Below, one piece after another: positions 1-64,000 of a stretch of 64,000 nucleotides of DNA (position 1 is its first letter; the number at the start of each line of letters is the position of its first letter). Location: NCBI RefSeq assembly GCF_019857225.1, contig NZ_JAFJSY010000039.1, forward strand, positions 1 to 64,000. The letters are read 5' to 3'. The position numbers were made by a program, and so were the translations under genes. Source of the DNA: Streptomyces plumbidurans. GTDB lineage: Bacteria > Actinomycetota > Actinomycetes > Streptomycetales > Streptomycetaceae. Below the pieces are notes generated by a model. That model made no database searches. It was not told the DNA's origin and saw nothing but the letters and a program-made list of their open reading frames with translations.

Positions 1-833
1 TCCGCTACCTCCTCTCCCTCCTCCCGCAGAACAACCGGGAGGCACCACCCACCGCCGACGGCGGCGACCCGGCGGCGCGGCGCACCGAGGCCCTGACGGA
101 GCTGGTCCCGGCGGACGGCAACCGGCCCTACGACATGCGCCGGGTGATCGAGGAGATCGTCGACAACGGCGAGTACCTGGAGATCCACGAACGCTGGTCG
201 CCCAATGTGCTGTGCGCCCTGGCCCGGCTCGACGGCCACGTCGTCGGACTGATCGCCAACCAGCCCCAGTCCCTTGCGGGTGTGCTGGACATCGGGGCGA
301 GCGAGAAGGCGGCCCGCTTCGTGCAGTTCTGCGACTCCTTCAACATCCCGCTGGTCACCCTGGTCGACGTACCGGGCTTCCTGCCGGGCGTCGACCAGGA
401 GCACGGCGGCATCATCCGCCACGGCGCGAAGCTCCTCTACGCCTACTGCAACGCGACCGTGCCCCGCATCTCACTGATCCTGCGCAAGGCCTACGGCGGC
501 GCCTACATCGTCATGGACTCCCAGTCCATCGGCGCCGACCTCACCCTCGCCTGGCCCACCAACGAGATCGCGGTGATGGGCGCGGAGGGCGCCGCCAACG
601 TCATCTTCCGCCGCGAGATCGCCGCCTCGGACGACCCGGAGACGGTCCGCGCCCAGAAGATCAAGGAGTACAGGACGGAGCTGATGCACCCCTACTACGC
701 GGCCGAGCGCGGCCTGGTCGACGACGTGATCGACCCCGCCGAGACGCGGGCGGTGCTGGCTTCGGCCCTGGCGATGCTCCGCACCAAGCACGCGGACCTT
801 CCGGCCCGCAAGCACGGCAACCAGCCCCAGTGA
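1..833 (+). CDS. Acyl-CoA carboxylase beta (carboxyltransferase) subunit, 3' part
   Basis: Partial gene; its start lies left of the window and the reading frame begins at base 3. The 276 visible residues are the C-terminal half of a biotin-dependent carboxyltransferase of the PccB/AccB family, which moves CO2 from carboxybiotin to acetyl- or propionyl-CoA to give malonyl- or methylmalonyl-CoA. The carboxyltransferase hallmarks are present: VDVPGFLPG followed by EHGGIIRHGAKLLYAY, then ILRKAYGGAYIVM and WPTNEIAVMGAEGAANVIF near the acyl-CoA pocket. The epsilon-subunit gene follows after 32 bases, as in other actinobacterial carboxylase operons. Whether the enzyme prefers acetyl- or propionyl-CoA cannot be read from this part. 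Confidence 0.95.
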   Translation, partial: RYLLSLLPQNNREAPPTADGGDPAARRTEALTELVPADGNRPYDMRRVIEEIVDNGEYLEIHERWSPNVLCALARLDGHVVGLIANQPQSLAGVLDIGASEKAARFVQFCDSFNIPLVTLVDVPGFLPGVDQEHGGIIRHGAKLLYAYCNATVPRISLILRKAYGGAYIVMDSQSIGADLTLAWPTNEIAVMGAEGAANVIFRREIAASDDPETVRAQKIKEYRTELMHPYYAAERGLVDDVIDPAETRAVLASALAMLRTKHADLPARKHGNQPQ

Positions 834-865
834 CCGCACCGGCAGTCCACCGCGAAGGAGACCGT

Positions 866-1054
866 ATGCCCCTGTCCGACGAACCACTGTTCCGCGTGGT
901 GCGCGGCACACCCACCGAGTCCGAACTCGCCGCCCTCGCCGTCGTCCTCCTGGCCCTCAACACCCCGGAACCGATGCCCGCCCCGGTCACCCCCCTGGCG
1001 GCCTGGCGCCGCCCGTCCTACACCCACCCGACCAGTTGGCAGGAGGCGGCATGA
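866..1054 (+). CDS. Acyl-CoA carboxylase epsilon subunit
   Basis: A 62-residue protein with the pattern of the small epsilon subunits found only in actinobacterial acyl-CoA carboxylases. It begins FRVVRGTPTESELAALAVVL and ends in a short segment with WRRPSYTHP. These subunits bind the beta subunit and stabilise or activate the holoenzyme. An AAGGAG ribosome-binding site sits six bases before the ATG. It directly follows the beta-subunit gene and must be co-transcribed with it. The length is typical for the family. Confidence 0.9.
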   Translation: MPLSDEPLFRVVRGTPTESELAALAVVLLALNTPEPMPAPVTPLAAWRRPSYTHPTSWQEAA

Positions 1055-1128
1055 GCACCGGGGCGAGCGGGGCCGGGGGGACCGGCGTGAGGGGCGGGAC
1101 CGGGCTGAGTAGTTGAGGAGCTGAGGGG

Positions 1129-2112
1129 CTAACGCCGGCTGCGTGCGGCGCGGGCGATCGTGACGACCGCCTTCTCCAGGGCGTACTCGGGATCGTCCCC
1201 GCCGCCCTTCACCCCGGCGTCGGCGTCGGCCACCGCGCGCAGCGCGACCGACACTCCGTCCGGTGTCCAGCCCCGCATCTGCTGGCGCACCCGGTCGATC
1301 TTCCACGGGGGCATGCCCAGCTCCCGCGCCAGATCGGCCGGGCGCCCGCCGCGCGCGGACGAGAGCTTGCCGATCGCCCGCACACCCTGCGCGAGCGCAC
1401 TGGTGATCAGCACGGGCGCGACGCCGGTCGACAGGGCCCAGCGCAGGGCCTCCAGTGCCTCGGCCGCCCGCCCTTCCACGGCCCGGTCGGCGACGGTGAA
1501 GCTGGAGGCCTCGGCCCGCCCGGTGTAGTACCGCCCGACGACCGCCTCGTCGATGGTCCCCTCCACGTCGGCGACCAGCTGCGAGACGGCGGACGCAAGC
1601 TCCCGCAGATCGCTCCCGATGGAGTCGACGAGTGCCTGGCAGGCCTCGGCCGTTGCCGACCGCCCGGCCGCCCTGAACTCACCGCGCACGAAGGCCAGCC
1701 GGTCGGCCGGCTTGGTCATCTTCGGACAGGCCACCTCCCGCGCACCGGCCTTGCGGGCGGCGTCGAGCAGCCCCTTGCCCTTGGCTCCGCCCGCGTGCAG
1801 CAGCACGAGGGTGATCTCCTCGGCGGGCGCCCCGAGATACGCCTTCACGTCCTTGACCGTGTCGGCCGAGAGATCCTGCGCGTTGCGCACGACCACGACC
1901 TTGCGCTCGGCGAAGAGCGAGGGACTGGTCAGCTCGGCGAGCGTGCCGGGCTGCAACTGGTCCGAAGCCAGGTCCCGCACATCCGTGTCGGCGTCGGCAG
2001 CCCGGGCAGCAGCCACCACCTCCCGCACAGCACGATCAAGCAGAAGCTCCTCCTGGCCCACGGCAAGCGTCACCGGGGCGAGAGGATCGTCATTCGAAGT
2101 CTTCCTGGCCAT
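1129..2112 (-). CDS. holA: DNA polymerase III delta subunit
   Basis: The 327-residue product (starting MARKTSNDDP) is HolA, the clamp-loader subunit that opens the sliding clamp. Features seen are LAVGQEELLLDRAVREVV at the N terminus, SPSLFAERKVVVVRNAQDL in the AAA+-like core, and a C-terminal collar with LARELGMPPWKIDRVRQQM and ALEKAVVTIARA. Delta subunits have no functional Walker A, consistent with what is seen. An in-frame ATG four codons upstream (MLGA) is an alternative start; anything further upstream runs through a dispersed intergenic repeat and is not coding. The gene converges on the carboxylase operon. Confidence 0.93.
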   Translation of the reverse strand: MARKTSNDDPLAPVTLAVGQEELLLDRAVREVVAAARAADADTDVRDLASDQLQPGTLAELTSPSLFAERKVVVVRNAQDLSADTVKDVKAYLGAPAEEITLVLLHAGGAKGKGLLDAARKAGAREVACPKMTKPADRLAFVRGEFRAAGRSATAEACQALVDSIGSDLRELASAVSQLVADVEGTIDEAVVGRYYTGRAEASSFTVADRAVEGRAAEALEALRWALSTGVAPVLITSALAQGVRAIGKLSSARGGRPADLARELGMPPWKIDRVRQQMRGWTPDGVSVALRAVADADAGVKGGGDDPEYALEKAVVTIARAARSRR

Positions 2113-2166
2113 CGCGCCCAGCATGTCACGCAGCACTGACAACGCAACGTCCACGGCCGCACCGCA

Positions 2167-2196
2167 AGGGGCGCGGGGAACTGCGCGCCCAGCCAC
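2167..2196. repeat. Dispersed Streptomyces-type intergenic repeat, copy 1
   Basis: The core AGGGGCGCGGGGAACTGCGC recurs exactly at 21619-21638 in this window. It lies in the gap between holA and the next gene upstream. The motif resembles a short repeat I recall as common between Streptomyces genes. It contains a GCGC-rich inverted element and may act at the RNA level as a hairpin. Confidence 0.55.
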
Positions 2197-2285
2197 ACCC
2201 GACCCGCAGCCGCCACTGAACGGGCAGGCCCAAGGCGAACCGGCGGCACACGCTGACCCGGCGGAACCGGCGGAATTGCCAAAAC

Positions 2286-2540
2286 CTACGGCTCCTCGCG
2301 CCAGCCCTCCCACTCCCCCGCAAAAGCATCCAGCTCCCCGGGATCCAACCGCCCCGCCTCATCCCGCAGAACAACCAACCACTGCGCGTCCTCGGCATCG
2401 TCCTCCCCGGCCAGGGCATCCCGCACCAGCTGCGGCTCCTCCATGACCCCGAACCGCTCCCCGAGCTCCTGAGCCACCTCCTCGGCGGCATCCCGGTCGG
2501 GCAGCACCAGCACATGTCTCACATCACTCACACCGGCCAT
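2286..2540 (-). CDS. Conserved hypothetical protein (84 aa)
   Basis: Small acidic protein beginning MAGVSDVRHVLVLPDRDAAEEVAQELGERFG and ending in EWEGWREEP. It shows a beta-alpha-beta pattern and no known catalytic motif, signal or membrane segment. The segment DRDAAEEVAQELGERF looks like an ACT-like or ferredoxin-like helix. It lies between the N-acetyltransferase gene and holA on the same strand. Codon use fits Streptomyces coding DNA. Function not recognised. Confidence 0.7.
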   Translation of the reverse strand: MAGVSDVRHVLVLPDRDAAEEVAQELGERFGVMEEPQLVRDALAGEDDAEDAQWLVVLRDEAGRLDPGELDAFAGEWEGWREEP

Positions 2541-2615
2541 TGTCCGACAGACGCGCAGGGCACCGCACAGGTCGCTGCACAGGCCAATGCACAGTCACCC
2601 CTCGCGAACGGACAG

Positions 2616-3407
2616 TCACCCCTTGCGAACGGTCGGCACCGACCCCAGCTCGATCCCGAACCGCTCCCGGTACACCCCGAGCACCTCCTCGTCCGATCCC
2701 AACTCCCGCTCCTCCCGCACCCCATCGGCACCGGTGCTCTTGAAGGTGCGCCCGCTGAGCGTGATCCTCCCGCCGTCCTCCGTCACCCGTGAGCACACCA
2801 GCGACCGCACGAAGTGCGACCTGGGCGAGGTGCTGTGCCACCACGCCCCGGCCACGAAGTCACCGAGCTCACGGGGCCGCACCTCCAGCCGGTACTGCGG
2901 CCTGCCGTCGAACAGCACATCCAGGTCGGGCCCGGCCTCGACGATCCGGAACACACCGGCCGGGTCCTTCTGCTCCCCCCTCTCCGCGAACGCCAGCGGA
3001 TAGTGGCTGTGCGCCCCGAAGCCCACGTCCGCCAGCCACTCGGCCCCGTCCGCCGTCCGCACCCGCAGCGCGAGATGGTCGTACGGGATCCCTAGGCGCC
3101 CCTCGTCCCCGTGCACCCGCGCCGCGAGCAGCGTGACCCCGAACCCGAGCTCTTTGAGCAACGCCCCGAACGCACCGTTGAGTTCGTAGCAGAACCCTCC
3201 CCGCCGCGCCCCCACCACCTTCTCCACCAGCCGGTCCTCCTCCAGCACGATCTCCTCGCCGAGGTGCACCGACAGGTTCTCGAAGGGCACGGTCCGCAGA
3301 TGGCGCAGCTGCAGCTCGCGCAGCACCTCGGCGGTGGGAGTGGTGGGCCGGTCCGCAGGCCCGATCCCCAGGCGGCTGAGGTAGGCGTCGGCCTGTTCGA
3401 TGTCCAT
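2616..3407 (-). CDS. nat: Arylamine N-acetyltransferase
   Basis: The 263-residue protein belongs to the NAT family, which transfers acetyl (or longer acyl) groups from CoA to arylamines and hydrazines. The Cys-His-Asp triad is intact: Cys73 in RRGGFCYELN, His111 in PYDHLALRV and Asp127 in WLADVGFG. The family N terminus LRHLRTVPFENLSVHLG is also present. I chose the ATG at MDIEQADAYL because it follows four bases after the stop of comEC, and the upstream in-frame sequence is only the 3' end of comEC in another frame. Streptomyces homologues may act in xenobiotic detoxification or in aryl-amide formation for secondary metabolites; nothing nearby decides this. Confidence 0.94.
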   Translation of the reverse strand: MDIEQADAYLSRLGIGPADRPTTPTAEVLRELQLRHLRTVPFENLSVHLGEEIVLEEDRLVEKVVGARRGGFCYELNGAFGALLKELGFGVTLLAARVHGDEGRLGIPYDHLALRVRTADGAEWLADVGFGAHSHYPLAFAERGEQKDPAGVFRIVEAGPDLDVLFDGRPQYRLEVRPRELGDFVAGAWWHSTSPRSHFVRSLVCSRVTEDGGRITLSGRTFKSTGADGVREERELGSDEEVLGVYRERFGIELGSVPTVRKG

Positions 3408-3411
3408 GCCC

Positions 3412-6036
3412 TCAGTCTGTCGCCACCCGCAACCCCCCGCCCGCCCCCGCGACCGCGAGCGCCCCGTCCTGGTCCGTCCGCAGCACCACCGCACCCTCGG
3501 CCCGCAGCGCCGCGACCGTGCTGGGAGCGGGATGGCCGTACAGGTTGTGCTCACCACAGCTGATGAGCGCCAGCCGTGGCGCCACCCTGCGTATCAGCTC
3601 CGGGTCCTGGTACGCCGAGCCGTGATGCGCCACCTTGAGCACGTCCACGCCACCCAGCAGTGCCCCTTGCGGTGACCTCAACAGGGCCTGCTGAGCCGGG
3701 GGTTCGAGATCCCCGAGCAGCAGCAGGCGGAGCCCGGCGGTCCTGACCAGCAGGGCGACGCTCGCGTCGTTCGGCCCGTCCGGATCCGGTGCCGGGCGCG
3801 GCGGCGGCCACAGCACCCGCCAGGACAGCGAACCAGTGCGCCGCTCCTCCCCAGCCGTGGCCACGGTCAGCGGAATGTGCCGGGCCGCGGCCTCCCTGCG
3901 GACCGACGCCACCTGGTCCGCCGGCTCCTCGAAGCTTGTCGTCTCGATCGCCCCCACCGAACGCCCCCGCAGCACACCGGGCAGCCCGGCCACATGATCG
4001 GCGTGGAAGTGGGTCAGCACGACGAGCGGGATGCGGGTGATGCCGAGCGTGCGCAGACAGTGGTCGACGAGCGTCGGATCGGGCCCGGCGTCCACCACGA
4101 CGCCACTGCCGTCCCCCGCCGCGAGCACCGTCGCGTCGCCCTGCCCCACATCGCACACCGCGAACCGCCATCCCGGAGGCGGCCACCCCGTGATCACCCT
4201 GGTCAGGGGCGGCGGCTGCACGACGACGAGCACGAGCAGCGCCCCGCAGGCCGCGCACAGCCAGGGATGTCTCAGCAGCCGTCGGCCGACCAGCAGGACG
4301 GCCGCCGTGGCCAGGGCGAGCAGGGCCGCCCCGCTCCAGCTGCCCGGCCAGTCCACTCCCCCGCCCGGCAGCGCGGCCCCGGTGCGGGCGATGTCCGCGA
4401 TCCAGGAGGCGGGCCAACTCGCGCACCAGGCAAGCGCCTTGGCCGCCGGCATCAGCACCGGGGCCGTCGCAAGCGCCGCGAATCCCAGCACCGTGGCAGG
4501 CGCCACCGCGACCTCCGCGAGCAGATTGCACGGCACCGCCACCAGACTCACCCGCGCCGACAGCACGGCGACGACCGGCGCGCACAACACCTGCGCTGCC
4601 GCCGCCGCGGCCAGCCCCTCGGCGAGCCTCGGCGGAACCCGGCGCCGCCGCAGCGCCTCGCTCCAGCGCGGAGCAACCGTGAGCAGGGCGCCGGTGGCCA
4701 GTACGGAGAGCAGGAAGCCGTAACTCCGCGACAGCCAGGGGTCGTAGAGCACGAGCAGCAGCACCGCCGCCGCCAGCGCCGGGATCAGCGACCTGCGGCG
4801 TCCGGTTGCCAGGGCCAGCAGCACGACGCTCCCGCAGGCCGCCGCCCGCAGCACACTCGGATCCGGTCGGCACACCACCACGAACCCGAGCGTCAGCGCC
4901 CCGCCGAGCACCGCGGTCGTCCGCAGCGGAATGCCGAGCCGCGGTGCGAGCCCCCGCCGCTCCGCCCGCTGGGCCGTGCCCGGCGGTCCGAGGAGCAGGG
5001 CGAGGATGATCGTGAGGTTGCTGCCGGACACCGCGAGCAGATGCGTGAGGTCGGTCTCCTTGAAGGCCTCGTCCAGCTCCGGGGTGATCCGCGAGGTGTC
5101 CCCGACGACCAGTCCCGGCAGCAGCGCCCGCGCGTCGCCCGGCAACCCGTCGGTCGCCTCCCGCAGCCCGGCCCGCAGCCGCCCCGCGAACCGCTGCACC
5201 CCCGAAGGACCGGTCACCACCTCCGGCGGCCCGTGCCCCCGTACCCGCAGCACCCCCGCGATCCGGTCACCCCCGACCGCGGCGGGCGCCGACCTGGCCC
5301 TGATCCGCACGTGGGTGGAGGGCAGCAGGTCGAGCCAGGGCGAGCGTGATCCCGAAGCGGGGGCCCGCCCATCGCCCGCCTCCGCCCCCTTCCCCGCCCC
5401 CGTCTTCCCCTCCGCCTCCGCCACCGAACCGGACCCATCCGCTCCCCCCTCCGAACCAGGCCCGCCCGCTCGCGCATCCACGATCACCAGCACCGGCGTA
5501 CGCGTGACCACCGCCGTCCCGTCCGCCTTCTCCACCCGCCGTACCTCCGCGTCCATCACCACGGAGGCCGGCACCGCGTGGTCCCCTCTGATCCGGGGCC
5601 GGGTGAGCCGGGGGTCGGAGGTGATCTCGACCTCGGCAATCACCATGGCGTACTGCCGCGCCAGTTGGGGCACGGGTCCGCGCCTTACATCGGCTCCGTG
5701 CAGTCCGGCGGAGACGGCGGCCCCGGCGACGCAGAGCAGCACGGCGGCGGCAGAGACCCGCGGCCACCGCCCTGGGCCACCGGGCACACCCAGGAGCACC
5801 CCTCGTCGGCGCACCGCCAGCAGCACCGCAGCCGCGGCCGTGCACACCACCGCGACACCCGTGACCCACCCCGGCGTCGCGCCCAGCGTCGCCGCGGCCG
5901 TCGCCCAGGCCGCGAGCGCGGGCGGTACCAGACGCAGATCCGTCGGCCCCTCCTGCCGTGGGTGCGCCGCGCCGAGCCGTCCCGCGGCCGCGGCATGGAC
6001 GGCCTGGCGAGCCGGAGGAGCGGGAGCGCGCCTCAT
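3412..6036 (-). CDS. comEC: ComEC/Rec2-family membrane protein with C-terminal metallo-beta-lactamase domain
   Basis: The 874-residue integral membrane protein has the ComEC layout. An N-terminal pair of membrane segments and an extracytoplasmic region with a Gly/Ser/Glu-rich low-complexity insert at about residues 185-225 come first. The competence domain follows (DLTHLLAVSGSNLTIILALL), then several membrane helices, and a C-terminal metallo-beta-lactamase fold with HFHADHVAG near residue 677. In competent bacteria ComEC forms the channel that takes up single-stranded DNA. The start codon overlaps the stop of comEA (ATGA), so translation is coupled. Natural transformation is not established for Streptomyces, so the present role is uncertain. 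Confidence 0.93.
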   Translation of the reverse strand: MRRAPAPPARQAVHAAAAGRLGAAHPRQEGPTDLRLVPPALAAWATAAATLGATPGWVTGVAVVCTAAAAVLLAVRRRGVLLGVPGGPGRWPRVSAAAVLLCVAGAAVSAGLHGADVRRGPVPQLARQYAMVIAEVEITSDPRLTRPRIRGDHAVPASVVMDAEVRRVEKADGTAVVTRTPVLVIVDARAGGPGSEGGADGSGSVAEAEGKTGAGKGAEAGDGRAPASGSRSPWLDLLPSTHVRIRARSAPAAVGGDRIAGVLRVRGHGPPEVVTGPSGVQRFAGRLRAGLREATDGLPGDARALLPGLVVGDTSRITPELDEAFKETDLTHLLAVSGSNLTIILALLLGPPGTAQRAERRGLAPRLGIPLRTTAVLGGALTLGFVVVCRPDPSVLRAAACGSVVLLALATGRRRSLIPALAAAVLLLVLYDPWLSRSYGFLLSVLATGALLTVAPRWSEALRRRRVPPRLAEGLAAAAAAQVLCAPVVAVLSARVSLVAVPCNLLAEVAVAPATVLGFAALATAPVLMPAAKALAWCASWPASWIADIARTGAALPGGGVDWPGSWSGAALLALATAAVLLVGRRLLRHPWLCAACGALLVLVVVQPPPLTRVITGWPPPGWRFAVCDVGQGDATVLAAGDGSGVVVDAGPDPTLVDHCLRTLGITRIPLVVLTHFHADHVAGLPGVLRGRSVGAIETTSFEEPADQVASVRREAAARHIPLTVATAGEERRTGSLSWRVLWPPPRPAPDPDGPNDASVALLVRTAGLRLLLLGDLEPPAQQALLRSPQGALLGGVDVLKVAHHGSAYQDPELIRRVAPRLALISCGEHNLYGHPAPSTVAALRAEGAVVLRTDQDGALAVAGAGGGLRVATD

Positions 6037-7130
6037 GGCCGTACGAGATCGCGGAGATCGGCGAAGCGGCGGTCGCCGATGCCGTTGACGTCGCGCAGCT
6101 CGTCCACCGAGCGGAAGCCGCCGTGCCGCGTGCGGTAGTCGACGATGTGCTGGGCGAGCACGGGGCCGACGCCGGGCAGGGTGTCGAGCTGGTCCACGGT
6201 GGCGGTGCTGAGCGAGACCGGGGCCGCGGGCGCACCTCCCGCCGCCGTACCGGACGAGCCGCCGGCGGCCGCGGCAGGCGCCGGAGCCGCGGGGGCGCCG
6301 ACGATCACCTGCTCCCCGTCCACGAGGAAACGGGCCCTGTTCAGCCCGTCCAGTTTCGTGCCGGGACGCACCCCTCCGGCCGCGCGCAGCGCGTCGACGA
6401 CACGCGACCCGGCGGGCAGCCGGTGGATCCCGGGCTCACGAACCTTGCCCGAGACGTCCACGACGATCTCGGCCCCGGCCGAGCGCGGGGCACCGGGCGC
6501 CCCGGTCGGACCGTCCGGCTCGGACGCACCGCTCCCCTTCCGTTCCCCGAACGGGGTTGCCGCCCGCACCACTTCGGGCGCCCGCACGGACTGTGTCCGC
6601 CCGGTCCAGAAGTGCTGGACGGCGAAGACGGCGGCGACGACGAGCAGCACCGAGAGCGCGAGAACACTGCGCCGCTCCAGCCCGCACCGCGTCTGCAGCC
6701 ACAACGGCATCCGCTCCCGCAGAGCCAGCCCGGCCCGCGCCCGCCAGGCTCCGGAGGACGCGCGGAACCCCGACGCGGGCTGCCGCAGATCCGGCCGCCC
6801 ACACTCCTCAACACGAGGCGCCGACAACCCCGGCTCCTCGACAGGCCCCGGCTCCTGCTCAGCAGGATCCAAACCCCCCGGAGGCCCCGAATCCCCCGGA
6901 TCCCTCGGCGGCCCCGCCCCCGATTCCCGCCACTCCCGCCACTCCTGCCCCCGCCCCGGAAACAACAACTCCGCGCGCCTGCGGACCTCCTCGGCCGATC
7001 CATGCCGCCGCCGCCCGGCCCCGCCGTGGATCGGCAACCGCTGTCGACGGATCCGCCCATCGGTGGCGGGACCCCGCCCCGGCCCGCTGGAGACGGTCGC
7101 TGTACGTGGTGAGTGTGATCGAAGTGCCAT
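6033..7130 (-). CDS. comEA: ComEA-like DNA-binding protein
   Basis: The 365-residue protein has a long disordered Pro/Gly/Glu-rich N terminus and one membrane helix near residues 157-177 (SVLALSVLLVVAAVFAVQHF). A SLBB-like domain follows at about 222-277 (VDVSGKVREPGIHRLPAG). The C terminus has two helix-hairpin-helix motifs, LDTLPGVGPVLAQHIVDYR and LRDVNGIGDRRFADLRDLV. This is the ComEA plan: a membrane anchor presenting HhH motifs that bind double-stranded DNA. I started at the ATG encoding MALRSHSPRT; further upstream sequence is not conserved in style. It forms a two-gene operon with comEC. The cytoplasmic N-terminal extension of roughly 150 residues is long for the family. Confidence 0.9.
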   Translation of the reverse strand: MALRSHSPRTATVSSGPGRGPATDGRIRRQRLPIHGGAGRRRHGSAEEVRRRAELLFPGRGQEWREWRESGAGPPRDPGDSGPPGGLDPAEQEPGPVEEPGLSAPRVEECGRPDLRQPASGFRASSGAWRARAGLALRERMPLWLQTRCGLERRSVLALSVLLVVAAVFAVQHFWTGRTQSVRAPEVVRAATPFGERKGSGASEPDGPTGAPGAPRSAGAEIVVDVSGKVREPGIHRLPAGSRVVDALRAAGGVRPGTKLDGLNRARFLVDGEQVIVGAPAAPAPAAAAGGSSGTAAGGAPAAPVSLSTATVDQLDTLPGVGPVLAQHIVDYRTRHGGFRSVDELRDVNGIGDRRFADLRDLVRP

Positions 7131-7247
7131 GCGGCGAGGATCGGACAGATCACCGAACTCGCGATGATCTTGCTCAATTCCCGTGGACGGCCGGGCGGTT
7201 GTGGAAAACTCCCTCACCCGGACGGGCGGGGGCAGGCGCGCGGCAGG

Positions 7248-8093
7248 TCAGCGCGGCGAGACGACGACCCCGAGCAACCCGGGCCCGGTGTGCGCCCCGA
7301 TCACCGCTCCCACCTCGCTCACATGCAGATCCGCCACCCCGGTCACCCGCGTCCGCAACCGGTCCGCGAGGGCCGACGCCCGCTCGGGGGCGGCGAGATG
7401 GTGGACCGCGATGTCGACCGGCGCGCTGCCGGCACGGTCGGCCGCGATCTCTTCGAGGCGAGCGATCGCCCTGGACGCGGTGCGCACCTTCTCCAGGAGT
7501 TCGATCCGGCCGTCGTCCAGCTGCAGCAGCGGTTTCACGGCGAGCGCCGAGCCCAACAGGGCCTGGGCGGCGCCGATCCGGCCGCCGCGGCGCAAGTAGT
7601 CGAGGGTGTCGACGTAGAAGTAGGCGCATGTGCCGGAGGCCCGCTTCTCGGCGGCCGTGACGGCCTCGTCCACCGTGCCGCCCGACTCCGCCGCCTCCGC
7701 CGCGGCGAGCGCGCAGAACCCGAGGGCCATCGCGACCGTCCCGGTGTCCACCACCCGCACCGGCACCGGCGCCTCGCGCGCCGCCATGACCGCGGCGTCG
7801 TACGTGCCCGACAGCTCGGCCGACAGATGGAGGGAGACGATGCCGCTCGCGCCGGACTCGGCGACCTTGCGATAGGTCTCGGCGAACAGCTCGGGGCTCG
7901 GGCGCGAGGTGGTGACGGGACGCCGTTTCTGGAGGGCCTGGGCCAGCGACCGGGTCGAGATCTCGGTGCCCTCCTCCAGTGCCCGGTCACCGAGGACCAC
8001 CGTCAGGGGTACCGCTGTGATGCCGTGGCGCTCCATCGTCCGCGGCGGCAGGTAGGCCGTTGAATCGGTGACGATCGCGACATGGCGGGACAT
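7248..8093 (-). CDS. DegV family fatty-acid-binding protein
   Basis: The 281-residue protein starts with the DegV signature VAIVTDSTAYLP and continues with TTSRPSPELF and SLHLSAELSGTYD, the serine/threonine positions that hold the fatty-acid carboxylate in the DegV/FakB fold. The second domain carries YFYVDTLDYLRRGGRIG and KPLLQLDDGRIELLEKVRT, also typical. In other bacteria such proteins deliver fatty acids to the kinase FakA. No fakA homologue is visible here. It is transcribed in the same direction as comEA-comEC but separated by about 120 bases. Confidence 0.93.
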   Translation of the reverse strand: MSRHVAIVTDSTAYLPPRTMERHGITAVPLTVVLGDRALEEGTEISTRSLAQALQKRRPVTTSRPSPELFAETYRKVAESGASGIVSLHLSAELSGTYDAAVMAAREAPVPVRVVDTGTVAMALGFCALAAAEAAESGGTVDEAVTAAEKRASGTCAYFYVDTLDYLRRGGRIGAAQALLGSALAVKPLLQLDDGRIELLEKVRTASRAIARLEEIAADRAGSAPVDIAVHHLAAPERASALADRLRTRVTGVADLHVSEVGAVIGAHTGPGLLGVVVSPR

Positions 8094-8165
8094 GAGCTGG
8101 AGGTTACCTGCCGTAGCGGCCGGGCGGCAGCCCGGCCCCTCTCACCTGGTATGCCCTTGACCGGA

Positions 8166-8900
8166 TCAAGTAGTGCTCTCGGGGCGGGGCTTCTTCTGCC
8201 ATGGGTAGGCCGGGCGCTGTCCCGGTGGGGTGATGGCGGCCCGCGTCGGCTCCTCGGCCGTGGCCGACCGGGGTGTCTCCGGCCAGGTCTGCTGCGCCGT
8301 CGCCAGGTCGGCGGGCGGGGCGTCGGGCCACTGCGAGGGCGCGGCCGCGGGCTCCTCGCGCGTCCAGTGCCGCAGGGCGCCGGCCTCCACGTCTATCTGG
8401 GTGCTCAGGGCGTCCAGGTCGTCGTCGGCGAAGCGGTGCGCCCGGTCGCGTGCGGCCCAGCGCAGCGAGTCCGCGGAGTGCGTGATGCGCTCGGTGCGCT
8501 CGCGCAGGCCGGGCAGCCGCTCGGCGAGCGTTTTGCGGTCCGGCTCCGCCTCCAGGCGCTTGAGTTCGCCGTCCAGTTCGTGTCCGTGGGCGCTGAGGCG
8601 CTCGAAGAGGCCCACGGCTTCCTTGAGGGACTCGTCCTCGGGCACGCCCGCGTACAGCGCGTCCTGGGTCGCGCGCATCGACGTGCGCAGCTTCAGGCGC
8701 AGTTGGGCCAGCTCGCCCGCCGGTCCCGGCTGGGCGATGGACTTGGCGCGCAGGGTGTGGTCCTCGACCGTGCGGCGGGCCTGCGAGATGGTCCGGTCCA
8801 CGCCGCGCTTGGCGGCGCCCACCACCTTCACCGTGGCGTAGACCCCCAGGCCCAGGAAGAGCACGAAGAGCAGCGCGAACACTGCGATCACTGCTTCCAC
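8166..8900 (-). CDS. Membrane-anchored hypothetical protein with coiled-coil region
   Basis: The 244-residue product opens with one N-terminal membrane helix (VIAVFALLFVLFLGLGVYA). A long charged helical region follows (about residues 30-170, with HELDGELKRLEAEPDRKTLAERL and LRERTERITHSADSLRWAA), then a Pro/Ala-rich tail. I chose the GTG start because a GAGGAG ribosome-binding site lies six bases before it; an in-frame ATG nine codons upstream has no such site. The type is common downstream of leuS in Streptomyces in my memory, but no function is known to me. The cytoplasmic helical region suggests self-assembly or partner binding at the membrane. Confidence 0.78.
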   Translation of the reverse strand: MEAVIAVFALLFVLFLGLGVYATVKVVGAAKRGVDRTISQARRTVEDHTLRAKSIAQPGPAGELAQLRLKLRTSMRATQDALYAGVPEDESLKEAVGLFERLSAHGHELDGELKRLEAEPDRKTLAERLPGLRERTERITHSADSLRWAARDRAHRFADDDLDALSTQIDVEAGALRHWTREEPAAAPSQWPDAPPADLATAQQTWPETPRSATAEEPTRAAITPPGQRPAYPWQKKPRPESTT

Positions 8901-8956
8901 GTCGCTCCTCCTCGGCACCCGCGGCACGCCCGCGCCGCTCTTCCACGGTAAACGAG

Positions 8957-8999
8957 ACGGGCAGGTACGGAGTTCCAGAAGAACCCCGAACCTGCCCGT
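8957..8999 (-). terminator. Hairpin terminator downstream of leuS
   Basis: A 10-bp perfect stem (ACGGGCAGGT with ACCTGCCCGT) encloses a second small stem GTTC/GAAC. It lies between the leuS stop and the start of the next gene on the same strand. There is no clear U-tract, as is common for Streptomyces terminators. Confidence 0.7.
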
Positions 9000-9066
9000 A
9001 GGGGACTACCCGGATGCGCTCACGCCCCAGGCCGCCGGCGCCCGCGCTCCCGCCGACGCCATAGCC

Positions 9067-11937
<2,871 letters not shown>

Positions 11938-11991
11938 GGTCCTCAAAGCTCCATCGATCGTCTCTGCCGACTGCTGCGACTTCCCGGAAAT

Positions 11992-12016
11992 GAAAAATCC
12001 CCTCGCACAGGAGGGG
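11992..12016 (-). terminator. leuS leader attenuator terminator
   Basis: On the minus strand CCCCTC, a six-base loop and GAGGGG are followed directly by ATTTTTCA, a canonical intrinsic terminator rarely seen this clearly in Streptomyces. It lies 55 bases upstream of the leuS start and downstream of the Leu-rich leader ORF, the position expected for a transcription attenuator. Confidence 0.75.
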
Positions 12017-12030
12017 ACGCCGCGCCGATT

Positions 12031-12058
12031 CCGACCATCCGGGTCGCCCGGCGGTCGG
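12031..12058 (-). promoter_or_regulatory. leuS leader hairpin upstream of the terminator
   Basis: The leader RNA can form CCGACC/GGTCGG around an inner CCGGG/CCCGG stem with a three-base loop. It lies between the leader-peptide stop and the terminator hairpin. It could be the pause/anti-antiterminator element of a classical attenuator. The alternative pairing was not computed. Confidence 0.5.
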
Positions 12059-12064
12059 GACTGA

Positions 12065-12103
12065 TCAGCGCGGCTCGCTAAGCAGAAGGCGTACGGCACG
12101 CAT
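12065..12103 (-). CDS. leuS leader peptide (12 aa)
   Basis: Short [15 protein letters not shown] with three consecutive Leu codons (CTT CTG CTT) and a TGA stop, 127 bases upstream of the leuS start. A ribosome slowed on the Leu codons when Leu-tRNA is scarce would sit just before the two leader hairpins. No ribosome-binding site precedes the ATG. A TACCCT -10-like hexamer ends six bases before the ATG, so the transcript may start at the ATG itself and be leaderless. Published comparative work, as I recall it, predicted classical attenuators upstream of leuS in some Streptomyces. Confidence 0.7.
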
Positions 12104-12109
12104 GCGGTT

Positions 12110-12115
12110 AGGGTA
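12110..12115 (-). promoter_or_regulatory. -10 element for the leuS leader transcript
   Basis: TACCCT on the minus strand fits the TAnnnT pattern of HrdB-type promoters. The distance predicts transcription starting at the A of the leader-peptide ATG. No clear -35 hexamer is seen 17-18 bases upstream (GC-rich, TCGCAT-like at best). Confidence 0.4.
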
Positions 12116-12357
12116 CCGCAGCGCTTGAGCACGATGCGACGCGCTTCCGTATGGGTCTCTGGTCCCGGTGCCGGATCCGGACAACAACTGAACAGAAGTC
12201 AAAAGTTACTTCGCGTAACACCCGACACCAGGACAACACAACGACTCCACTGCCCTTGCATAACAACCCAATAACTCAAACCTCGTACCCATCGGTATGG
12301 CGCCACCTAGAGTTCGGCAGCGGGACCGCTTTCCCGAAACTGCTCGGAGTTGCCCCC

Positions 12358-13668
12358 ATGAACCCTCGTCGTAGCAACAGCACGCTCCCCAAACCGGGCC
12401 GGTCGGCCTACGGGGTGGCGTCGGCTGTCATCCTGCTGCTCATACCCGTCGTCGTCCTCCTCGGCGGCGACTGGCTGCAGCAGTTCCTCAACTTCGGTGC
12501 GGGCGTCCTGTCGCTCGTCTGCCTCACCTGCTCGGTGATCTGGGGCCTGGTGGCCCAGGACCGGCTCATCCTCAACATCCGCCAGCGCATCGTGGCGCAG
12601 GGCATCCACCGCGTGACCGCCGTCGCCTCGATCGCGTTCCTCCTGATCCACATCGGGGTCAAGCTCGCCCTGGACCACGCCGACTGGATCGCCGCCCTGA
12701 TCCCCTTCGGCTGGCTGTTCACCGGCACCGGCGGCGCCAACCCGGGCAGCGCCACCCTGATCGGCATGGGCTCGCTGGCCGCCTACCTCATGATCTTCGT
12801 CGGCATCACCGGCGCCCTGCGCAACCAGTTCGCCTCCCCCGCCCCGATCGCCGCCCGCTGGCGCGCGATGCACATGCTGGCCTACCCGTCCTGGTGCGCG
12901 GCCCTGATCCACGGCCTGTACGCGGGACGCCCGGCGAAGACGTTCTTCATGGTCTCGTACGAGCTGTGCGTGGTCGCCGTCGCCGCGGCCCTCGCCCTGC
13001 GCGCGGCTCCGCGCCCGTTCAAGCGGAAGGTCGCCGACCGCCTCGCCCTGTTCCTGGGCAACGAGCCGGTACCGGTCCGCGACGACCTGGAGACCAGCCG
13101 CGCACGCGCCTCCGAGGCCCCCTCCGCACTGCCCGGCTACGAGGGCCGGCGGGCCCCCAAGCAGCCCGCCACCGACACCGGCAGCATGCCCCGCTACGAG
13201 GCCCCGGCCGCCCGCACCATGACCCCGGAGGCCGCGAACGGCTTCGCGGCCGCCTACCGCGCCGTCACCCCGCAACAGCAGGGCGGCGGGCAGTCCTACG
13301 GGGCCGACCAGACCGCCCGCATGGACCTGCCCCAGGACATGCAGGCGACGGGGCCGATCCCGCGCGCGGACGGCGGCACCGGCAGCTGGCCGGTCCCCTC
13401 GCCCCCGCCGGTCGGCGAGGCGCCCCCGTCGGCGTACGACCCGATGCAGGACACCGGATACAACATCCCGGCCTATGGCAATTCGGGCACGGCCGCCTAT
13501 CGCAACAGTGATGTGTACGACACCGGTGAGACAAACAACCTCTACGGCACGTACAACCCGAACGACACGTACAACAGCGGTCCCGCCAATGAATCAACGC
13601 CCGGTACGTCCTACGACACACCGGGTTCGGGCGAACCTTGGAACACGCCTTCCGGAGGCTATAGGTGA
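12358..13668 (+). CDS. Cytochrome b/ferric reductase-like membrane protein with long disordered tail
   Basis: The 436-residue protein has about six membrane helices in its first 220 residues. Histidines sit in pairs suited to bind haem (GIHRVTAVASIAFLLIHIGV and MHMLAYPSWCAALIHGLYAG). The remaining half is a disordered Tyr/Pro/Asn/Gly-rich tail (YNIPAYGNSGTAAYRNSDVY). Its last codons overlap the next gene (GTGA), which encodes a NuoF-like flavoprotein/ferredoxin. The pair looks like a membrane electron-transfer module: NADH-side flavoprotein to ferredoxin to membrane haem. The ATG is preceded by CGGAG. The final acceptor is unknown, and the long tail is not needed for haem binding. Confidence 0.85.
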   Translation: MNPRRSNSTLPKPGRSAYGVASAVILLLIPVVVLLGGDWLQQFLNFGAGVLSLVCLTCSVIWGLVAQDRLILNIRQRIVAQGIHRVTAVASIAFLLIHIGVKLALDHADWIAALIPFGWLFTGTGGANPGSATLIGMGSLAAYLMIFVGITGALRNQFASPAPIAARWRAMHMLAYPSWCAALIHGLYAGRPAKTFFMVSYELCVVAVAAALALRAAPRPFKRKVADRLALFLGNEPVPVRDDLETSRARASEAPSALPGYEGRRAPKQPATDTGSMPRYEAPAARTMTPEAANGFAAAYRAVTPQQQGGGQSYGADQTARMDLPQDMQATGPIPRADGGTGSWPVPSPPPVGEAPPSAYDPMQDTGYNIPAYGNSGTAAYRNSDVYDTGETNNLYGTYNPNDTYNSGPANESTPGTSYDTPGSGEPWNTPSGGYR

Positions 13669-15278
13669 ACGAGGCCCTGCCCGACGTTCCAGAAGTCCGC
13701 GTGGTCGGGCTTCCGCAACTCACGTCTGGCTTCGACCTTGTCGAACGGCTCGACCTGTCCATGCACCTCAAGGTGCACGGCCCGCTCGAGCCCCTGGGCG
13801 GCGAGCAACTCGCGAAGCTGGCCGAGAACATCAATCTGAAGGGCCGCGGCGGAGCGGGCTTCCCGTTCCACAAGAAGCTGCGCTCGGTGGCCGAGTCGGC
13901 GATCAAGCGCGGTGTGCGCCCGGTCGTCGTCGTCAACGGCAGCGAGGACGAACCGGCCTGCCGCAAGGACACGGTGCTGATCAACCGTGCCCCGCACCTG
14001 ATCCTGGACGGCGCTCTGCTGGTCGCGGAGGCGCTGGGTGCCCGCACGCTCGTGGTGGGGGTCACCCGTGAGTCGACGCAGCGCTCGATGGAGGCCGCGC
14101 TCTCCGAACGCGGCCTGAGCAACGGCCGCCGCTCCGCGCTGAAGGCCTGGGTGCAGCGCAACCCGGTGCGCATGGTCACCGGCGCCGCCGCCTCCCTGAT
14201 CCGCTCGATCGACGGCGGCCCGGCCATCCCGCCCGGCCGCAAGGTCAGCGCCTCGCAGAACGGCGTCGGCGGCGCGCCCACCCTGCTGTCCAACGCCGAG
14301 ACCTTCGCCCAACTCGCCATCGCCGCCCGCATCGGCCCCGAGCGCTACGGCAACACCGGCCTCTACGACGAGCCCGGCACCGTCATGCTGACGGTCTCCG
14401 GCGCGGTCGCCCGCCCCATGGTGATCGAGGTTCCGACGGGCGTACCGCTGCGCTACGTCCTGCAGCTGGCCGGCGCCCCGCCGGTCCCGCAGGGCGTGCT
14501 GACCGGCGGCTACCACGGCAAGTGGATCGACGCGGCGACAGTCAACGAGGCGGTCGTCTCTCGCAACTCCCTTGACGCGGTGGGCGGTTCGCTCGGCGCG
14601 GGAGCGATTCTGCCGATCAGTCAGGAGACCTGCCCACTGGGCGAGTCGCTGCGGGTGGCGCAGTGGCTGGCCGAGGAGAGCGCGGGCCAGTGCGGCCCCT
14701 GCTACCTCGGTCTGCCGGCCGCGGCGCGCGGCATGGAGGACATCCTCAACGGCGGTGGCCCCGCCGCATTGGAGGCGCTCAAGCAGGTCGCCAAGAACGT
14801 CAAGCGGCGCGGCGCGTGCTCGCACCCGGACGGCTCCGCGATGTTCCTGGAGTCCACCGTCAAGGCGTTCACCGACGACCTCGCGGCGCATGTCCTCGGC
14901 AACGGCTGCGGACGGCCCGTGGAGGGCGTCCTGCCGCTCTTCGAGGGCGGTCAGATGCCCACGGGCATCCCGGGCGGCGCGGAGCCCGCGGAGACCGGAG
15001 CCAGCCGGCAGAAGATCTACGTCGACTGGACGCTGTGCCGCGGCCACGGCCTGTGCGCGGACATCCTCCCGGAGGTCTTCGAGCTCGGCGCCGACGGTTT
15101 CCCGACCGTCGCCCAGGCACAGGTGCCGCGCTACGCCGAGGCCAAGGCGCTGCGCGCGGTGCGCCGCTGCCCGGCACTGGCCCTGCGCATCGAGGAGGAG
15201 ACGCCGCGCGACAAGGCGCCGTCGCGCAATCTGCCGGTCGTCTCCCAGGGCCGCGGACGGCGGGCGCTCGGCCGCTGA
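13665..15278 (+). CDS. NuoF-like NADH dehydrogenase flavoprotein fused to a ferredoxin domain
   Basis: The 537-residue protein resembles complex I subunit NuoF. It has the FMN/NAD-binding glycine-rich start INLKGRGGAGFPFHKKLR, VNGSEDEPACRKD, an SLBB-like middle (TVMLTVSGAVARPMVIEVP) and a C-terminal Fe-S region with QCGPCYLGLPAAARG and RRGACSHPDG. Unlike NuoF, a ferredoxin-like domain is appended at about residues 450-510 (CRGHGLCADILPEVFEL, later CPALAL), with three Cys suggestive of a 3Fe-4S cluster. No other complex I genes are nearby, so this is a stand-alone electron-transfer protein paired with the haem membrane protein before it. The GTG start overlaps the previous stop, so translation is coupled. 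Confidence 0.88.
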   Translation: MNEALPDVPEVRVVGLPQLTSGFDLVERLDLSMHLKVHGPLEPLGGEQLAKLAENINLKGRGGAGFPFHKKLRSVAESAIKRGVRPVVVVNGSEDEPACRKDTVLINRAPHLILDGALLVAEALGARTLVVGVTRESTQRSMEAALSERGLSNGRRSALKAWVQRNPVRMVTGAAASLIRSIDGGPAIPPGRKVSASQNGVGGAPTLLSNAETFAQLAIAARIGPERYGNTGLYDEPGTVMLTVSGAVARPMVIEVPTGVPLRYVLQLAGAPPVPQGVLTGGYHGKWIDAATVNEAVVSRNSLDAVGGSLGAGAILPISQETCPLGESLRVAQWLAEESAGQCGPCYLGLPAAARGMEDILNGGGPAALEALKQVAKNVKRRGACSHPDGSAMFLESTVKAFTDDLAAHVLGNGCGRPVEGVLPLFEGGQMPTGIPGGAEPAETGASRQKIYVDWTLCRGHGLCADILPEVFELGADGFPTVAQAQVPRYAEAKALRAVRRCPALALRIEEETPRDKAPSRNLPVVSQGRGRRALGR

Positions 15279-15308
15279 GCGGCGGGCAACCGGCCCCGCA
15301 CAGACAAA

Positions 15309-15341
15309 GATCCCGCCGGATCGTGATGATCCGGCGGGATC
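15309..15341. terminator. Bidirectional hairpin terminator
   Basis: A perfect 14-bp stem (GATCCCGCCGGATC and its complement) with a five-base loop lies between the flavoprotein gene and the oppositely oriented tRNA-Ala. It can terminate both transcripts; on the minus strand it is followed by TTTG. Confidence 0.8.
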
Positions 15342-15346
15342 TGCTG

Positions 15347-15419
15347 TGGAGCTAAGGAGAATTGAACTCCTGACCTCCTGCATGCCATGCAGGCGCTCTA
15401 CCAACTGAGCTATAGCCCC
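15347..15419 (-). tRNA. tRNA-Ala (GGC)
   Basis: 73-nt tRNA with acceptor stem GGGGCTA/TAGCTCC, D-arm AGCTCAGTTGGTAGAGC, anticodon stem CCTGC/GCAGG around loop ATGGCAT (anticodon GGC) and T-arm with GTTCAATTC. The encoded 3' end stops at the discriminator A without CCA. Its sequence is identical to the second copy about 0.8 kb away. Confidence 0.96.
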
Positions 15420-15522
15420 GTGCCGTGGACCGCCCGGTCTCCCCGGCGGCGACGCCAACATTACACGCTCCCCCGGGGGCAACACCAAATCGTTTCCCCG
15501 GCCCAGGGACCGGGCCGAGGCG

Positions 15523-15756
15523 TCACGCGGTGACGAACGAGTAGAACCTCTTGAGCGTGCAGTGCTCCTCCAGAAGGCGCCCGTAGATCGGCTCGCCCTC
15601 CAGTTCGCGGTACGTCTCGATCGGGTCGCCCTTTATGATCAGCGCCCGCGCGCACTCCTCGCACCAGTACTGGTAGTCGGGGTTGACGGGCTCCATGTCC
15701 CGGACGATCGGCGTACCGCTGCCGCACCAATCGCACTTGCGCCTGTGTGCACCCAT
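15523..15756 (-). CDS. Small zinc-ribbon protein (77 aa)
   Basis: Begins MGAHRRKCDWCGSGTPIV and continues with YWCEECARALIIKGDPIETY. The two CxxC pairs (CDWC, CEEC) form a probable zinc ribbon. It starts three bases after the stop of a second small zinc-ribbon gene, so the two form an operon. Such pairs are conserved in Streptomyces near this locus as far as I remember. Possible roles are nucleic-acid or protein binding; function unknown. Confidence 0.8.
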   Translation of the reverse strand: MGAHRRKCDWCGSGTPIVRDMEPVNPDYQYWCEECARALIIKGDPIETYRELEGEPIYGRLLEEHCTLKRFYSFVTA

Positions 15757-15759
15757 CGA

Positions 15760-15933
15760 TCAGCTCCAGCTGTGGCCGCAGGCCGTGCACACGTAGGAGA
15801 TTCCGCCGTTGTCACCGAGGACCTGGGCGACATGGACGGAACCGCAGGAAGGGCAGCTCAGACGGGTGACCGTGTCCCGTGTCGACGCCGCTTCGAGGAG
15901 GTGGCCGACCTCCTCGAGGATGCACGCAGGCAT
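15760..15933 (-). CDS. Small zinc-ribbon protein (57 aa)
   Basis: Short gene encoding a product that begins MPACILEEVGHLLEAASTR and then carries LSCPSCGSVHVAQVL and VCTACGHSWS, a four-cysteine ribbon with CPSC and CTAC pairs. The first 20 residues form an amphipathic helix. It is the first gene of the two-gene zinc-ribbon operon between the two tRNA-Ala copies. Function unknown. Confidence 0.75.
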   Translation of the reverse strand: MPACILEEVGHLLEAASTRDTVTRLSCPSCGSVHVAQVLGDNGGISYVCTACGHSWS

Positions 15934-16110
15934 CACAGCTCCCTCCCGTCGGGCCGCGCTCCCTTCCGGCCGTTTGATTCTGCCACGGCCGGACCAATAC
16001 GGTCAGCGACGCCTCAGTACCAGTACGGACACGCACCGCCCAGAGCGCCTCCACAGAGGTATACGCCTGCGCGCCCCAAGTGACTCAGGCCGGACAGGAA
16101 CAGACAGAAA

Positions 16111-16136
16111 ATCCCGCCTCCTGACGGAGACGGGAT
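16111..16136 (-). terminator. Terminator of the second tRNA-Ala
   Basis: Stem ATCCCG-x-CTCC / GGAG-x-CGGGAT with a four-base loop, followed on the minus strand by a TTTT tract. It lies directly downstream of the second tRNA-Ala. Confidence 0.7.
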
Positions 16137-16143
16137 CTTGTTG

Positions 16144-16216
16144 TGGAGCTAAGGAGAATTGAACTCCTGACCTCCTGCATGCCATGCAGGCGCTCTACCA
16201 ACTGAGCTATAGCCCC
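16144..16216 (-). tRNA. tRNA-Ala (GGC), second copy
   Basis: Identical over all 73 nt to the copy at 15347-15419, with anticodon GGC and no encoded CCA. Flanking sequences differ apart from a GGGAT-type hairpin downstream, so only the tRNA itself has been kept identical. Confidence 0.96.
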
Positions 16217-16221
16217 ATCAG

Positions 16222-16255
16222 GTTCTTCCCGCTCGGCGGGGCGAACAAGAAGAAC
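16222..16255 (-). terminator. Possible terminator after the phosphatase gene
   Basis: Inverted repeat GTTCTTC/GAAGAAC enclosing CCCGC/GCGGG, between the phosphatase stop and the tRNA-Ala. There is no U-tract. Confidence 0.4.
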
Positions 16256-16289
16256 TTTAGCCTGCGACCTGCCGGAAAGTGAAATCCGC

Positions 16290-16964
16290 TCAGTCGTCGT
16301 CGCCGAGCACCGGTTCCGGCAGGGTGCCGGCGTTGTGCTCCAGCAGGCGCCAGCCTCGGGCACCCTCGCCCAGGACGGACCAGCAGCAGTTCGACAGCCC
16401 GCCGAGGCTCTCCCAGTGGTGGGCCTCGAGGCCCAGCAGACGGCCGATGGTGGTGCGGATCGTCCCGCCGTGGCTGACCACGACGAGCGTGCCGTCGTCG
16501 GGCAGCTTCTCGGCGTGCCGCAGCACCACGGGGGCGGCCCGATCGGCCACCTCGGTCTCCAGCTCGCCGCCGCCGCGGCGGACCGGCTCGCCGCGCTTCC
16601 AGGCGGCGTACTGCTCGCCGTGGCGCGCGATGATCTCCTCGTGCGTCAGGCCCTGCCAGTCGCCCGCGTAGGTCTCGCGCAGCCCCTCGTCGTGGGCGAT
16701 CTCCAGGCCCGTGAGCGCGGCCAGCTCGGCCGCCGTGTCCGCGGCCCGCCGCAGGTCGGAGGCGACGATCGCGTCCGGCTCGAGGGAGGCGAGCAGCCGG
16801 GCGGCGCGGCGGGCCTGGGCGATGCCGGTCTCGGTGAGCGCGACGTCCGTGGTGCCCTGGAAGCGGCGCTCCACGTTCCACAGCGTCTGGCCGTGCCGCC
16901 ACAGGATGACGCGGCGCCCGCGGCCCGGACGACCCGCGGACACCTCACCGGTGGCGCTCACCAC
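16290..16964 (-). CDS. Histidine phosphatase family protein
   Basis: The 224-residue protein has the phosphoglycerate-mutase-like signature VILWRHGQTLWNVERRFQG (catalytic RHG), SDLRRAADTA, LRETYAGDWQGLTHEEI and the second catalytic histidine in VVVSHGGTIRTTIG. Members hydrolyse phosphomonoesters; substrates range from sugar phosphates to cobalamin intermediates. The GTG start overlaps the end of rsfS by seven bases, indicating translational coupling. Neighbouring nadD and rsfS do not define the substrate. Confidence 0.9.
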   Translation of the reverse strand: MVSATGEVSAGRPGRGRRVILWRHGQTLWNVERRFQGTTDVALTETGIAQARRAARLLASLEPDAIVASDLRRAADTAAELAALTGLEIAHDEGLRETYAGDWQGLTHEEIIARHGEQYAAWKRGEPVRRGGGELETEVADRAAPVVLRHAEKLPDDGTLVVVSHGGTIRTTIGRLLGLEAHHWESLGGLSNCCWSVLGEGARGWRLLEHNAGTLPEPVLGDDD

Positions 16965-17401
16965 TCACCGCCGAGATCGGCCGCCTCCTCGGCGGCCTGC
17001 GTCCTGGCGTGCTCCTCGGCCTTGCCGCGGGTGGCCTTCGCGTCGGCGGGCAGCTCCAGCTCGGGGCAGTCCTTCCACAGCCGCTCGAGGGCGTAGAAGA
17101 CGCGCTCCTCGCTGTGCTGGACGTGGACGACGATGTCCACGTAGTCGAGCAGGACCCAGCGGGCCTCGCGGTCGCCCTCGCGGCGTACGGGCTTGGCGCC
17201 GAGCTCCTTGTTCAGCCGCTCCTCGATCTCGTCGACGATCGACTTGACCTGGCGGTCGTTGGGTGCGGAGGCCAGCAGGAAGGCGTCCGTGATCGACAGG
17301 ACGTCGCTGACGTCGTAGGCGATGATGTCGTGCGCGAGCTTGTCGGCGGCCGCCTGGGCGGCGGTGTTGATGAGCTCGAGGGAACGGTCAGTGGCGGTCA
17401 C
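16958..17401 (-). CDS. rsfS: Ribosomal silencing factor RsfS
   Basis: The 147-residue protein (from the GTG coding VTATDRSLEL) is of the RsfS/Iojap (DUF143) family, which binds ribosomal protein L14 and blocks subunit joining during starvation. Family features seen are AYDVSDVLSITDAFLLASAPNDRQV, EGDREARWVLLDYVDIVVHV and ERVFYALERLWKD. The acidic tail DLGGEW is an actinobacterial extension. Its position near nadD is a very widespread bacterial arrangement. Confidence 0.93.
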   Translation of the reverse strand: MTATDRSLELINTAAQAAADKLAHDIIAYDVSDVLSITDAFLLASAPNDRQVKSIVDEIEERLNKELGAKPVRREGDREARWVLLDYVDIVVHVQHSEERVFYALERLWKDCPELELPADAKATRGKAEEHARTQAAEEAADLGGEW

Positions 17402-17460
17402 TACGTGGCTTTCGGTCGGCGGTCTGTTGACATCAAGGGTCTCACGGAGCGCCGGGAGCA

Positions 17461-17488
17461 CCCCACGTGATTATCGGATCACGTGGGG
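17461..17488. terminator. Hairpin terminator between LCP gene and rsfS
   Basis: An 11-bp perfect stem CCCCACGTGAT/ATCACGTGGGG with a six-base loop, in the 113-base gap between the LCP gene stop and the rsfS start. Confidence 0.7.
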
Positions 17489-17514
17489 CGTCGGGGCCGG
17501 GCGGTTGTCGCCGG

Positions 17515-19206
17515 TCAGGACGACGACGGCTTGTAGTCCTGGCCGAGGACCACCGAGACGTCGGCGTTCGAGGTGGTCTTGCCCTTGCTCACCGAGCCGG
17601 CGGGCAGCCCCAGGGTCTTGGCGACCTCGGTGGCGTTCTCCTTGTCCTTGGCGTCCGCGTAGACGACCTCGGAGGTGGCCCTGGCGGTGCCGGTGCCGCC
17701 CTCCAGGAAGGTGAAGCCGCCGTTGAGGAGCACCACGCGGGCCTTGTCGGTGTTGGCCTTGACCCCGCTGGCGTTCTGCACCGAGACCCGGACCGCGGAG
17801 CCCTGGTCGGGGCTCTTCGCGGTGCCGCCGAGGATGTCCTTGACCACGCTGGCGCTGGCCTGCGCGCTCAGGGTGCCGTCGCTCTGGACCGGCAGCAGGG
17901 CGGTCTTGTAGTCGCCGCCCTTGGCGAGGTCGGCGAGCTTGGCGAGGAAGGTGCCGAGGTCCTTGTCGGTCAGCGACGGGTCCAGGATCTGGGCCAGTGT
18001 CTGCACGGTGGTCGTCGCGGCCGTCGGGTCGGAGGACAGCTTGCGCAGCACGCCCGCCATGACCTGGCCGAACCGCTGCAGCTGGGCGTTCTGGGCCTCG
18101 CCGGAGGCGCGGTAGGTGGCGTAGGCGACGGCCGCCTTGCCGCTGAGGGTCTGGTCCTTGCCCTGGTGGACGAGCGGCTCGGTGCCCTTCTTCTTGGCGG
18201 TCGGGTCCGGTACGTCCGTGTTGGTGTCGACCTCGATGTTGCCGACGAGGTCGACGAGGTTCTGCAGATACGGGGTGTCCAGCCGCCAGGTGCCCTCGAT
18301 GTCGGTGCCGAGGACCGTGTCGAGGGAGTCGCGGGTGCCGGAGGAGCCGTCGTCGTCGACCGACTTGGACAGCGTGGTCGTGGTGCCGTCGTCGTCCGTC
18401 AGGGAAAGGGAGTTGGGCAGCAGCACGGTGGTGCCCTGCTTGGTGGTCGTGTTGTCGACGAGCAGCGCGGTGGAGGTGCCGCCGCCCTTGGTGTTGTGCA
18501 GGTGGACGACGATCACGTCGCGGTTCTGGGCGCCCGCGGCCGTCGTGGTGCCGCCCTTCTTCGAGCCGGACGACAGGCCCGGCAGCTTCCCGGCGTACCA
18601 GAGGTAGCCCACGCCGCCGACCGCGACCAGCGCCAGGACCACGACGAGACCGATGAGGCGGCTGCGGGCGCGGCGCTTGGCCTCCTCGCGGCGCTCGGTG
18701 CGGTTCTCGGTGAAGTTCAGCCAGTCGATGACGTCCTCGGAGTCCCCGTCGGGCTCCTCGACGAAGGCGAACTGCTCGGTGTGGTAGTCCTGTTCGGGCC
18801 TTTCGGGGGCCTCGGTGTCCTCGGCCGGACCGGCCTGCTGCGGGATGTAGGCGGTCTGGGCGGTCTGCTCGGCGACGCGGGGCTGCCGGCCGCCGGCCGC
18901 GGCCTGCCCGTAGGGGTCGTACGGCTGCTGGGGCGCGCCGCCGGTGGCGTAGGGGTCGTAGGACGGCGTGACGGGCTGCTGGCCGGTGCCGTAGGGGTCG
19001 TACTGCTGCGGCACCGGCTGCTGGGTGCCGGTCGCGTATGGGTCGTAGCCGTAGCCCTGCTGCTGCGCGTACGGGTCGTAACTCTGCTGGGGCGCCTGCT
19101 GCGCGGCGATCTGCCGGTATATGGGCCGGCCGTACTCGTCGTAGCCGACGACCTCGTACTGGTCGCCCTGGTCGCCGCCGTACCCCGCGTCGTATCGGTC
19201 GTTCAC
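17515..19206 (-). CDS. LytR-CpsA-Psr (LCP) family glycopolymer transferase
   Basis: The 563-residue protein has a cytoplasmic N terminus of about 190 residues rich in Tyr-Asp-Pro-Tyr repeats (YDPYAQQQ, YDPYATG, YDPYGTG), one membrane helix (LIGLVVVLALVAVGGVGYL) and an extracellular LCP domain (RDVIVVHLHNT, VLLPNSLSL, TRDSLDTVLG, LVDLVGNIEV, AYATYRASG). A LytR C-terminal domain follows (VRVSVQNASGVKANTDKARVVL). LCP enzymes attach anionic glycopolymers such as teichoic acids to peptidoglycan. By position it should correspond to the S. coelicolor spore-wall LCP protein I remember as PdtA. Some canonical arginines of the active site are not obvious. The GTG start is preceded by GAAAGGGG. Confidence 0.88.
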   Translation of the reverse strand: MNDRYDAGYGGDQGDQYEVVGYDEYGRPIYRQIAAQQAPQQSYDPYAQQQGYGYDPYATGTQQPVPQQYDPYGTGQQPVTPSYDPYATGGAPQQPYDPYGQAAAGGRQPRVAEQTAQTAYIPQQAGPAEDTEAPERPEQDYHTEQFAFVEEPDGDSEDVIDWLNFTENRTERREEAKRRARSRLIGLVVVLALVAVGGVGYLWYAGKLPGLSSGSKKGGTTTAAGAQNRDVIVVHLHNTKGGGTSTALLVDNTTTKQGTTVLLPNSLSLTDDDGTTTTLSKSVDDDGSSGTRDSLDTVLGTDIEGTWRLDTPYLQNLVDLVGNIEVDTNTDVPDPTAKKKGTEPLVHQGKDQTLSGKAAVAYATYRASGEAQNAQLQRFGQVMAGVLRKLSSDPTAATTTVQTLAQILDPSLTDKDLGTFLAKLADLAKGGDYKTALLPVQSDGTLSAQASASVVKDILGGTAKSPDQGSAVRVSVQNASGVKANTDKARVVLLNGGFTFLEGGTGTARATSEVVYADAKDKENATEVAKTLGLPAGSVSKGKTTSNADVSVVLGQDYKPSSS

Positions 19207-19222
19207 CGGTGCCCCTTTCGGT

Positions 19223-19861
19223 TCACTCGCCGCGGTACAGCTCGCGCTTGTCGATGTAGCGCACGACCCCGTCCGGGACCATGTACCAGATGGGGTCCCC
19301 CTTGGCGACTCTCGCACGGCACTCCGTGGAGGAGATGGCCAGCGCGGGAACCTCCACGAGCGAGACGCCGCCCTCGGGCAGGCCGTGGTCGGTCAGATGG
19401 TGGCCGGGCCGGGTGCAGCCGATGAAGTGTGCCAGCGAGAACAGCTCCTCGGAGTCCCGCCAGGTGAGGATCTGGCCGAGGGCGTCTGCGCCAGTGATGA
19501 AGAACAGGTCCGTGTCGGGGTTGAGCGCCCGCAGGTCGCGCAGGGTGTCCACGGTGTAGGTGGCGCCGCCCCGGTCGATGTCGATGCGGCTCACCGAGAA
19601 CTGCGGGTTCTCGGCCGTCGCGATCACCGTCATCAGATAGCGGTCCTCGGCCGGGGAGACGTCGCGGTGCGTCTTCTGCCACGGCTGGCCGGTCGGCACG
19701 AACACCACCTCGTCCAGCTGGAACTGCGCGGCGACCTCACTGGCCGCCACGAGGTGCCCGTGGTGGATCGGGTCGAACGTTCCGCCCATGACGCCCAGGC
19801 GGCGCTTGCCGTTGTTCGCCGCGCCCTTCACCGGACCGGTAGGCATGTCCTGCTCTCCCAT
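19223..19861 (-). CDS. nadD: Nicotinate-mononucleotide adenylyltransferase
   Basis: The 212-residue enzyme joins nicotinate mononucleotide and ATP to form deamido-NAD in NAD synthesis. The nucleotidyltransferase motif [18 protein letters not shown] and the second motif [12 protein letters not shown] are intact. The start is uncertain. MGEQD is used here, but an in-frame ATG five codons downstream (MPTGPV) has GGAGAG in front of it and may be the real start. The LCP gene follows after 16 bases, so wall attachment and NAD synthesis genes share an operon. Confidence 0.95.
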
Positions 19862-19932
19862 GCGTGCAGACCCTACCGGCCCGGCCTGAGAGGTCCGGCC
19901 CGGCCGGTCCTTCGGGGCGGTCCGCAGGGGGT

Positions 19933-20097
19933 TCAGCGGTCGCGGTTGAAACGGGTGGTGATCCACAGCAGAAGCAGCAGGACGAACAGGGCGCCGCCGC
20001 CGGTGAGGTAGGGGCTGAGGCTCTCGTGATTGCCGCCGTGCTCGCCCTCGGCGGCGAGAGGAAGCAACTGGGCGGCAGCGCTGTGGAAGCTCGTCAT
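19933..20097 (-). CDS. Small single-pass membrane protein (54 aa)
   Basis: Short gene whose product begins [20 protein letters not shown]. It has one membrane helix ([16 protein letters not shown]) and a basic end RFNRDR, so the C terminus should be cytoplasmic. It lies upstream of nadD on the same strand. It resembles the next small gene in size and topology, although the sequences differ. Function unknown. Confidence 0.7.
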
Positions 20098-20203
20098 CGA
20101 CAGAACCTATCGGTGTGGGCGGGACAAAGATGTCGGCCAATCGTAATCGGGCGCCCTCGCCGCGATCACGCCGACTCCGCCGTTGGGGAACCCGGGGCGG
20201 TCC

Positions 20204-20365
20204 TCAGTCGTCCTTCTGCTTGTAACCCCGCATCAGGAACCACCCGGTGAGCGCGCACCCCACGATCATCACGATCAGCACGATCCGGAGCAGATTCCCC
20301 GGCCCTTGGTGCGGGGCGGCGCTCGCGGCCTCTGCGAGCCACGTGGCGGCTGCGGTGTGCTCCAT
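20204..20365 (-). CDS. Small single-pass membrane protein (53 aa)
   Basis: Short gene encoding a product that begins MEHTAAATWLAEAASAAPHQ, with one hydrophobic helix (LLRIVLIVMIVGCALTGWFL) and a charged tail MRGYKQKDD. An AAGGAG ribosome-binding site lies a few bases before the ATG. It is divergent from the M48 peptidase gene and in the same direction as nadD. Topology again suggests a cytoplasmic C terminus. Function unknown. Confidence 0.7.
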   Translation of the reverse strand: MEHTAAATWLAEAASAAPHQGPGNLLRIVLIVMIVGCALTGWFLMRGYKQKDD

Positions 20366-20490
20366 GGTGCTGGACTCCTTCGGTGTAGTGCCCGTCCACG
20401 GTAACTCCGCCTAGGCTGGTGCTTGCTTCGGGGGCGCGTAAGGCCGCACAAGGGCCCGCACGGGGCCACTCACACGCACATGGGGGACAC

Positions 20491-21591
20491 ATGTCCGACG
20501 ACGGCCACGAGCACAACGGACCCGAGAACGTACCGAGCAGGCAGCGCAGGCGCTTCCCCGGTATCTCCTCGCGTGCGTACGAGCACCCGGCCGACCGCTC
20601 CGCCCTGGTCGCGCTGCGCAAGCTGAGCGGCTTCGACACGGTCTTCAAGGCGCTCAGCGGGCTGCTGCCCGAGCGCAGTCTCCGGCTGCTGTTCCTGTCC
20701 GACTCGGTGCGAGTCTCGGACGAGCAGTTCGCGCACCTCAACGACATGCTGCGGGACGCCTGTTACATCCTGGACCTGGAGAAGGTCCCGCCGATGTACG
20801 TCAACCAGGACCCGCAGCCGAACGCCATGTGCATCGGCCTGGACGAGCCGATCATCGTGGTCACCACCGGGCTCGTCGAGCTGCTCGACGAGGAGGAGAT
20901 GCGGGCGGTCGTCGGGCACGAGGTGGGCCACGCCCTGTCCGGCCACTCCGTGTACCGCACGATCCTGCTGTTCCTGACCCAGCTGGCGATCCGGGTCGCC
21001 TGGATCCCGCTCGGCAACCTCGCGATCATGGCGATCGTGACGGCACTGCGCGAGTGGTTCCGCAAGTCGGAGCTCTCCGCCGACCGGGCGGGGCTGCTGG
21101 TCGGGCAGGACCTGCGGGCCTCGATGCGCGGCCTGATGAAGATCGCCGGCGGCAACCACCTGCACGAGATGAACGTGGACGCCTTCCTCAAGCAGGCCGA
21201 GGAGTACGAGGCGGGCGGCGACCTGCGCGACTCCGTGCTGAAGATCCTGAATGTGCTGCCGCGGACCCACCCCTTCACCACCGTCCGCGCGGCCGAGCTG
21301 AAGAAGTGGGCCGAGTCCCGCGACCACCAGCGGATCATGGACGGCCACTACCCGCGCCGCGACGAGGACAAGAACACCTCCGTCTCCGATTCCTTCCGCG
21401 AGTCCGCGGCGAGCTACGCCGGCCATGTGAAGAGTTCCAAGGACCCCCTGATGAAGCTCGTCAGCGACATCGCCGGCGGCGCCGGGGGCCTGGGCGGGCG
21501 CGTGCGGCGCGGCTTCGACGGGTTCACGGGCTCGTCGACCTCGCAGGAGCACCCCCCGAAGGACGAGCCGCCCACGGAGGAGGAACACTGA
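20491..21591 (+). CDS. M48 family zinc metallopeptidase
   Basis: The 366-residue protein carries the zinc-binding HEVGH at residues 143-147 (AVVGHEVGHALSGHS) and a third-ligand Glu in KSELSADRAGLL. Hydrophobic stretches at about 155-190 (TILLFLTQLAIRVAWIPLGNL) are membrane-associated. The C-terminal third is polar with a Gly-rich segment GGAGGLGGRVRRG and an acidic end. M48 proteins of the HtpX/Ste24 type degrade or process membrane proteins. A GGGGGAC site precedes the ATG. The M48 fold is certain; the substrate is unknown. Confidence 0.9.
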   Translation: MSDDGHEHNGPENVPSRQRRRFPGISSRAYEHPADRSALVALRKLSGFDTVFKALSGLLPERSLRLLFLSDSVRVSDEQFAHLNDMLRDACYILDLEKVPPMYVNQDPQPNAMCIGLDEPIIVVTTGLVELLDEEEMRAVVGHEVGHALSGHSVYRTILLFLTQLAIRVAWIPLGNLAIMAIVTALREWFRKSELSADRAGLLVGQDLRASMRGLMKIAGGNHLHEMNVDAFLKQAEEYEAGGDLRDSVLKILNVLPRTHPFTTVRAAELKKWAESRDHQRIMDGHYPRRDEDKNTSVSDSFRESAASYAGHVKSSKDPLMKLVSDIAGGAGGLGGRVRRGFDGFTGSSTSQEHPPKDEPPTEEEH

Positions 21592-21618
21592 GCGCCTCCG
21601 GGCGACTGCTCCGCCCTC

Positions 21619-21648
21619 AGGGGCGCGGGGAACTGCGCGACCGGCCCC
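21619..21648. repeat. Dispersed Streptomyces-type intergenic repeat, copy 2
   Basis: Shares AGGGGCGCGGGGAACTGCGC exactly with the copy at 2167-2196, then diverges (GACC versus GCCC). It lies between two convergent genes, where it could act as a terminator-like hairpin. Confidence 0.55.
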
Positions 21649-21708
21649 CACCGGGCCGCGGTGGACGACCGGCCGTGCGCGTCCGGTGGGCAGCCCCCTG
21701 CGCCCCCG

Positions 21709-22779
21709 TCACACCTTTGGCTGCGCCCCGGTGGCCAACGTCCCGCACAAAGCCGTGAACCCGCCCGTCGCGTACGGGTCGGTGCCTGCCGGGCCGCCCG
21801 CCCTGGCCGTCTGGCCCGCCAGCAGCGGGCGCAGGTGGTTCGTCGAGTCCTCGGCGCAGGACAGCGGGCCGGCCTGCACATAGGAGACGGTCAGCTGGGC
21901 CTGGCGCAGCCGCAGGTCGTCGCGGTCGAAGCGGAAGTGCAGCTCGCGCCGGACGGTGAACAGCGAGGCCTGCGCCTTGGCGCCCGAGCCGGTCGGCCTG
22001 AGGGCGTAGACGAAGGTGTGGTCCGCGGTGACCTCGAGCGTCGAGGCGTCGGTCTCGGCGACCTGCAGGCTGCCCTGGACGCGGATCCTGTCGTCGGCGA
22101 GCTCGGCGCGGGTCTGGTCGAAGCGAACCAGCCATCCGGTGGGCTGGTGCCGCCCGTCGGCCGCCGGATGCTCGAAACTCTGGTCGAACTGGTCGAGTTG
22201 GGCGCCGTCGAGCAGGACGCGCACGACATGGACGTCCTGGCCGCCGATGACCTCGGGATACAGCGCGGACTTCACGATGTAGTCCTTGGCCGCGCTCAGG
22301 GCGGCGACCACCTGGCTGTCCGAGAAGTGCGCGGTGCGCCGGGCGGCGGGCAGCGGAATGCCCTCGGCGCCGATGCGGAACCGCGCGGCCGGGCTGTGCG
22401 CGTACAGGAACTCGGGATCGGTGGCGCCCGGCACGCGGCCCTGCGGGGAGAGCGGGATGACGGTCATCCGCAGGGGTTCCACGGGCTGCCGGGCGACGGG
22501 GGTCTGGTACGGGTGGCGCACGCCCATGTAGATCGCGGTGCCGAAGGCCACCGCGATCAGCAGGACGAGGATCAGCGCCTGCCGGGACAGGCCCCGGTGC
22601 AGCGGCGGACGGCGGCGCACGGCGGGCGCGTGGTCGGCCATGCGCTCTTGCGCGGAGAACTCCTGGAGGCGGGCAGCACGGACGAACGACTCGTCGAACA
22701 CGACGGATCGGTACTCGTCCTCGCCACCTCCGGGGGCGCCCTCGGGTGTCCCCTCAGGTGGGTCTCCAGGCCCTCCCAT
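21709..22779 (-). CDS. Conserved single-pass membrane protein (356 aa)
   Basis: The product has a cytoplasmic N-terminal segment with the motif EYRSVVFDESFVRAARLQEF and one membrane helix at about residue 70 (ALILVLLIAVAFGTAIYMGV). A 260-residue extracytoplasmic domain follows that I cannot assign to a family. The same N-terminal motif occurs in the next gene upstream, so the two probably share a cytoplasmic partner. The locus corresponds in my memory to SCO2583 of S. coelicolor. No catalytic motif is visible; two Cys (SCAEDS and LCGTL) near the C terminus could form a disulphide. Confidence 0.8.
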   Translation of the reverse strand: MGGPGDPPEGTPEGAPGGGEDEYRSVVFDESFVRAARLQEFSAQERMADHAPAVRRRPPLHRGLSRQALILVLLIAVAFGTAIYMGVRHPYQTPVARQPVEPLRMTVIPLSPQGRVPGATDPEFLYAHSPAARFRIGAEGIPLPAARRTAHFSDSQVVAALSAAKDYIVKSALYPEVIGGQDVHVVRVLLDGAQLDQFDQSFEHPAADGRHQPTGWLVRFDQTRAELADDRIRVQGSLQVAETDASTLEVTADHTFVYALRPTGSGAKAQASLFTVRRELHFRFDRDDLRLRQAQLTVSYVQAGPLSCAEDSTNHLRPLLAGQTARAGGPAGTDPYATGGFTALCGTLATGAQPKV

Positions 22780-22891
22780 ACCTTCAGGGTAGGTCTCCGG
22801 GACCCGCGGTAAACGCCCTGCTGCACGACAACTTCTGACAGGTTCTCACCAGGTTCCGACAGCGGTGCCGGGGGGCGGTTCCGGGCGCCGC

Positions 22892-23467
22892 TCAGGGGCT
22901 GCGCGGGATCACCGGGATGGCGGGCTGGGAGGTGTCGACGGAAGCGGAGGGGGCCGACGCGCTGCCCTGTTCCAGGCCGGTCGAGGCGGGCGGTGGCACC
23001 TGGTCCCGGTTGCCCGAGGAGGCGCCGCGGTAGACCGCCGCGAAGGCCAGCGCGACCATGCCGATGCCCATCACGATGGCGAGCATCCAGGCGACGGGGC
23101 GGTGCCAGCGGACCTGCTTCCCGTACGTCCCCGAGGTGCCGTAGCGGCCTTCGAGGACGTCGGCGTCGTCCAGGTCGTCGAACTCGGGATCATGGCCGAA
23201 ACCGGTGCGGTCGTCGGAGCCGAACCCTTCCTCGTACCGCTCGCCCCTGGCGTGGGCCCGGCGGGCTTCCGCCTCGGAGGCCTCGGCTCTGGCCTGGGCG
23301 GCGGCAAGGAGGCGTTCGACGGCGGTGGGCTCGTGCACCACGGCCGCCCGTACGAAGGCCTCGTCGAACACCACGGAGGCGAACTCTTCGTCCGACACCC
23401 CGCGGTCGTGGTCGTCGTCGGGCTCCCAGCCGTCAGGGAACGGCGTGCCCCCCACGTCCTCCGGCAC
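22892..23467 (-). CDS. Conserved single-pass membrane protein (191 aa) related to its neighbour
   Basis: The product has an acidic N terminus with EEFASVVFDEAFVRAAVVHE, the same motif as in the downstream gene. A helical Ala/Glu/Arg-rich region follows (ERLLAAAQARAEASEAEARRAH), then a membrane helix (VAWMLAIVMGIGMVALAFAA) and a short extracytoplasmic Pro/Ser tail. I chose the GTG giving VPEDVGGTPF; the upstream reading frame looks non-coding and the start is only moderately supported. By position it should be the SCO2584-type protein, reported to my memory as a partner in Streptomyces spore-wall synthesis. Confidence 0.75.
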   Translation of the reverse strand: MPEDVGGTPFPDGWEPDDDHDRGVSDEEFASVVFDEAFVRAAVVHEPTAVERLLAAAQARAEASEAEARRAHARGERYEEGFGSDDRTGFGHDPEFDDLDDADVLEGRYGTSGTYGKQVRWHRPVAWMLAIVMGIGMVALAFAAVYRGASSGNRDQVPPPASTGLEQGSASAPSASVDTSQPAIPVIPRSP

Positions 23468-23535
23468 ATGTCCAGAGTAGACCTGGGGGGTCAATTTGGG
23501 CAGACGGTATGGAAATTCATCCGCCTGCCCGGATC

Positions 23536-24822
23536 TCAGCGCCGGATGTGGCCGTCGCCGGTGACGATGTACTTGGTGCTGGTCAGCTCCGGCAGCCCCA
23601 TCGGACCGCGCGCGTGCAGCTTCTGCGTGGAGATGCCGATCTCGGCGCCGAAGCCGAACTGGCCGCCGTCGGTGAAGCGGGTCGAGGCGTTCACGGCGAC
23701 CGTGGTGGAGTCGACCAGCTTGGTGAAGCGGCGGGCGGCCTGCTGGGAGGAGGTCACGATCGCCTCGGTGTGACCGGACGACCACAGCCGGATGTGCTGG
23801 ACCGCCCGGTCCAGCGAGTCGACGACGGCGGCGGCGATGTCGTAGGAGAGGTACTCGGTGTCCCAGTCCTCCGGGGTGGCCTCGACGACGGTCGCCTTGG
23901 AGTCCTTGGCGTACGCCAGCACACGCGGGTCGGCGTGCACGGTCACCCCGGCCTCGGCGAGGGCGTCCAGGGCGCGCGGCACGAACTCGGCGGCGATGTC
24001 CTGGTGCACGAGGAGGGTCTCGGCGGCGTTGCAGACGCTGGGCCGCTGGGCCTTGGAGTTGATCAGGATGTCGATCGCCATGTCGAGGTCGGCGGCCGCG
24101 TCGACGTAGACGTGGCAGTTGCCGACACCGGTCTCGATCACGGGGACGGTGGACTCCGCGACGACCGTCTGGATCAGGGAGGCGCCGCCGCGCGGGATCA
24201 GGACGTCGACCAGGCCGCGGGCGCGCATCAGCTCGCGCACGCTCTCGCGGCTCTCGCCGGGCACGAGCTGAACGGCGTCGGCGGGCAGCCCCGCGCCCCC
24301 GACGGCGTCCCGCAGGACCCTGACCAGGGCGGTGTTGGACTCGTAGGCGGAGGCGGAGCCGCGCAGCAGGACCGCGTTGCCGGACTTGAGGCAGAGGGCG
24401 GCGGCGTCCACGGTCACGTTCGGGCGGGCCTCGTAGATGATGCCGACGACGCCGAGCGGGACGCGGACCTGGCGCAGGTCGATGCCGTTCGGGAGGGTCG
24501 AGCCGCGCACGACCTCGCCGACCGGGTCGGGCAGGGCGGCGACGTCCCGCACGTCGGAGGCGATGGCGCGCACCCGCTCCGGGGTGAGCGTGAGCCGGTC
24601 GATGATGGCCTCGCTGGTGCCGTTCTCGCGGGCCTTGGCGATGTCCTTGGCGTTGGCCTCGACGATCTCGCTCGTACGGACCTCCAGGGCGTCCGCGATG
24701 GCGAGCAGCGCGTCGTCCTTCTCCGCGCGGGGCAGCGGGGCGAGGTCCGCGGCGGCGGACTTGGCGCGGTAGGCGGCCTGCGTGACCGGGGACATCGAGT
24801 CGTACGGCGAGAGCGTGGTCAT
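23536..24822 (-). CDS. proA: Gamma-glutamyl phosphate reductase
   Basis: The 428-residue enzyme reduces gamma-glutamyl phosphate to the semialdehyde with NADPH, the second step of proline synthesis. The aldehyde-dehydrogenase-like catalytic Cys lies in [13 protein letters not shown]. Family segments [39 protein letters not shown] and [20 protein letters not shown] are intact. The start [10 protein letters not shown] is the first good ATG. proB lies about 0.75 kb upstream on the same strand, with one short conserved gene between. Confidence 0.97.
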
Positions 24823-24895
24823 GGGGGAAGCGTAGTGCGCCCCGGGGGGCCGTCCACCGGGCATCCCAAACCCCGAGACACCCGCCGAAGGCGCC

Positions 24896-25381
24896 CTAAA
24901 AGGGGTGCACGCCCACCGGACTCGCGGGCGGCGGGCCGAAGCCCTCGGCGACCCGCAGGTGGTAGGTCTCGCGATCGATGACCTCCAGGCCGACGATCTC
25001 CCAGGGCGGCAGCTTGGCGGTCTGGCGGTGCTCGCCCCACAGGCGCAGCGCTACGGCGGCGGCGTCGTGCAGGTCGCGGGCCTCTTCCCAGTAGCGGATC
25101 TCCGCGTGGTCGTTGGCGTACCTGCTGGTCAGCAGAAAGGGGTGGTCGTGGGCGAGCTGTTCGAGGCCGCGCCGCACCTCCTTCAGGGGGGCCTCCTCGC
25201 CGGAGACGCTGAGGGTGACGTGCCACAGGCGCGGCAGGTCCTCCGGCCCTTCGTACCGGTCGCCGGTCGCGACGCTGGTCAGGGCGCGCTCCTCGCCGAC
25301 CGCGCGGGAGACGGCACTCCTGGCGCCCCGGGCGCCCCCGGTGCCGCCTCGGGACACCGTCCCAGGGCGCACTCGTCTCAC
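24896..25381 (-). CDS. Conserved hypothetical protein between proB and proA (161 aa)
   Basis: The core [59 protein letters not shown] and [14 protein letters not shown] forms a compact alpha/beta domain. No catalytic motif is recognised. I chose the GTG giving [10 protein letters not shown] because AAGGAGG lies five bases before it; the first 35 residues are then Gly/Arg-rich and less like a folded domain. It lies between proB and proA in the same direction, as in other Streptomyces I remember. The conserved location hints at a link to proline metabolism or simply an old operon. Confidence 0.75.
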
Positions 25382-25571
25382 GACGGCCTCCTTCACGCGA
25401 CGGCCGAGCAGCGCTCGTACCGAATGTGTCCCTGGGACAAAGTTGAGCAGGCCGCAAGGGTTCGCGGGGCGCTTTTGCGGAACGTCCACCTCAGGGCGAC
25501 TCGTGAAACGGGCGTTCCCCCTGTTTTCGGCCACTGCTCGGCGTGGCGTGTGTTTCGTGTGTGCGCGGCTG

Positions 25572-26678
25572 TCAGGGATGCAGCAGCACCAGGTCGTCCC
25601 GGTGCACGACCTCGCGTTCGTAGGCCGGGCCCAGCTCGCGTGCCAGCTCTCGCGTCGAACGCCCGAGCAGCTGGGGGATCTCCTTGGCGTCGAAGTTGAC
25701 GAGTCCGCGGGCCACCGCGCGGCCCTCCCCGTCGCGCAGCTCGACCGGGTCCCCGGCGCTGAACTCGCCCTCCACGGCGGCGATTCCGGCCGGCAGCAAC
25801 GAGGTGCGGCGCTCGACCACCGCTCGCACCGCGCCGTCGTCCAGGGTGAGCGAGCCCTGCGGGGTGGAGGCGTGCTGCAGCCACAGCAGCCGGTCGGCGG
25901 AGCGCTTGCCCGCCGGGTGGAAGTAGGTGCCGGTGTCCTTGCCCGCCAGGGCGTCGGCCGCGTGGACGGCGCTGGTCAGCACGACGGGGATGCCGGCGGC
26001 GGCCGCGATCCGGGCGGCCTCGACCTTGGTGACCATGCCGCCGGTGCCCACGCCCGCCTTGCCCGCGCTGCCGATCTCCACGTGCGCCAGGTCCTGCGGT
26101 CCGCGCACCTGCGCTATCCGCGAGGTGCCGGGTTTCGCGGGGTCGCCGTCGTAGACGCCGTCGACGTCGGAGAGCAGCACCAGCAGGTCGGCGTGGACGA
26201 GGTGGGCGACGAGTGCGGCCAGCCGGTCGTTGTCGCCGAAGCGGATCTCGTCGGTGGCGACGGTGTCGTTCTCGTTGACGACGGGCAGGGCGCCCATCGC
26301 GAGCAGCTTGTCGAGGGTGCGCGAGGCGTTGCGGTGGTGGGCGCGGCGGCTCATGTCGTCGGAGGTGAGCAGCACCTGGCCGACCCGGACGCCGTAGCGG
26401 GCGAAGGAGGCGGTGTAGCGGGCGACGAGCAGGCCCTGGCCGACGCTGGCGGCGGCCTGCTGGCGGGCGAGGTCACGGGGGCGGCGGCGCAGGCCCAGTG
26501 GGGAGAGTCCGGCGGCGATGGCGCCGGAGGAGACCAGGACGATCTCCTTCTCTCCCCCGCTGCGGCTCTTGGCGAGTACGTCGACGAGCGCGTCGACCCG
26601 GTCGGCGTCCAGACCGCCGGCGGCGGTGGTCAGCGACGAGGAACCCACCTTGACGACGATCCTGCGGGCCTTGCTCAC
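25572..26678 (-). CDS. proB: Glutamate 5-kinase with C-terminal PUA domain
   Basis: The 368-residue enzyme phosphorylates glutamate for proline synthesis. The amino-acid-kinase domain has ARRIVVKVGSSSLTT, VLVSSGAIAAGLSPLG, PVVNENDTVATDEIRFGDND and SDVDGVYDGDP. The PUA domain occupies about the last 85 residues (AVEGEFSAGDPVELRDGEGR to EIPQLLGRSTREL). The GTG start at VSKARRIVVK is the family-like beginning. In Streptomyces obgE normally sits directly upstream; here it is about 11 kb away behind the envelope-polymer block. Confidence 0.96.
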   Translation of the reverse strand: MSKARRIVVKVGSSSLTTAAGGLDADRVDALVDVLAKSRSGGEKEIVLVSSGAIAAGLSPLGLRRRPRDLARQQAAASVGQGLLVARYTASFARYGVRVGQVLLTSDDMSRRAHHRNASRTLDKLLAMGALPVVNENDTVATDEIRFGDNDRLAALVAHLVHADLLVLLSDVDGVYDGDPAKPGTSRIAQVRGPQDLAHVEIGSAGKAGVGTGGMVTKVEAARIAAAAGIPVVLTSAVHAADALAGKDTGTYFHPAGKRSADRLLWLQHASTPQGSLTLDDGAVRAVVERRTSLLPAGIAAVEGEFSAGDPVELRDGEGRAVARGLVNFDAKEIPQLLGRSTRELARELGPAYEREVVHRDDLVLLHP

Positions 26679-26914
26679 GGCCTGCCTTGCCCCTGCCACC
26701 TTGGTCTTCCGTCCCCTCGCGCATTCCGGCTTCCCGACCGGCAATCTACGCGAAGGGGACCGGGTCTCGCGTGCCGGTCCAGTTGCCGGACAGACATGAC
26801 GTAACCGTTTGCTCACGCATTGCGCACGGCAAAAAGGTTGCACTGGTTGCCTATAGAAATCAAAGTGCAGGTAAATCTAGTTTGAACGATGTGCAACCCA
26901 ACGAAGTTCGCCGT

Positions 26915-28297
26915 GTGAAGCGCATCCTGCTGCGCTCGGGCAAGAGTCCCTTCGACGTCTTTCCCGTGGAGGAGGCCCTCCATCAGGACGTCATCGCCAC
27001 CAACTCCGGCAATCTGATCTTCAGTGACGCCGCCCACAAGATCCTCGAGGCACCCGGCACCGAGGTCGTGGCGAACGGCATGCGGACCGATGTGGCGGCG
27101 GCGGAGCAGATCAACGAGGAGTACGACGCCTTCGTCGTGCCGCTGGCCAACGCGTTCCGGCCCTCGTTCGAGATCTCGTTGAAGCGGCTGACCCGGTTGA
27201 TCAGCAGACTGCGGATCCCGGTCGTGGTGGTGGGCATCGGCGCGCAGGCCGGGTTGAACTACAACGCGGCGCGGCTGAAGCCGATGGAGGAGTCGGTGCG
27301 CGCCTTCGTCTCGGCGGTCCTCGACCGCAGCGCCTCCATCGGGGTGCGCGGGGAGTTCACCGAGAAGTACCTCAAGGACCTGGGGTACCGCGACGTCGAG
27401 GTGATCGGCTGCCCGTCGCTGTTCATGTACGGCAAGGAACTCGCCGTGGACAAGCGGGCGCCGGCGCTGACCGCCGACTCCCGCATCGCGATCAACGGGT
27501 CGCACAGCGTGGTGCAGAAGCAGGGCCTGGACAAGCTCATCGAGCGCACCCACGCCCGCTATCCGAACCTGACCTTCGTCGGCCAGAACCTCAGCGACGC
27601 ACGGCAGTTGCACTGGCGGGACCTGTCCCACCCGAACGCCGCCGTGACGGGGATACCGACGCATCCCGACCACCCGATGTTCCGCGAGGACAAGGTCCGC
27701 GTGTACGTCGACCCGGTGACCTGGATCGACGACCTGCGCGACTACGACTTCTCCTTCGGCTCCCGCATCCACGGCAACATCGCCGCGCTGCTCGCGGGCA
27801 CACCCGCCACCGTGCTGTGCGGCGACTCGCGGACGCTGGAGCTGTGCCGGTACTTCGAGATCCCGCACCGCCGCATCGACAAGCAGACCCCGGGGCTCGA
27901 TCCCGCGCAGTTGTACGAGGAGGCCGACTTCACCGGTCTGACCGGCAATCACCTGGAGCGCTTCGAGCGGTTCACGGGCTTCCTGGAGCGCAACGGCCTG
28001 GAGAACACGTTCACGCACGGCGACGGCGGCGCCGCCTTCGAGGCCCGCCTGCGCTCCCTGGACTTCCCGCCCGGCGTCCGCCCCTGGAACGACACCGACA
28101 TCACCTCCCTGACCTCCCGCTTCGGCTGGCTGCACACCCGCATCAGCGAACTGACCCTGGACAACGCCCAGTTGAAGCGAGAACTGGAGCGGAGGGCCGC
28201 CAAAACGGCCACCCCGGGCTCATCCTCCGTCTACCGCCGCGCCAGAAGCGCAGTGGGCCGCCCCATCCGCCGCGCACTGCAGGCCGGTAAGCAGTAG
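26915..28297 (+). CDS. Polysaccharide pyruvyl transferase family protein
   Basis: The 460-residue protein has the pyruvyl-transferase layout: N-terminal KRILLRSGKSPFDVFPVEEA, a central PVVVVGIGAQAGLN, RSASIGVRGEFTEKYL, VEVIGCPSLFMYG and the conserved DFSFGSRIHGNIAALLAG. A predicted coiled coil ends the protein (LTLDNAQLKRELERRAAK). Such enzymes put ketal-linked pyruvate from PEP onto sugars of wall or capsular polymers. The GTG start was chosen because KRILLRSG fits a strand start. The roughly 130 bases upstream are unusually AT-rich and should hold the promoter. It diverges from proB and opens the envelope block. Confidence 0.85.
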   Translation: MKRILLRSGKSPFDVFPVEEALHQDVIATNSGNLIFSDAAHKILEAPGTEVVANGMRTDVAAAEQINEEYDAFVVPLANAFRPSFEISLKRLTRLISRLRIPVVVVGIGAQAGLNYNAARLKPMEESVRAFVSAVLDRSASIGVRGEFTEKYLKDLGYRDVEVIGCPSLFMYGKELAVDKRAPALTADSRIAINGSHSVVQKQGLDKLIERTHARYPNLTFVGQNLSDARQLHWRDLSHPNAAVTGIPTHPDHPMFREDKVRVYVDPVTWIDDLRDYDFSFGSRIHGNIAALLAGTPATVLCGDSRTLELCRYFEIPHRRIDKQTPGLDPAQLYEEADFTGLTGNHLERFERFTGFLERNGLENTFTHGDGGAAFEARLRSLDFPPGVRPWNDTDITSLTSRFGWLHTRISELTLDNAQLKRELERRAAKTATPGSSSVYRRARSAVGRPIRRALQAGKQ

Positions 28298-29000
28298 CTC
28301 TGGCGGACCGGGCACAGCTCCGGCGAGGGGCAAGGGCCGTGCGGGACCCCGCACAAACGCAAGCGCCCTGCCACCCGCCTCACGAAAGCGTCCCGACCGG
28401 GCCGGACGCCGCTGCCGCGCAGGGCCAGGGTCGTGCGGGGCGCTCGGCCGGGCCCCGGCGCTGACCCGAACCGGTGAGGCAATGGCAACCCGATGCCGAT
28501 CCGGCCCGACTCGGCATCCGTACGACGACACCGCCTCCCGGGCTCACCGCAGCGGCCGCCGACTCACAGAGGCCTCCTGCGCGCGGCCCGGAGGGCGACG
28601 GCCCGCGCCGATCCGGCTCGACTCGGCACCCGTATGACGAACCCGGCTGACCGCAGCGGCCGTCGGCGCACGAACACGCCCCGCCCCGGCCGAGCGGCAG
28701 CACCCCGCCCACGCCGACCCGTCAGCCCGCTCCACCACGCCCGGCGCGCATCGCCGACAGACCAAGGGACCGCGACCGGTCCGGCCGGACTCGGCACCCG
28801 TACGACAGCCATCCCAACCCGGCTCACCGCAGCGCCCGCCGACACCAGAACACGCCCCGTCCCGGCCACGCCGCAGTACCCCGCTCGTGCCGGAACCGCC
28901 GCGCCCGGCACCCCTCGCGAGCCGCCCAGGGGCGCATGCCGCCCCGCAGCAGCCGCCCCCGCTCAGGCACCTCCCGTCGAGCCGGCGGCAGCACCCCCCT
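28298..29000. other. GC-rich non-coding gap with three degenerate repeat units
   Basis: No convincing gene. Open frames on both strands are low-complexity Arg/Pro/Ala and conflict with each other. Three imperfect copies of a unit starting with CCGACTCGGCAyCCGTAyGA-like sequence and continuing into CTCACCGCAGCGGCCGCCG-like sequence begin near 28498, 28612 and 28777. They are separated by 114 and 165 bases and degrade toward their ends. It may be a decayed gene or an intergenic repeat array. Confidence 0.5.
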
Positions 29001-30242
29001 TCAGGCCGCCGCCGCCGATCCCCCCGGAGTGCGTGAACCCGGCCTGGGGGTGCGGGGCTTGAGTACTCGGCGGGCCTTGCGGGCTGCGCGGCGGAGGACT
29101 GTGCCGCCTGCGGAGTGTTCGCGGTAGCCGGGGAAGGGGCGGGCCTCGCGGGGTGAGGCGAGGTAGATCGTGTCGGGTATGCCCGCCGAGGTGTCGCGGA
29201 AGTGGGGGTAGGCGAGGTAGAGGTGGCGGCCCCTTTTCTCCAGAAGGGCCGCGGGCTGCTTCTTCGCCTTGATGAACTCCACGACCTCCTTGAGGAGTTC
29301 GGGCCGCTCCTCGGCGACGAGATGCAGCCGCAGCCGCTCCTCGACCTTGAGTCGGCGGGCGACGCCCTCGTCCCAGAACTGCTCCATCAGCGGCTTCGCC
29401 AGCTCGAACTTGTGCCGGCGCACCTTCTCACTGTCCTTGAGGTACCTCGGCCCGAACTGCGGCAGCAGCGTCACCAGGAAGGGCCTGATCATCAGCGCGT
29501 CACGGCGTTCCCCCGCCGGGACGTGCTCGGCTATCAGGTTCATCAGGGCGCGCGCGGAGTCGAAGCGCAGGGCGTAACCGCCGCTCTTCGTCACATGCTT
29601 GCCGTCCTCGCGGCCGACGAGGTAGTAGCAGGTGTAGTCGGCGAGCACGGACACCCCGCCCGCCCGCAGATACGCCTCCATCGTGAACAGCGCGTCCTCG
29701 CCGGTCCACAGGGACTCGTCGAACCGCATTCCGTGCTGCTCAAGGAACTGCCGGCGAAACAGCTTCTGCGCGCTCAGGGTGAACTTGATGTTCGACGAGA
29801 AGACGTCGGTGCGCTCCAGCGTCTTGCCCCACATCGACCGCGGCGGCTTGCGGTTGATGCCCTCCACCCGGCCGAGCACCACGTCCGTGCCGTTGCGGTC
29901 GCCCATCGCGACCATCCGCTCCAGTGCCTCGGGGCCGAGCCGGTCGTCGGCGTCGAGGAAGAAGACGTAGCGTCCGGCGGCCTTGCCGAGTCCGACGTTG
30001 CGCGGCCCGCTCGGGCCACCGGAGTTGTCCTGCCGGATCACCGTGACCGGCATGGACGCCCGCCGCGCGAACTCCTCCAGGTACTCCCCCGTCCCGTCCG
30101 TGGACCCGTCGTCCACCGCGATGACCTCGATGCGCTCCGAGTCGATGGTCTGTGCCTCCACGGACGCGAGGCACTCGATCAGATACGGCATCGCTTCGTA
30201 CGCCCCGATGATCACGCTGACATCAGGCTGCGCGACGGTCAC
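29001..30242 (-). CDS. GT2 family glycosyltransferase
   Basis: The 413-residue inverting glycosyltransferase starts with the GT-A fold VSVIIGAYEAMPYLIECLAS and continues with VIAVDDGSTDGTGEYLEEFA and the DxD-type YVFFLDADDRLGPEAL near residue 95. SLWTGEDALFTMEAYLRAG carries the acceptor-side ED pair. The C-terminal 150 residues are the helical extension seen in teichoic-acid and capsule glycosyltransferases, ending in a basic Pro/Arg tail. The GTG start has AAGGGGGAAAT before it. It is followed on the same strand by nothing for 0.7 kb. It belongs to the envelope-polymer block; donor sugar unknown. Confidence 0.9.
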   Translation of the reverse strand: MTVAQPDVSVIIGAYEAMPYLIECLASVEAQTIDSERIEVIAVDDGSTDGTGEYLEEFARRASMPVTVIRQDNSGGPSGPRNVGLGKAAGRYVFFLDADDRLGPEALERMVAMGDRNGTDVVLGRVEGINRKPPRSMWGKTLERTDVFSSNIKFTLSAQKLFRRQFLEQHGMRFDESLWTGEDALFTMEAYLRAGGVSVLADYTCYYLVGREDGKHVTKSGGYALRFDSARALMNLIAEHVPAGERRDALMIRPFLVTLLPQFGPRYLKDSEKVRRHKFELAKPLMEQFWDEGVARRLKVEERLRLHLVAEERPELLKEVVEFIKAKKQPAALLEKRGRHLYLAYPHFRDTSAGIPDTIYLASPREARPFPGYREHSAGGTVLRRAARKARRVLKPRTPRPGSRTPGGSAAAA

Positions 30243-30527
30243 ATTTCCCCCTTGGTCAAGGTGCATTTCCCCCGAATCCACATATTGGCTACCTGTTAGA
30301 CGGGTGGCCACTTGAGGAGGTTGCCTTACTGCTCGATTTTGGTGAGGTACGTCACAGGAGACACGGGCGGCACAAACCGCAGGAAAGGACAGACACCGGA
30401 AAGTACGCAGGAAGGGTGAGAGTTGCTCACGGGGAGGTCCGCAAAGCGGTAAGAAACGGGGAAGAGCTCGGCCCCGAGGATCGCTTCCTCGGGGCCGAGC
30501 TCTTCGTGCGAAGTGCGGAAAGGGCCG

Positions 30528-32657
30528 TCAGTGCTGCTTGGTGCCGTCCGGCTCCCCGGTCGCCGGCACCGGCTGCGCCGGCGACAGCTGGTCGGACAGT
30601 TCGTCGGCCCCGGGCGCACCGCCCGCGCTGCGGGACTCCTGGCCGAGGTTGCGCGAATGCGCCTTGAGCGCCAGGTCCGCCACCGCGGCATTGAACTGCT
30701 CGATGGACGAGGGCTCGTCCGGGCCGAGCAGATACTCCTTCAGCTCCTTGCGGTCCTCGGCCAGCGCGTCGGCGGCCGGATTGCGCACCGCGCTCAGCAA
30801 CTCGCCCAGTTCGGCAGCGCTGTTGGAGAGGATCACCGCGGCGCGCACGGCGGTGTTCTGCCGCTTGAACTCCTCCACGCCCAGCTCGGCGGAGTCTGTG
30901 ACGGCGTACGGCTTGCCGCTCGCGATGAAGTCGGAGACCACGGAGGAGATGTCGGAGACCATCGCGTCGCAGACGTTGAAGCAGTCGTACAGACGCGGCT
31001 CGGCGCCCGAGATGACGCGGTGCTCGGCGGCACCGAAGGAACGCCAGTACGCGTCGTTCCACTCGCCGCGCAACCGGGCCACCTCCTCGTGCCTGCCGAG
31101 GTCGACCACGCCGTCGCGGGTGGCCTCGGCCTCGTCGCCGCGGTCGCCCGCGGTGCCGGACAGCTCGGCGAGGCGGGCCTCGATCCGGGCCAGATCGCTC
31201 CTGGCCTGCTGCAGGGCGGCCGCGTCGGGGGCGAAGCGGGGGTCGGCGGCGCGCTCGGCGGCGGCCTTCTCGACCAGGGCGGTGATGCGCCGGTGCGCGG
31301 CGCCCGCCTCCTTGCTGACGGTGCCGGTGAAGGGGTGCGGCTTGTACAGGACACGGACCGGCGGGTCGGCGGTGATCAGCTTCTTCACGATGTTCTCGCC
31401 GGCCAGGACCAGCGAGGTGTTGCCCGGGTTGCCGTCCCAGCCCTCCCAGGTGGGCGCGTACAGCACGGTCGGGCAACGTCCGTCGGCGGCCGGGCCGTCC
31501 GGGGCGCTCTGCCGGGTCCGGATCGGCGCCAGCTGCGGGCGGCCGACCTCGACGATGTCGTCGTCACGGACGCCGACGTCGGCGATGGCGTAGCGGTCGC
31601 GGCCCGCGCGTCCGGCGGTCCACACCTCGTCGTACACCTTGCTGAACGGGTTGACGCTGGCCAGCTTGTCGCTGTCGCCGTGGCCGATGAAGACGTGCTT
31701 CATGGTGGGCACGCGCAGCATGTGGATGTTCTTGCCGACGTTGGCCGCGTACAGCGCGACGCGCACCGTCGACAGCTCCATGTTCATCAGGTGCACACCG
31801 CCGGGCACGCAGATCACGGGGGCGGTGGTGGGCGCCAGGTTCGCCAGGATGACCCGCTCGCGCAGGATGACCAGCGGCTTGGAGTCCAGCTGCTCCATGG
31901 TCTCCAGCCACATGTTGACCTGGTACGCCGAGTCCTTGGAGCCGGAGAAGTACAGCACCGTCTCGGGGCCGTACTCGCGCAGCCAGTCGTCGACGGCCGC
32001 GAGCACCTGCTCCGCGTTCGGCGGGATCTTGCTGCCGCGGATGTACGGCACCAGGGCGCCGACGTAGAGGCAGCCCAGGAACAGGGTGACGCCGATGCCG
32101 ATGAAGCCGGGCACGGACCACTTCATGGCCGCGGCGACCAGGATGCCGACAACGGCCGCGAGGTCGAGGTGGAGCATCTTCTCCGCGGAGCGGTCCAGCA
32201 GGAAGCGCGGCGGGGCGTCCGGAATGCGGATGCGCGACTTCAGATCCACGTTGCGGGTGGCGACCGGCATCCGGCGGCGGTTGCGGATCAGCGTGACCAG
32301 GGCACCGTGCGGGGCCTGCAGACCGTAGAACGCGATGAAGCAGGCGATCGCGCCGTAGTAGATCAGGTTGTCCGCGAACGACATCCGGGCCAGCAGCAGT
32401 ATCAGCAGCAGCTGCCGGATCAGGAAGCGGATGGACAGGCCGGCGCGGACCTTGCTGAGCCGGTTGACCAGGTAACTGCCCTTGCGGTGCAGATAGTGGT
32501 CCGCCAGATACGTGACGGCGGCCGCGGCCGCGAAGGCGTAGACGCTCGGGACGAGCGCGGCCAGCATGAGGGCCGGGAAGCCCAGCATCATGAGCGCCGC
32601 CGCGGCCAGCTCGGCCGCGCTGCCCACCCGGGCGACGCGAATAGCGGTGGATATCAC
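30528..32657 (-). CDS. TagF-like CDP-glycerol/CDP-ribitol glycerophosphotransferase with N-terminal membrane domain
   Basis: The first 200 residues of this 709-residue protein hold about six membrane helices (ALMMLGFPALMLAALVPSVY, FLIRQLLLILLLARMSF, GFIGIGVTLFLGCLYVGALV). The rest is a polyol-phosphate transferase: LYFSGSKDSAYQVNMWLE, KHVFIGHGDSDKLASVNPF near residue 320, VLYAPTWEGWDGN, VLYKPHPFTG and MVSDISSVVSDFIASGKPY near 570. An internal Ala/Arg/Glu helical insert (about 430-500) and a disordered tail are additions to the family. It should polymerise glycerol- or ribitol-phosphate onto a lipid-linked glycan at the membrane. The fused reductase/cytidylyltransferase upstream suggests CDP-ribitol as donor. 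Confidence 0.88.
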   Translation of the reverse strand: MISTAIRVARVGSAAELAAAALMMLGFPALMLAALVPSVYAFAAAAAVTYLADHYLHRKGSYLVNRLSKVRAGLSIRFLIRQLLLILLLARMSFADNLIYYGAIACFIAFYGLQAPHGALVTLIRNRRRMPVATRNVDLKSRIRIPDAPPRFLLDRSAEKMLHLDLAAVVGILVAAAMKWSVPGFIGIGVTLFLGCLYVGALVPYIRGSKIPPNAEQVLAAVDDWLREYGPETVLYFSGSKDSAYQVNMWLETMEQLDSKPLVILRERVILANLAPTTAPVICVPGGVHLMNMELSTVRVALYAANVGKNIHMLRVPTMKHVFIGHGDSDKLASVNPFSKVYDEVWTAGRAGRDRYAIADVGVRDDDIVEVGRPQLAPIRTRQSAPDGPAADGRCPTVLYAPTWEGWDGNPGNTSLVLAGENIVKKLITADPPVRVLYKPHPFTGTVSKEAGAAHRRITALVEKAAAERAADPRFAPDAAALQQARSDLARIEARLAELSGTAGDRGDEAEATRDGVVDLGRHEEVARLRGEWNDAYWRSFGAAEHRVISGAEPRLYDCFNVCDAMVSDISSVVSDFIASGKPYAVTDSAELGVEEFKRQNTAVRAAVILSNSAAELGELLSAVRNPAADALAEDRKELKEYLLGPDEPSSIEQFNAAVADLALKAHSRNLGQESRSAGGAPGADELSDQLSPAQPVPATGEPDGTKQH

Positions 32658-32827
32658 GGAGAACCTGCTCTGGGAGGGGGAGTGCCGGTTTTGTTCTGGA
32701 CTGCGCAGGGTGTGTAGTAATTCGACGGGTGTACGGATTCAGGCCCCTGCGAACGCCCGGTCAACGCAAACGCATTAACACCGGAAAGCAGAGGCCTGAA
32801 TAACGGAAGGCTAATTCCTGTCGAATA

Positions 32828-34324
32828 TTACACGCCGTCCTGTCGGTCCAGAACCGAGGCCAGCGCATGCTCGAACCCGGACGCCTTCGCCGCACCCGCC
32901 GTCGGGTCCTGCTGGCGGACGTCGATGACGTGGCCGGTCAGCTCGGAGAGCAGCACGTCCAGCGAGGTGCGGGCGACGGCCTCGGAGGAGAGCAGGCTAC
33001 CCGCGGGCTCCTGGCCGAATGCCTTGGTGCGCATGGGCGTGGCGGTGCGCTCCGGGTTGATGCAGTTGACCCGGATGCCGTCGCCGGCCCACTCGTCCGA
33101 CAGGGCCTGGGTGAGGTTCACCATGGCGGCCTTGGTCGAGGAGTAGAGGCTGTACTCGGCCCGGCCGCGGGTGTAGCTGCTGGAGGTGTACAGCAGCAGC
33201 TGGCCCTTGGTCTCCGCCAGGTACTTGTACGCGGAACGGGCGATCTGCACCGGCGCCAGGTAGTTGACCTTCAGCGCTTCCTCGATGGTCGCGTTGTCGG
33301 TCTCGGCGAGCTTGCCGATGCGCAGGACGCCCGCGGTGTTGACGACGTGGTCGATCCGGCCGGTCTCCGCGTACGCCTTGGACAGCGCGTCGTCGACCTC
33401 CTCCGGGTTCTCCACGTGGGTGCCGGTGGTGGAGCGGCCGAGCGCGTACACCTTGGCGCCGTAGGACTCGGCGAGCTCGGCGATGTCCTTGCCGATGCCG
33501 TACGAGCCGCCGAAGATCACGACCGTCTTGCCGGTCAGCAGCTCGCGGTACGCCGCCTCGTCCACCTGCTCGGGCGCGGCGGTCGAGGCCAGCTGGAACA
33601 GCTTGTCGGCGATGAAGACGTCGACGGGCTGGGTGACCTTCATGTTGTACTCGTCGCCCGCCACGACGTGGATCGGCACGTCCGGCAGGTACTTGAGCAC
33701 GACGGAGCAGTCGTCCGTGGCCTGGAAGTTGGGGTCGCCGGCGGCGACCTCGTAGGCCCGCTTGATCGTGGACAGCTTGAAGGCCTGCGGGGTCTGGCCG
33801 CGGCGCAGCCGGGAGCGGTCCGGGATCTCGGTGATGAACTCGCCGTCCTCGCCGTGCTTGCGCGTGACGATGATGGTGTCCGCGGACGGGATGGCGACGT
33901 CGACGGCCTGGAAGCGCTCGAGCGCGGTCACGCAGTCGTCGATGACGCGCCGCGAGAGCAGCGGGCGCACGGCGTCGTGGAACAGGACGTTGACGTCCTC
34001 GCCCTCGGCCAAGCCCTCGCCGAGGGCCTCGATGGCGCGCTCGGTGGTCTCGTTGCGGGTGGAGCCACCCTCGATGATCTTCTTGACCTTCTTGAAGCCG
34101 GCCTTGGCGACGATCTTCTCGATGTCGGGCACGTATCCGGGCGCCATCAGCACGATGATGTCGTCGATCGAGTCGGCCTTCTCGAAGGTCGTCATGGTGT
34201 GCTCGATGACTGCCTTGCCGGCGATCTTCAGCAGCTGCTTGGGGATCGAGAGACCCACCCGCTGGCCGGTGCCACCGGCCAGGATCACTGCGGTGGTACG
34301 GGGCTTGGCTATGTGCTGGGACAC
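32828..34324 (-). CDS. Bifunctional cytidylyltransferase (IspD/TarI-like)-short-chain reductase; candidate CDP-ribitol synthase
   Basis: Residues 1-240 are an IspD/TarI-type CTP transferase (TAVILAGGTGQRVGLSIPKQ, NVLFHDAVRPLLS, IPDRSRLRRGQTPQAFKL, QATDDCSVVLKYL, DVFIADKLFQL). Residues 260-480 are an SDR with GKTVVIFGGSYGIGKDIAEL, HVVNTAGVLRIGKL and catalytic YSLYSSTKAAMVNL. This order matches the Haemophilus Bcs1-type enzyme, which reduces ribulose 5-phosphate and activates ribitol phosphate with CTP, so CDP-ribitol is the best guess. IspD of isoprenoid synthesis is the alternative for the first half but would not need an SDR. The GTG start is preceded by GTAGGTCC. Confidence 0.87.
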   Translation of the reverse strand: MSQHIAKPRTTAVILAGGTGQRVGLSIPKQLLKIAGKAVIEHTMTTFEKADSIDDIIVLMAPGYVPDIEKIVAKAGFKKVKKIIEGGSTRNETTERAIEALGEGLAEGEDVNVLFHDAVRPLLSRRVIDDCVTALERFQAVDVAIPSADTIIVTRKHGEDGEFITEIPDRSRLRRGQTPQAFKLSTIKRAYEVAAGDPNFQATDDCSVVLKYLPDVPIHVVAGDEYNMKVTQPVDVFIADKLFQLASTAAPEQVDEAAYRELLTGKTVVIFGGSYGIGKDIAELAESYGAKVYALGRSTTGTHVENPEEVDDALSKAYAETGRIDHVVNTAGVLRIGKLAETDNATIEEALKVNYLAPVQIARSAYKYLAETKGQLLLYTSSSYTRGRAEYSLYSSTKAAMVNLTQALSDEWAGDGIRVNCINPERTATPMRTKAFGQEPAGSLLSSEAVARTSLDVLLSELTGHVIDVRQQDPTAGAAKASGFEHALASVLDRQDGV

Positions 34325-34507
34325 AGAGGACCTACCTTGGGGCGTCAGGGAACGGGGAAATGGTCCCACTTGCGGTTACCGCTGTGCAAGGTGAGCGCCG
34401 TCCGCTGCATATGTGCGCGCTACCTGGTATTCACCTCGCACCGCTGGTGACGCCGGGGCGTCCGTCGCGAGTTCCCGTGGAATTGCTGTGAGTAACTGCA
34501 CAGGCGG

Positions 34508-35704
34508 TCAGCGCCGCCGCAGCTTCTTCAGGCAGCGGTGGCCGAGCACCTTCACGAGTTCCACGGAGGACGTCTGGTGAACCGTACGCGCTTTGGCCGG
34601 GGCGGAGTGCCGCACCGGCACCCCGGCGGCCGCGGCGAGTGCTCCGTACAGGGCGTGCGCGGCCACCTCGGGGGCGATCCGCGGCTTTTCGGGCCGCTCA
34701 CCGGCGGATTCCGGCACGGCGGACAGCAGCGCGGGGTCGCCGAGGACGCGTACGCCCGTACGAGTGATGCCGTCCATCATCTCGCCGGCGATCCGGGCGG
34801 CCTCCTCGACCGCCCACCGCGGGGTCGAGATCTTCACGTCCTCGGGCGTGGGACTGCACGTGTTCTTCATATGCATGACCGCGCCGTTGCGTACGAGCTT
34901 GGAATACAGCTCGTCCGGCAGCTCATTGCCGCGGAATTCCTTGTTAAGATTCCGCAGCATTTCGGTCTCGGCGAGGGTAAGTGACCGATTCGCGGTGTCC
35001 GGAACGGGCTGCAGGAGATTTTCGGGCAGTCCGAGCAGCGCCTCGAAGGTGCGCATCAGCCGGTCCCGGTCCCGGTCGTCGACCACGACGACGGTGACCC
35101 GCTCCGGTCCGACCGCCCGCGCCCACCGCTCGACCAGCCGGTCGTGCCGGTGACGGCGCCAGAAGCTGGGGGTGGGCTGCTCGTACGGGGCCTTGCGCAG
35201 CATGTGCCGGAGCCAGTCCTCGTAGCCCATGCGCAGACCGTTCTGCACGTACTGCTGCCACTGCGAGGGCATGATCCGCGCCAGCGGGCGCAGGGTGACC
35301 AGGACGTGCACCCGGTCCCCGCCGAGCTGCTCGACGATCCGGGCGATCGTGGTGTCGTCCTCGGCGTCGGCGAAGAACTCGCTGCTGATCACGGCCGTGC
35401 GCCGGCCGGCCGCCCGCACCTGCTGCACCAGTCCGGCCCAGTGCTGCTCGGTGGGCACGACGTCGCCCATCATCGCGGGGCGCGCGACGGCGGCCAGGAC
35501 GGCCTCCATGGGGTGCCGGGTGGTGCCGGGGAACTCGACGCCGTGCGCGGGCAGTCGGTCCTGTGCCTCGAACAACGCGCCCTGGATCGCGGTCGTGCCG
35601 GTCTTGTGCGGGCCGATGTGCAGCAGCCGGGTGCCGGCGGGCAGCGGGGCGGGGCGGGCGGCGCCCTCCACCCGGGCGTCATCTTTCGTACAGTCGGTCT
35701 CCAT
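34508..35704 (-). CDS. Sulfotransferase-like protein
   Basis: The 398-residue protein begins with a PAPS-binding P-loop-like motif, RLLHIGPHKTGTTAIQGAL. It continues with AVISSEFFADAEDDTTIARI, VHVLVTLRPLARIMPSQWQQYVQ (the 3'-phosphate-binding segment) and VTVVVVDDRDRDRLMRTFEALLGLP. Sulfotransferases move sulfate from PAPS to hydroxyl or amino groups of glycans or lipids. It is co-directional with the bifunctional CDP-ribitol-type gene, with a 183-base AT-richer gap between them, and may decorate the same polymer. The acceptor is unknown. No signal peptide, so it acts in the cytoplasm. Confidence 0.82.
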   Translation of the reverse strand: METDCTKDDARVEGAARPAPLPAGTRLLHIGPHKTGTTAIQGALFEAQDRLPAHGVEFPGTTRHPMEAVLAAVARPAMMGDVVPTEQHWAGLVQQVRAAGRRTAVISSEFFADAEDDTTIARIVEQLGGDRVHVLVTLRPLARIMPSQWQQYVQNGLRMGYEDWLRHMLRKAPYEQPTPSFWRRHRHDRLVERWARAVGPERVTVVVVDDRDRDRLMRTFEALLGLPENLLQPVPDTANRSLTLAETEMLRNLNKEFRGNELPDELYSKLVRNGAVMHMKNTCSPTPEDVKISTPRWAVEEAARIAGEMMDGITRTGVRVLGDPALLSAVPESAGERPEKPRIAPEVAAHALYGALAAAAGVPVRHSAPAKARTVHQTSSVELVKVLGHRCLKKLRRR

Positions 35705-35811
35705 GGTCAGAGGATGGTAAGAGCCTCACGTGAGACTTACCTGAGAGAGGCCTGGGACGCTGATGAGCCCCAGGCTCCCGTCACTTCGCCTACGCGCAGG
35801 CCACCGCCGGG

Positions 35812-37362
35812 TCAGACCGGCTCGACGCCCGGACGGCCGTTCTCCACCCGCAGCCGCGCGAGCGTGCTCGCCGTGGCCTGCGGTTGCACCACCGTGTCCA
35901 CCACCCGCACCCGCGCGTCGATGCCGTCGCGGCGGATGTCGAAGAGGTGGTAGCCGCGGTGGGCGTCGATGAGCTTCCAGTGCGGGTTGTCCGCCTTCAG
36001 CGGGTCCCACTGGGCGTGGAAGGCGGCCTGGTCCTGGTCGCCGTTGCTGGAGATGGACGTGCCGACGAACTCGGCGCCCACGACCTCGGACTGCGGGTCG
36101 GAGTAGTCGGTCTTCAGGTCGCTGATCATCGTCAGATGGCGGTCGCCGCTGAGCACGACCGGGTTGCGGATGTCGGCGAACTCCTCCAGCAGGGCGTTGC
36201 GTTCGACCTGGTAGCCGTCCCAGGCGTCGTAGTACCAGAGCTTGCCCTCGCCTGGCAAAAGGTCGGTCTCGGCCATCATGATCTGCGAGGCGACGAGGTT
36301 CCAGCGGGCGGGCGAGTCGTGCAGCCCGTCCAGCAGCCACTCCTTCTGCTCGGCTCCGAGCATCGTGAGCGAGGGGTCCTCGGCGTCCGCCTGGCTGATG
36401 ACCTGGTCGCTGCGGAACTGCCGGGTGTCGAGCACGTTCAGGCGCGCCAGGCGGCCGAACTCCAGGCGGCGGTACATCTGGATGTGCGGCCCGTCCGGGA
36501 TCGCGCTCGCCCGCACCGGCACGTGCTCGTAGTACGCCTGGAAGGCCGCCGTCAGCCGGGCCACGAAGGCGTCGTGCGGCTGCTTGGCGGGGTCCTGCGG
36601 GATCTGTCCGGCCCAGTCGTTGTCCACCTCGTGGTCGTCGAAGGTGACCACCCAGGGCGCGTTCGCGTGCATCGCCGCCAGGTCGGGGTCGGTGTGGTAC
36701 TGCGCGTACCGGTTGCGGTACTGCTCCAGGGTGTACGGCTCCCCCGCGCCCTCGTGCCGCCGCGGCCCCGCCGACGACGGCGTGGACTCGTAGATGTAGT
36801 CGCCGACGAACAGCACGACGTCGGGATCCTGTTCCAGCATGTCGGCGTACGGCGTGAAATAGCCGTGCTGCCAGTTCTGGCAGGAGGCGAGGGCGACGCG
36901 CAGGGAGCCGTTGCGCGCGTGCGGGTGGGGCGCGGTGCGGGTACGGCCGGTGGGCGAGACCTGGCCCTCCACCCGGAAGCGGTACCAGTACGCGCGGTCC
37001 GGGCGCAGACCGCGGACGTCCACGTGAACGCTGTGCGCGTACTCGGGGCGGGCGTGGGCGACGCCCCGGCGCACCGGCTTTCTCAGCCGCGGGTCCTCGC
37101 CGATCTCCCACTCGACCGGGACCACGCGGTCGGGCATACCGCCGCCGTTGAGCGGGTCGGGGGCGAGTCTGGTCCACAGCACGATGCCGTCGGGCAACGG
37201 GTCGCCGGAGGCGATCCCGAGGCTGAACAGCCCGTCGGGCAGCGTGGCCCCGGCCGCGCGGGCGGTGCCCGGCAGCCAGAGCACGGCGGAGGCGGCAGCG
37301 CCGAGGACGGCGGTACCGGCGGTCAGAAAGCGGCGTCGGTCGTGCGAGCTTGCTCCGGTCAT
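35812..37362 (-). CDS. phoD: PhoD-family alkaline phosphatase/phosphodiesterase, Tat-exported
   Basis: The 516-residue protein opens with a twin-arginine signal (HDRRRFLTAGTAVLGAAA, cleavage likely after TARA). The mature part has the PhoD layout: an N-terminal fibronectin-like domain (FSLGIASGDPLPDGIVLWTRL, YWYRFRV), then the metallophosphatase domain with VALASCQNWQHGYF, DVVLFVGDYIYE, WVVTFDDHEVDNDW and PVVLSGDRHLTM. PhoD enzymes use Ca/Fe and cleave phosphodiesters; the Bacillus one acts on teichoic acid. Next to wall-polymer genes this suggests turnover of the polymer or phosphate scavenging. A possible PHO box lies upstream. Confidence 0.93.
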   Translation of the reverse strand: MTGASSHDRRRFLTAGTAVLGAAASAVLWLPGTARAAGATLPDGLFSLGIASGDPLPDGIVLWTRLAPDPLNGGGMPDRVVPVEWEIGEDPRLRKPVRRGVAHARPEYAHSVHVDVRGLRPDRAYWYRFRVEGQVSPTGRTRTAPHPHARNGSLRVALASCQNWQHGYFTPYADMLEQDPDVVLFVGDYIYESTPSSAGPRRHEGAGEPYTLEQYRNRYAQYHTDPDLAAMHANAPWVVTFDDHEVDNDWAGQIPQDPAKQPHDAFVARLTAAFQAYYEHVPVRASAIPDGPHIQMYRRLEFGRLARLNVLDTRQFRSDQVISQADAEDPSLTMLGAEQKEWLLDGLHDSPARWNLVASQIMMAETDLLPGEGKLWYYDAWDGYQVERNALLEEFADIRNPVVLSGDRHLTMISDLKTDYSDPQSEVVGAEFVGTSISSNGDQDQAAFHAQWDPLKADNPHWKLIDAHRGYHLFDIRRDGIDARVRVVDTVVQPQATASTLARLRVENGRPGVEPV

Positions 37363-37488
37363 CGGCTGACTCCCTTGCCTCGCAGGCCAGTTGGACACGT
37401 GAAAGCTCACGCAGCCGGACGGTCCACGGGCTGAACGCAAGCCTTCGCGTGCATGACAAATGAGCAGACAACGAGAGACCCGTTGCGA

Positions 37489-37510
37489 CACAGGAACAAC
37501 GTGGATGAAC
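37489..37510 (-). promoter_or_regulatory. Possible PHO box upstream of phoD
   Basis: On the minus strand GTTCATCCACG is followed directly by TTGTTCCTGTG. The first 11-mer fits the GTTCAyCC direct-repeat unit bound by PhoP in Streptomyces; the second matches only partly. A further unit-like GTTCAGCCCGT occurs at 37426-37436. Confidence 0.4.
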
Positions 37511-37645
37511 GTGCTCTGGTCACAACGGGTCGCGTGTCGCCTCAATTGACGGGCATGGCGAGGATGTGCGGTAGGAGAGCTTCGAGCCGATTCTCGGGCT
37601 CTTGCGCCGGCCGCCGCTGACCGGCGGCCGGCCGCTCAAGACCGG

Positions 37646-39091
37646 TCAGAAGGGCTCGAACCCGTCGAACTCCCGACTGGACTCGTCGCGTTCCGCCTCC
37701 CGGTCCCGGCGCCGCTGCGCCGCGGGACGGGGTGCCTCGAAGCGGTGGTCCTCACCGCGGCGGCCCAGCATCTCCGCGCCGGCCATCACCGTCGGCTCCC
37801 AGTCGAAGACGACCGCGTTGTCCTCGGGTCCGATGGCCACACCGTCGCCGGACCGGGCGCCCGCCTTCATCAACTCCTCCTCCACACCGAGGCGGTTGAG
37901 GCGGTCGGCCAGATAGCCCACGGCCTCGTCGTTGTTGAAGTCGGTCTGCCGCACCCAGCGCTCGGGCTTCTCGCCGCGCACCCGGAACAGCGGCTCCCCG
38001 TCGGCCTCCTCGCGCGTGACGGTGAAGCCCGCGTCGTCCACGGCCTTGGGCCGGATGACGATGCGCGTCGCCTCTTCCGCGGGCCGCGCGGCCCGCGCCT
38101 TCGCGACCAGGTCGGCCAGCGCGAACGACAGCTCCTTCAGCCCGAGATGGGCGACGGCGGACACCTCGAAGACGCGGTAGCCCCGCGCCTCCAGGTCCGG
38201 CCGCACCATCTCGGCGAGGTCCTTGCCGTCCGGTACGTCGATCTTGTTCAGGACGACGATCCGCGGCCGCCGGTCGAGCCCGCCGTACTGCTTGAGCTCC
38301 TCCTCGATGACGTCGAGGTCGGAGACGGGGTCCCGCTCGGACTCCAGCGTCGCCGTGTCCAGCACGTGCACCAGCACGCTGCACCGCTCCACATGGCGCA
38401 GGAACTCGAGACCGAGGCCCTTGCCCTGGCTGGCGCCGGGGATCAGTCCGGGCACGTCCGCGATGGTGTACACGGTCGAACCGGCCGTCACGACACCGAG
38501 GTTGGGCACCAGCGTGGTGAAGGGGTAGTCGGCGATCTTCGGCTTGGCGGCGCTCAGCACCGAGATCAGCGAGGACTTGCCCGCGCTCGGGTATCCCACG
38601 AGCGCCACGTCGGCGACGGTCTTCAGCTCCAGGACGATGTCCTGCAGATCGCCCGGCACGCCGAGCAGCGCGAAGCCGGGCGCCTTGCGCCGTGCCGAGG
38701 CCAGCGCGGCGTTGCCGAGCCCGCCGCGGCCGCCCTGTGCGGCTACGTAGGAGGTGCCCTGTCCGACCAGGTCGGCGAGGACGTTGCCGGCCTTGTCCAG
38801 CACCACGGTGCCGTCCGGTACCGGCAGCACCAGGTCCTGGCCGTCCTTGCCGGAGCGGTTGCCGCCCTCGCCGGGCTTGCCGTTGGTGGCCTTGCGGTGC
38901 GGGGAGTGGTGGTAGTCGAGCAGCGTGGTCACGGACTGCTCGACGGTGAGGATCACATCGCCGCCGCGCCCGCCGTTGCCGCCGTCGGGTCCGCCGAGCG
39001 GCTTGAACTTCTCACGGTGGACGGAGGCACAGCCGTGGCCTCCGTTACCCGCGGCGACGTGCAATTCGACGCGGTCCACGAAGGTGGTCAT
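37646..39091 (-). CDS. obgE: GTPase Obg (CgtA)
   Basis: The 481-residue protein has the Obg domain with the Gly-rich [18 protein letters not shown], then a GTPase domain with G1 [15 protein letters not shown]2/G3 [14 protein letters not shown] and [14 protein letters not shown], and G4 [10 protein letters not shown]. The C-terminal OCT domain (about 360-430) carries [22 protein letters not shown]. Obg helps assemble the 50S subunit and in Streptomyces was linked to growth/sporulation control. It follows rpmA after a strong hairpin. The acidic/Arg tail is an actinobacterial extension. Confidence 0.97.
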
Positions 39092-39139
39092 GGGATGTGC
39101 CTCCAGTTGCTTACGGGTCTTACCAGGTCAACACGCGAA

Positions 39140-39178
39140 AGGCGGACCCGCTTCCCACCAGGGAAGTGAGGTCCGCCT
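39140..39178 (-). terminator. Hairpin between rpmA and obgE
   Basis: AGGCGGACC and GGTCCGCCT pair around an inner CTTCCC/GGGAAG stem. It lies between the rpmA stop and the obgE start on the same strand, so it may attenuate obgE relative to the ribosomal protein genes or protect their mRNA end. Confidence 0.65.
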
Positions 39179-39208
39179 CGCGAGAGCTTCCGGTCAGGTG
39201 CCTGGGAT

Positions 39209-39463
39209 TCAGGCGACCGGAACGATGTTCACGACCTTGCGGCCGCGGTGGGTACCGAACTCCACCGCACCGGCGTTCAGCGCGAACAGCGTGTCGTCGC
39301 CGCCACGGCCGACGCCCGCACCGGGGTGGAAGTGGGTGCCGCGCTGGCGGACCAGGATCTCACCAGCGTTGACGACCTGACCGCCGAAGCGCTTCACGCC
39401 GAGCCGCTGGGCATTGGAGTCGCGACCGTTCCGGGTGGACGATGCGCCCTTCTTGTGTGCCAT
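39209..39463 (-). CDS. rpmA: 50S ribosomal protein L27
   Basis: The 84-residue protein starts [20 protein letters not shown], the Streptomyces form of the L27 N-terminal arm that reaches the peptidyl transferase centre, and continues [22 protein letters not shown]. No cleavable extension as in Firmicutes. It starts 14 bases after rplU. Confidence 0.98.
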
Positions 39464-39477
39464 TTCTCCTCAGTCCC

Positions 39478-39798
39478 TTACTTCGCAGCCGTGGGGATCT
39501 CAGTGACCTTGATCGCCGTGTACTGCTGGCGGTGGCCCTGGCGACGGCGGTAACCGGTCTTGTTCTTGTAGCGAAGGATGTCGATCTTGACGCCCTTGTG
39601 GTGGTCCACGACCTCGGCCTGGACCTTGATGCCGGCCAGCACCCACGGGTCGCTGGTCACAGCGTCGCCGTCGACAACGAGCAGGGTCGAGAGCTCGACC
39701 GTGTCGCCAACCTTGGCAGTGGAAATCTTGTCAACCTCAACGATGTCGCCGACAGCAACCTTGTGCTGGCGACCACCGCTGCGCACGATGGCGTACAC
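39478..39798 (-). CDS. rplU: 50S ribosomal protein L21
   Basis: The 106-residue protein begins with GTG ([20 protein letters not shown]) and has the L21 C-terminal basic signature [22 protein letters not shown]. It leads the rplU-rpmA-obgE operon. The roughly 270 bases to the RNase E gene should contain the operon promoter and leader; I see no clear autoregulatory structure there. Confidence 0.98.
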
Positions 39799-40065
39799 GC
39801 GGATCTCACTCTCTCGCTCGGGAACGGCACCCTCGCAGTCCAGCCGTCCGGCACGCGTCCGGCCTCTCCGCGGCGGTTGGTGCGAGGCACCCGATGCTCT
39901 GGAGGAAGAGGTTTACGAGGATGTGGTGCGTCCTCAACAGCGGACACACCGAGGGTCAAGGTTACGGGGCCGGTGGCGAGGGGGTCAAACCGGGCCGAGC
40001 CCCGCAGACGTGCGGCCGGTCACAGGGACCGGCCGCACGCTTACTGCTCGGGCTGCGCCGAGAGC

Positions 40066-43000
40066 TCAGCTCTCGTCGGCGGCGGCCGAGACCGCCTTCT
40101 TCGCCGTCGTCTTGGCCGCGGCCGTCTTGGCGGTCTTCGTCGCCTTCTTGGCCGTGGCCTTCTTGGCCGCCGTCTTCTTCGCCGCGGTCTTCTTGGTCGC
40201 GGCCTTCTTGGCGGTGGCCTTCTTGGCCGTCTTACGGGCCGTCTTCTTGGCCGGAGCCGCCTCCTCGGCGTCCTCCGCCGGGGCCGGCGCCTCGTCCGCC
40301 GTGCCCGACGGAACGACCGTGACGGCCTCCTCGACGGACGCGGTGGGCGCGGCCTCCTTGCGCACGGCACGGCGCCGCGGACGGGCCGGGGCCGCGCTCG
40401 GGGCCGGGGCCTCGGACTGCGCCTCGCTCGGCGCGGCAGCGGCCGGCTCGGCGGCGGTGTCCGCGTCGGCGACCGGTGCGGACTCGGTGATCGTCACCAC
40501 GGAGGCCTCGGCCCCCGCGGGCGAACCGGCCGGCGCGGACACCTTGCGGGTGGCCCGACGGCGCGTACGCCCCTTGGGTGCGGACTCCTCCGGGGCCTGC
40601 GCGGCCTCGGTGGGAACGACCACGTCCTCGACGGCGGCGGGCTCGGCGAGCGCCTCGGCGGCCCGCTCCGGCTGCACCGGACGCTCCACCTCGGCCTCGG
40701 CGGTGACGTCCTGAGCGGTCGGCGCCTCGGACTTCGGCTCCTCGCGCTTCTTGTCCTCGCCCCCGGCGCGCTCGCTCCTGGTCTCCTCGCGCCTCGGCGC
40801 ACCCGCCGGGGCCGATGCCCGGCGGCTCGCGCGGCGGCGCGAACGGCCACGGCCCGCCGCGGCCTCCGCCTCTGCGGCGCTGTTGTAGAGCTCCTCGTCC
40901 ACGGCGTACGCGGGCTCGGCGAGCGCGACCGGCGCCGCGACCTCGGCGGCGACCTCGGCCTCGGTCTCCTCGGCGGCCTCGGGTGCCTCGACGGCAGCCG
41001 CGCCCTCGTGCTCGTGGACGTGCGTGTCGCCGCCACGACCGCGCTTCTTGCGCTTGCCGCCGCCACCGGAGGAGGTGGGCTGCTCCATGTGCACGATGAC
41101 ACCGCGGCCGTTGCAGTGGACGCAGGTCTCGGAGAACGACTCCAGCAGGCCCTGGCCGACCCGCTTGCGGGTCATCTGCACCAGGCCCAGCGAGGTCACC
41201 TCGGCGACCTGGTGCTTGGTCCGGTCCCGGCCCAGGCACTCAAGGAGGCGCCGCAGCACGAGGTCCCGGTTGGACTCCAGCACCATGTCGATGAAGTCGA
41301 TGACGATGATGCCGCCGAGGTCGCGCAGCCTGAGCTGACGGACGATCTCCTCGGCCGCCTCCAGGTTGTTCCTGGTGACGGTCTCCTCGAGGTTGCCGCC
41401 CTGGCCGGTGAACTTGCCGGTGTTGACGTCGACGACGACCATCGCCTCGGTCCGGTCGATGACCAGCGAACCGCCGCTGGGCAGCCAGACCTTGCGGTCC
41501 AGGGCCTTGGCGAGCTGCTCGTCGATGCGGTACGTGGCGAAGACGTCGACCTCGGAGGTCCACTTCGACAGCCGGTCGGCCAGGTCGGGCGCGACGTGCG
41601 CGACGTACCCGTGGATGGTCGACCAGGCCTCGTCGCCGCTCACGACGACCTTGGAGAAGTCCTCGTTGAAGATGTCGCGGACGACCCGGACCGTCATGTC
41701 CGGCTCGCCGTACAGCAGCGTCGGCGCGTTGCCGCTCTTCGACTTCTTCTGGATGTCCTCCCACTGCGCCTGCAGCCGCTCGACGTCCCGGCGCAGCTCG
41801 TCCTCGCTCGCGCCCTCGGCGGCGGTGCGCACGATGACGCCCGCGTCCTCGGGGACGACCTTCTTGAGGATGCTCTTCAGCCGGGCCCGCTCGGTGTCGG
41901 GCAGCTTGCGGCTGATGCCGGTCATCGAGCCCTCGGGCACGTACACGAGGTAGCGTCCGGGCAGGGAGACCTGGCTGGTGAGCCGGGCGCCCTTGTGCCC
42001 GATCGGGTCCTTCGTCACCTGGACGAGGACGGACTGGCCGGACTTCAGGGCGGACTCGATGCGCCGCGGGCCGTTGGCCATTCCCAGCGCCTCGAAGTTG
42101 ACCTCGCCGGCGTACAGGACGGCGTTGCGGCCCTTGCCGATGTCGATGAAGGCGGCCTCCATCGACGGCAGGACGTTCTGCACCTTGCCCAGGTACACGT
42201 TGCCGACGTAGGAGGTGGCCTGCTCCTTGTTGACGTAGTGCTCGACGAGCACGCCGTCCTCCAGGACGCCGATCTGCGTGCGCTCGCCGTGCTGGCGCAC
42301 GACCATCACGCGCTCGACGGCCTCGCGGCGGGCCAGGAACTCGGCCTCGGTGATGATCGGGACGCGGCGGCGCCCCTGCTCGCGGCCCTCGCGGCGGCGC
42401 TGCTTCTTGGCCTCCAGACGGGTCGAGCCCTTGATGGACTGCACCTCGTCGGACGGCTCGGGCTTCGGGCGGGGCTCACGGACCTTGACGACGGTGCGCT
42501 CGGGGTCGCCATCGCCGGGCTCGGTGTCGGCGGAGTCGCCGGAGCGACGGCGCCGACGGCGGCGCCTGCGGCTGCTGGAGGAGGAGCCGCCGCTGTCGCC
42601 GGCCTCGTCCTCGTCGTCCTCCTCGACCTGCTCGGCGGTGTCCTCGGCGTCCTGCGCGGCCTGTGCGGCGGCGGTCTCCTCGGCGTCCTCCGAGTCGTCC
42701 TCGCCGGCGGACTCGGCGGTCTCGCCCCGACGGCGACGGCGGCCACCGCGGCGACGGCGACGGCGCGAACCGGTCTCCTCGAACTCGTCGCCCTCGGCGC
42801 TGTCCTCGGCCTGGTCGTCCGCCTCTTCCGGCTCGTCGTCGGCGGAGTCGACGGGCGCGGCGGACGCGGCGGACGCGGCGGTCTCGGCGGTCTCGGCGGC
42901 CTGCGTCTCGCCCTCCTCGCCGAACGTCCCGCCCCGGCGACGGCGACGGCGCTTGGTGCCGGGCCGCTCCTCCGGGACCTCCTCGGGCTCCGCGACCGTA

Positions 43001-44028
43001 CCGGCCTCGGCAGCCGCTTCGGCGGCGGCCCGCTCCGGCGTCTGGAACTTCGGCTCGGTGAACACCGGGGCCTGGAAGACGGCCACGGCGGGCCGCGACG
43101 GCTTGCGCAACTCCTCGCTCTCGGCGACGTCGGCCTCCTCGGCGGCATCGGCGGTGGTTGCGGCCCGGGCGTGCTGTGCGGCGGGCTCGGCGAACCCGGT
43201 CGCGGCCTTACGGGCGGTACGACGGCGGGTGCGCCGCGGGGCGGCCTCGTCGTCGGTCTTCTCGGCGCTCTTGTCGGCGGTCTTCTCGTCCGCCTTGACC
43301 GCGGGCGCCTCGTCCGCCTTTTCGTCCGCCTTCTCGTCACTCGCGTCCTCGGCGGCGGTCACGGCCGCCTCCTCGGCGGGCGCGGCCGTACGGCGCGTGG
43401 CACGACGGCGGGTACGGCGCGGAGCGGCGTCCTCGGCCGGCTCACCGGACTCGGCACTCTCCACGGGCGCGGCGGCGGTCTCGGCGGCGGCAGCTGCCTC
43501 GGTGTCCTCGGCGGCGGCCGTCTCGACCGTCCCAGGTGCCCCGGCGGGCGCGGACGCACGGCGCGTGGCACGGCGACGGGTGCGCGGCGGAGCGGCCTCC
43601 TCGGCGGTCTCGGGCTCGGCGGCAGTCCCCGCCACGGCCGGAGTCTCCTCGGCCTCCTCAGGGGCGGCGGGTGCGACAGCCTCGACCGCGTCTGCGGCAG
43701 CGGGCGTCCCGGCGGGCGCGGACGCACGACGGGTCGCACGGCGACGCGTACGCGCCGGTGCGGCCTCCTCGGCGGGTTCGGCCGCTACGGCTTCTTCAGC
43801 CGCTGTGGCCTCATCGGTCTCGACGGCCTCAGCGGTCTCGTCCTCATCGGCCTTCTGATCGTCGTCGGACGGTATGGCCGGCGTGACGATCTCCTCCGGG
43901 GTCTCGGAGGCAGCCGCGGCGGGCGGTCCCGCCGGGCGGGAAGCGGCACGGCGCCGACGACGCGGCGGCAAGGTGTCGCTCGGAGTGTTCAGTTCGGAAC
44001 CCTCGGCGGGTTCGGTCGGTTCGAGCAT
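40066..44028 (-). CDS. rne: Ribonuclease E/G
   Basis: The 1320-residue endoribonuclease has a catalytic core at about residues 560-1000 with an S1 domain ([20 protein letters not shown]) and 5'-sensor/RNase H-like parts. The metal-binding DNase I-like part has [17 protein letters not shown] and [11 protein letters not shown], and the zinc-link CVHCNGRG follows. It is flanked by disordered arms, as in Streptomyces RNase ES. The 550-residue N-terminal arm repeats [15 protein letters not shown]-like blocks at least four times between acidic Ala/Glu stretches. The C-terminal arm repeats the motif and ends in a Lys/Ala histone-H1-like tail ([17 protein letters not shown]). It processes rRNA and mRNA; the arms likely scaffold partners such as PNPase and bind RNA. 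Confidence 0.96.
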
Positions 44029-44288
44029 GCGGGCATTTCTCCCGTCAGGCTCCCGGGCGCCGCACCTGGTCCGGCAGATGGCCGGTGACGTCCGCGGCTC
44101 GCGCGATGCGCAGTGCCGCCGTCCGGGGCGCGGGCGCCGCTCGGGAGCTCTCTGTGTCCTGTCTCGCCGGTTCCGTACACCTCGTGTGCACGGCCTGGCG
44201 AAAGTCTTGTGGTCAGTGCGCTGCCCGACCCAGGTGGCTCCCGAGTACGAGGGCGGCGCTTCGACGACCGTCCTTCGCGGGACCTTCC

Positions 44289-45053
44289 TTACGCCGGCGC
44301 CTTCGCGGCGGCAGCGGAGTCGGCCATGGGTAGGGCCGTCGCCGCCTCGCGGTCAGGCGCGAGCGGGTCGGTCACCGTGCCGGTCTCTTCATCGAACAGC
44401 CCCTGCGCCAGCCTGGTCACCGCTGCGGGGACCGGCGGCGCCAGGTCGGCCACGGCGCGGAGACCGGACAGGACGTCGTCGGGTCGTACGGCAGGCGTCA
44501 CGTGCCGAACAACCAGCCGCAGTATCGCACAGGGCTGGTCGGTCGGCCTATCAGCCGTCGAACTGTGCGTTTCCAGTTGTGCAACCGCCGAGCGGGCGTC
44601 GAAGGCGCGGATGCCGTTCTTGGTCTTGCGCTGCACCTCGACCGTCCCGGCGGCGTTGAAGGCCGCCACGGCGCGCTCCGCCTCGGCCGGGTCCACGCCG
44701 TCCAGCCGCAGCTCCCACACGGAAGCGGTGAGCCGGTCGGCGAGTCCGGAGACGCGTGCCTCGACCGCGTCGACGATGTCGAGCCCGGCGGGCAGCGACT
44801 CGTCGAGCAGCGCTCTCAGCCGCTCCGGATCCCGCGCCTCGGTGAGGGCGATCTCCAGATACTCCGCCTCACTGCCCGTGCCGGTGGGTGCGGCATTGGC
44901 GTACGACACCTTCGGATGCGGCGTGAACCCCGCCGAGTACGCCATCGGCACCTCGGCGCGGCGCAGCGCACGCTCGAAGGCGCGCTGGAAGTCACGGTGG
45001 CTGGTGAACCGGAGGCGGCCGCGCTTGGTGTAGCGCAGTCGGATGCGCTGCAC
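44289..45053 (-). CDS. TIGR03936/DUF2344 family protein
   Basis: The 254-residue protein begins IRLRYTKRGRLRFTSHRDFQ and continues with AFERALRRAEVPMAYSAGFTPHPKVSYA and TGTGSEAEYLEIAL, the family core. It is usually encoded beside a radical-SAM protein, but no radical-SAM gene is visible here. The GTG start has no ribosome-binding site. A CTG 14 codons upstream (LGKRQPEGPPPAPAV) has AAGGA ten bases before it and is preceded at once by an in-frame stop, so it may be the true start (45095). The C-terminal part is Ala-rich. Suggested roles in the literature are tRNA/ribosome related and unproven. Confidence 0.85.
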   Translation of the reverse strand: MQRIRLRYTKRGRLRFTSHRDFQRAFERALRRAEVPMAYSAGFTPHPKVSYANAAPTGTGSEAEYLEIALTEARDPERLRALLDESLPAGLDIVDAVEARVSGLADRLTASVWELRLDGVDPAEAERAVAAFNAAGTVEVQRKTKNGIRAFDARSAVAQLETHSSTADRPTDQPCAILRLVVRHVTPAVRPDDVLSGLRAVADLAPPVPAAVTRLAQGLFDEETGTVTDPLAPDREAATALPMADSAAAAKAPA

Positions 45054-45101
45054 CGCGGGTGCGGGCGGCGGGCCTTCGGGCTGTCGCTTGCCCAGTGTCG
45101 T

Positions 45102-46316
45102 TCAGTCCTTCGTGAGAGCGGTCGTACCTCTACCAAGAGTACGTGCCGCGGGGCCCACAGGTTCCCGCCGGTCCACAGCCTCGACGGGCAACGGCTCTCC
45201 GGCTTCGACCGACAGCGGCTCCCCGGCTTCGATCGGCACGGGCTCCGGTGTCGTGGCCGGCACGGGGGTACCGAAGAGCATCCGGCGGAAGTCGGCGCGG
45301 GCCTGCCGTACCGACTCCCGGGCCGACGCCAGGGCCATCCTGGTCGCGCGTGCCACGCCGCGCGCGGCCTGGGCGGCGGGGCGCAGCACGACGTCCCGCA
45401 CGGCATGACCGACGGGGGTGAGCACGGTCCGACAGGCCCACCGCACGGGCTCGACGAAGATCCACCGGAAGAGGGTCCCCAGCGCCCGCCCCACGGCGAG
45501 CGAGATCCGTCCGGCGACCCGCCAGGCATGTCCGAGGGCCTGCCCGACCTCGCGCCCGACGACGGCCAGGACGTGTCCGACGGGCACGAGGACCCAGCGC
45601 CACAGGGCGAGCGCGGGCAGGACGAGGAGGACGCGCAGGATCCAGTACAGGCCGATCCCGATGCCGGTGGCGAGCAGGCCCACGAGGTGCGCGAGCCCCC
45701 TGGCGCACCAGGCGATCGCCCGCCCCACCGGCGCCAGCACCTGCTGGTGGAGCCAGGTGGCGGGGACGACGAGCAAGTACCGCGCGAGCCACTTGACGGC
45801 GGCGTACGCACCGGTCGCCAGGAGGGCGGGTCCGGCCCCGAGGAGGGCAAGGCCCTTCCCGATCCCGCGCAGCGCCCACATCACGGCGTGGCCGAGAGGC
45901 GTCAGCACACGCGCGTACAGCCACATGAGGCCATGTCCGAGAGGGGTCAGCACACAGCGGTACAGCCAGCCGAGAGGTACGACGAGGAGCACGTGCCCGA
46001 GCCGGCCGAGCGCCCTGCCGACAGGCACGACGACGTAGCGCCACAGCCCGACGAAGGGCCGGACGAGCAGGGCCCGCGCGAGCCACTGCAGCCCCCGTCC
46101 GAGCGGCCGCAGCACGGTGTCCTTCAGGAAGCGCCCCGCGACGACGAGCGCGTCCCAGACCATGCGCACCGGCAGGACCAGCACGAGTACGACGATCCGC
46201 ACCGGAAGGCGGATCGCGACGACGAGGCATCCCTCGGGCTGCGCCTGTCGTACGGGCTGGTGTTGTCGTACGGGCTGGTGTTCCGGCGGCTCGGCGGGCG
46301 GCTTCTGCGGGTCCAT
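45102..46316 (-). CDS. Hydrophobic tandem-repeat protein (404 aa)
   Basis: The protein consists mostly of repeated segments of about 25-40 residues with a VL-P-L/V-G-H/R core and aromatic ends: TVLRPLGRGLQWLARAL, YVVVPVGRALGRLGHVL, CVLTPLGHGLMWLYA, RVLTPLGHAVMWALRGI, QVLAPVGRAIAWCARGL, WVLVPVGHVLAVVG, TVLTPVGHAVRDVVL. Arginines alternate with hydrophobic stretches, suggesting membrane-surface (re-entrant or amphipathic) helices rather than ordinary spans. N and C termini are polar. I do not recognise a family. It lies directly upstream of the DUF2344 gene on the same strand. Confidence 0.7.
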   Translation of the reverse strand: MDPQKPPAEPPEHQPVRQHQPVRQAQPEGCLVVAIRLPVRIVVLVLVLPVRMVWDALVVAGRFLKDTVLRPLGRGLQWLARALLVRPFVGLWRYVVVPVGRALGRLGHVLLVVPLGWLYRCVLTPLGHGLMWLYARVLTPLGHAVMWALRGIGKGLALLGAGPALLATGAYAAVKWLARYLLVVPATWLHQQVLAPVGRAIAWCARGLAHLVGLLATGIGIGLYWILRVLLVLPALALWRWVLVPVGHVLAVVGREVGQALGHAWRVAGRISLAVGRALGTLFRWIFVEPVRWACRTVLTPVGHAVRDVVLRPAAQAARGVARATRMALASARESVRQARADFRRMLFGTPVPATTPEPVPIEAGEPLSVEAGEPLPVEAVDRREPVGPAARTLGRGTTALTKD

Positions 46317-46359
46317 ACGTAGCTAGACGCCGCGGTCGCGCCCATGGATCCCTGATCGG

Positions 46360-46665
46360 TCACTCGCCCAGGGTCTGATCGGCGAGCAGCAGTGCGTGCC
46401 AGTACCTGTAGTAACGGACGCCCTCCCCGTGCCCGGTGAACTCGCAGTACTCGACGGCGGCCGCGACCGCCTCGATCACCGGCGCATAGGCGGAGACGGG
46501 CACCGGCACGGTGGCGTCCGGGCGGGGCGACGTCAGGGCGCGGATGGCCTGGTGCGCCGCGGCGATCACGTCACCGTCCAGCTCGGGGAGGTGCTCGCTC
46601 AACGTCCGGTAGTACGCCAGGTGTTGCTGCCGTGCCGTGGTGAGGAGATCGCTCGACTCAGTCAT
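46360..46665 (-). CDS. Hypothetical protein (101 aa)
   Basis: A helical protein without signal or membrane segments: HLAYYRTLSEHLPELDGDVI, AAHQAIRALTSPRP, VIEAVAAAVEYCEFTGHGEG, RYYRYWHALLLADQTLGE. Tyr- and Trp-rich for its size. It precedes the hydrophobic repeat protein in the same direction with a 43-base gap and may be co-transcribed. Function not recognised. Confidence 0.6.
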   Translation of the reverse strand: MTESSDLLTTARQQHLAYYRTLSEHLPELDGDVIAAAHQAIRALTSPRPDATVPVPVSAYAPVIEAVAAAVEYCEFTGHGEGVRYYRYWHALLLADQTLGE

Positions 46666-46817
46666 CGGCCCTCCGGTGGGCGACGGTGGCGCATGTTCGA
46701 CGGGTGAGGAAGAACACGTGATGCCGTCAGACTATGGCGACTTCCGCGCAAGCGCCCTTCTCCGTCCGGGCGCGGCCCCCGGCCGGGCCAGAAGGCGGGC
46801 CGGGGGCCAAGGGTGAT

Positions 46818-47168
46818 TCAGGCTGCGATGACGTCGAACTCGTTGCCCTCCGGGTCGGCGAAGGTGGCGTAGTGCAGGCCGGCGTCGACCTCGTTGAGCT
46901 TGGTGGCGCCCAGACCGGTCAGCCGGGTCACCTCGGCGTCGAAGTCCGTGGTGACGAAGTCGAAGTGCATCCGGTTCTTGACCTTCTTGTCCTCGGGGAC
47001 CTGACGGAACCCGATGCGCGATCCGGCGACGGCCGGGTCCGCGGCGACACTCGCACTGGTCTCGTCGGCGCCGTCGTCGACGCTGCGCCCGAGGGCCTCG
47101 GCCCAGAAGGTCGCTACGACCTTGGCGTCACGGGCGTCGAAGGTGGTGCCGAACAGGGAAATGGACAT
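46818..47168 (-). CDS. VOC (glyoxalase/bleomycin-resistance fold) protein
   Basis: The 116-residue single VOC domain begins SISLFGTTFDARDAKVVATF and has VKNRMHFDFVTTDFDAEVTRL and YATFADPEGNEFDVIAA, the typical metal-ligand His and Glu positions. Such proteins bind or modify small molecules; substrate unknown. It diverges from the SDR gene, and the intergenic region carries several inverted repeats, so the two may share regulation. Confidence 0.85.
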   Translation of the reverse strand: MSISLFGTTFDARDAKVVATFWAEALGRSVDDGADETSASVAADPAVAGSRIGFRQVPEDKKVKNRMHFDFVTTDFDAEVTRLTGLGATKLNEVDAGLHYATFADPEGNEFDVIAA

Positions 47169-47233
47169 GGCGATCTTCTTCCTTCGGGCAATCAGCAGCG
47201 GTCGCTTATGACAGCGACCGTAAGCCCGAACAC

Positions 47234-47265
47234 TTCATTTTTGCAAGTTGACTTCGAGAAATGAA
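47234..47265. promoter_or_regulatory. Inverted repeat upstream of the VOC gene
   Basis: TTCATTT and AAATGAA are perfect 7-bp arms separated by 18 bases of relatively AT-rich DNA, 66 bases upstream of the VOC start. Possible regulator site. Confidence 0.35.
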
Positions 47266-47329
47266 TTGGACACCGGATCGCGGTGGGCCAGAGCGCGACG
47301 CCTTTGCCCGTGAGCCGGTACCCACTCCA

Positions 47330-47344
47330 GTTCAATCATTGAAC
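47330..47344. promoter_or_regulatory. Operator 1 upstream of SDR gene
   Basis: Perfect 7-1-7 palindrome GTTCAATCATTGAAC. It overlaps a candidate -35 (TTCAAT) spaced 17 bases from a TACGGT -10 at 47354-47359, so a bound repressor would block the promoter of the SDR gene. Confidence 0.6.
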
Positions 47345-47373
47345 CTACTGTGCTACGGTCCCCACCAGGAACA

Positions 47374-47388
47374 GTTCATTCACTGAAC
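47374..47388. promoter_or_regulatory. Operator 2 upstream of SDR gene
   Basis: GTTCATTCACTGAAC is a near-palindrome related to operator 1, centred 44 bases downstream of it (about four helical turns) and just after the predicted transcription start. The pair fits cooperative TetR/MarR-type binding. Confidence 0.55.
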
Positions 47389-47423
47389 CGAGCGAATCGG
47401 CTTGCGCCGACCGGAGGTCACCC

Positions 47424-48200
47424 ATGTCACCCACGTCATCCGTACTCATCACCGGCGCGTCCAAGGGCATAGGACGGGCCATCGCCCTCGAACTGGCGCA
47501 CCGGGGCCACCGGGTCGTCGCCACCGCCCGGCGCCCGGAGACCCTGGCCGACCTGCCCGTCGACCAGCGCCTGCGTCTCGACGTCACCGACCAGGAGTCC
47601 GTCGACCGGGCCGTCAAGGACGCCGGTGACGTCGACGTACTGATCAGCAATGCCGGGGAAACCGTGCGCGCGCCCCTGGAGAGCGTCCCGCTCGCCGAGG
47701 TCGACCGGCTCTTCCAGCTCAACACGCTGGGGGCGCTCCGGGTGGCACAGGCCGTGCTGCCCGCCATGCGCGAAAGGGGAGCGGGTCGCCTGGTCTTCGT
47801 CTCCAGCATCCAGGGGCGGCTGGTGCTGCCCATGGTCGGGCCGTACGGCGCCAGCAAATGGGCCCTGGAGGCGCTCGCCGAGACACTGGCCATCGAGACG
47901 GGCCACTTCGGCATCAAGGTCAGCGTCGTACAGCCCGGCGCCGTCTCCTCCGGCGGCGCCGAGCGCGCCGGAGTGTTCCTGCGCGAGGACGACCCCTACG
48001 CCCCCCTCTACGACCAACTCCCCGCACTGCGCGGCAAGTTGATCACGCCGCAGGAGGTGGCCGCCGCGGTGGCCGACACCGTGGAACGGCCCGAGCCCCC
48101 ACTGCGCGTACCGGTTGGCGCTCCCGCCGAGCGACTTCTGCAGGCCCGTAAAGAGGCACCGGAGAACGAGCCCTTCGTACCGGCCGGGATCGACTGGTAG
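47424..48200 (+). CDS. Short-chain dehydrogenase/reductase
   Basis: The 258-residue classical SDR has the NAD(P)-binding SSVLITGASKGIGRAIALEL, NAG motif (VLISNAGETVRAP), catalytic Ser in LVFVSSIQG and YxxxK in GPYGASKWALEAL. An Arg pair in the coenzyme pocket (VATARRPET) favours NADPH. The substrate is unknown. The promoter region carries two related palindromes (annotated), but no regulator gene adjoins, so the controlling repressor must be encoded elsewhere or has been lost. Confidence 0.92.
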   Translation: MSPTSSVLITGASKGIGRAIALELAHRGHRVVATARRPETLADLPVDQRLRLDVTDQESVDRAVKDAGDVDVLISNAGETVRAPLESVPLAEVDRLFQLNTLGALRVAQAVLPAMRERGAGRLVFVSSIQGRLVLPMVGPYGASKWALEALAETLAIETGHFGIKVSVVQPGAVSSGGAERAGVFLREDDPYAPLYDQLPALRGKLITPQEVAAAVADTVERPEPPLRVPVGAPAERLLQARKEAPENEPFVPAGIDW

Positions 48201-48282
48201 CCGGTGGCCCCTCCGGACAGGGGCAGGGCCAGGGCTCGGACGCCTGGAACGCTACGCGGTAGGCGGCACCGGTGAGGTGGGC

Positions 48283-48738
48283 TCAATCGCCGAGGCGAAG
48301 GTCTTCGACGAGGCGGAAGCGTTCCAGAACCACCGGCGTCGTATCGTCCACCGTGAAGCCGGGGTCCTCCAGGGCCCCCCGCACCTCCTCGCTGTGCCAG
48401 AACCGCTCATGCCCCGCCCGCCACTCGGCCACGCTGGTGTCCCCCTCCCCCTCGTCCACCACGTGGGCAAGATCCACCTCCGCCAGCGGTACGACGCGCA
48501 CGCCGGTCACCTCGATGGCGGCGACGGGACGCTCGTCCGAGTCGACGACCACGCAACGGTCCCCGACCTCCGGAAGAGCCTCTCCCTCGTGCTCGTAGTC
48601 GACGACCAGTCCCGTCGTGGACGTCTTGGAACCGTTGAGGATCGCTCCGACGAGCTGGTCCCGCAGCGGCCCGGGAAACCCGAACTCGGCCGTGGGCATG
48701 GAAGCGATGTCTGCGGATGGGGTGGACTCGGGAGTCAT
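48283..48738 (-). CDS. ASCH domain protein
   Basis: The 151-residue protein has the ASCH pattern: AEFGFPGPLRDQLVGAILNGSKTSTTGL, GEALPEVGDRCVVVDSDERPVAAIEV, VVPLAEVDLAHVVDEGEGD and WHSEEVRGALEDPGFTVDDTTPVVLERFRL. ASCH domains are RNA-binding-like folds related to PUA; some hydrolyse N4-acetylcytidine. A second in-frame ATG 13 codons in may be used. Convergent with the SDR gene. Confidence 0.82.
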   Translation of the reverse strand: MTPESTPSADIASMPTAEFGFPGPLRDQLVGAILNGSKTSTTGLVVDYEHEGEALPEVGDRCVVVDSDERPVAAIEVTGVRVVPLAEVDLAHVVDEGEGDTSVAEWRAGHERFWHSEEVRGALEDPGFTVDDTTPVVLERFRLVEDLRLGD

Positions 48739-48789
48739 ACGATCACCGTAACGACGCGCGGACAGTCGGCGCCGGTGCAGGTGTAGGGG

Positions 48790-49200
48790 TCACGCCCTGT
48801 CTTCGGGAGCGCTTTGTTGCGCGGACGGCCTCTCGTCGGCCTGTCGCTGCCGGGTGTCGGCCGCCTCGCCGTCGACGATGCGCTGCTCCCGCTCGTCGCG
48901 CGCATCCGCGCGGCGCAGCGCCGCCGCATTGCGGTCTAGCCGCTCCCGGCTGGCTTCCACCAGTCCCCGGGCCCGCTCGATCGCCTCGTACGAACGCTGC
49001 CGGTGGCTGGGGATCGCCCGGTTCTGCGCACGGGCCTGAGTGTCCAACCGGGTCTCCCACGCGGCGAGCCGCTGCTCGCGGTCGTCGGCCTGGCGCTCCC
49101 GCTCGTCAGCGACGCGCTGCCGCTCATCGGCCTGACGCTCCCGCTCGTCGGCGACAGCGTCCGCTGAAACGTGTCCCGCATCCAGCGGATCCGTATTCAT
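48790..49200 (-). CDS. Charged coiled-coil protein (136 aa)
   Basis: Residues 15-60 repeat a heptad-like ADERERQADERQRVADE pattern, followed by another helical stretch (EAIERARGLVEASRERLDR). Almost all residues are Ala, Arg, Glu, Asp or Gln. No membrane segment or catalytic motif. The ATG giving MNTDPLDAGH is chosen because upstream sequence has a different composition. Function unknown; a self-associating rod is the likely structure. Confidence 0.65.
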   Translation of the reverse strand: MNTDPLDAGHVSADAVADERERQADERQRVADERERQADDREQRLAAWETRLDTQARAQNRAIPSHRQRSYEAIERARGLVEASRERLDRNAAALRRADARDEREQRIVDGEAADTRQRQADERPSAQQSAPEDRA

Positions 49201-49328
49201 GTCTGCCAGTATGCCGCTGCCGATGTGGCGGGGCAGCGGCAAACGCATGTCGAGAACGCGCCGCCGGCTCCGTCCCAGGGACGTCAGCGGCCGCCGATGG
49301 CCGCACACGTACGAAGGAGAAACCTGGC

Positions 49329-49769
49329 ATGGCGATTCAGCGGATGGACAACGTCGGCATCGTCGTCGAGGACATGGACGCCGCCGTGGCGTTCTTCCTG
49401 GAACTCGGTATGGAGCTGGAGGGCAGGGCGCAGGTCGAGGGCGCCTTCGCCGACCAGTGCACCGGACTGGACGGGGTGCGCTGCGAGATCGCGATGGTCC
49501 GGACCCCGGACGGCCACGGCCGGCTCGAACTGGCGAAGTACCTCAACCCCACAGCGATCACCACCGAGCCGCGCGACAAGCCGCACAACATCCTGGGCAC
49601 GCACCGCGTCATGTTCGCCGTGGACGACCTCAAGGACACCATCGCCCGCCTGCGCCCCCACGGCGCCGAACTCGTCGGCGAGATCGCCCGCTACGAGGAC
49701 ACCTATCTCCTCTGCTACCTCCGCGGCCCGGAGGGCATCATCGTGGGCCTGGCGCAACAGCTGCCCTAG
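49329..49769 (+). CDS. VOC (glyoxalase fold) protein
   Basis: The 146-residue VOC protein starts with AIQRMDNVGIVVEDMDAAVAFFLELGMELEG and continues with MVRTPDGHGRLELAKYLNP, HRVMFAVDDLKDTIARLRPHGAELVGEI and YLRGPEGIIVGLAQQL. His, Glu and related ligand positions of a metal site are present. GGAGAAACC lies before the ATG. Streptomyces have many such proteins; substrate unknown. Confidence 0.88.
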   Translation: MAIQRMDNVGIVVEDMDAAVAFFLELGMELEGRAQVEGAFADQCTGLDGVRCEIAMVRTPDGHGRLELAKYLNPTAITTEPRDKPHNILGTHRVMFAVDDLKDTIARLRPHGAELVGEIARYEDTYLLCYLRGPEGIIVGLAQQLP

Positions 49770-49788
49770 CACGCGCGATCTGTGCGGT

Positions 49789-50373
49789 TCAGTAACTGGC
49801 GGTGCGGTCGAAGCGGGTGATGTTGAGTTTGATCCCCTTGACGCTCTTGAGCGTCGTGATGCCCTCGCCCCGGGCCGTCTGGCCGGGTTTCACGTCGGTC
49901 TCCAGTTCCGAACCGTTCTCCAGGCGAGTGCCACCGGCGTCGACCGCCTCCCATTGCCATGAGTAGTCGGACTTCTCTCCGCTGCTGTTCTTGATGGTCC
50001 AAACGACCCAGATATCGGCGATATCGGCTGTCGATCGGTCGTCCAACCGGAAACTGATCAGATCGGCTCGTTCGCTCGCAGGCTTCTTCGCCTGCCCCGG
50101 AGATGCCTTGGGGGTGGCGGTCGCGCTCGGCGCAGGTGTGGTGCTGTCGTCGCTGCCCCCGACTGCCACCACCAGCACGACCACCAAGATGACGATCACG
50201 GCCGCCACGGCCCCGGCACACCCCCAGAGGCAGCCCCGCCCCCGGCCCTTCTTCTGCGGCGGCCCTGGAGGAGGCCCCCACGTCCCGGCAGGCGGCGGGG
50301 AACCTTCCGGGCGGGGCCCCCATTGCGGACCGCCCTCCGGACCTCCGCCCACCGATGGATCACTCCCCGGCAT
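49789..50373 (-). CDS. Membrane-anchored protein with extracellular DUF4352-like domain
   Basis: The 194-residue protein has a Pro/Gly-rich N terminus (GPPPGPPQKKGRGRG), one membrane helix (AVAAVIVILVVVLVVAVGG), a Ser/Thr/Pro linker and a C-terminal beta-rich domain (LISFRLDDRSTADIADIWVV, TIKNSSGEKSDYSWQWEAV, LNITRFDRTASY). The layout matches Streptomyces surface proteins with a telomeric-repeat-like or immunoprotective beta sandwich. GGAGGTTCGT before the ATG supports the start. Confidence 0.72.
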   Translation of the reverse strand: MPGSDPSVGGGPEGGPQWGPRPEGSPPPAGTWGPPPGPPQKKGRGRGCLWGCAGAVAAVIVILVVVLVVAVGGSDDSTTPAPSATATPKASPGQAKKPASERADLISFRLDDRSTADIADIWVVWTIKNSSGEKSDYSWQWEAVDAGGTRLENGSELETDVKPGQTARGEGITTLKSVKGIKLNITRFDRTASY

Positions 50374-50541
50374 ACGAACCTCCTCCGCAGCGAATACCGC
50401 AACGCTAGGAAGCCAGGACACCCACGGCGAACCAGAGCGGCCACTCAGGTGACGACACACGAATCGAGCGACCCCACCAAGGCCGCTCGCACCAGAGCCC
50501 CAGCCCTCACCGATTCTGACCTCGCGCCATAGGGTCGACCG

Positions 50542-50904
50542 GTGACCGCATACGACACCTACGGCACAGACGTCCACTCGACGAGCGAACTCGTCCGGCT
50601 AGTCACCGATCTCCTCGAAGCCAACTTCACCGAGCGCGAAAGCGACTACCGGGGCGTTTACCGCCTCACCAGCGGCGGCTTCGGACGCATCGAGATCCAA
50701 CCCAACCCCATCCCCCGAGAGACAGCCGAGTACTGCTTCGGGACCAGCCCTCAGACTCATTTTCATGACGGCAGCTCTTCCTCGCAGTCGGCACCGGACC
50801 ACTGTTCTGGACACCTGTTCCGCTGCAGGCATTCCGAGCTCCCGCCGCTCAAGCTCGTCGCAGAGACAGCGACAGCCGGCGTCGTTCTCTGTCGACGCCC
50901 GTGA
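50542..50904 (+). pseudogene. Truncated conserved hypothetical gene
   Basis: The first 60 codons (GTG start; TAYDTYGTDVHSTSELVRLV, LLEANFTERESDYRGVYRL, FGRIEIQPNPIP) look like a normal Streptomyces immunity-type or barrel-like small protein. After about position 50730 the frame continues into low-quality coding sequence (HFHDGSSSSQSAPDHC) that overlaps the 3' end of the opposite S1-domain gene. The 3' part of the gene has probably been lost to a rearrangement at that point. Confidence 0.55.
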
Positions 50905-51691
50905 CGAGGACCGTCAACTGGTCGCCGATCTTTACGACTTCCTCCGGCGCCGTTACAGGCACCGCACTCAACTCGGAGACATGCACCAGGCCCACAAGGC
51001 CATCGGCGACCTGAACGAAGACGCCGAACGGGAGCAGCTTGGTCACCCGCCCGCTCAGTCTCTGGCCCACTTCCATGCCTTCGGCGAACCCCAGGAAGGG
51101 GTCCGGCCGAGCATCCCGCAGAGAAAGCCGGGCCTCCCCGTTCCAGGTGTCGAACTGCAAGAACACGCACGACACCCGCTCCCCGATCTCAACGACCTCG
51201 GACGCCTCCTCGAAACGGCGCCACGACAGCTCGGGATGGGTGATGAACCCGACGCCGGGATAGACCGGATGGTCGGGCCCCTCGTCCAGCGCCACGAACA
51301 CCCCGAACGTCTCGATCGCCGCCACTGTGCCGGCCACGAGCTCACCAGGGCGAAGCCTCTTGAGGAACGCCCACAGTTCCGGGTTTTCGGTAGCCGCCGT
51401 CGACAGCCGCACCCGGCCGGCATCCACATCCACAGCAATCACCTCACCGGTGATGCTCCGTCCGACCACAGCCACGTCGGCAAAGCTCCGCTGCCAGGAA
51501 CCGTCCGACCACCCCACCGAACCGAGCGGGTGGCCAGGGAAACCGTCCAGGGTCACCGACATCTCGGACTGGGAGACCCCAGCGACCGTCCCGTGACAGA
51601 CGTCCCCGACGCGGAGCCCAGCCAGAAACCTTCTGACGCCCTCGCGAGCCGCCTCATCCCCCACAGCCGGCTCCTCAATGCGAGTGCCCAC
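50849..51691 (-). CDS. Protein with three S1 RNA-binding domains
   Basis: The 280-residue protein has S1-like units at about residues 25-80 (LRVGDVCHGTVAGVSQSEMSV), 118-190 (LRPGELVAGTVAAIETFGVF) and 208-278 (GMEVGQRLSGRVTKLLPFGV, VGLVHVSELS). The last two are canonical. It resembles a short relative of ribosomal protein S1 and could bind mRNA or ribosomes. It begins with GTG and is divergent from the integrase; whether it belongs to the element or to the chromosome is not decided. Confidence 0.85.
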   Translation of the reverse strand: MGTRIEEPAVGDEAAREGVRRFLAGLRVGDVCHGTVAGVSQSEMSVTLDGFPGHPLGSVGWSDGSWQRSFADVAVVGRSITGEVIAVDVDAGRVRLSTAATENPELWAFLKRLRPGELVAGTVAAIETFGVFVALDEGPDHPVYPGVGFITHPELSWRRFEEASEVVEIGERVSCVFLQFDTWNGEARLSLRDARPDPFLGFAEGMEVGQRLSGRVTKLLPFGVFVQVADGLVGLVHVSELSAVPVTAPEEVVKIGDQLTVLVTGVDRERRRLSLSLRRA

Positions 51692-51768
51692 TCCCCGCCG
51701 GCGTCGGACCCGCGTTCTTCACCGTGAGCGGCAGCAACTTCTTACCAGTCGGGCCGATTTGAATGGAA

Positions 51769-51817
51769 GTGTCCATCTGCGGGCATATGGACACACGCTT
51801 AAAACCAGCTCTACGGT
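51769..51817 (+). promoter_or_regulatory. Integrase promoter with inverted repeat
   Basis: GTGTCCAT (51769-51776) and ATGGACAC (51787-51794) are perfect 8-bp arms. The right arm includes TGGACA, a good -35, spaced 18 bases from TACGGT at 51812-51817. Transcription would begin close to the integrase ATG, giving a leaderless mRNA. The inverted repeat fits a repressor site on the -35. Confidence 0.5.
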
Positions 51818-51824
51818 CGCAGGC

Positions 51825-53438
51825 ATGGTGACACGTACACGTAAGCGCACGGCGGCCGACCAGAGGCAGTACTCGGTCGAGGCCGAGTGGACTGACGCGG
51901 ATCTCGCGCTCCTGGAGGAGCTGAAGCAGGCAGAGGCCTTACTACCCGAGGACGCGCCGCGGGCCCTCTTATCCATCCGCCTGTCTGTACTGACGGACGA
52001 AAGCACATCGCCCGTACGGCAAGAGCTTGACCTACGCATCCTCGCCAGAGAGCGCGGCTGTCGAGTCGTCGGCGTCGCCTCCGATCTCAACGTGTCGGCG
52101 ACAAAGGTGCCACCGTGGAAGAGGAAGGAGCTCGGGGACTGGCTGAACAACCGCTCCCCCGAGTTCGACGAGCTGCTGTTCTGGAAGTTGGATCGCTTCG
52201 TTCGGCGCCTTTCTGATCTCTCGACGATGATCGAGTGGAGTCTGAAGCGCGGGAAGAACCTGGTCTCGAAGCACGACAGCCTTGATCTCACAACAACAGC
52301 TGGAAAGATCATGGTCACGATCATCGGCGGTATCGCTGAGATCGAATCGGCCAACACCTCCACCCGCGTCGCAAGCCTGTGGGACTACGCGAAGACCCAG
52401 GAAGAGTGGATCATTGGCAAGCCGGCGTACGGCTACGTCACAGGTGAAGACGGTTCGGGCAAGCCCAAGCTCGTCATCGATCCCGACGCGTACAAGGCTT
52501 TGCACTGGGCTCGGCGCATGGCGCTTCGAGGGCGCTCCGCCCGCTTCATGGTGCGGTGCCTAAAGCGCTCCGGCCTCATGAGCCAAGGGCTCACAGTGGC
52601 AACACTGCACCGCCGCCTCCGTAACCCTGCACTCCTTGGCTACCGAGTAGAGGAGGACAAGCAGGGAGGGCAACGGCGCTCGAAGCCTGTTCTCGGCAAG
52701 GAGGGCAGGCCGATCAAGGTTGGTCCCCCGATCTTCACCGAGGAGGAGTTCGAGACGCTCGGCGCCGCCCTCGACAAGCGTAAGAAGAACCAGCCCCCGC
52801 GCCGCGTCGGCGGAGCGACTCAGTTCCTTGGCGTCCTCTTGTGCGCTGACTGCAAGACGAACATGACCGTGCAGATCACGAACAACACCTGGGGGACCTA
52901 CCGGTATCTCCGATGCCGCAACTGCAAGAGTGGCGGACTCGGAGCGCCCAACCCCGACCGGGTCTACGAGCGCCTGGTAGAAGACGTGCTCAAGGTCCTC
53001 GGCGACTTCCCGGTGCAGGTGCGCCAGTACGCCGAGGGTGCCGAAGTACGCCGAGAGATCAAACGTCTGCAAGAGTCCATCGCGCTGTACATGAAGGAAC
53101 TCGAACCCGGAGGCCGATACACGAAGACCCGGTTCACGAAGGAGCAGGCAGAAGCGACGCTCGACAAACTCATCGGAGAACTCGAAGCCATCGACCCCGA
53201 GACGGCGAAGGACCGATGGGTCAACGTCCACGGAGGCAAGACGTTCCGTGAGCACTGGCAGGAAGGTGGCATGGAAGCCATGGCCGCAGACCTGTACCGA
53301 GTCGGCATCCGGTGTGAGGTCACCCGTACGAAGGTGCCGAAGGTCCGAGCCCCGAAGGTGCACCTTCGCCTGCTGATCCCGAAGGATGTACGCGAGCGCC
53401 TCGTGATCCGTGAGGACGACTTCGCCGACGCCCTCTGA
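51825..53438 (+). CDS. int: Large serine recombinase (site-specific integrase)
   Basis: The 537-residue protein has an N-terminal resolvase/invertase domain (LLSIRLSVLTDESTSPVRQ with the likely nucleophilic Ser, DELLFWKLDRFVRRLSDLSTMIEW, GIAEIESANTSTRV). A recombinase domain follows (GKPAYGYVTGED, LRNPALLGYRVEED), then a zinc ribbon (LLCADCKTNM and RCRNCKSGG, about residues 342-370) and a coiled-coil region (EVRREIKRLQESIALYMKEL). It integrates and, with a directionality factor, excises the element. The N-terminal extension of about 45 residues is longer than in phiC31-type enzymes. A strong hairpin terminator follows. Confidence 0.93.
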   Translation: MVTRTRKRTAADQRQYSVEAEWTDADLALLEELKQAEALLPEDAPRALLSIRLSVLTDESTSPVRQELDLRILARERGCRVVGVASDLNVSATKVPPWKRKELGDWLNNRSPEFDELLFWKLDRFVRRLSDLSTMIEWSLKRGKNLVSKHDSLDLTTTAGKIMVTIIGGIAEIESANTSTRVASLWDYAKTQEEWIIGKPAYGYVTGEDGSGKPKLVIDPDAYKALHWARRMALRGRSARFMVRCLKRSGLMSQGLTVATLHRRLRNPALLGYRVEEDKQGGQRRSKPVLGKEGRPIKVGPPIFTEEEFETLGAALDKRKKNQPPRRVGGATQFLGVLLCADCKTNMTVQITNNTWGTYRYLRCRNCKSGGLGAPNPDRVYERLVEDVLKVLGDFPVQVRQYAEGAEVRREIKRLQESIALYMKELEPGGRYTKTRFTKEQAEATLDKLIGELEAIDPETAKDRWVNVHGGKTFREHWQEGGMEAMAADLYRVGIRCEVTRTKVPKVRAPKVHLRLLIPKDVRERLVIREDDFADAL

Positions 53439-53463
53439 CCCTAGTCCGGCCCGCACACGAATT

Positions 53464-53495
53464 AGCCGCCTTCCCCAGCTTCGGGGGAGGCGGCT
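53464..53495. terminator. Terminator after the integrase gene
   Basis: AGCCGCCTTCCCC and GGGGGAGGCGGCT form a near-perfect 13-bp stem with a short loop, between the convergent integrase and the small gene at its right. Confidence 0.75.
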
Positions 53496-53502
53496 TCGTG
53501 TC

Positions 53503-53640
53503 TCACTCGAACCACGACTCGGCGTCAAACGGTCTTTCCGTGCCGTCTTCATCCACAATCACGATCTCACTCTCGATCAGGTTCTTGGTCCCGTCATCCC
53601 TGGAGCTCTCAGGCTCGGGCAGAGGCGTTATCGGCTCCAC
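53503..53640 (-). CDS. Small acidic protein downstream of rep (45 aa)
   Basis: The GTG start lies within the last codons of rep, so translation is coupled. The product is acidic: VEPITPLPEPESSRDD, then NLIESEIVIVDEDGT and FDAESWFE. It takes the place occupied in other AICEs by xis, between rep and int, but has no helix-turn-helix like the usual Xis. It could be a directionality factor or an unrelated accessory protein. Confidence 0.5.
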   Translation of the reverse strand: MEPITPLPEPESSRDDGTKNLIESEIVIVDEDGTERPFDAESWFE

Positions 53641-55117
53641 CCCCCTGTCGCCCCTTGCACCGCCTCGACGTAGAGCCGTCGCGACTCTGCTAGGTCGTCG
53701 GCGATTCCAGCGGCTATGAGGGCAGCGCCAGGGGTGTGGCCGGAGCCGACGTAGCGCCACTGCCGTTCGGTGATCGCGTCGGGCCCGTCGCCGTGGCCCA
53801 TGTGATCGGCGCGTTGGGCGCGTAAGGCCGCGTAAGTAGTGGAGTAGGCACGGGACTTGGTGAGGATGTGGCCCCGGTAGCCGAGGGTGTGTGTCCAGGC
53901 CCGGAGGCGGAGGGGTTCGTACTCGGGGAGGCCGCCGAAGCGCCAGCAGGCCCGCATGAGGGTGCGGACGTGTGTGCTGACGGGGGCCGACTCGATGTCT
54001 GCCCAGGCGGTGAGTGGGTGGTCGAGGCCGGCGCCTGTCTCGCTGGCTCCCTTGGTGACGTACTTCGCGACGTACGCGGCCACCGCATCGTCATCAGGGC
54101 CGTCGCCCTTACTGCGCAGCGGCCGCGCGTCGACCTGCGCACCCCAGCGCAAGGCCAGCTCACCCGTGGCCGGGCTGTAGGGCGAGCGGACCAGGACGCG
54201 GCGGGCAGAGGCGCGCACGGCGTCGGTGAGCAATTCGGTCGTTGCCCACGCCGGGGGTTCGTCACCCGACCCGTCCGGCCCGTCGAGGCGGACGACAGCG
54301 TGCACATGGACCGCCGCCCGCTTCTGGTACTCGGCGACGCGGGCGAAGGACAGCCGAGCGTGCCGGGCGAAGTGGGACTGTACGAGGCCGACCGAGGAGG
54401 CCAGGCGCCGCCTGACGTCGATGACGAAGCGGTCCCACAGCTTGGAGGCGTGCGCGTGCCACAGGACGTGGGCGGTGTAGTCGTAGCAGTCGGGGCACAG
54501 TGGTTGGCCGACGGCCGGGGCGTCCGGAGTGTGCACGGTGCCGCAGCCGAGGGGGCGGCCGTGTTCGCAGTTGCCGCCGTCGCGGCGAGGACGGCAGACC
54601 CCTCCGGCACGGTGGACCGGGCCGAAGGACGGGGCGGTCAAAGTGACGAAGAGCCGGGGGCGGTGCCGGACCGTCGCGGGGACGTTTTTGCCGCCGAGGA
54701 GGCCCGCGCGGACCAGGTGGAAGGTGTCTCCGGCGTGGAGGCGGGAGCAGGCCGGGCAGACGGTGGCGCGGCGGTTGCGGCAACGGACGAGGAGGCGTTC
54801 ACCGGGTTCGTTGCGGGTGTCGTAGTGGTGCAGGATCTCGCCGGTTGTGCCGTCCACGGTGGTGGTCGAGCCGGAGAGGTGGATGGGGTGGGAGCAGCCG
54901 CCGGTGGCGGTGATCTGCTCCAGCCAGCGTGAGAACTTGGGGTCTTGGGCGATGCGGATTGCGTCGCGGTCTGCTTCGGGAAGCTGACGCAGGCGCGCCG
55001 CGCGGTCGAGGACGGCGCGCCTGTCAGCCGGGGTGAAGTCCGGGGTGATGGTGGTGACCTTCCGGGGTGGGCCGCCGAGGCGGCACGGTGGGTGGGTGGT
55101 GGCGCGTGGTCCGTCAT
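53628..55117 (-). CDS. RepSA-type replication initiator with 5' frameshift
   Basis: The main frame encodes a rolling-circle initiator of the Streptomyces AICE type: CRNRRATVCPACSRLHAG, RPRLFVTLTAPSFGPVHR, CPDCYDYTAHVLWHAHASKLW, YQKRAAVHVHAVVRLDG (metal-binding HVHAVVR), VAAYVAKYVTKGASETG and LRAWTHTLGYRGHILTKSRAYS. It is continuous from the stop up to about 55060 but has no ATG, GTG or TTG there. The ATG at 55117, with AAAGG before it (MTDHAPPPTHRAASAAHPG), is in a different frame. One missing G near 55058 would join the two. Either a recent mutation, a sequencing error, or starting at a rare codon. Confidence 0.8.
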
Positions 55118-55154
55118 GGGGATCACCTTTCTTGTGCGGCAGGCGGGGTGGGGT

Positions 55155-55268
55155 TCAGCGGATGGTTCCGGTGCCCCGGCAGACGCGGCAGCGCCGCAGC
55201 CGTCCGGTCCAGGTCTTGCGGGCTCCGTCGCCCTTGCAGTGGGGGCACCTCACGCGAGGCATCGGCAT
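55155..55268 (-). CDS. Zinc-knuckle miniprotein (37 aa)
   Basis: Encodes MPMPRVRCPHCKGDGARKTW followed by a basic stretch and CRVCRGTGTIR. Two CxxCxGxG knuckles resemble the zinc-binding repeats of DnaJ. AAAGGA lies nine bases before the ATG. Mini-genes of this kind are usual between rep and traB in Streptomyces AICEs. Role unknown. Confidence 0.65.
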   Translation of the reverse strand: MPMPRVRCPHCKGDGARKTWTGRLRRCRVCRGTGTIR

Positions 55269-55287
55269 GGCCGTGCGTCCTTTCTGC

Positions 55288-55485
55288 TCAGGTGTGGGAG
55301 AAGCCGCTGACGAGCCAGGTGACGAGTCCGTGGATGGTGAAGACCACCGGGGTCTGGCCCAGGTAGAGGCCGAAGAGGCCGACGCAGACCGCTTCCCAGG
55401 CCCGCACATCACGGGAGCGGACGAGGAGGACGGTGATGATCCCGAAGATCACCGCGAACGTGACCGCCGTTCCTTCGCTGATCAC
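55288..55485 (-). CDS. Small two-helix membrane protein (65 aa), Spd-like
   Basis: The GTG start overlaps the traB stop (GTGA) and is preceded by GGAAGGAG. Two hydrophobic segments (VTFAVIFGIITVLLV and VCVGLFGLYLGQTPVVFTI) flank a charged loop RSRDVRAWEA. Position and topology match the Spd (spread) proteins that help intramycelial plasmid movement in Streptomyces, though the sequence is too short to prove it. Confidence 0.65.
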   Translation of the reverse strand: MISEGTAVTFAVIFGIITVLLVRSRDVRAWEAVCVGLFGLYLGQTPVVFTIHGLVTWLVSGFSHT

Positions 55486-56783
55486 TGGTCGTCTCCTTCC
55501 AGCACCTCGACGGCGCCGTGCAGGGTGGGCAGTACGGGAGCAACGGTCGAGTACTTCCGCGCGATCGCTATGGCCTCTTCGGTCGGCGTGAGGTGGGAGC
55601 GGGCGCGGCTCCAGCCGCCGTCCGGTCCCGTGCACACGGCCACGCCGCGTTCCTCCGCCGTGATCGACTGCGCGACGGCCACGGCGTCCTTGTTCAGGTC
55701 GCCCAAGGTCATCTCTGCCGTACCGGGGTCGTTGACCCGGTGGCAGATCCGGCCGCCGAGCTGCGCTCGCAGGGCGGTGACGCCGGGGCCGAGGTCGGAG
55801 CCGACGCGCTGTCCGGCGACGACCAGGTGCAGGCCGAGCGCGGCCCCGAGTTGGGCGAGGCGGAGCAGGAGCGTCGAGCACTGCTCCGTCTCTGCCCTGC
55901 TCTCGCGCGTGCCGTCGGAAAGATAGAGTTCCGCGATCTCGTCGACGATCACGACGACGGGCACCGGACGCAGCTTGTCGGGCAGCTCCCAGATCGAGCG
56001 GACACCCGCCGTCCGGCAGGCACTCATCCGGGCTTGCATGTCGACCACCAGGGCAGAGAGCACGGTCACCGCCTCACGCCTGCACGTGGCCAGCGCGCTC
56101 AACCGCCCGGCGAACAGGCCGAGTTCCATGCCGCCCTTGCAGTCGATGCCGACCAGGGCGACGGGCTGCCCCGCGAGTTGGGTGATCAGCCGTGCCAGCA
56201 ACGTGGACTTACCCGAGCGAGTCGCCCCGGCGATCAGCCAGTGCGGCACGAGCCGTAGGTTCATCACCCAGGCGCCGCCGCTCTCCAGGACGCCGATGAG
56301 CGCGGAGAGGAGTTCGGCCGGGGCCGTGGCTAACCCAGGGCGTTCCAGCGGATCCGTGGCTGTCGCCGTCAGCAACACGAGGCCGCGTTCCGGTGAGGTG
56401 ACCCGGACCGCGTGAACCTTCCACGCGTGCACCAGGGCGTCAGCTGCCTTCAGATACGTCGCCGGGGTCTGGCCCGCGTGCAGCCGCACCGTCACGGTCA
56501 GGCCCACGCGGGTAGCCCGCGGGAACGAGATCCGGGGAGCCACCGGGCGCAGCGGGTCGCCCTTGACCACCAGGTCCCCGAGCAGCCCGCGCGGCGGGCG
56601 ACGTGACACCGCGAGGTCATTGAGCATGGCGACCTTGCGCCACGTCGCGAGCACCCGGCACGCGGTCACCATGTAGCCGACGAGGTACCAGTGCCAGACC
56701 GGGCGATGCCGGCGAACCAGGTCACCGACCACGAGCACCCAGGCCAGCGCTGCCACGCCGAGGGCGAGCAGGATGGGTCCCAT
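55482..56783 (-). CDS. traB: FtsK/SpoIIIE-like conjugal DNA translocase (TraB)
   Basis: The 433-residue protein has N-terminal membrane segments (ILLALGVAALAWVLVVGDLV, WYLVGYMVTACRVLATW) and an FtsK-type ATPase domain with Walker A IAGATRSGKSTLLARLIT and Walker B PVVVIVDEIAELYL. VVAGQRVGSDLGPGVTALRAQ and GRICHRVNDPGTAEMTLGDL are typical of AICE transfer proteins. It pumps double-stranded element DNA into the recipient. The ATG overlaps the previous stop (TGATG); a GTG one codon upstream is an alternative. The C-terminal winged-helix DNA-recognition part is short. Confidence 0.9.
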   Translation of the reverse strand: MGPILLALGVAALAWVLVVGDLVRRHRPVWHWYLVGYMVTACRVLATWRKVAMLNDLAVSRRPPRGLLGDLVVKGDPLRPVAPRISFPRATRVGLTVTVRLHAGQTPATYLKAADALVHAWKVHAVRVTSPERGLVLLTATATDPLERPGLATAPAELLSALIGVLESGGAWVMNLRLVPHWLIAGATRSGKSTLLARLITQLAGQPVALVGIDCKGGMELGLFAGRLSALATCRREAVTVLSALVVDMQARMSACRTAGVRSIWELPDKLRPVPVVVIVDEIAELYLSDGTRESRAETEQCSTLLLRLAQLGAALGLHLVVAGQRVGSDLGPGVTALRAQLGGRICHRVNDPGTAEMTLGDLNKDAVAVAQSITAEERGVAVCTGPDGGWSRARSHLTPTEEAIAIARKYSTVAPVLPTLHGAVEVLEGDDQ

Positions 56784-57130
56784 CACGCGTCACCGCCCTT
56801 GCGCTGCGCGGGAGTTGCGTGCGCAGGCGTGACGGCGTCCGCGCGGAAGCTGACGCCGTTGCGGTCGCCCATCGCCCAGACGAACGCCGTCAGTCCGGTG
56901 ACCTTGACGGCCTGGCCCGGTTCGAGCCCCTGGGGCTCACCGCTCACGGCGATCTCGATGACGGATATACGCCGCCCGTCCGGCCGCACGATGACGGCCA
57001 CGGTGTACACCGGGTTGCCGTCTCGGTCCTTCTTCACCTCCTGCGTCTCGAAGTTACTGAACTTCACTTCGGGCACGTTGGCGCACCGCAGTACGCCCAG
57101 CCGTGCCGTGTCCACGGGAATGGACTGCAT
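56783..57130 (-). CDS. SCO3933-family regulatory protein of AICEs
   Basis: The 115-residue protein has a beta-rich core: VDTARLGVLRCANVPEVKFSN, QEVKKDRDGNPVYTVAVIVRP, ISVIEIAVSGEPQGLEPGQA, VKVTGLTAFVWAMGDRNG. The fold resembles an OB-type domain. Homologues sit just before traB in many Streptomyces elements and carry the name of S. coelicolor SCO3933, a regulatory label without proven mechanism. AAGGAGG eight bases before the ATG gives strong initiation. Expressed from the divergent promoter under the palindromic operator. Confidence 0.8.
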   Translation of the reverse strand: MQSIPVDTARLGVLRCANVPEVKFSNFETQEVKKDRDGNPVYTVAVIVRPDGRRISVIEIAVSGEPQGLEPGQAVKVTGLTAFVWAMGDRNGVSFRADAVTPAHATPAQRKGGDA

Positions 57131-57155
57131 TTCGTCGGCCTCCTTGGCCAGTCGG

Positions 57156-57179
57156 GACGTCAGCTATAGTGCTGACGTC
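57156..57179. promoter_or_regulatory. 24-bp palindromic operator between SCO3933-type gene and GntR repressor
   Basis: GACGTCAGC and GCTGACGTC are perfect 9-bp arms around TATAGT, which also resembles a -10 box. It sits 26 bases upstream of the SCO3933-type start on the transfer operon side. A half-site like TGCTGACG recurs at 57238-57245, closer to the GntR gene. This is the natural binding site for the KorSA-like repressor. Confidence 0.65.
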
Positions 57180-57298
57180 ACTTGTCCTTACGAGTTACGA
57201 CTATGGAGCTCTGTACGGGACGAGTGCAACTACTTATGCTGACGAGTGATGTCGCGCGTGCGACGTGACTATGACCCCAACCCGACGGAGACACCCAG

Positions 57299-58078
57299 AT
57301 GTCGGAGATCCAGCGTCCCGGCGCCCTTTACCAGCAGGTGGCCGCCGCCATCCGCGAAGCGATCCTGTCCGGCGAGTTCGCGCCCGACTCCCTGTTGCCG
57401 TCCGAGGCACAGCTCATGGCCCGCTACGAGGTGTCGCGGCCGACCGTCCGCAACGCCATCGCGGCTCTGCGCGCGGAAGGCCTCATCGACGTCCGTCACG
57501 GCAAGGGCAGTTTCGTACGCTCCAGCGGACAGCCCGTACTCACCCTTGAGCGACGCATCAGCCGTACCACCGAGGGCAAGTTCGTCATGCCCAACGGCGA
57601 CATCTGGCAAGAGGCCGAGGCCCCGGCCGCGTACCGCGCCCGCACCACGAAGGACACAGGCCACCTGCTCCAACTCGACACGGATGAAGCCCTGTTCGGC
57701 TGCGACCGTCTGCTCATCGATCCGAGCACCGGGACACGAGCCATGCACCGCACCTTGATCCCGTTTGAGGTCGCCGAGATCGTCCCGCTGCTTGCCGAGG
57801 AGCCGTGCAAGCGCCCAGCGGCGTTCTACCGTCTGCTCACCGAGGACGGCCACAAGCTGAGCTGGTCCGAGACAGTACGCGCCCGGATGCCACTGCCCGA
57901 CGAGCGGGCCACGATGAAGCTCCCGGACGCGACCCCGATCCTGCACCTCGCACGGGTCACTCACGACACCGACAACCGGCCCCTGATCCTCGAAGAACTC
58001 CGCGTCGGTGCGGACCGCGCTGAAGTCTCGTACCGGATCACCGCTGACAAGCAGCCCGCGCGACGCGCCCGCGCCTGA
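57299..58078 (+). CDS. korSA: GntR-family transcriptional repressor (KorSA-like)
   Basis: The 259-residue protein has an N-terminal GntR winged helix (ALYQQVAAAIREAILSGEFAPDSLLPSEAQ, YEVSRPTVRNAIAALRAEGLI, GKGSFVRSS). A C-terminal UTRA-type effector domain follows (HLLQLDTDEALFGCDRLLID, AMHRTLIPFEVAEIV, THDTDNRPLILEELRVG). KorSA in pSAM2 keeps the transfer and replication genes off; here the gene diverges from the SCO3933-type gene, traB and rep, with a palindromic operator between. A GGAG site lies before the ATG. Confidence 0.85.
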   Translation: MSEIQRPGALYQQVAAAIREAILSGEFAPDSLLPSEAQLMARYEVSRPTVRNAIAALRAEGLIDVRHGKGSFVRSSGQPVLTLERRISRTTEGKFVMPNGDIWQEAEAPAAYRARTTKDTGHLLQLDTDEALFGCDRLLIDPSTGTRAMHRTLIPFEVAEIVPLLAEEPCKRPAAFYRLLTEDGHKLSWSETVRARMPLPDERATMKLPDATPILHLARVTHDTDNRPLILEELRVGADRAEVSYRITADKQPARRARA

Positions 58079-58289
58079 GTGGCAACCGGAATCGGTCGAA
58101 ACACCCTTCACTTCCTCAAGGGCGCGCCTGCGGCGCGCCGGGCCGCCCGGCCGCCCCGGCCGGGCGTGCGGCGTGGCCGCCGGTCCCGTCCGGTCGCCGG
58201 ACGCCCCCACCCGCAGCACGCCAAGGGAGTCGAGGCGACAACCGGCCGTCGCGGGCCGGGGCGTGGTGGGCTGGGGGTCGACGGCCTCC
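58079..58289. other. Non-coding GC-rich stretch after the GntR gene
   Basis: No supported gene. It contains a GC hairpin GGCGCGCCTGCGGCGCGCCG near 58122 that may terminate the repressor transcript, then unstructured GC-rich sequence up to the large palindrome. Confidence 0.5.
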
Positions 58290-58436
58290 GAGACTTTAGG
58301 CAGCCACCATGGGGCGAGCCTCGAAGAACAGGGGGCCGATCGGGCTATTGCGGGCAGGTCCAAGGACTGCCCGATCCGCTGGCGAGCGTAAGGCCCCCTG
58401 TTCACTCGCCCCATGGCAGCTCCAGCCCAAAGTCTC
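58290..58436. repeat. 147-nt imperfect palindrome, candidate element origin or transfer site
   Basis: Matched arms in order from outside in are GAGACTTT/AAAGTCTC, CCATGGGGCGAG/CTCGCCCCATGG, GAACAGGGGGCC/GGCCCCCTGTTC and GATCGGGC/GCCCGATC. A top stem GGGCA-GTC/GAC-TGCCC has a four-base loop. Short unpaired bulges separate them. It is non-coding and lies just beyond the GntR gene. Such nested hairpins fit a single-strand (sso/sti-like) replication origin or a TraB recognition locus. Confidence 0.65.
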
Positions 58437-58485
58437 TCCGGCCGGCGACGTGCCCACGTGCACCGCTCACCAGCGAGAAGACGCC

Positions 58486-58791
58486 TCATGCTGCACCACC
58501 GTCGCCACCCGTGCGCGCCTCCAGCAACCCAGCGAGCCGCTCCACCGCACCGGGCCAGCCCGCCAGCCGCACGACCCCGCGCCCGCCCTCATCCGTCGAT
58601 GCCACGGCCCGCACGGCGGACAGCTCGAATCCCATACCCAGGAGCGCCCGGTTGAGCCGATCAGCGGCCTCGTGCGCCTCACGCCACGCCGCGATGTAGT
58701 CGACGCCGGACACCCAGAGACCGGAGTCCACGCCCGGCACGTCGAGACCGTCGTTCAGCCAGTCCTCACCGAAGCCAGTCACCTTGCCCAC
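58486..58791 (-). CDS. Hypothetical protein (101 aa)
   Basis: Acidic N terminus with GFGEDWLNDGLDVPGVDSGL, then helical segments DYIAAWREAHEAADRLNRALL and GWPGAVERLAGLLEARTG. No motif recognised. A GTG at codon 4 could be the start. It lies at the probable edge of the AICE and may belong to it; similar small genes occur in Streptomyces elements. Confidence 0.55.
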   Translation of the reverse strand: MGKVTGFGEDWLNDGLDVPGVDSGLWVSGVDYIAAWREAHEAADRLNRALLGMGFELSAVRAVASTDEGGRGVVRLAGWPGAVERLAGLLEARTGGDGGAA

Positions 58792-59106
58792 CTCTGCCCT
58801 GATCTACGTAACGGATCGTCAACTTCCTTGGCCCAGGGCACAAATGCAGCACGACGGCCCCGGTACCATCAGGCACCGGGAACCGCCGTGTTCCCAGCCG
58901 GGCCACCCTTCGCTTTCCAGGGCTGATGGGGTGGCCCGGTCTCGGTATTGGGTTGTGAAGCGCGGCCCCTCACGCGGGAGGGGAGCCCCCGGACGTCCGA
59001 GAGGCCGCGCCCCTTCGGCCGGAGTGGTCAGACTCCGACCAGTGACCGGATCGCCGCCCACTCCCGATCGCGAGGGGAGCAGATCGGGGCGGCGACCCGG
59101 CGTCTG
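58792..59106. other. Intergenic region with two hairpins
   Basis: No supported gene. GGGCCACCC/GGGTGGCCC pair at 58900-58937, and a second strong hairpin (annotated) follows. Both probably end transcripts coming from either side. Confidence 0.5.
59052..59094 (-). terminator. Terminator after the ATPase gene
   Basis: CGCCGCC with GGCGGCG and an inner CCGATC/GATCGG stem, directly downstream of the ATP-binding protein gene on the minus strand. Confidence 0.6.
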
Positions 59107-59664
59107 TCAGGCCGAGTTCTCGGCCCAGAGCCGGTCAAGGTCCAGGCGAGCCCAGACCGTCTTGCCGCCGCCGTTGAGTCCTGGCGACCACCAGAGCGCG
59201 TCAGCCAAACGCTGAATGATCAGCAGGCCGCGCCCCCGGTCTGGCAACAGCGCCTCGACGAAATCCCCCGCCAGGTCCGGCGAGATGAACTCACCACCCG
59301 GAAGGTCGGGCGGGGACGAGTCCTCATCCGAAACGCCGATCGCCAGCAGACCGGGCCAGTTCATGAGCCACACGTCGATACGGCGCCCAGCTCCAGGTGC
59401 CGCCAGGCAGTCATCCGGAATGGCGTGGTGCACGACGTTGCCGACCAGCTCCGACGTGATGAGCTGCGCGTCATCGACCGCGTACGCGATGCCCCAGGTT
59501 CGGAGGTAGGAACCGACCATGTCCCGCGCCGCCTTCACGCAGTCCGGGTCCTCCGCATAAAGCGTCATCGCCCGGAAATGGCCGTTGGCCGCATCGTGCA
59601 CCGAGTGACGCGGAGGGCCCGCCGTCGAGGCGTTCGCTGCGTGTTTGCTCTGCCGCACTTCCAC
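59107..59664 (-). CDS. RsbW-like ATP-binding protein (HATPase_c)
   Basis: The 185-residue single GHKL ATPase domain shows the N box in DDAQLITSELVGNVVHHA, G1 in LLAIGVSDEDSSPP and G2 in DRGRGLLIIQRLADALWW. The second half of the N box normally gives Asn-x-x-x-His; here NVVHH keeps this. Such stand-alone domains in Streptomyces act as anti-sigma factors or unknown regulators. No sigma factor or antagonist is beside it. It diverges from the HTH/TPR gene, with palindromic sites between them. GTG start. Confidence 0.86.
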   Translation of the reverse strand: MEVRQSKHAANASTAGPPRHSVHDAANGHFRAMTLYAEDPDCVKAARDMVGSYLRTWGIAYAVDDAQLITSELVGNVVHHAIPDDCLAAPGAGRRIDVWLMNWPGLLAIGVSDEDSSPPDLPGGEFISPDLAGDFVEALLPDRGRGLLIIQRLADALWWSPGLNGGGKTVWARLDLDRLWAENSA

Positions 59665-59761
59665 CGCGTTCCCTCCCGAGTGCTGGCGGGCCCTCTCGCC
59701 CGCCGATCTGTGCCGACCAGTGAACGGCGCGGGCAGCTGACGCGGGAGCGTTCATCAGGGG

Positions 59762-59773
59762 GTTCACGTGAAC
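59762..59773. promoter_or_regulatory. Palindromic site 1 upstream of HTH/TPR regulator
   Basis: Perfect 12-bp palindrome GTTCACGTGAAC between the divergent ATPase and regulator genes. It shares the GGGGGTTC context with site 2, 32 bases away (three helical turns). Confidence 0.5.
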
Positions 59774-59788
59774 ACGCGCAAAGGCAAA

Positions 59789-59810
59789 GGGGGTTCGCGA
59801 ATGAACCCCC
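59789..59810. promoter_or_regulatory. Palindromic site 2 upstream of HTH/TPR regulator
   Basis: GGGGGTTC and GAACCCCC form perfect 8-bp arms around a six-base centre. Related to site 1; both may bind the regulator encoded next to them. Confidence 0.5.
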
Positions 59811-59871
59811 CGGACCGATACTGCTGTGCCACGATGAATACTCGCCGTCATTCTCGGGTTGGCAGGGGAGC

Positions 59872-61248
59872 ATGAGCCGAGAGCCAAACGCGCACTTAAT
59901 CGCCGTCATGGACGAAGCGAAGATCTCGAACAAGGGCCTTGCGAAACGCATGACCGACGAGGCCGACCGTCGGGGCATCGAGCTGGGCACAACGCATGTC
60001 TCAGTCAAGCGATGGCGAGACGGCTCGAGCATCCGGCCGCAGACAGCGGCGATCATGGCGCATGTCCTGTCAGCCAAACTCGGCCGCCGCATCACACCCG
60101 GCGATCTCGGTTTCTTCGGCGACACACAGGCGACCACGCCGGAGCCGATCGGCTACCCCAGGACAGTGCCGGATGTCCTGTCCACCCTTGACGGACTCGC
60201 CCAGGAACGCGCCGACGCCCCGGTCTCGGACCAACTGATCATCGCGGAGGCCGACCTCAGCTCAGCCGTCCTGTCATGGATCATCGCGCGCCCCGACGGC
60301 ATCCAGGCCGACAGACCCGCTCACCAACGAGTGGGCATGCGTGACGTCAGGGCGATCAGAGACGCCGCCGGAACGTTCATGGCGCTGGACTTCAAATACG
60401 GCGGAGGCCACGGCCACAAAGCACTACGCCACTACTTCCGGCACGAAGTGCTGCCCCTCCTGAACGCGAGCTACACCGAGAAGGTAGGCACGGCACTGTT
60501 CGGCGCCGCCGCCGAGGTCTCCCAATTACTCGCGTGGACCGCCTACGACGCCGGTAATCACCGACTCGCCCACCGCTATCTCACCTCCACACTGCGCCTA
60601 TCCCAGGTCATCGACGACCGCATGTTCGGCGCCCGCATCCTGGGCAACCTCAGCCACCAGGCGAACTACCTCGGCAACCACGCCCAGGCCATCCAACTCG
60701 CCCGCGCCGCCGTCGAGGGCGCCCACGGACGAGCCACCCCACGCGCCATGGCCTTGAACTCGGCGATGGAAGCCCGCGCTCTCTCCAACGCAGGCGACCA
60801 CACCGGGGCAGGCCGCGCGATGAACGAGGCCGAACGCCACTTCGAGCGCGCCAACGCTGCCGAAGACCCGGCCTGGCTCGGCTACTTCGACGAAGCGGAA
60901 CTCATGGGCGAACTCTGCCACTGCTTCCGCGACCTCAAGATGCGCAGGGAAGCCGTCGAACAGGCGCAGCGCGCCGTGGACAACACCGACCCGAAATACG
61001 CCCGCACTCTGGGCTTTTGCCGCATGGTGCTTGCCCAAAGCCAGCTACTCAACGGAGAGTTGGAAGCCGCCGTCACCACCGCGAGCCTCGCAGTCGACGG
61101 CGGCGATTCCCTCCAGTCCACCCGATTCCAGCGCTACGTGACCGACTTCCAGAACGAGGTCAGCGTGCACGTCACGAACCCCGCCGTGGCCGCCTTCAAC
61201 GAGAAGGTGCGCGACGCCCTCAGCCGCCTGGACGAGGACGACGAGTAG
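59872..61248 (+). CDS. Helix-turn-helix regulator with tetratricopeptide-like repeats
   Basis: Residues 8-75 form an unusual HTH (HLIAVMDEAKISNKGLAKRMTDEADRRG, THVSVKRWRDGSSIRPQTAAIMA) like those of Streptomyces regulators similar to XRE proteins. The remaining 350 residues form TPR-type helical pairs (AEVSQLLAWTAYDAGNHRLA, GNLSHQANYLGNHAQAIQLA, AMEARALSNAGDHTGAGRAM, VEQAQRAVDNTDPKYA). TPR regulators of this kind often sense peptides. A GGGGAGC site precedes the ATG. It diverges from the RsbW-like gene and is followed, convergently, by a kinase gene. Confidence 0.82.
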   Translation: MSREPNAHLIAVMDEAKISNKGLAKRMTDEADRRGIELGTTHVSVKRWRDGSSIRPQTAAIMAHVLSAKLGRRITPGDLGFFGDTQATTPEPIGYPRTVPDVLSTLDGLAQERADAPVSDQLIIAEADLSSAVLSWIIARPDGIQADRPAHQRVGMRDVRAIRDAAGTFMALDFKYGGGHGHKALRHYFRHEVLPLLNASYTEKVGTALFGAAAEVSQLLAWTAYDAGNHRLAHRYLTSTLRLSQVIDDRMFGARILGNLSHQANYLGNHAQAIQLARAAVEGAHGRATPRAMALNSAMEARALSNAGDHTGAGRAMNEAERHFERANAAEDPAWLGYFDEAELMGELCHCFRDLKMRREAVEQAQRAVDNTDPKYARTLGFCRMVLAQSQLLNGELEAAVTTASLAVDGGDSLQSTRFQRYVTDFQNEVSVHVTNPAVAAFNEKVRDALSRLDEDDE

Positions 61249-61254
61249 CAGTAG

Positions 61255-62169
61255 CTACCAGGGCCGCCAGTCCCGTGGCGCATCGTCGTTCCGCAAACCT
61301 GCGATGCGCCGGCGGTACTCGGCCGCGGTCTCCTCGTCCTCCCGAATGTTCTGCATGAGCCAGGTCGTCATGCCGAACTCTTGGATGCCCCGAAGCGTCT
61401 CGTAACCGGGCCAGTCGTACAGGTCGCGCCCATACGCAGCCACGAAGTCGGCGTACTGCTCGTCTGTCTGCCAGCCAAGGCTGTGATGCTCCACCGCCGT
61501 CACCATGAGATCCCACTCAGGGTGGTCGTAACAGAACGCCTCGAAGTCGATGAGGAGCACGCGCCCCTGCTCGTCCACCATGAGGTTCTGCACATGGGCA
61601 TCCCCGTGCACCGGCCCCTTCGGCGTCTCGAACCGCAACTCCGCGTACTTGTCCCGCAGTTCCCGCCACCGCTTCCGCAAGAACGCCCTGTCGTCATCCG
61701 GGATCACAGCCCGGTCGAGCCGCAGCTCCTGCTTGTCGAAGGGCTCAAAGGACGGAAGTACCAAACCTTCCGGCAGGGTCAGCGAGTGCAGCTCCCGCAG
61801 GATGCCGCCCAACTCCCCGTAGGTGGCCTTACGGTCACCCTCAACGATCAGGTGCCAGAAGGTCACCGGATGACCGTCGATCACAACAGGCTGCTCCAGA
61901 TCCTCGACGATCCGAGCGGCCGGGAACCCTTCCCCCGCCAACCACCGCGACACGGCCACTTCGGTACGGGCCCTGGGCAACCACTCTTCCCCACGGGTGA
62001 CACGGACGATTACCGGCACGGAGGCCAGCCGAAACAGCGCGTTCTCCCCGAGCCTGATCAACTCCGCGCCTCTGTCGTCGAGTCCAGCAGCCCGGCACGC
62101 GGCAGCCATCACCCGCGCAGCCCTCGCCGACGTGAACCCCTCTTCCGATCGAGCAGCGTCAACCGCCAT
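61255..62169 (-). CDS. Aminoglycoside-phosphotransferase-fold kinase
   Basis: The 304-residue protein has the APH/choline kinase layout: N-terminal lobe with LIRLGENALFRLASVPVIVRV, catalytic loop GPVHGDAHVQNLMVD (HGDxHxxN) and metal-binding VLLIDFEAFCYDHPEWDL (IDFE rather than the usual IDxD). GVLREL-like segment GGILRELHSLTLP is also typical. It probably phosphorylates a small molecule; antibiotic resistance is possible but unproven. Convergent with the HTH/TPR gene, with only six bases between stops. Confidence 0.85.
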   Translation of the reverse strand: MAVDAARSEEGFTSARAARVMAAACRAAGLDDRGAELIRLGENALFRLASVPVIVRVTRGEEWLPRARTEVAVSRWLAGEGFPAARIVEDLEQPVVIDGHPVTFWHLIVEGDRKATYGELGGILRELHSLTLPEGLVLPSFEPFDKQELRLDRAVIPDDDRAFLRKRWRELRDKYAELRFETPKGPVHGDAHVQNLMVDEQGRVLLIDFEAFCYDHPEWDLMVTAVEHHSLGWQTDEQYADFVAAYGRDLYDWPGYETLRGIQEFGMTTWLMQNIREDEETAAEYRRRIAGLRNDDAPRDWRPW

Positions 62170-62478
62170 GCCCGTACCAGCTCCCCTAGTCGCGCGCGAT
62201 CAACCGGAGCACGCCTACGGGTGACCAACCCGGCGTGCGCCAGACACGACCATGAACGTACCCAGCAGCGGCCGATCGAGGCGAGTGGCGGCATTCGAGT
62301 ACGCGGCACACGCCCGCTTAGGCATAGCGTTCATCGAGTGGCCTCGCGGGTCGCCGGGCGGCCAACGCTGTCAGTACGGTAGGCCTGCGACGCTCGCTGA
62401 CTTCTTCCCTGAGGGCCCGAGGCGCGTGAACCGTAGCCTTCCACTCGACATTTTTGAAGCCGGTCAGTTACCGGTTGC
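62170..62478. other. Intergenic region before the CRISPR trailer
   Basis: No supported gene. A short open frame over 62252-62482 lacks coding character and ends inside the first repeat. No Cas gene or leader-like AT-rich stretch is found here, in keeping with this being the trailer side. TCAGTTACCGG-type sequence directly abuts the first degenerate repeat. Confidence 0.5.
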
Positions 62479-64000
62479 CTGACCATCCGCGCAAGCGCGG
62501 GGAGCACTCACCGCCTGGCAGATCCACACCATGACCGACGGGACCATCCCCGCAGGCGCGGGGAGCACGCGGGGAAGTCCTCGAAGAGGCGAGCCGAGTA
62601 GGGACCACCCCCGCAGGCGCGGGGAGCACTTCACCGCCGCGCTCCTCGTGGCCGCCACCGTGGGACCATCCCCGCAGGCGCGGGGAGCACCCGACCAAGG
62701 ACTCCCTTCTTGACGAGCTGGAGGGACCATCCCCGGAGGCGCGGGGAGCAGGTCATCGGGGTGTCCTTGCCCTTGTTGTCGGGGGGACCATCCCCGCAGG
62801 CGCGGGGAGCACAGCCCGCGCCGCACCGGATGGGACCTGTCCCAGGGACCATCCCCGCAGGCGCGGGGAGCGCGCAGAACGTCAAGGCCGCCCGCGCCGC
62901 GATCCGGGACCATCCCCGCAGGCGCGGGGAGCACCGGGCGCGCATCTTGGGGAGGCTGACGGCCCGGGGACCATCCCCGCAGGCGCGGGGAGCACGGTCT
63001 GACCGCGGCGACGTCGGACGTGGCGCTGGGACCATCCCCGCAGGCGCGGGGAGCACATCGGGGCGCGCCGTTCTTCCACCCAGTTGGGGGGACCATCCCC
63101 GCAGGCGCGGGGAGCACGAACTGGCGGAGCTCGGCGACGGCGGCGGCGTGGGACCATCCCCGCAGGCGCGGGGAGCACTCAGCGTCGACACCGAGCCGCT
63201 GAAGGCTCACGGGACCATCCCCGCAGGCGCGGGGAGCACGAGGGCGGCGTTGAGGCGGTTGACGTAGCCCGAGGACCATCCCCGCAGGCGCGGGGAGCAC
63301 GGCTCCACGATGCCGTACGCGCCGGGGCCGTGAGGACCATCCCCGCAGGCGCGGGGAGCACAGGATCTGGCGGGCGATGAGGACGAGTTCGCGGGGACCA
63401 TCCCCGCAGGCGCGGGGAGCACATGTGGTACTCGCGGGTGTTGTTCTTGGTGCGGGGACCATCCCCGCAGGCGCGGGGAGCACCGCTGGTCCAATTGCGC
63501 GTCGGTGAGCCGGTTGGGACCATCCCCGCAGGCGCGGGGAGCACGTTGGGGTACTGCTCCTCGACGGCTGCCGGTCGGGACCATCCCCGCAGGCGCGGGG
63601 AGCACCCGGGCTGGGATCGGCCGTCCCGTCCCCGCCAGGGACCATCCCCGCAGGCGCGGGGAGCACAACCGCAAGCTCTACCGCGCCAACTACGGCACGG
63701 GACCATCCCCGCAGGCGCGGGGAGCACACCGGCAAGAGCAGCGGCTCGCAGGTCACCCAGGGACCATCCCCGCAGGCGCGGGGAGCACACCGGCAAGAGC
63801 AGCGGCTCGCAGGTCACCCAGGGACCATCCCCGCAGGCGCGGGGAGCACACCGGCAAGAGCAGCGGCTCGCAGGTCACCCAGGGACCATCCCCGCAGGCG
63901 CGGGGAGCACACCGGCAAGAGCAGCGGCTCGCAGGTCACCCAGGGACCATCCCCGCAGGCGCGGGGAGCACACCGGCAAGAGCAGCGGCTCGCAGGTCAC
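62479..64000 (-). CRISPR. Type I-E CRISPR array, trailer end; 25 repeats visible
   Basis: 29-bp repeats with 32-bp spacers in an exact 61-bp period, from 62479 to the window end. In transcript orientation (minus strand) the repeat starts GTGCTCCCCGCGC and has the CCCCGC/GCGGGG hairpin of type I-E. The first repeat differs at four positions. Repeats at 62601, 62723, 62845, 63272 and 63333 carry one or two changes each, so decay is at the left. The leader and any cas genes should lie right of the window. Spacers 21-24 are identical, and the visible 29 bases of spacer 25 match them. Confidence 0.97.

Follow-up and report, generated by a model that had tools for sequence, protein, structure and literature searches.

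As assembled, a type I-E CRISPR array in Streptomyces plumbidurans carries five consecutive copies of one spacer. We consider this run to be, with a probability of roughly 80%, the result of tandem duplication of a single spacer-repeat unit, by slippage during replication or by unequal crossing-over between misaligned 29-nt repeats; more than one step was probably involved. The run lies at the end of the window, i.e. the stretch of 64,000 nucleotides that was analysed, which corresponds to bp 1-64,000 of a contig of 122,457 bp (C123) in a genome assembly of 8.64 Mb and 189 contigs. The window edge falls inside the array; 25 repeats, each followed by a spacer, are present within the window, and the remainder was read from the contig. 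The array and its parts are as follows:

62479-64000, continuing to contig position 64277, minus strand: CRISPR array 1, type I-E, with the crRNA sense on the minus strand.
62508-63698, minus strand: trailer-side, older part of array 1, with 20 spacers that are all different.
63699-64000, the fifth spacer being completed at contig position 64003, minus strand: run of five identical spacer units, as read from the sequence.

Array 1 consists of 29-nt repeats and 32-nt spacers (one spacer is 33 nt) and contains 29 spacers in total, 25 of them distinct. From the leader, the order is four unique, five identical and 20 unique spacers. The repeat farthest from the leader (62479-62507) is degenerate, as expected for the trailer end, and five repeats in the trailer-side part have one or two base variants. 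The identical spacers start at 63728, 63789, 63850, 63911 and 63972, with a period of 61 nt. Their number agrees with the original prediction, which had seen 29 nt of the fifth copy at the window edge, and the predicted differences between the 20 preceding spacers and the reading frame TGKSSGSQVT in the repeated spacer were confirmed as well. All six repeats touching the run (63699, 63760, 63821, 63882, 63943 and contig position 64004) match the consensus without any variant that could trace single duplication steps. The identical adjacent units are in register with the repeat, and the 122-nt segments starting at 63699, 63760 and 63821 are mutually 100% identical, which excludes chance as an explanation for the run.

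The run had also been placed at the leader side of the array, which proved to be wrong. Past the window edge, the contig contains four further, different spacers between positions 64033 and 64248, followed by the final repeat (64249-64277), where the leader starts. This shows that the run is internal, occupying positions 5-9 of 29 from the leader with exactly five copies in the assembly. Judging by its place, the original spacer of the run is older than the four spacers nearer to the leader.

Eight cas genes of type I-E (cas2e, cas1e, cas6e, cas5e, cas7e, cse2, cse1 and cas3) were found between array 1 and contig position 73699. The products of the first seven score above the cut-offs of I-E-specific NCBIfam models, whereas Cas3 is recognised by the general models for the cas3 core and HD domain but falls short of the whole-length model PRK09694 (274 versus 569 bits). 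By sequence, this complete set of cas genes, together with a palindromic repeat of 29 nt and spacers of approximately 32 nt, classifies the locus as a type I-E CRISPR-Cas system. A second array lies beyond the cas genes:

Contig positions 73931-75608 (L009:11632-13308), opposite orientation to array 1: array 2, type I-E, with a slightly different repeat.

Array 2 contains 27 spacers, of which 24 are distinct and one is 34 nt long. It shows tandem duplications of its own, namely one adjacent duplicate of a single unit and one block of two units (ABAB).

The cas region matched 48 plasmid records (47 from Streptomyces and one from Kitasatospora), and in 27 of them the match spans 80% or more of the query. 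Two of the eight plasmid records that were retrieved are circular, with ParA and ParB genes nearby, and the I-E locus may travel on plasmids. Within the window, genes for a serine recombinase, a pSAM2-type RepSA initiator and an FtsK/SpoIIIE-type ATPase are present at 51678-56786, 6-11 kb from array 1; this region looks like an integrated conjugative element. A gene for an APH-family phosphotransferase (61255-62169) lies approximately 310 nt from the trailer end of array 1.

Misalignment of repeats during replication has been proposed as the likely source of spacer duplications, a known phenomenon for which direct data on the mechanism are still wanting (PMC8047081). Applied to array 1, misalignment of the 29-nt repeats, by slippage or unequal crossing-over, would have doubled one unit in tandem. 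With two identical units adjoining, the available homology would increase from 29 to about 90 nt, so that further gain and loss would become easier, and further gains would then have led to the five copies in the assembly. The five units should all give the same crRNA. Unequal recombination, slippage during integration and misassembly had been listed as possible origins of the run; recombination or slippage between repeats is the best supported. It is the best explanation covering the run, the duplications in array 2 and the double, triple and block duplications that were found in relatives.

To place the run among related arrays, Streptomyces genomes were surveyed for duplicated spacers. An exact match to the repeat pattern was found in 90 of 392 genomes of the genus, including the genome studied here, and stretches from 31 of the other 89 were surveyed. 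These 31 genomes were picked for having many repeats or for listed places and are not a random draw. The survey comprised 95 array segments with 1,507 spacers; arrays were divided wherever a repeat is degenerate or a stretch ends, so that 95 overstates the number of arrays. Duplicated spacers were present in 17 of the 95 segments and adjacent identical spacers in 11. In nine of these 11 segments the longest run was two, in the other two it was three, and blocks of the types ABAB and ABCABC also occurred among the surveyed segments. Counted as runs, the genome survey gave 1,475 singles, 13 doubles and two triples, and the stretches from the eight plasmid records gave 280 singles and three doubles. 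Approximately 1% of the runs thus exceed one unit, and 2/15 of these in the genome survey exceed two; these small numbers hint that expansion is easier once a duplicate exists. No run longer than three was found in any other array examined (95 genome segments and eight plasmid records), and the run of five is the longest seen here and an outlier. At up to 3 mismatches, the fivefold spacer was absent from the 391 other genomes of the genus, its own genome being the only one of the 392 to carry it. None of these 391 genomes was found to have the same array with fewer copies.

It is possible, if somewhat doubtful, that the true copy number is other than five. Such an assembly artefact would concern the number of copies and would be compatible with a real duplication; misassembly had also been named in the original prediction and, as regards the copy number, is possible. 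At 334 nt, the periodic stretch exceeds the typical length of short reads and takes the form of a loop in an assembly graph, and an assembly of 189 contigs is usual for, and thus probably derives from, short reads. The exact copy number is therefore unproven. However, assemblers collapse tandem copies more often than they invent them, the contig continues through the array, and array 2 has different duplication patterns. Moreover, duplications were also present in relatives assembled into 1-3 contigs (G379, G179 and G218), among which runs of two and three occur, and in two of the eight plasmid records, which are described as complete.

Two further explanations involve the adaptation machinery. 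In the I-E system of S. avermitilis, the first repeat and spacer of one array were duplicated without the uptake of a new spacer (PMC4762764), and a duplication of the leader-first unit, at a time when the present spacer was the first in the array, could have started the run. As a source of the entire run such duplication is less favoured and unlikely: the precedent is a single event among 69 new spacers (PMC4762764), five copies would need four such events in succession, and this process does not by itself account for the blocks of two and three units seen in array 2 and in relatives. Five independent acquisitions of one protospacer from one invader are hardly credible. Some protospacers were taken repeatedly in S. 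avermitilis, where 50 of the 69 new spacers were unique (PMC4762764), but no other spacer is present between the copies of the run. In a set of 24,090 spacers with 805 duplicate candidates, 86% of the candidates were attributed to duplication and 1% to re-acquisition (PMC11472070). The two-unit block in array 2 also counts for duplication, because repeated acquisition would not be expected to produce such a block.

The original prediction had called for a search of the repeated spacer against phage and plasmid genomes and for its PAM. The search gave one suggestive candidate target but no definite PAM. At up to 3 mismatches, the own genome contained no site besides the five array copies that would indicate self-targeting. 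Direct spacer matches were obtained in seven phage and 72 plasmid records at E-values up to 10 and were taken as chance; the best E-value was 0.3 in phages and, for the 20 plasmid records listed out of 72, 0.2. Among viral contigs, exact searches with the PAM-proximal 16 nt plus an assumed 3-nt flank, and with the first 24 spacer nucleotides (plus strand), gave no match. The candidate was found with a degenerate codon pattern for TGKSSGSQVT, which had a single match in the viral collection (IMGVR_UViG_2740891882_000003), while one reversed control pattern had none. At this site 26 of 32 nt agree, with TAT as the PAM-side flank. The six differences are synonymous, as the codon pattern demanded. 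The same pattern in the genome collection matched a contig of a Planctomycetota MAG with 10 mismatches, which was taken as chance; since this match is apparently fortuitous, the viral match possibly is as well.

The viral site lies in frame in an ORF of 974 residues, the middle of which matches the minor-tail-protein profile phrog_11445 (E-value 7.8e-24). A search with the whole protein gave only relatives with less than 60% identity, in 92 phage records, of which 89 belong to Streptomyces phages. The 60 matches listed span only residues between 347 and 784 and leave the site near residue 845 uncovered. A search with a 70-residue stretch of the tail protein around the site returned only the same viral contig. 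The same stretch had no match in the 392 genomes of the genus, in a search that was run without a positive control and is uninformative. Among phage records it gave two weak Listeria matches, which lie outside the part encoded by the spacer and were rejected. The predicted target of the fivefold spacer may thus be the gene of a phage minor tail protein, for which these matches are suggestive only.

One other spacer of array 1 has a closer phage match:

62691-62722, minus strand: spacer that agrees in 30 of 32 nt with the ribonucleotide reductase gene of Streptomyces phage Ibantik; the PAM-side flank reads TAC.

For array 2 and the leader-side spacers of array 1, the phage hits were either weak or extended across repeats, and none was accepted as a protospacer. 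For a count of the flanks, distinct spacer-protospacer pairs with at most 6 mismatches were used, the copies of one site in phages Lika and Zemlya being counted once. An A or T at position -3 with an A at -2 was seen in six of eight pairs (including the TAT and TAC sites) and in two of five pairs of a second set, in a count made without a shuffled control. The remaining five flanks are GCC (three times), TGG and ATC. The flanks fit a loose AT-containing PAM, but they are mixed and none is fixed.

C is the last repeat base in most of the surveyed loci that have arrays, but in loci L063, L064 and L070 nearly all repeats end in G. The last base of the repeat is normally derived from the PAM (PMC4762764), and two PAM classes within one genus are therefore possible. 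Against this, a C-ending spacer of locus L100 has an AAG-flanked match in phage Ibantik with 2 mismatches. Streptomyces phage Piccadilly itself contains six hairpins resembling the I-E repeat (L062:1380-1685, approximately 34.6-34.9 kb, between genes 53 and 54). They have up to 7 substitutions in 27 positions relative to the array repeat and start 49-61 nt apart. At a comparable position, the array query also matches 15 other records of Streptomyces phages, several of which are duplicate entries for the same phages. The hairpins may be a degenerate phage-borne mini-array or an element resembling an RNA anti-CRISPR.

The candidate target also bears on the suggestion that additional copies increase the amount of one crRNA and have been retained for better protection against one phage. 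A dosage advantage is possible from the anatomy of array 1, where the fivefold spacer accounts for 5 of 29 units, and a candidate phage target exists. However, this target has six mismatches and its link to this host is putative, while copy changes in this locus and in relatives, where runs of two and three occur, take place without known benefit. Nothing was found in favour of the predicted selection for a higher dose, and we regard it as quite improbable. If it were true, a cell would multiply one effective spacer against a dominant phage, comparable to the amplification of resistance genes, and the copy number in the array would be a quantitative part of immune memory.

The presence of a fivefold run, a single-unit duplication and a block duplication in one locus makes it a convenient natural case for measuring rates of copy gain and loss, and for determining whether copy number alters the crRNA dose. 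The case also shows that, in draft genomes, the number of identical spacers should be confirmed by long reads.

Several known systems resemble the one described here. The CRISPR system of the Mycobacterium tuberculosis complex is of type III-A, unlike the type I-E system studied here. In 198 isolates of that complex, 16 independent tandem duplications were reported, of single as well as multiple units as in the present locus, and were attributed to recombination between repeats (PMC7708916). In contrast to array 1, second copies are described there, and the available part of that paper contains no run of five. In layout the locus is similar to that of S. avermitilis, which has eight I-E cas genes, two arrays in opposite directions, 29-bp repeats and 32-bp new spacers, and in which duplication of a first unit was seen once (PMC4762764). 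It differs in its PAM, which is AAG and from which new repeats normally take their last base G (PMC4762764), whereas C is the usual last base of the repeats described here, and array 1 has TAC and TAT as the flanks of its two candidate protospacers. In the accessible literature on duplicated or identical spacers and their selective advantage we met no report of a fivefold run as such, although one may well have been published. Published counts give consecutive identical spacers for 2,391 arrays out of 39,378, and fewer than three duplicates for the majority of arrays that contain identical spacers (PMC7913763), compared with the five copies in the present assembly. With known tandem duplications the run shares identical neighbouring units, an array-internal position and intact repeats (PMC8047081, PMC7913763, PMC11472070), and it is a somewhat extreme example, with a high copy number, of a known process.
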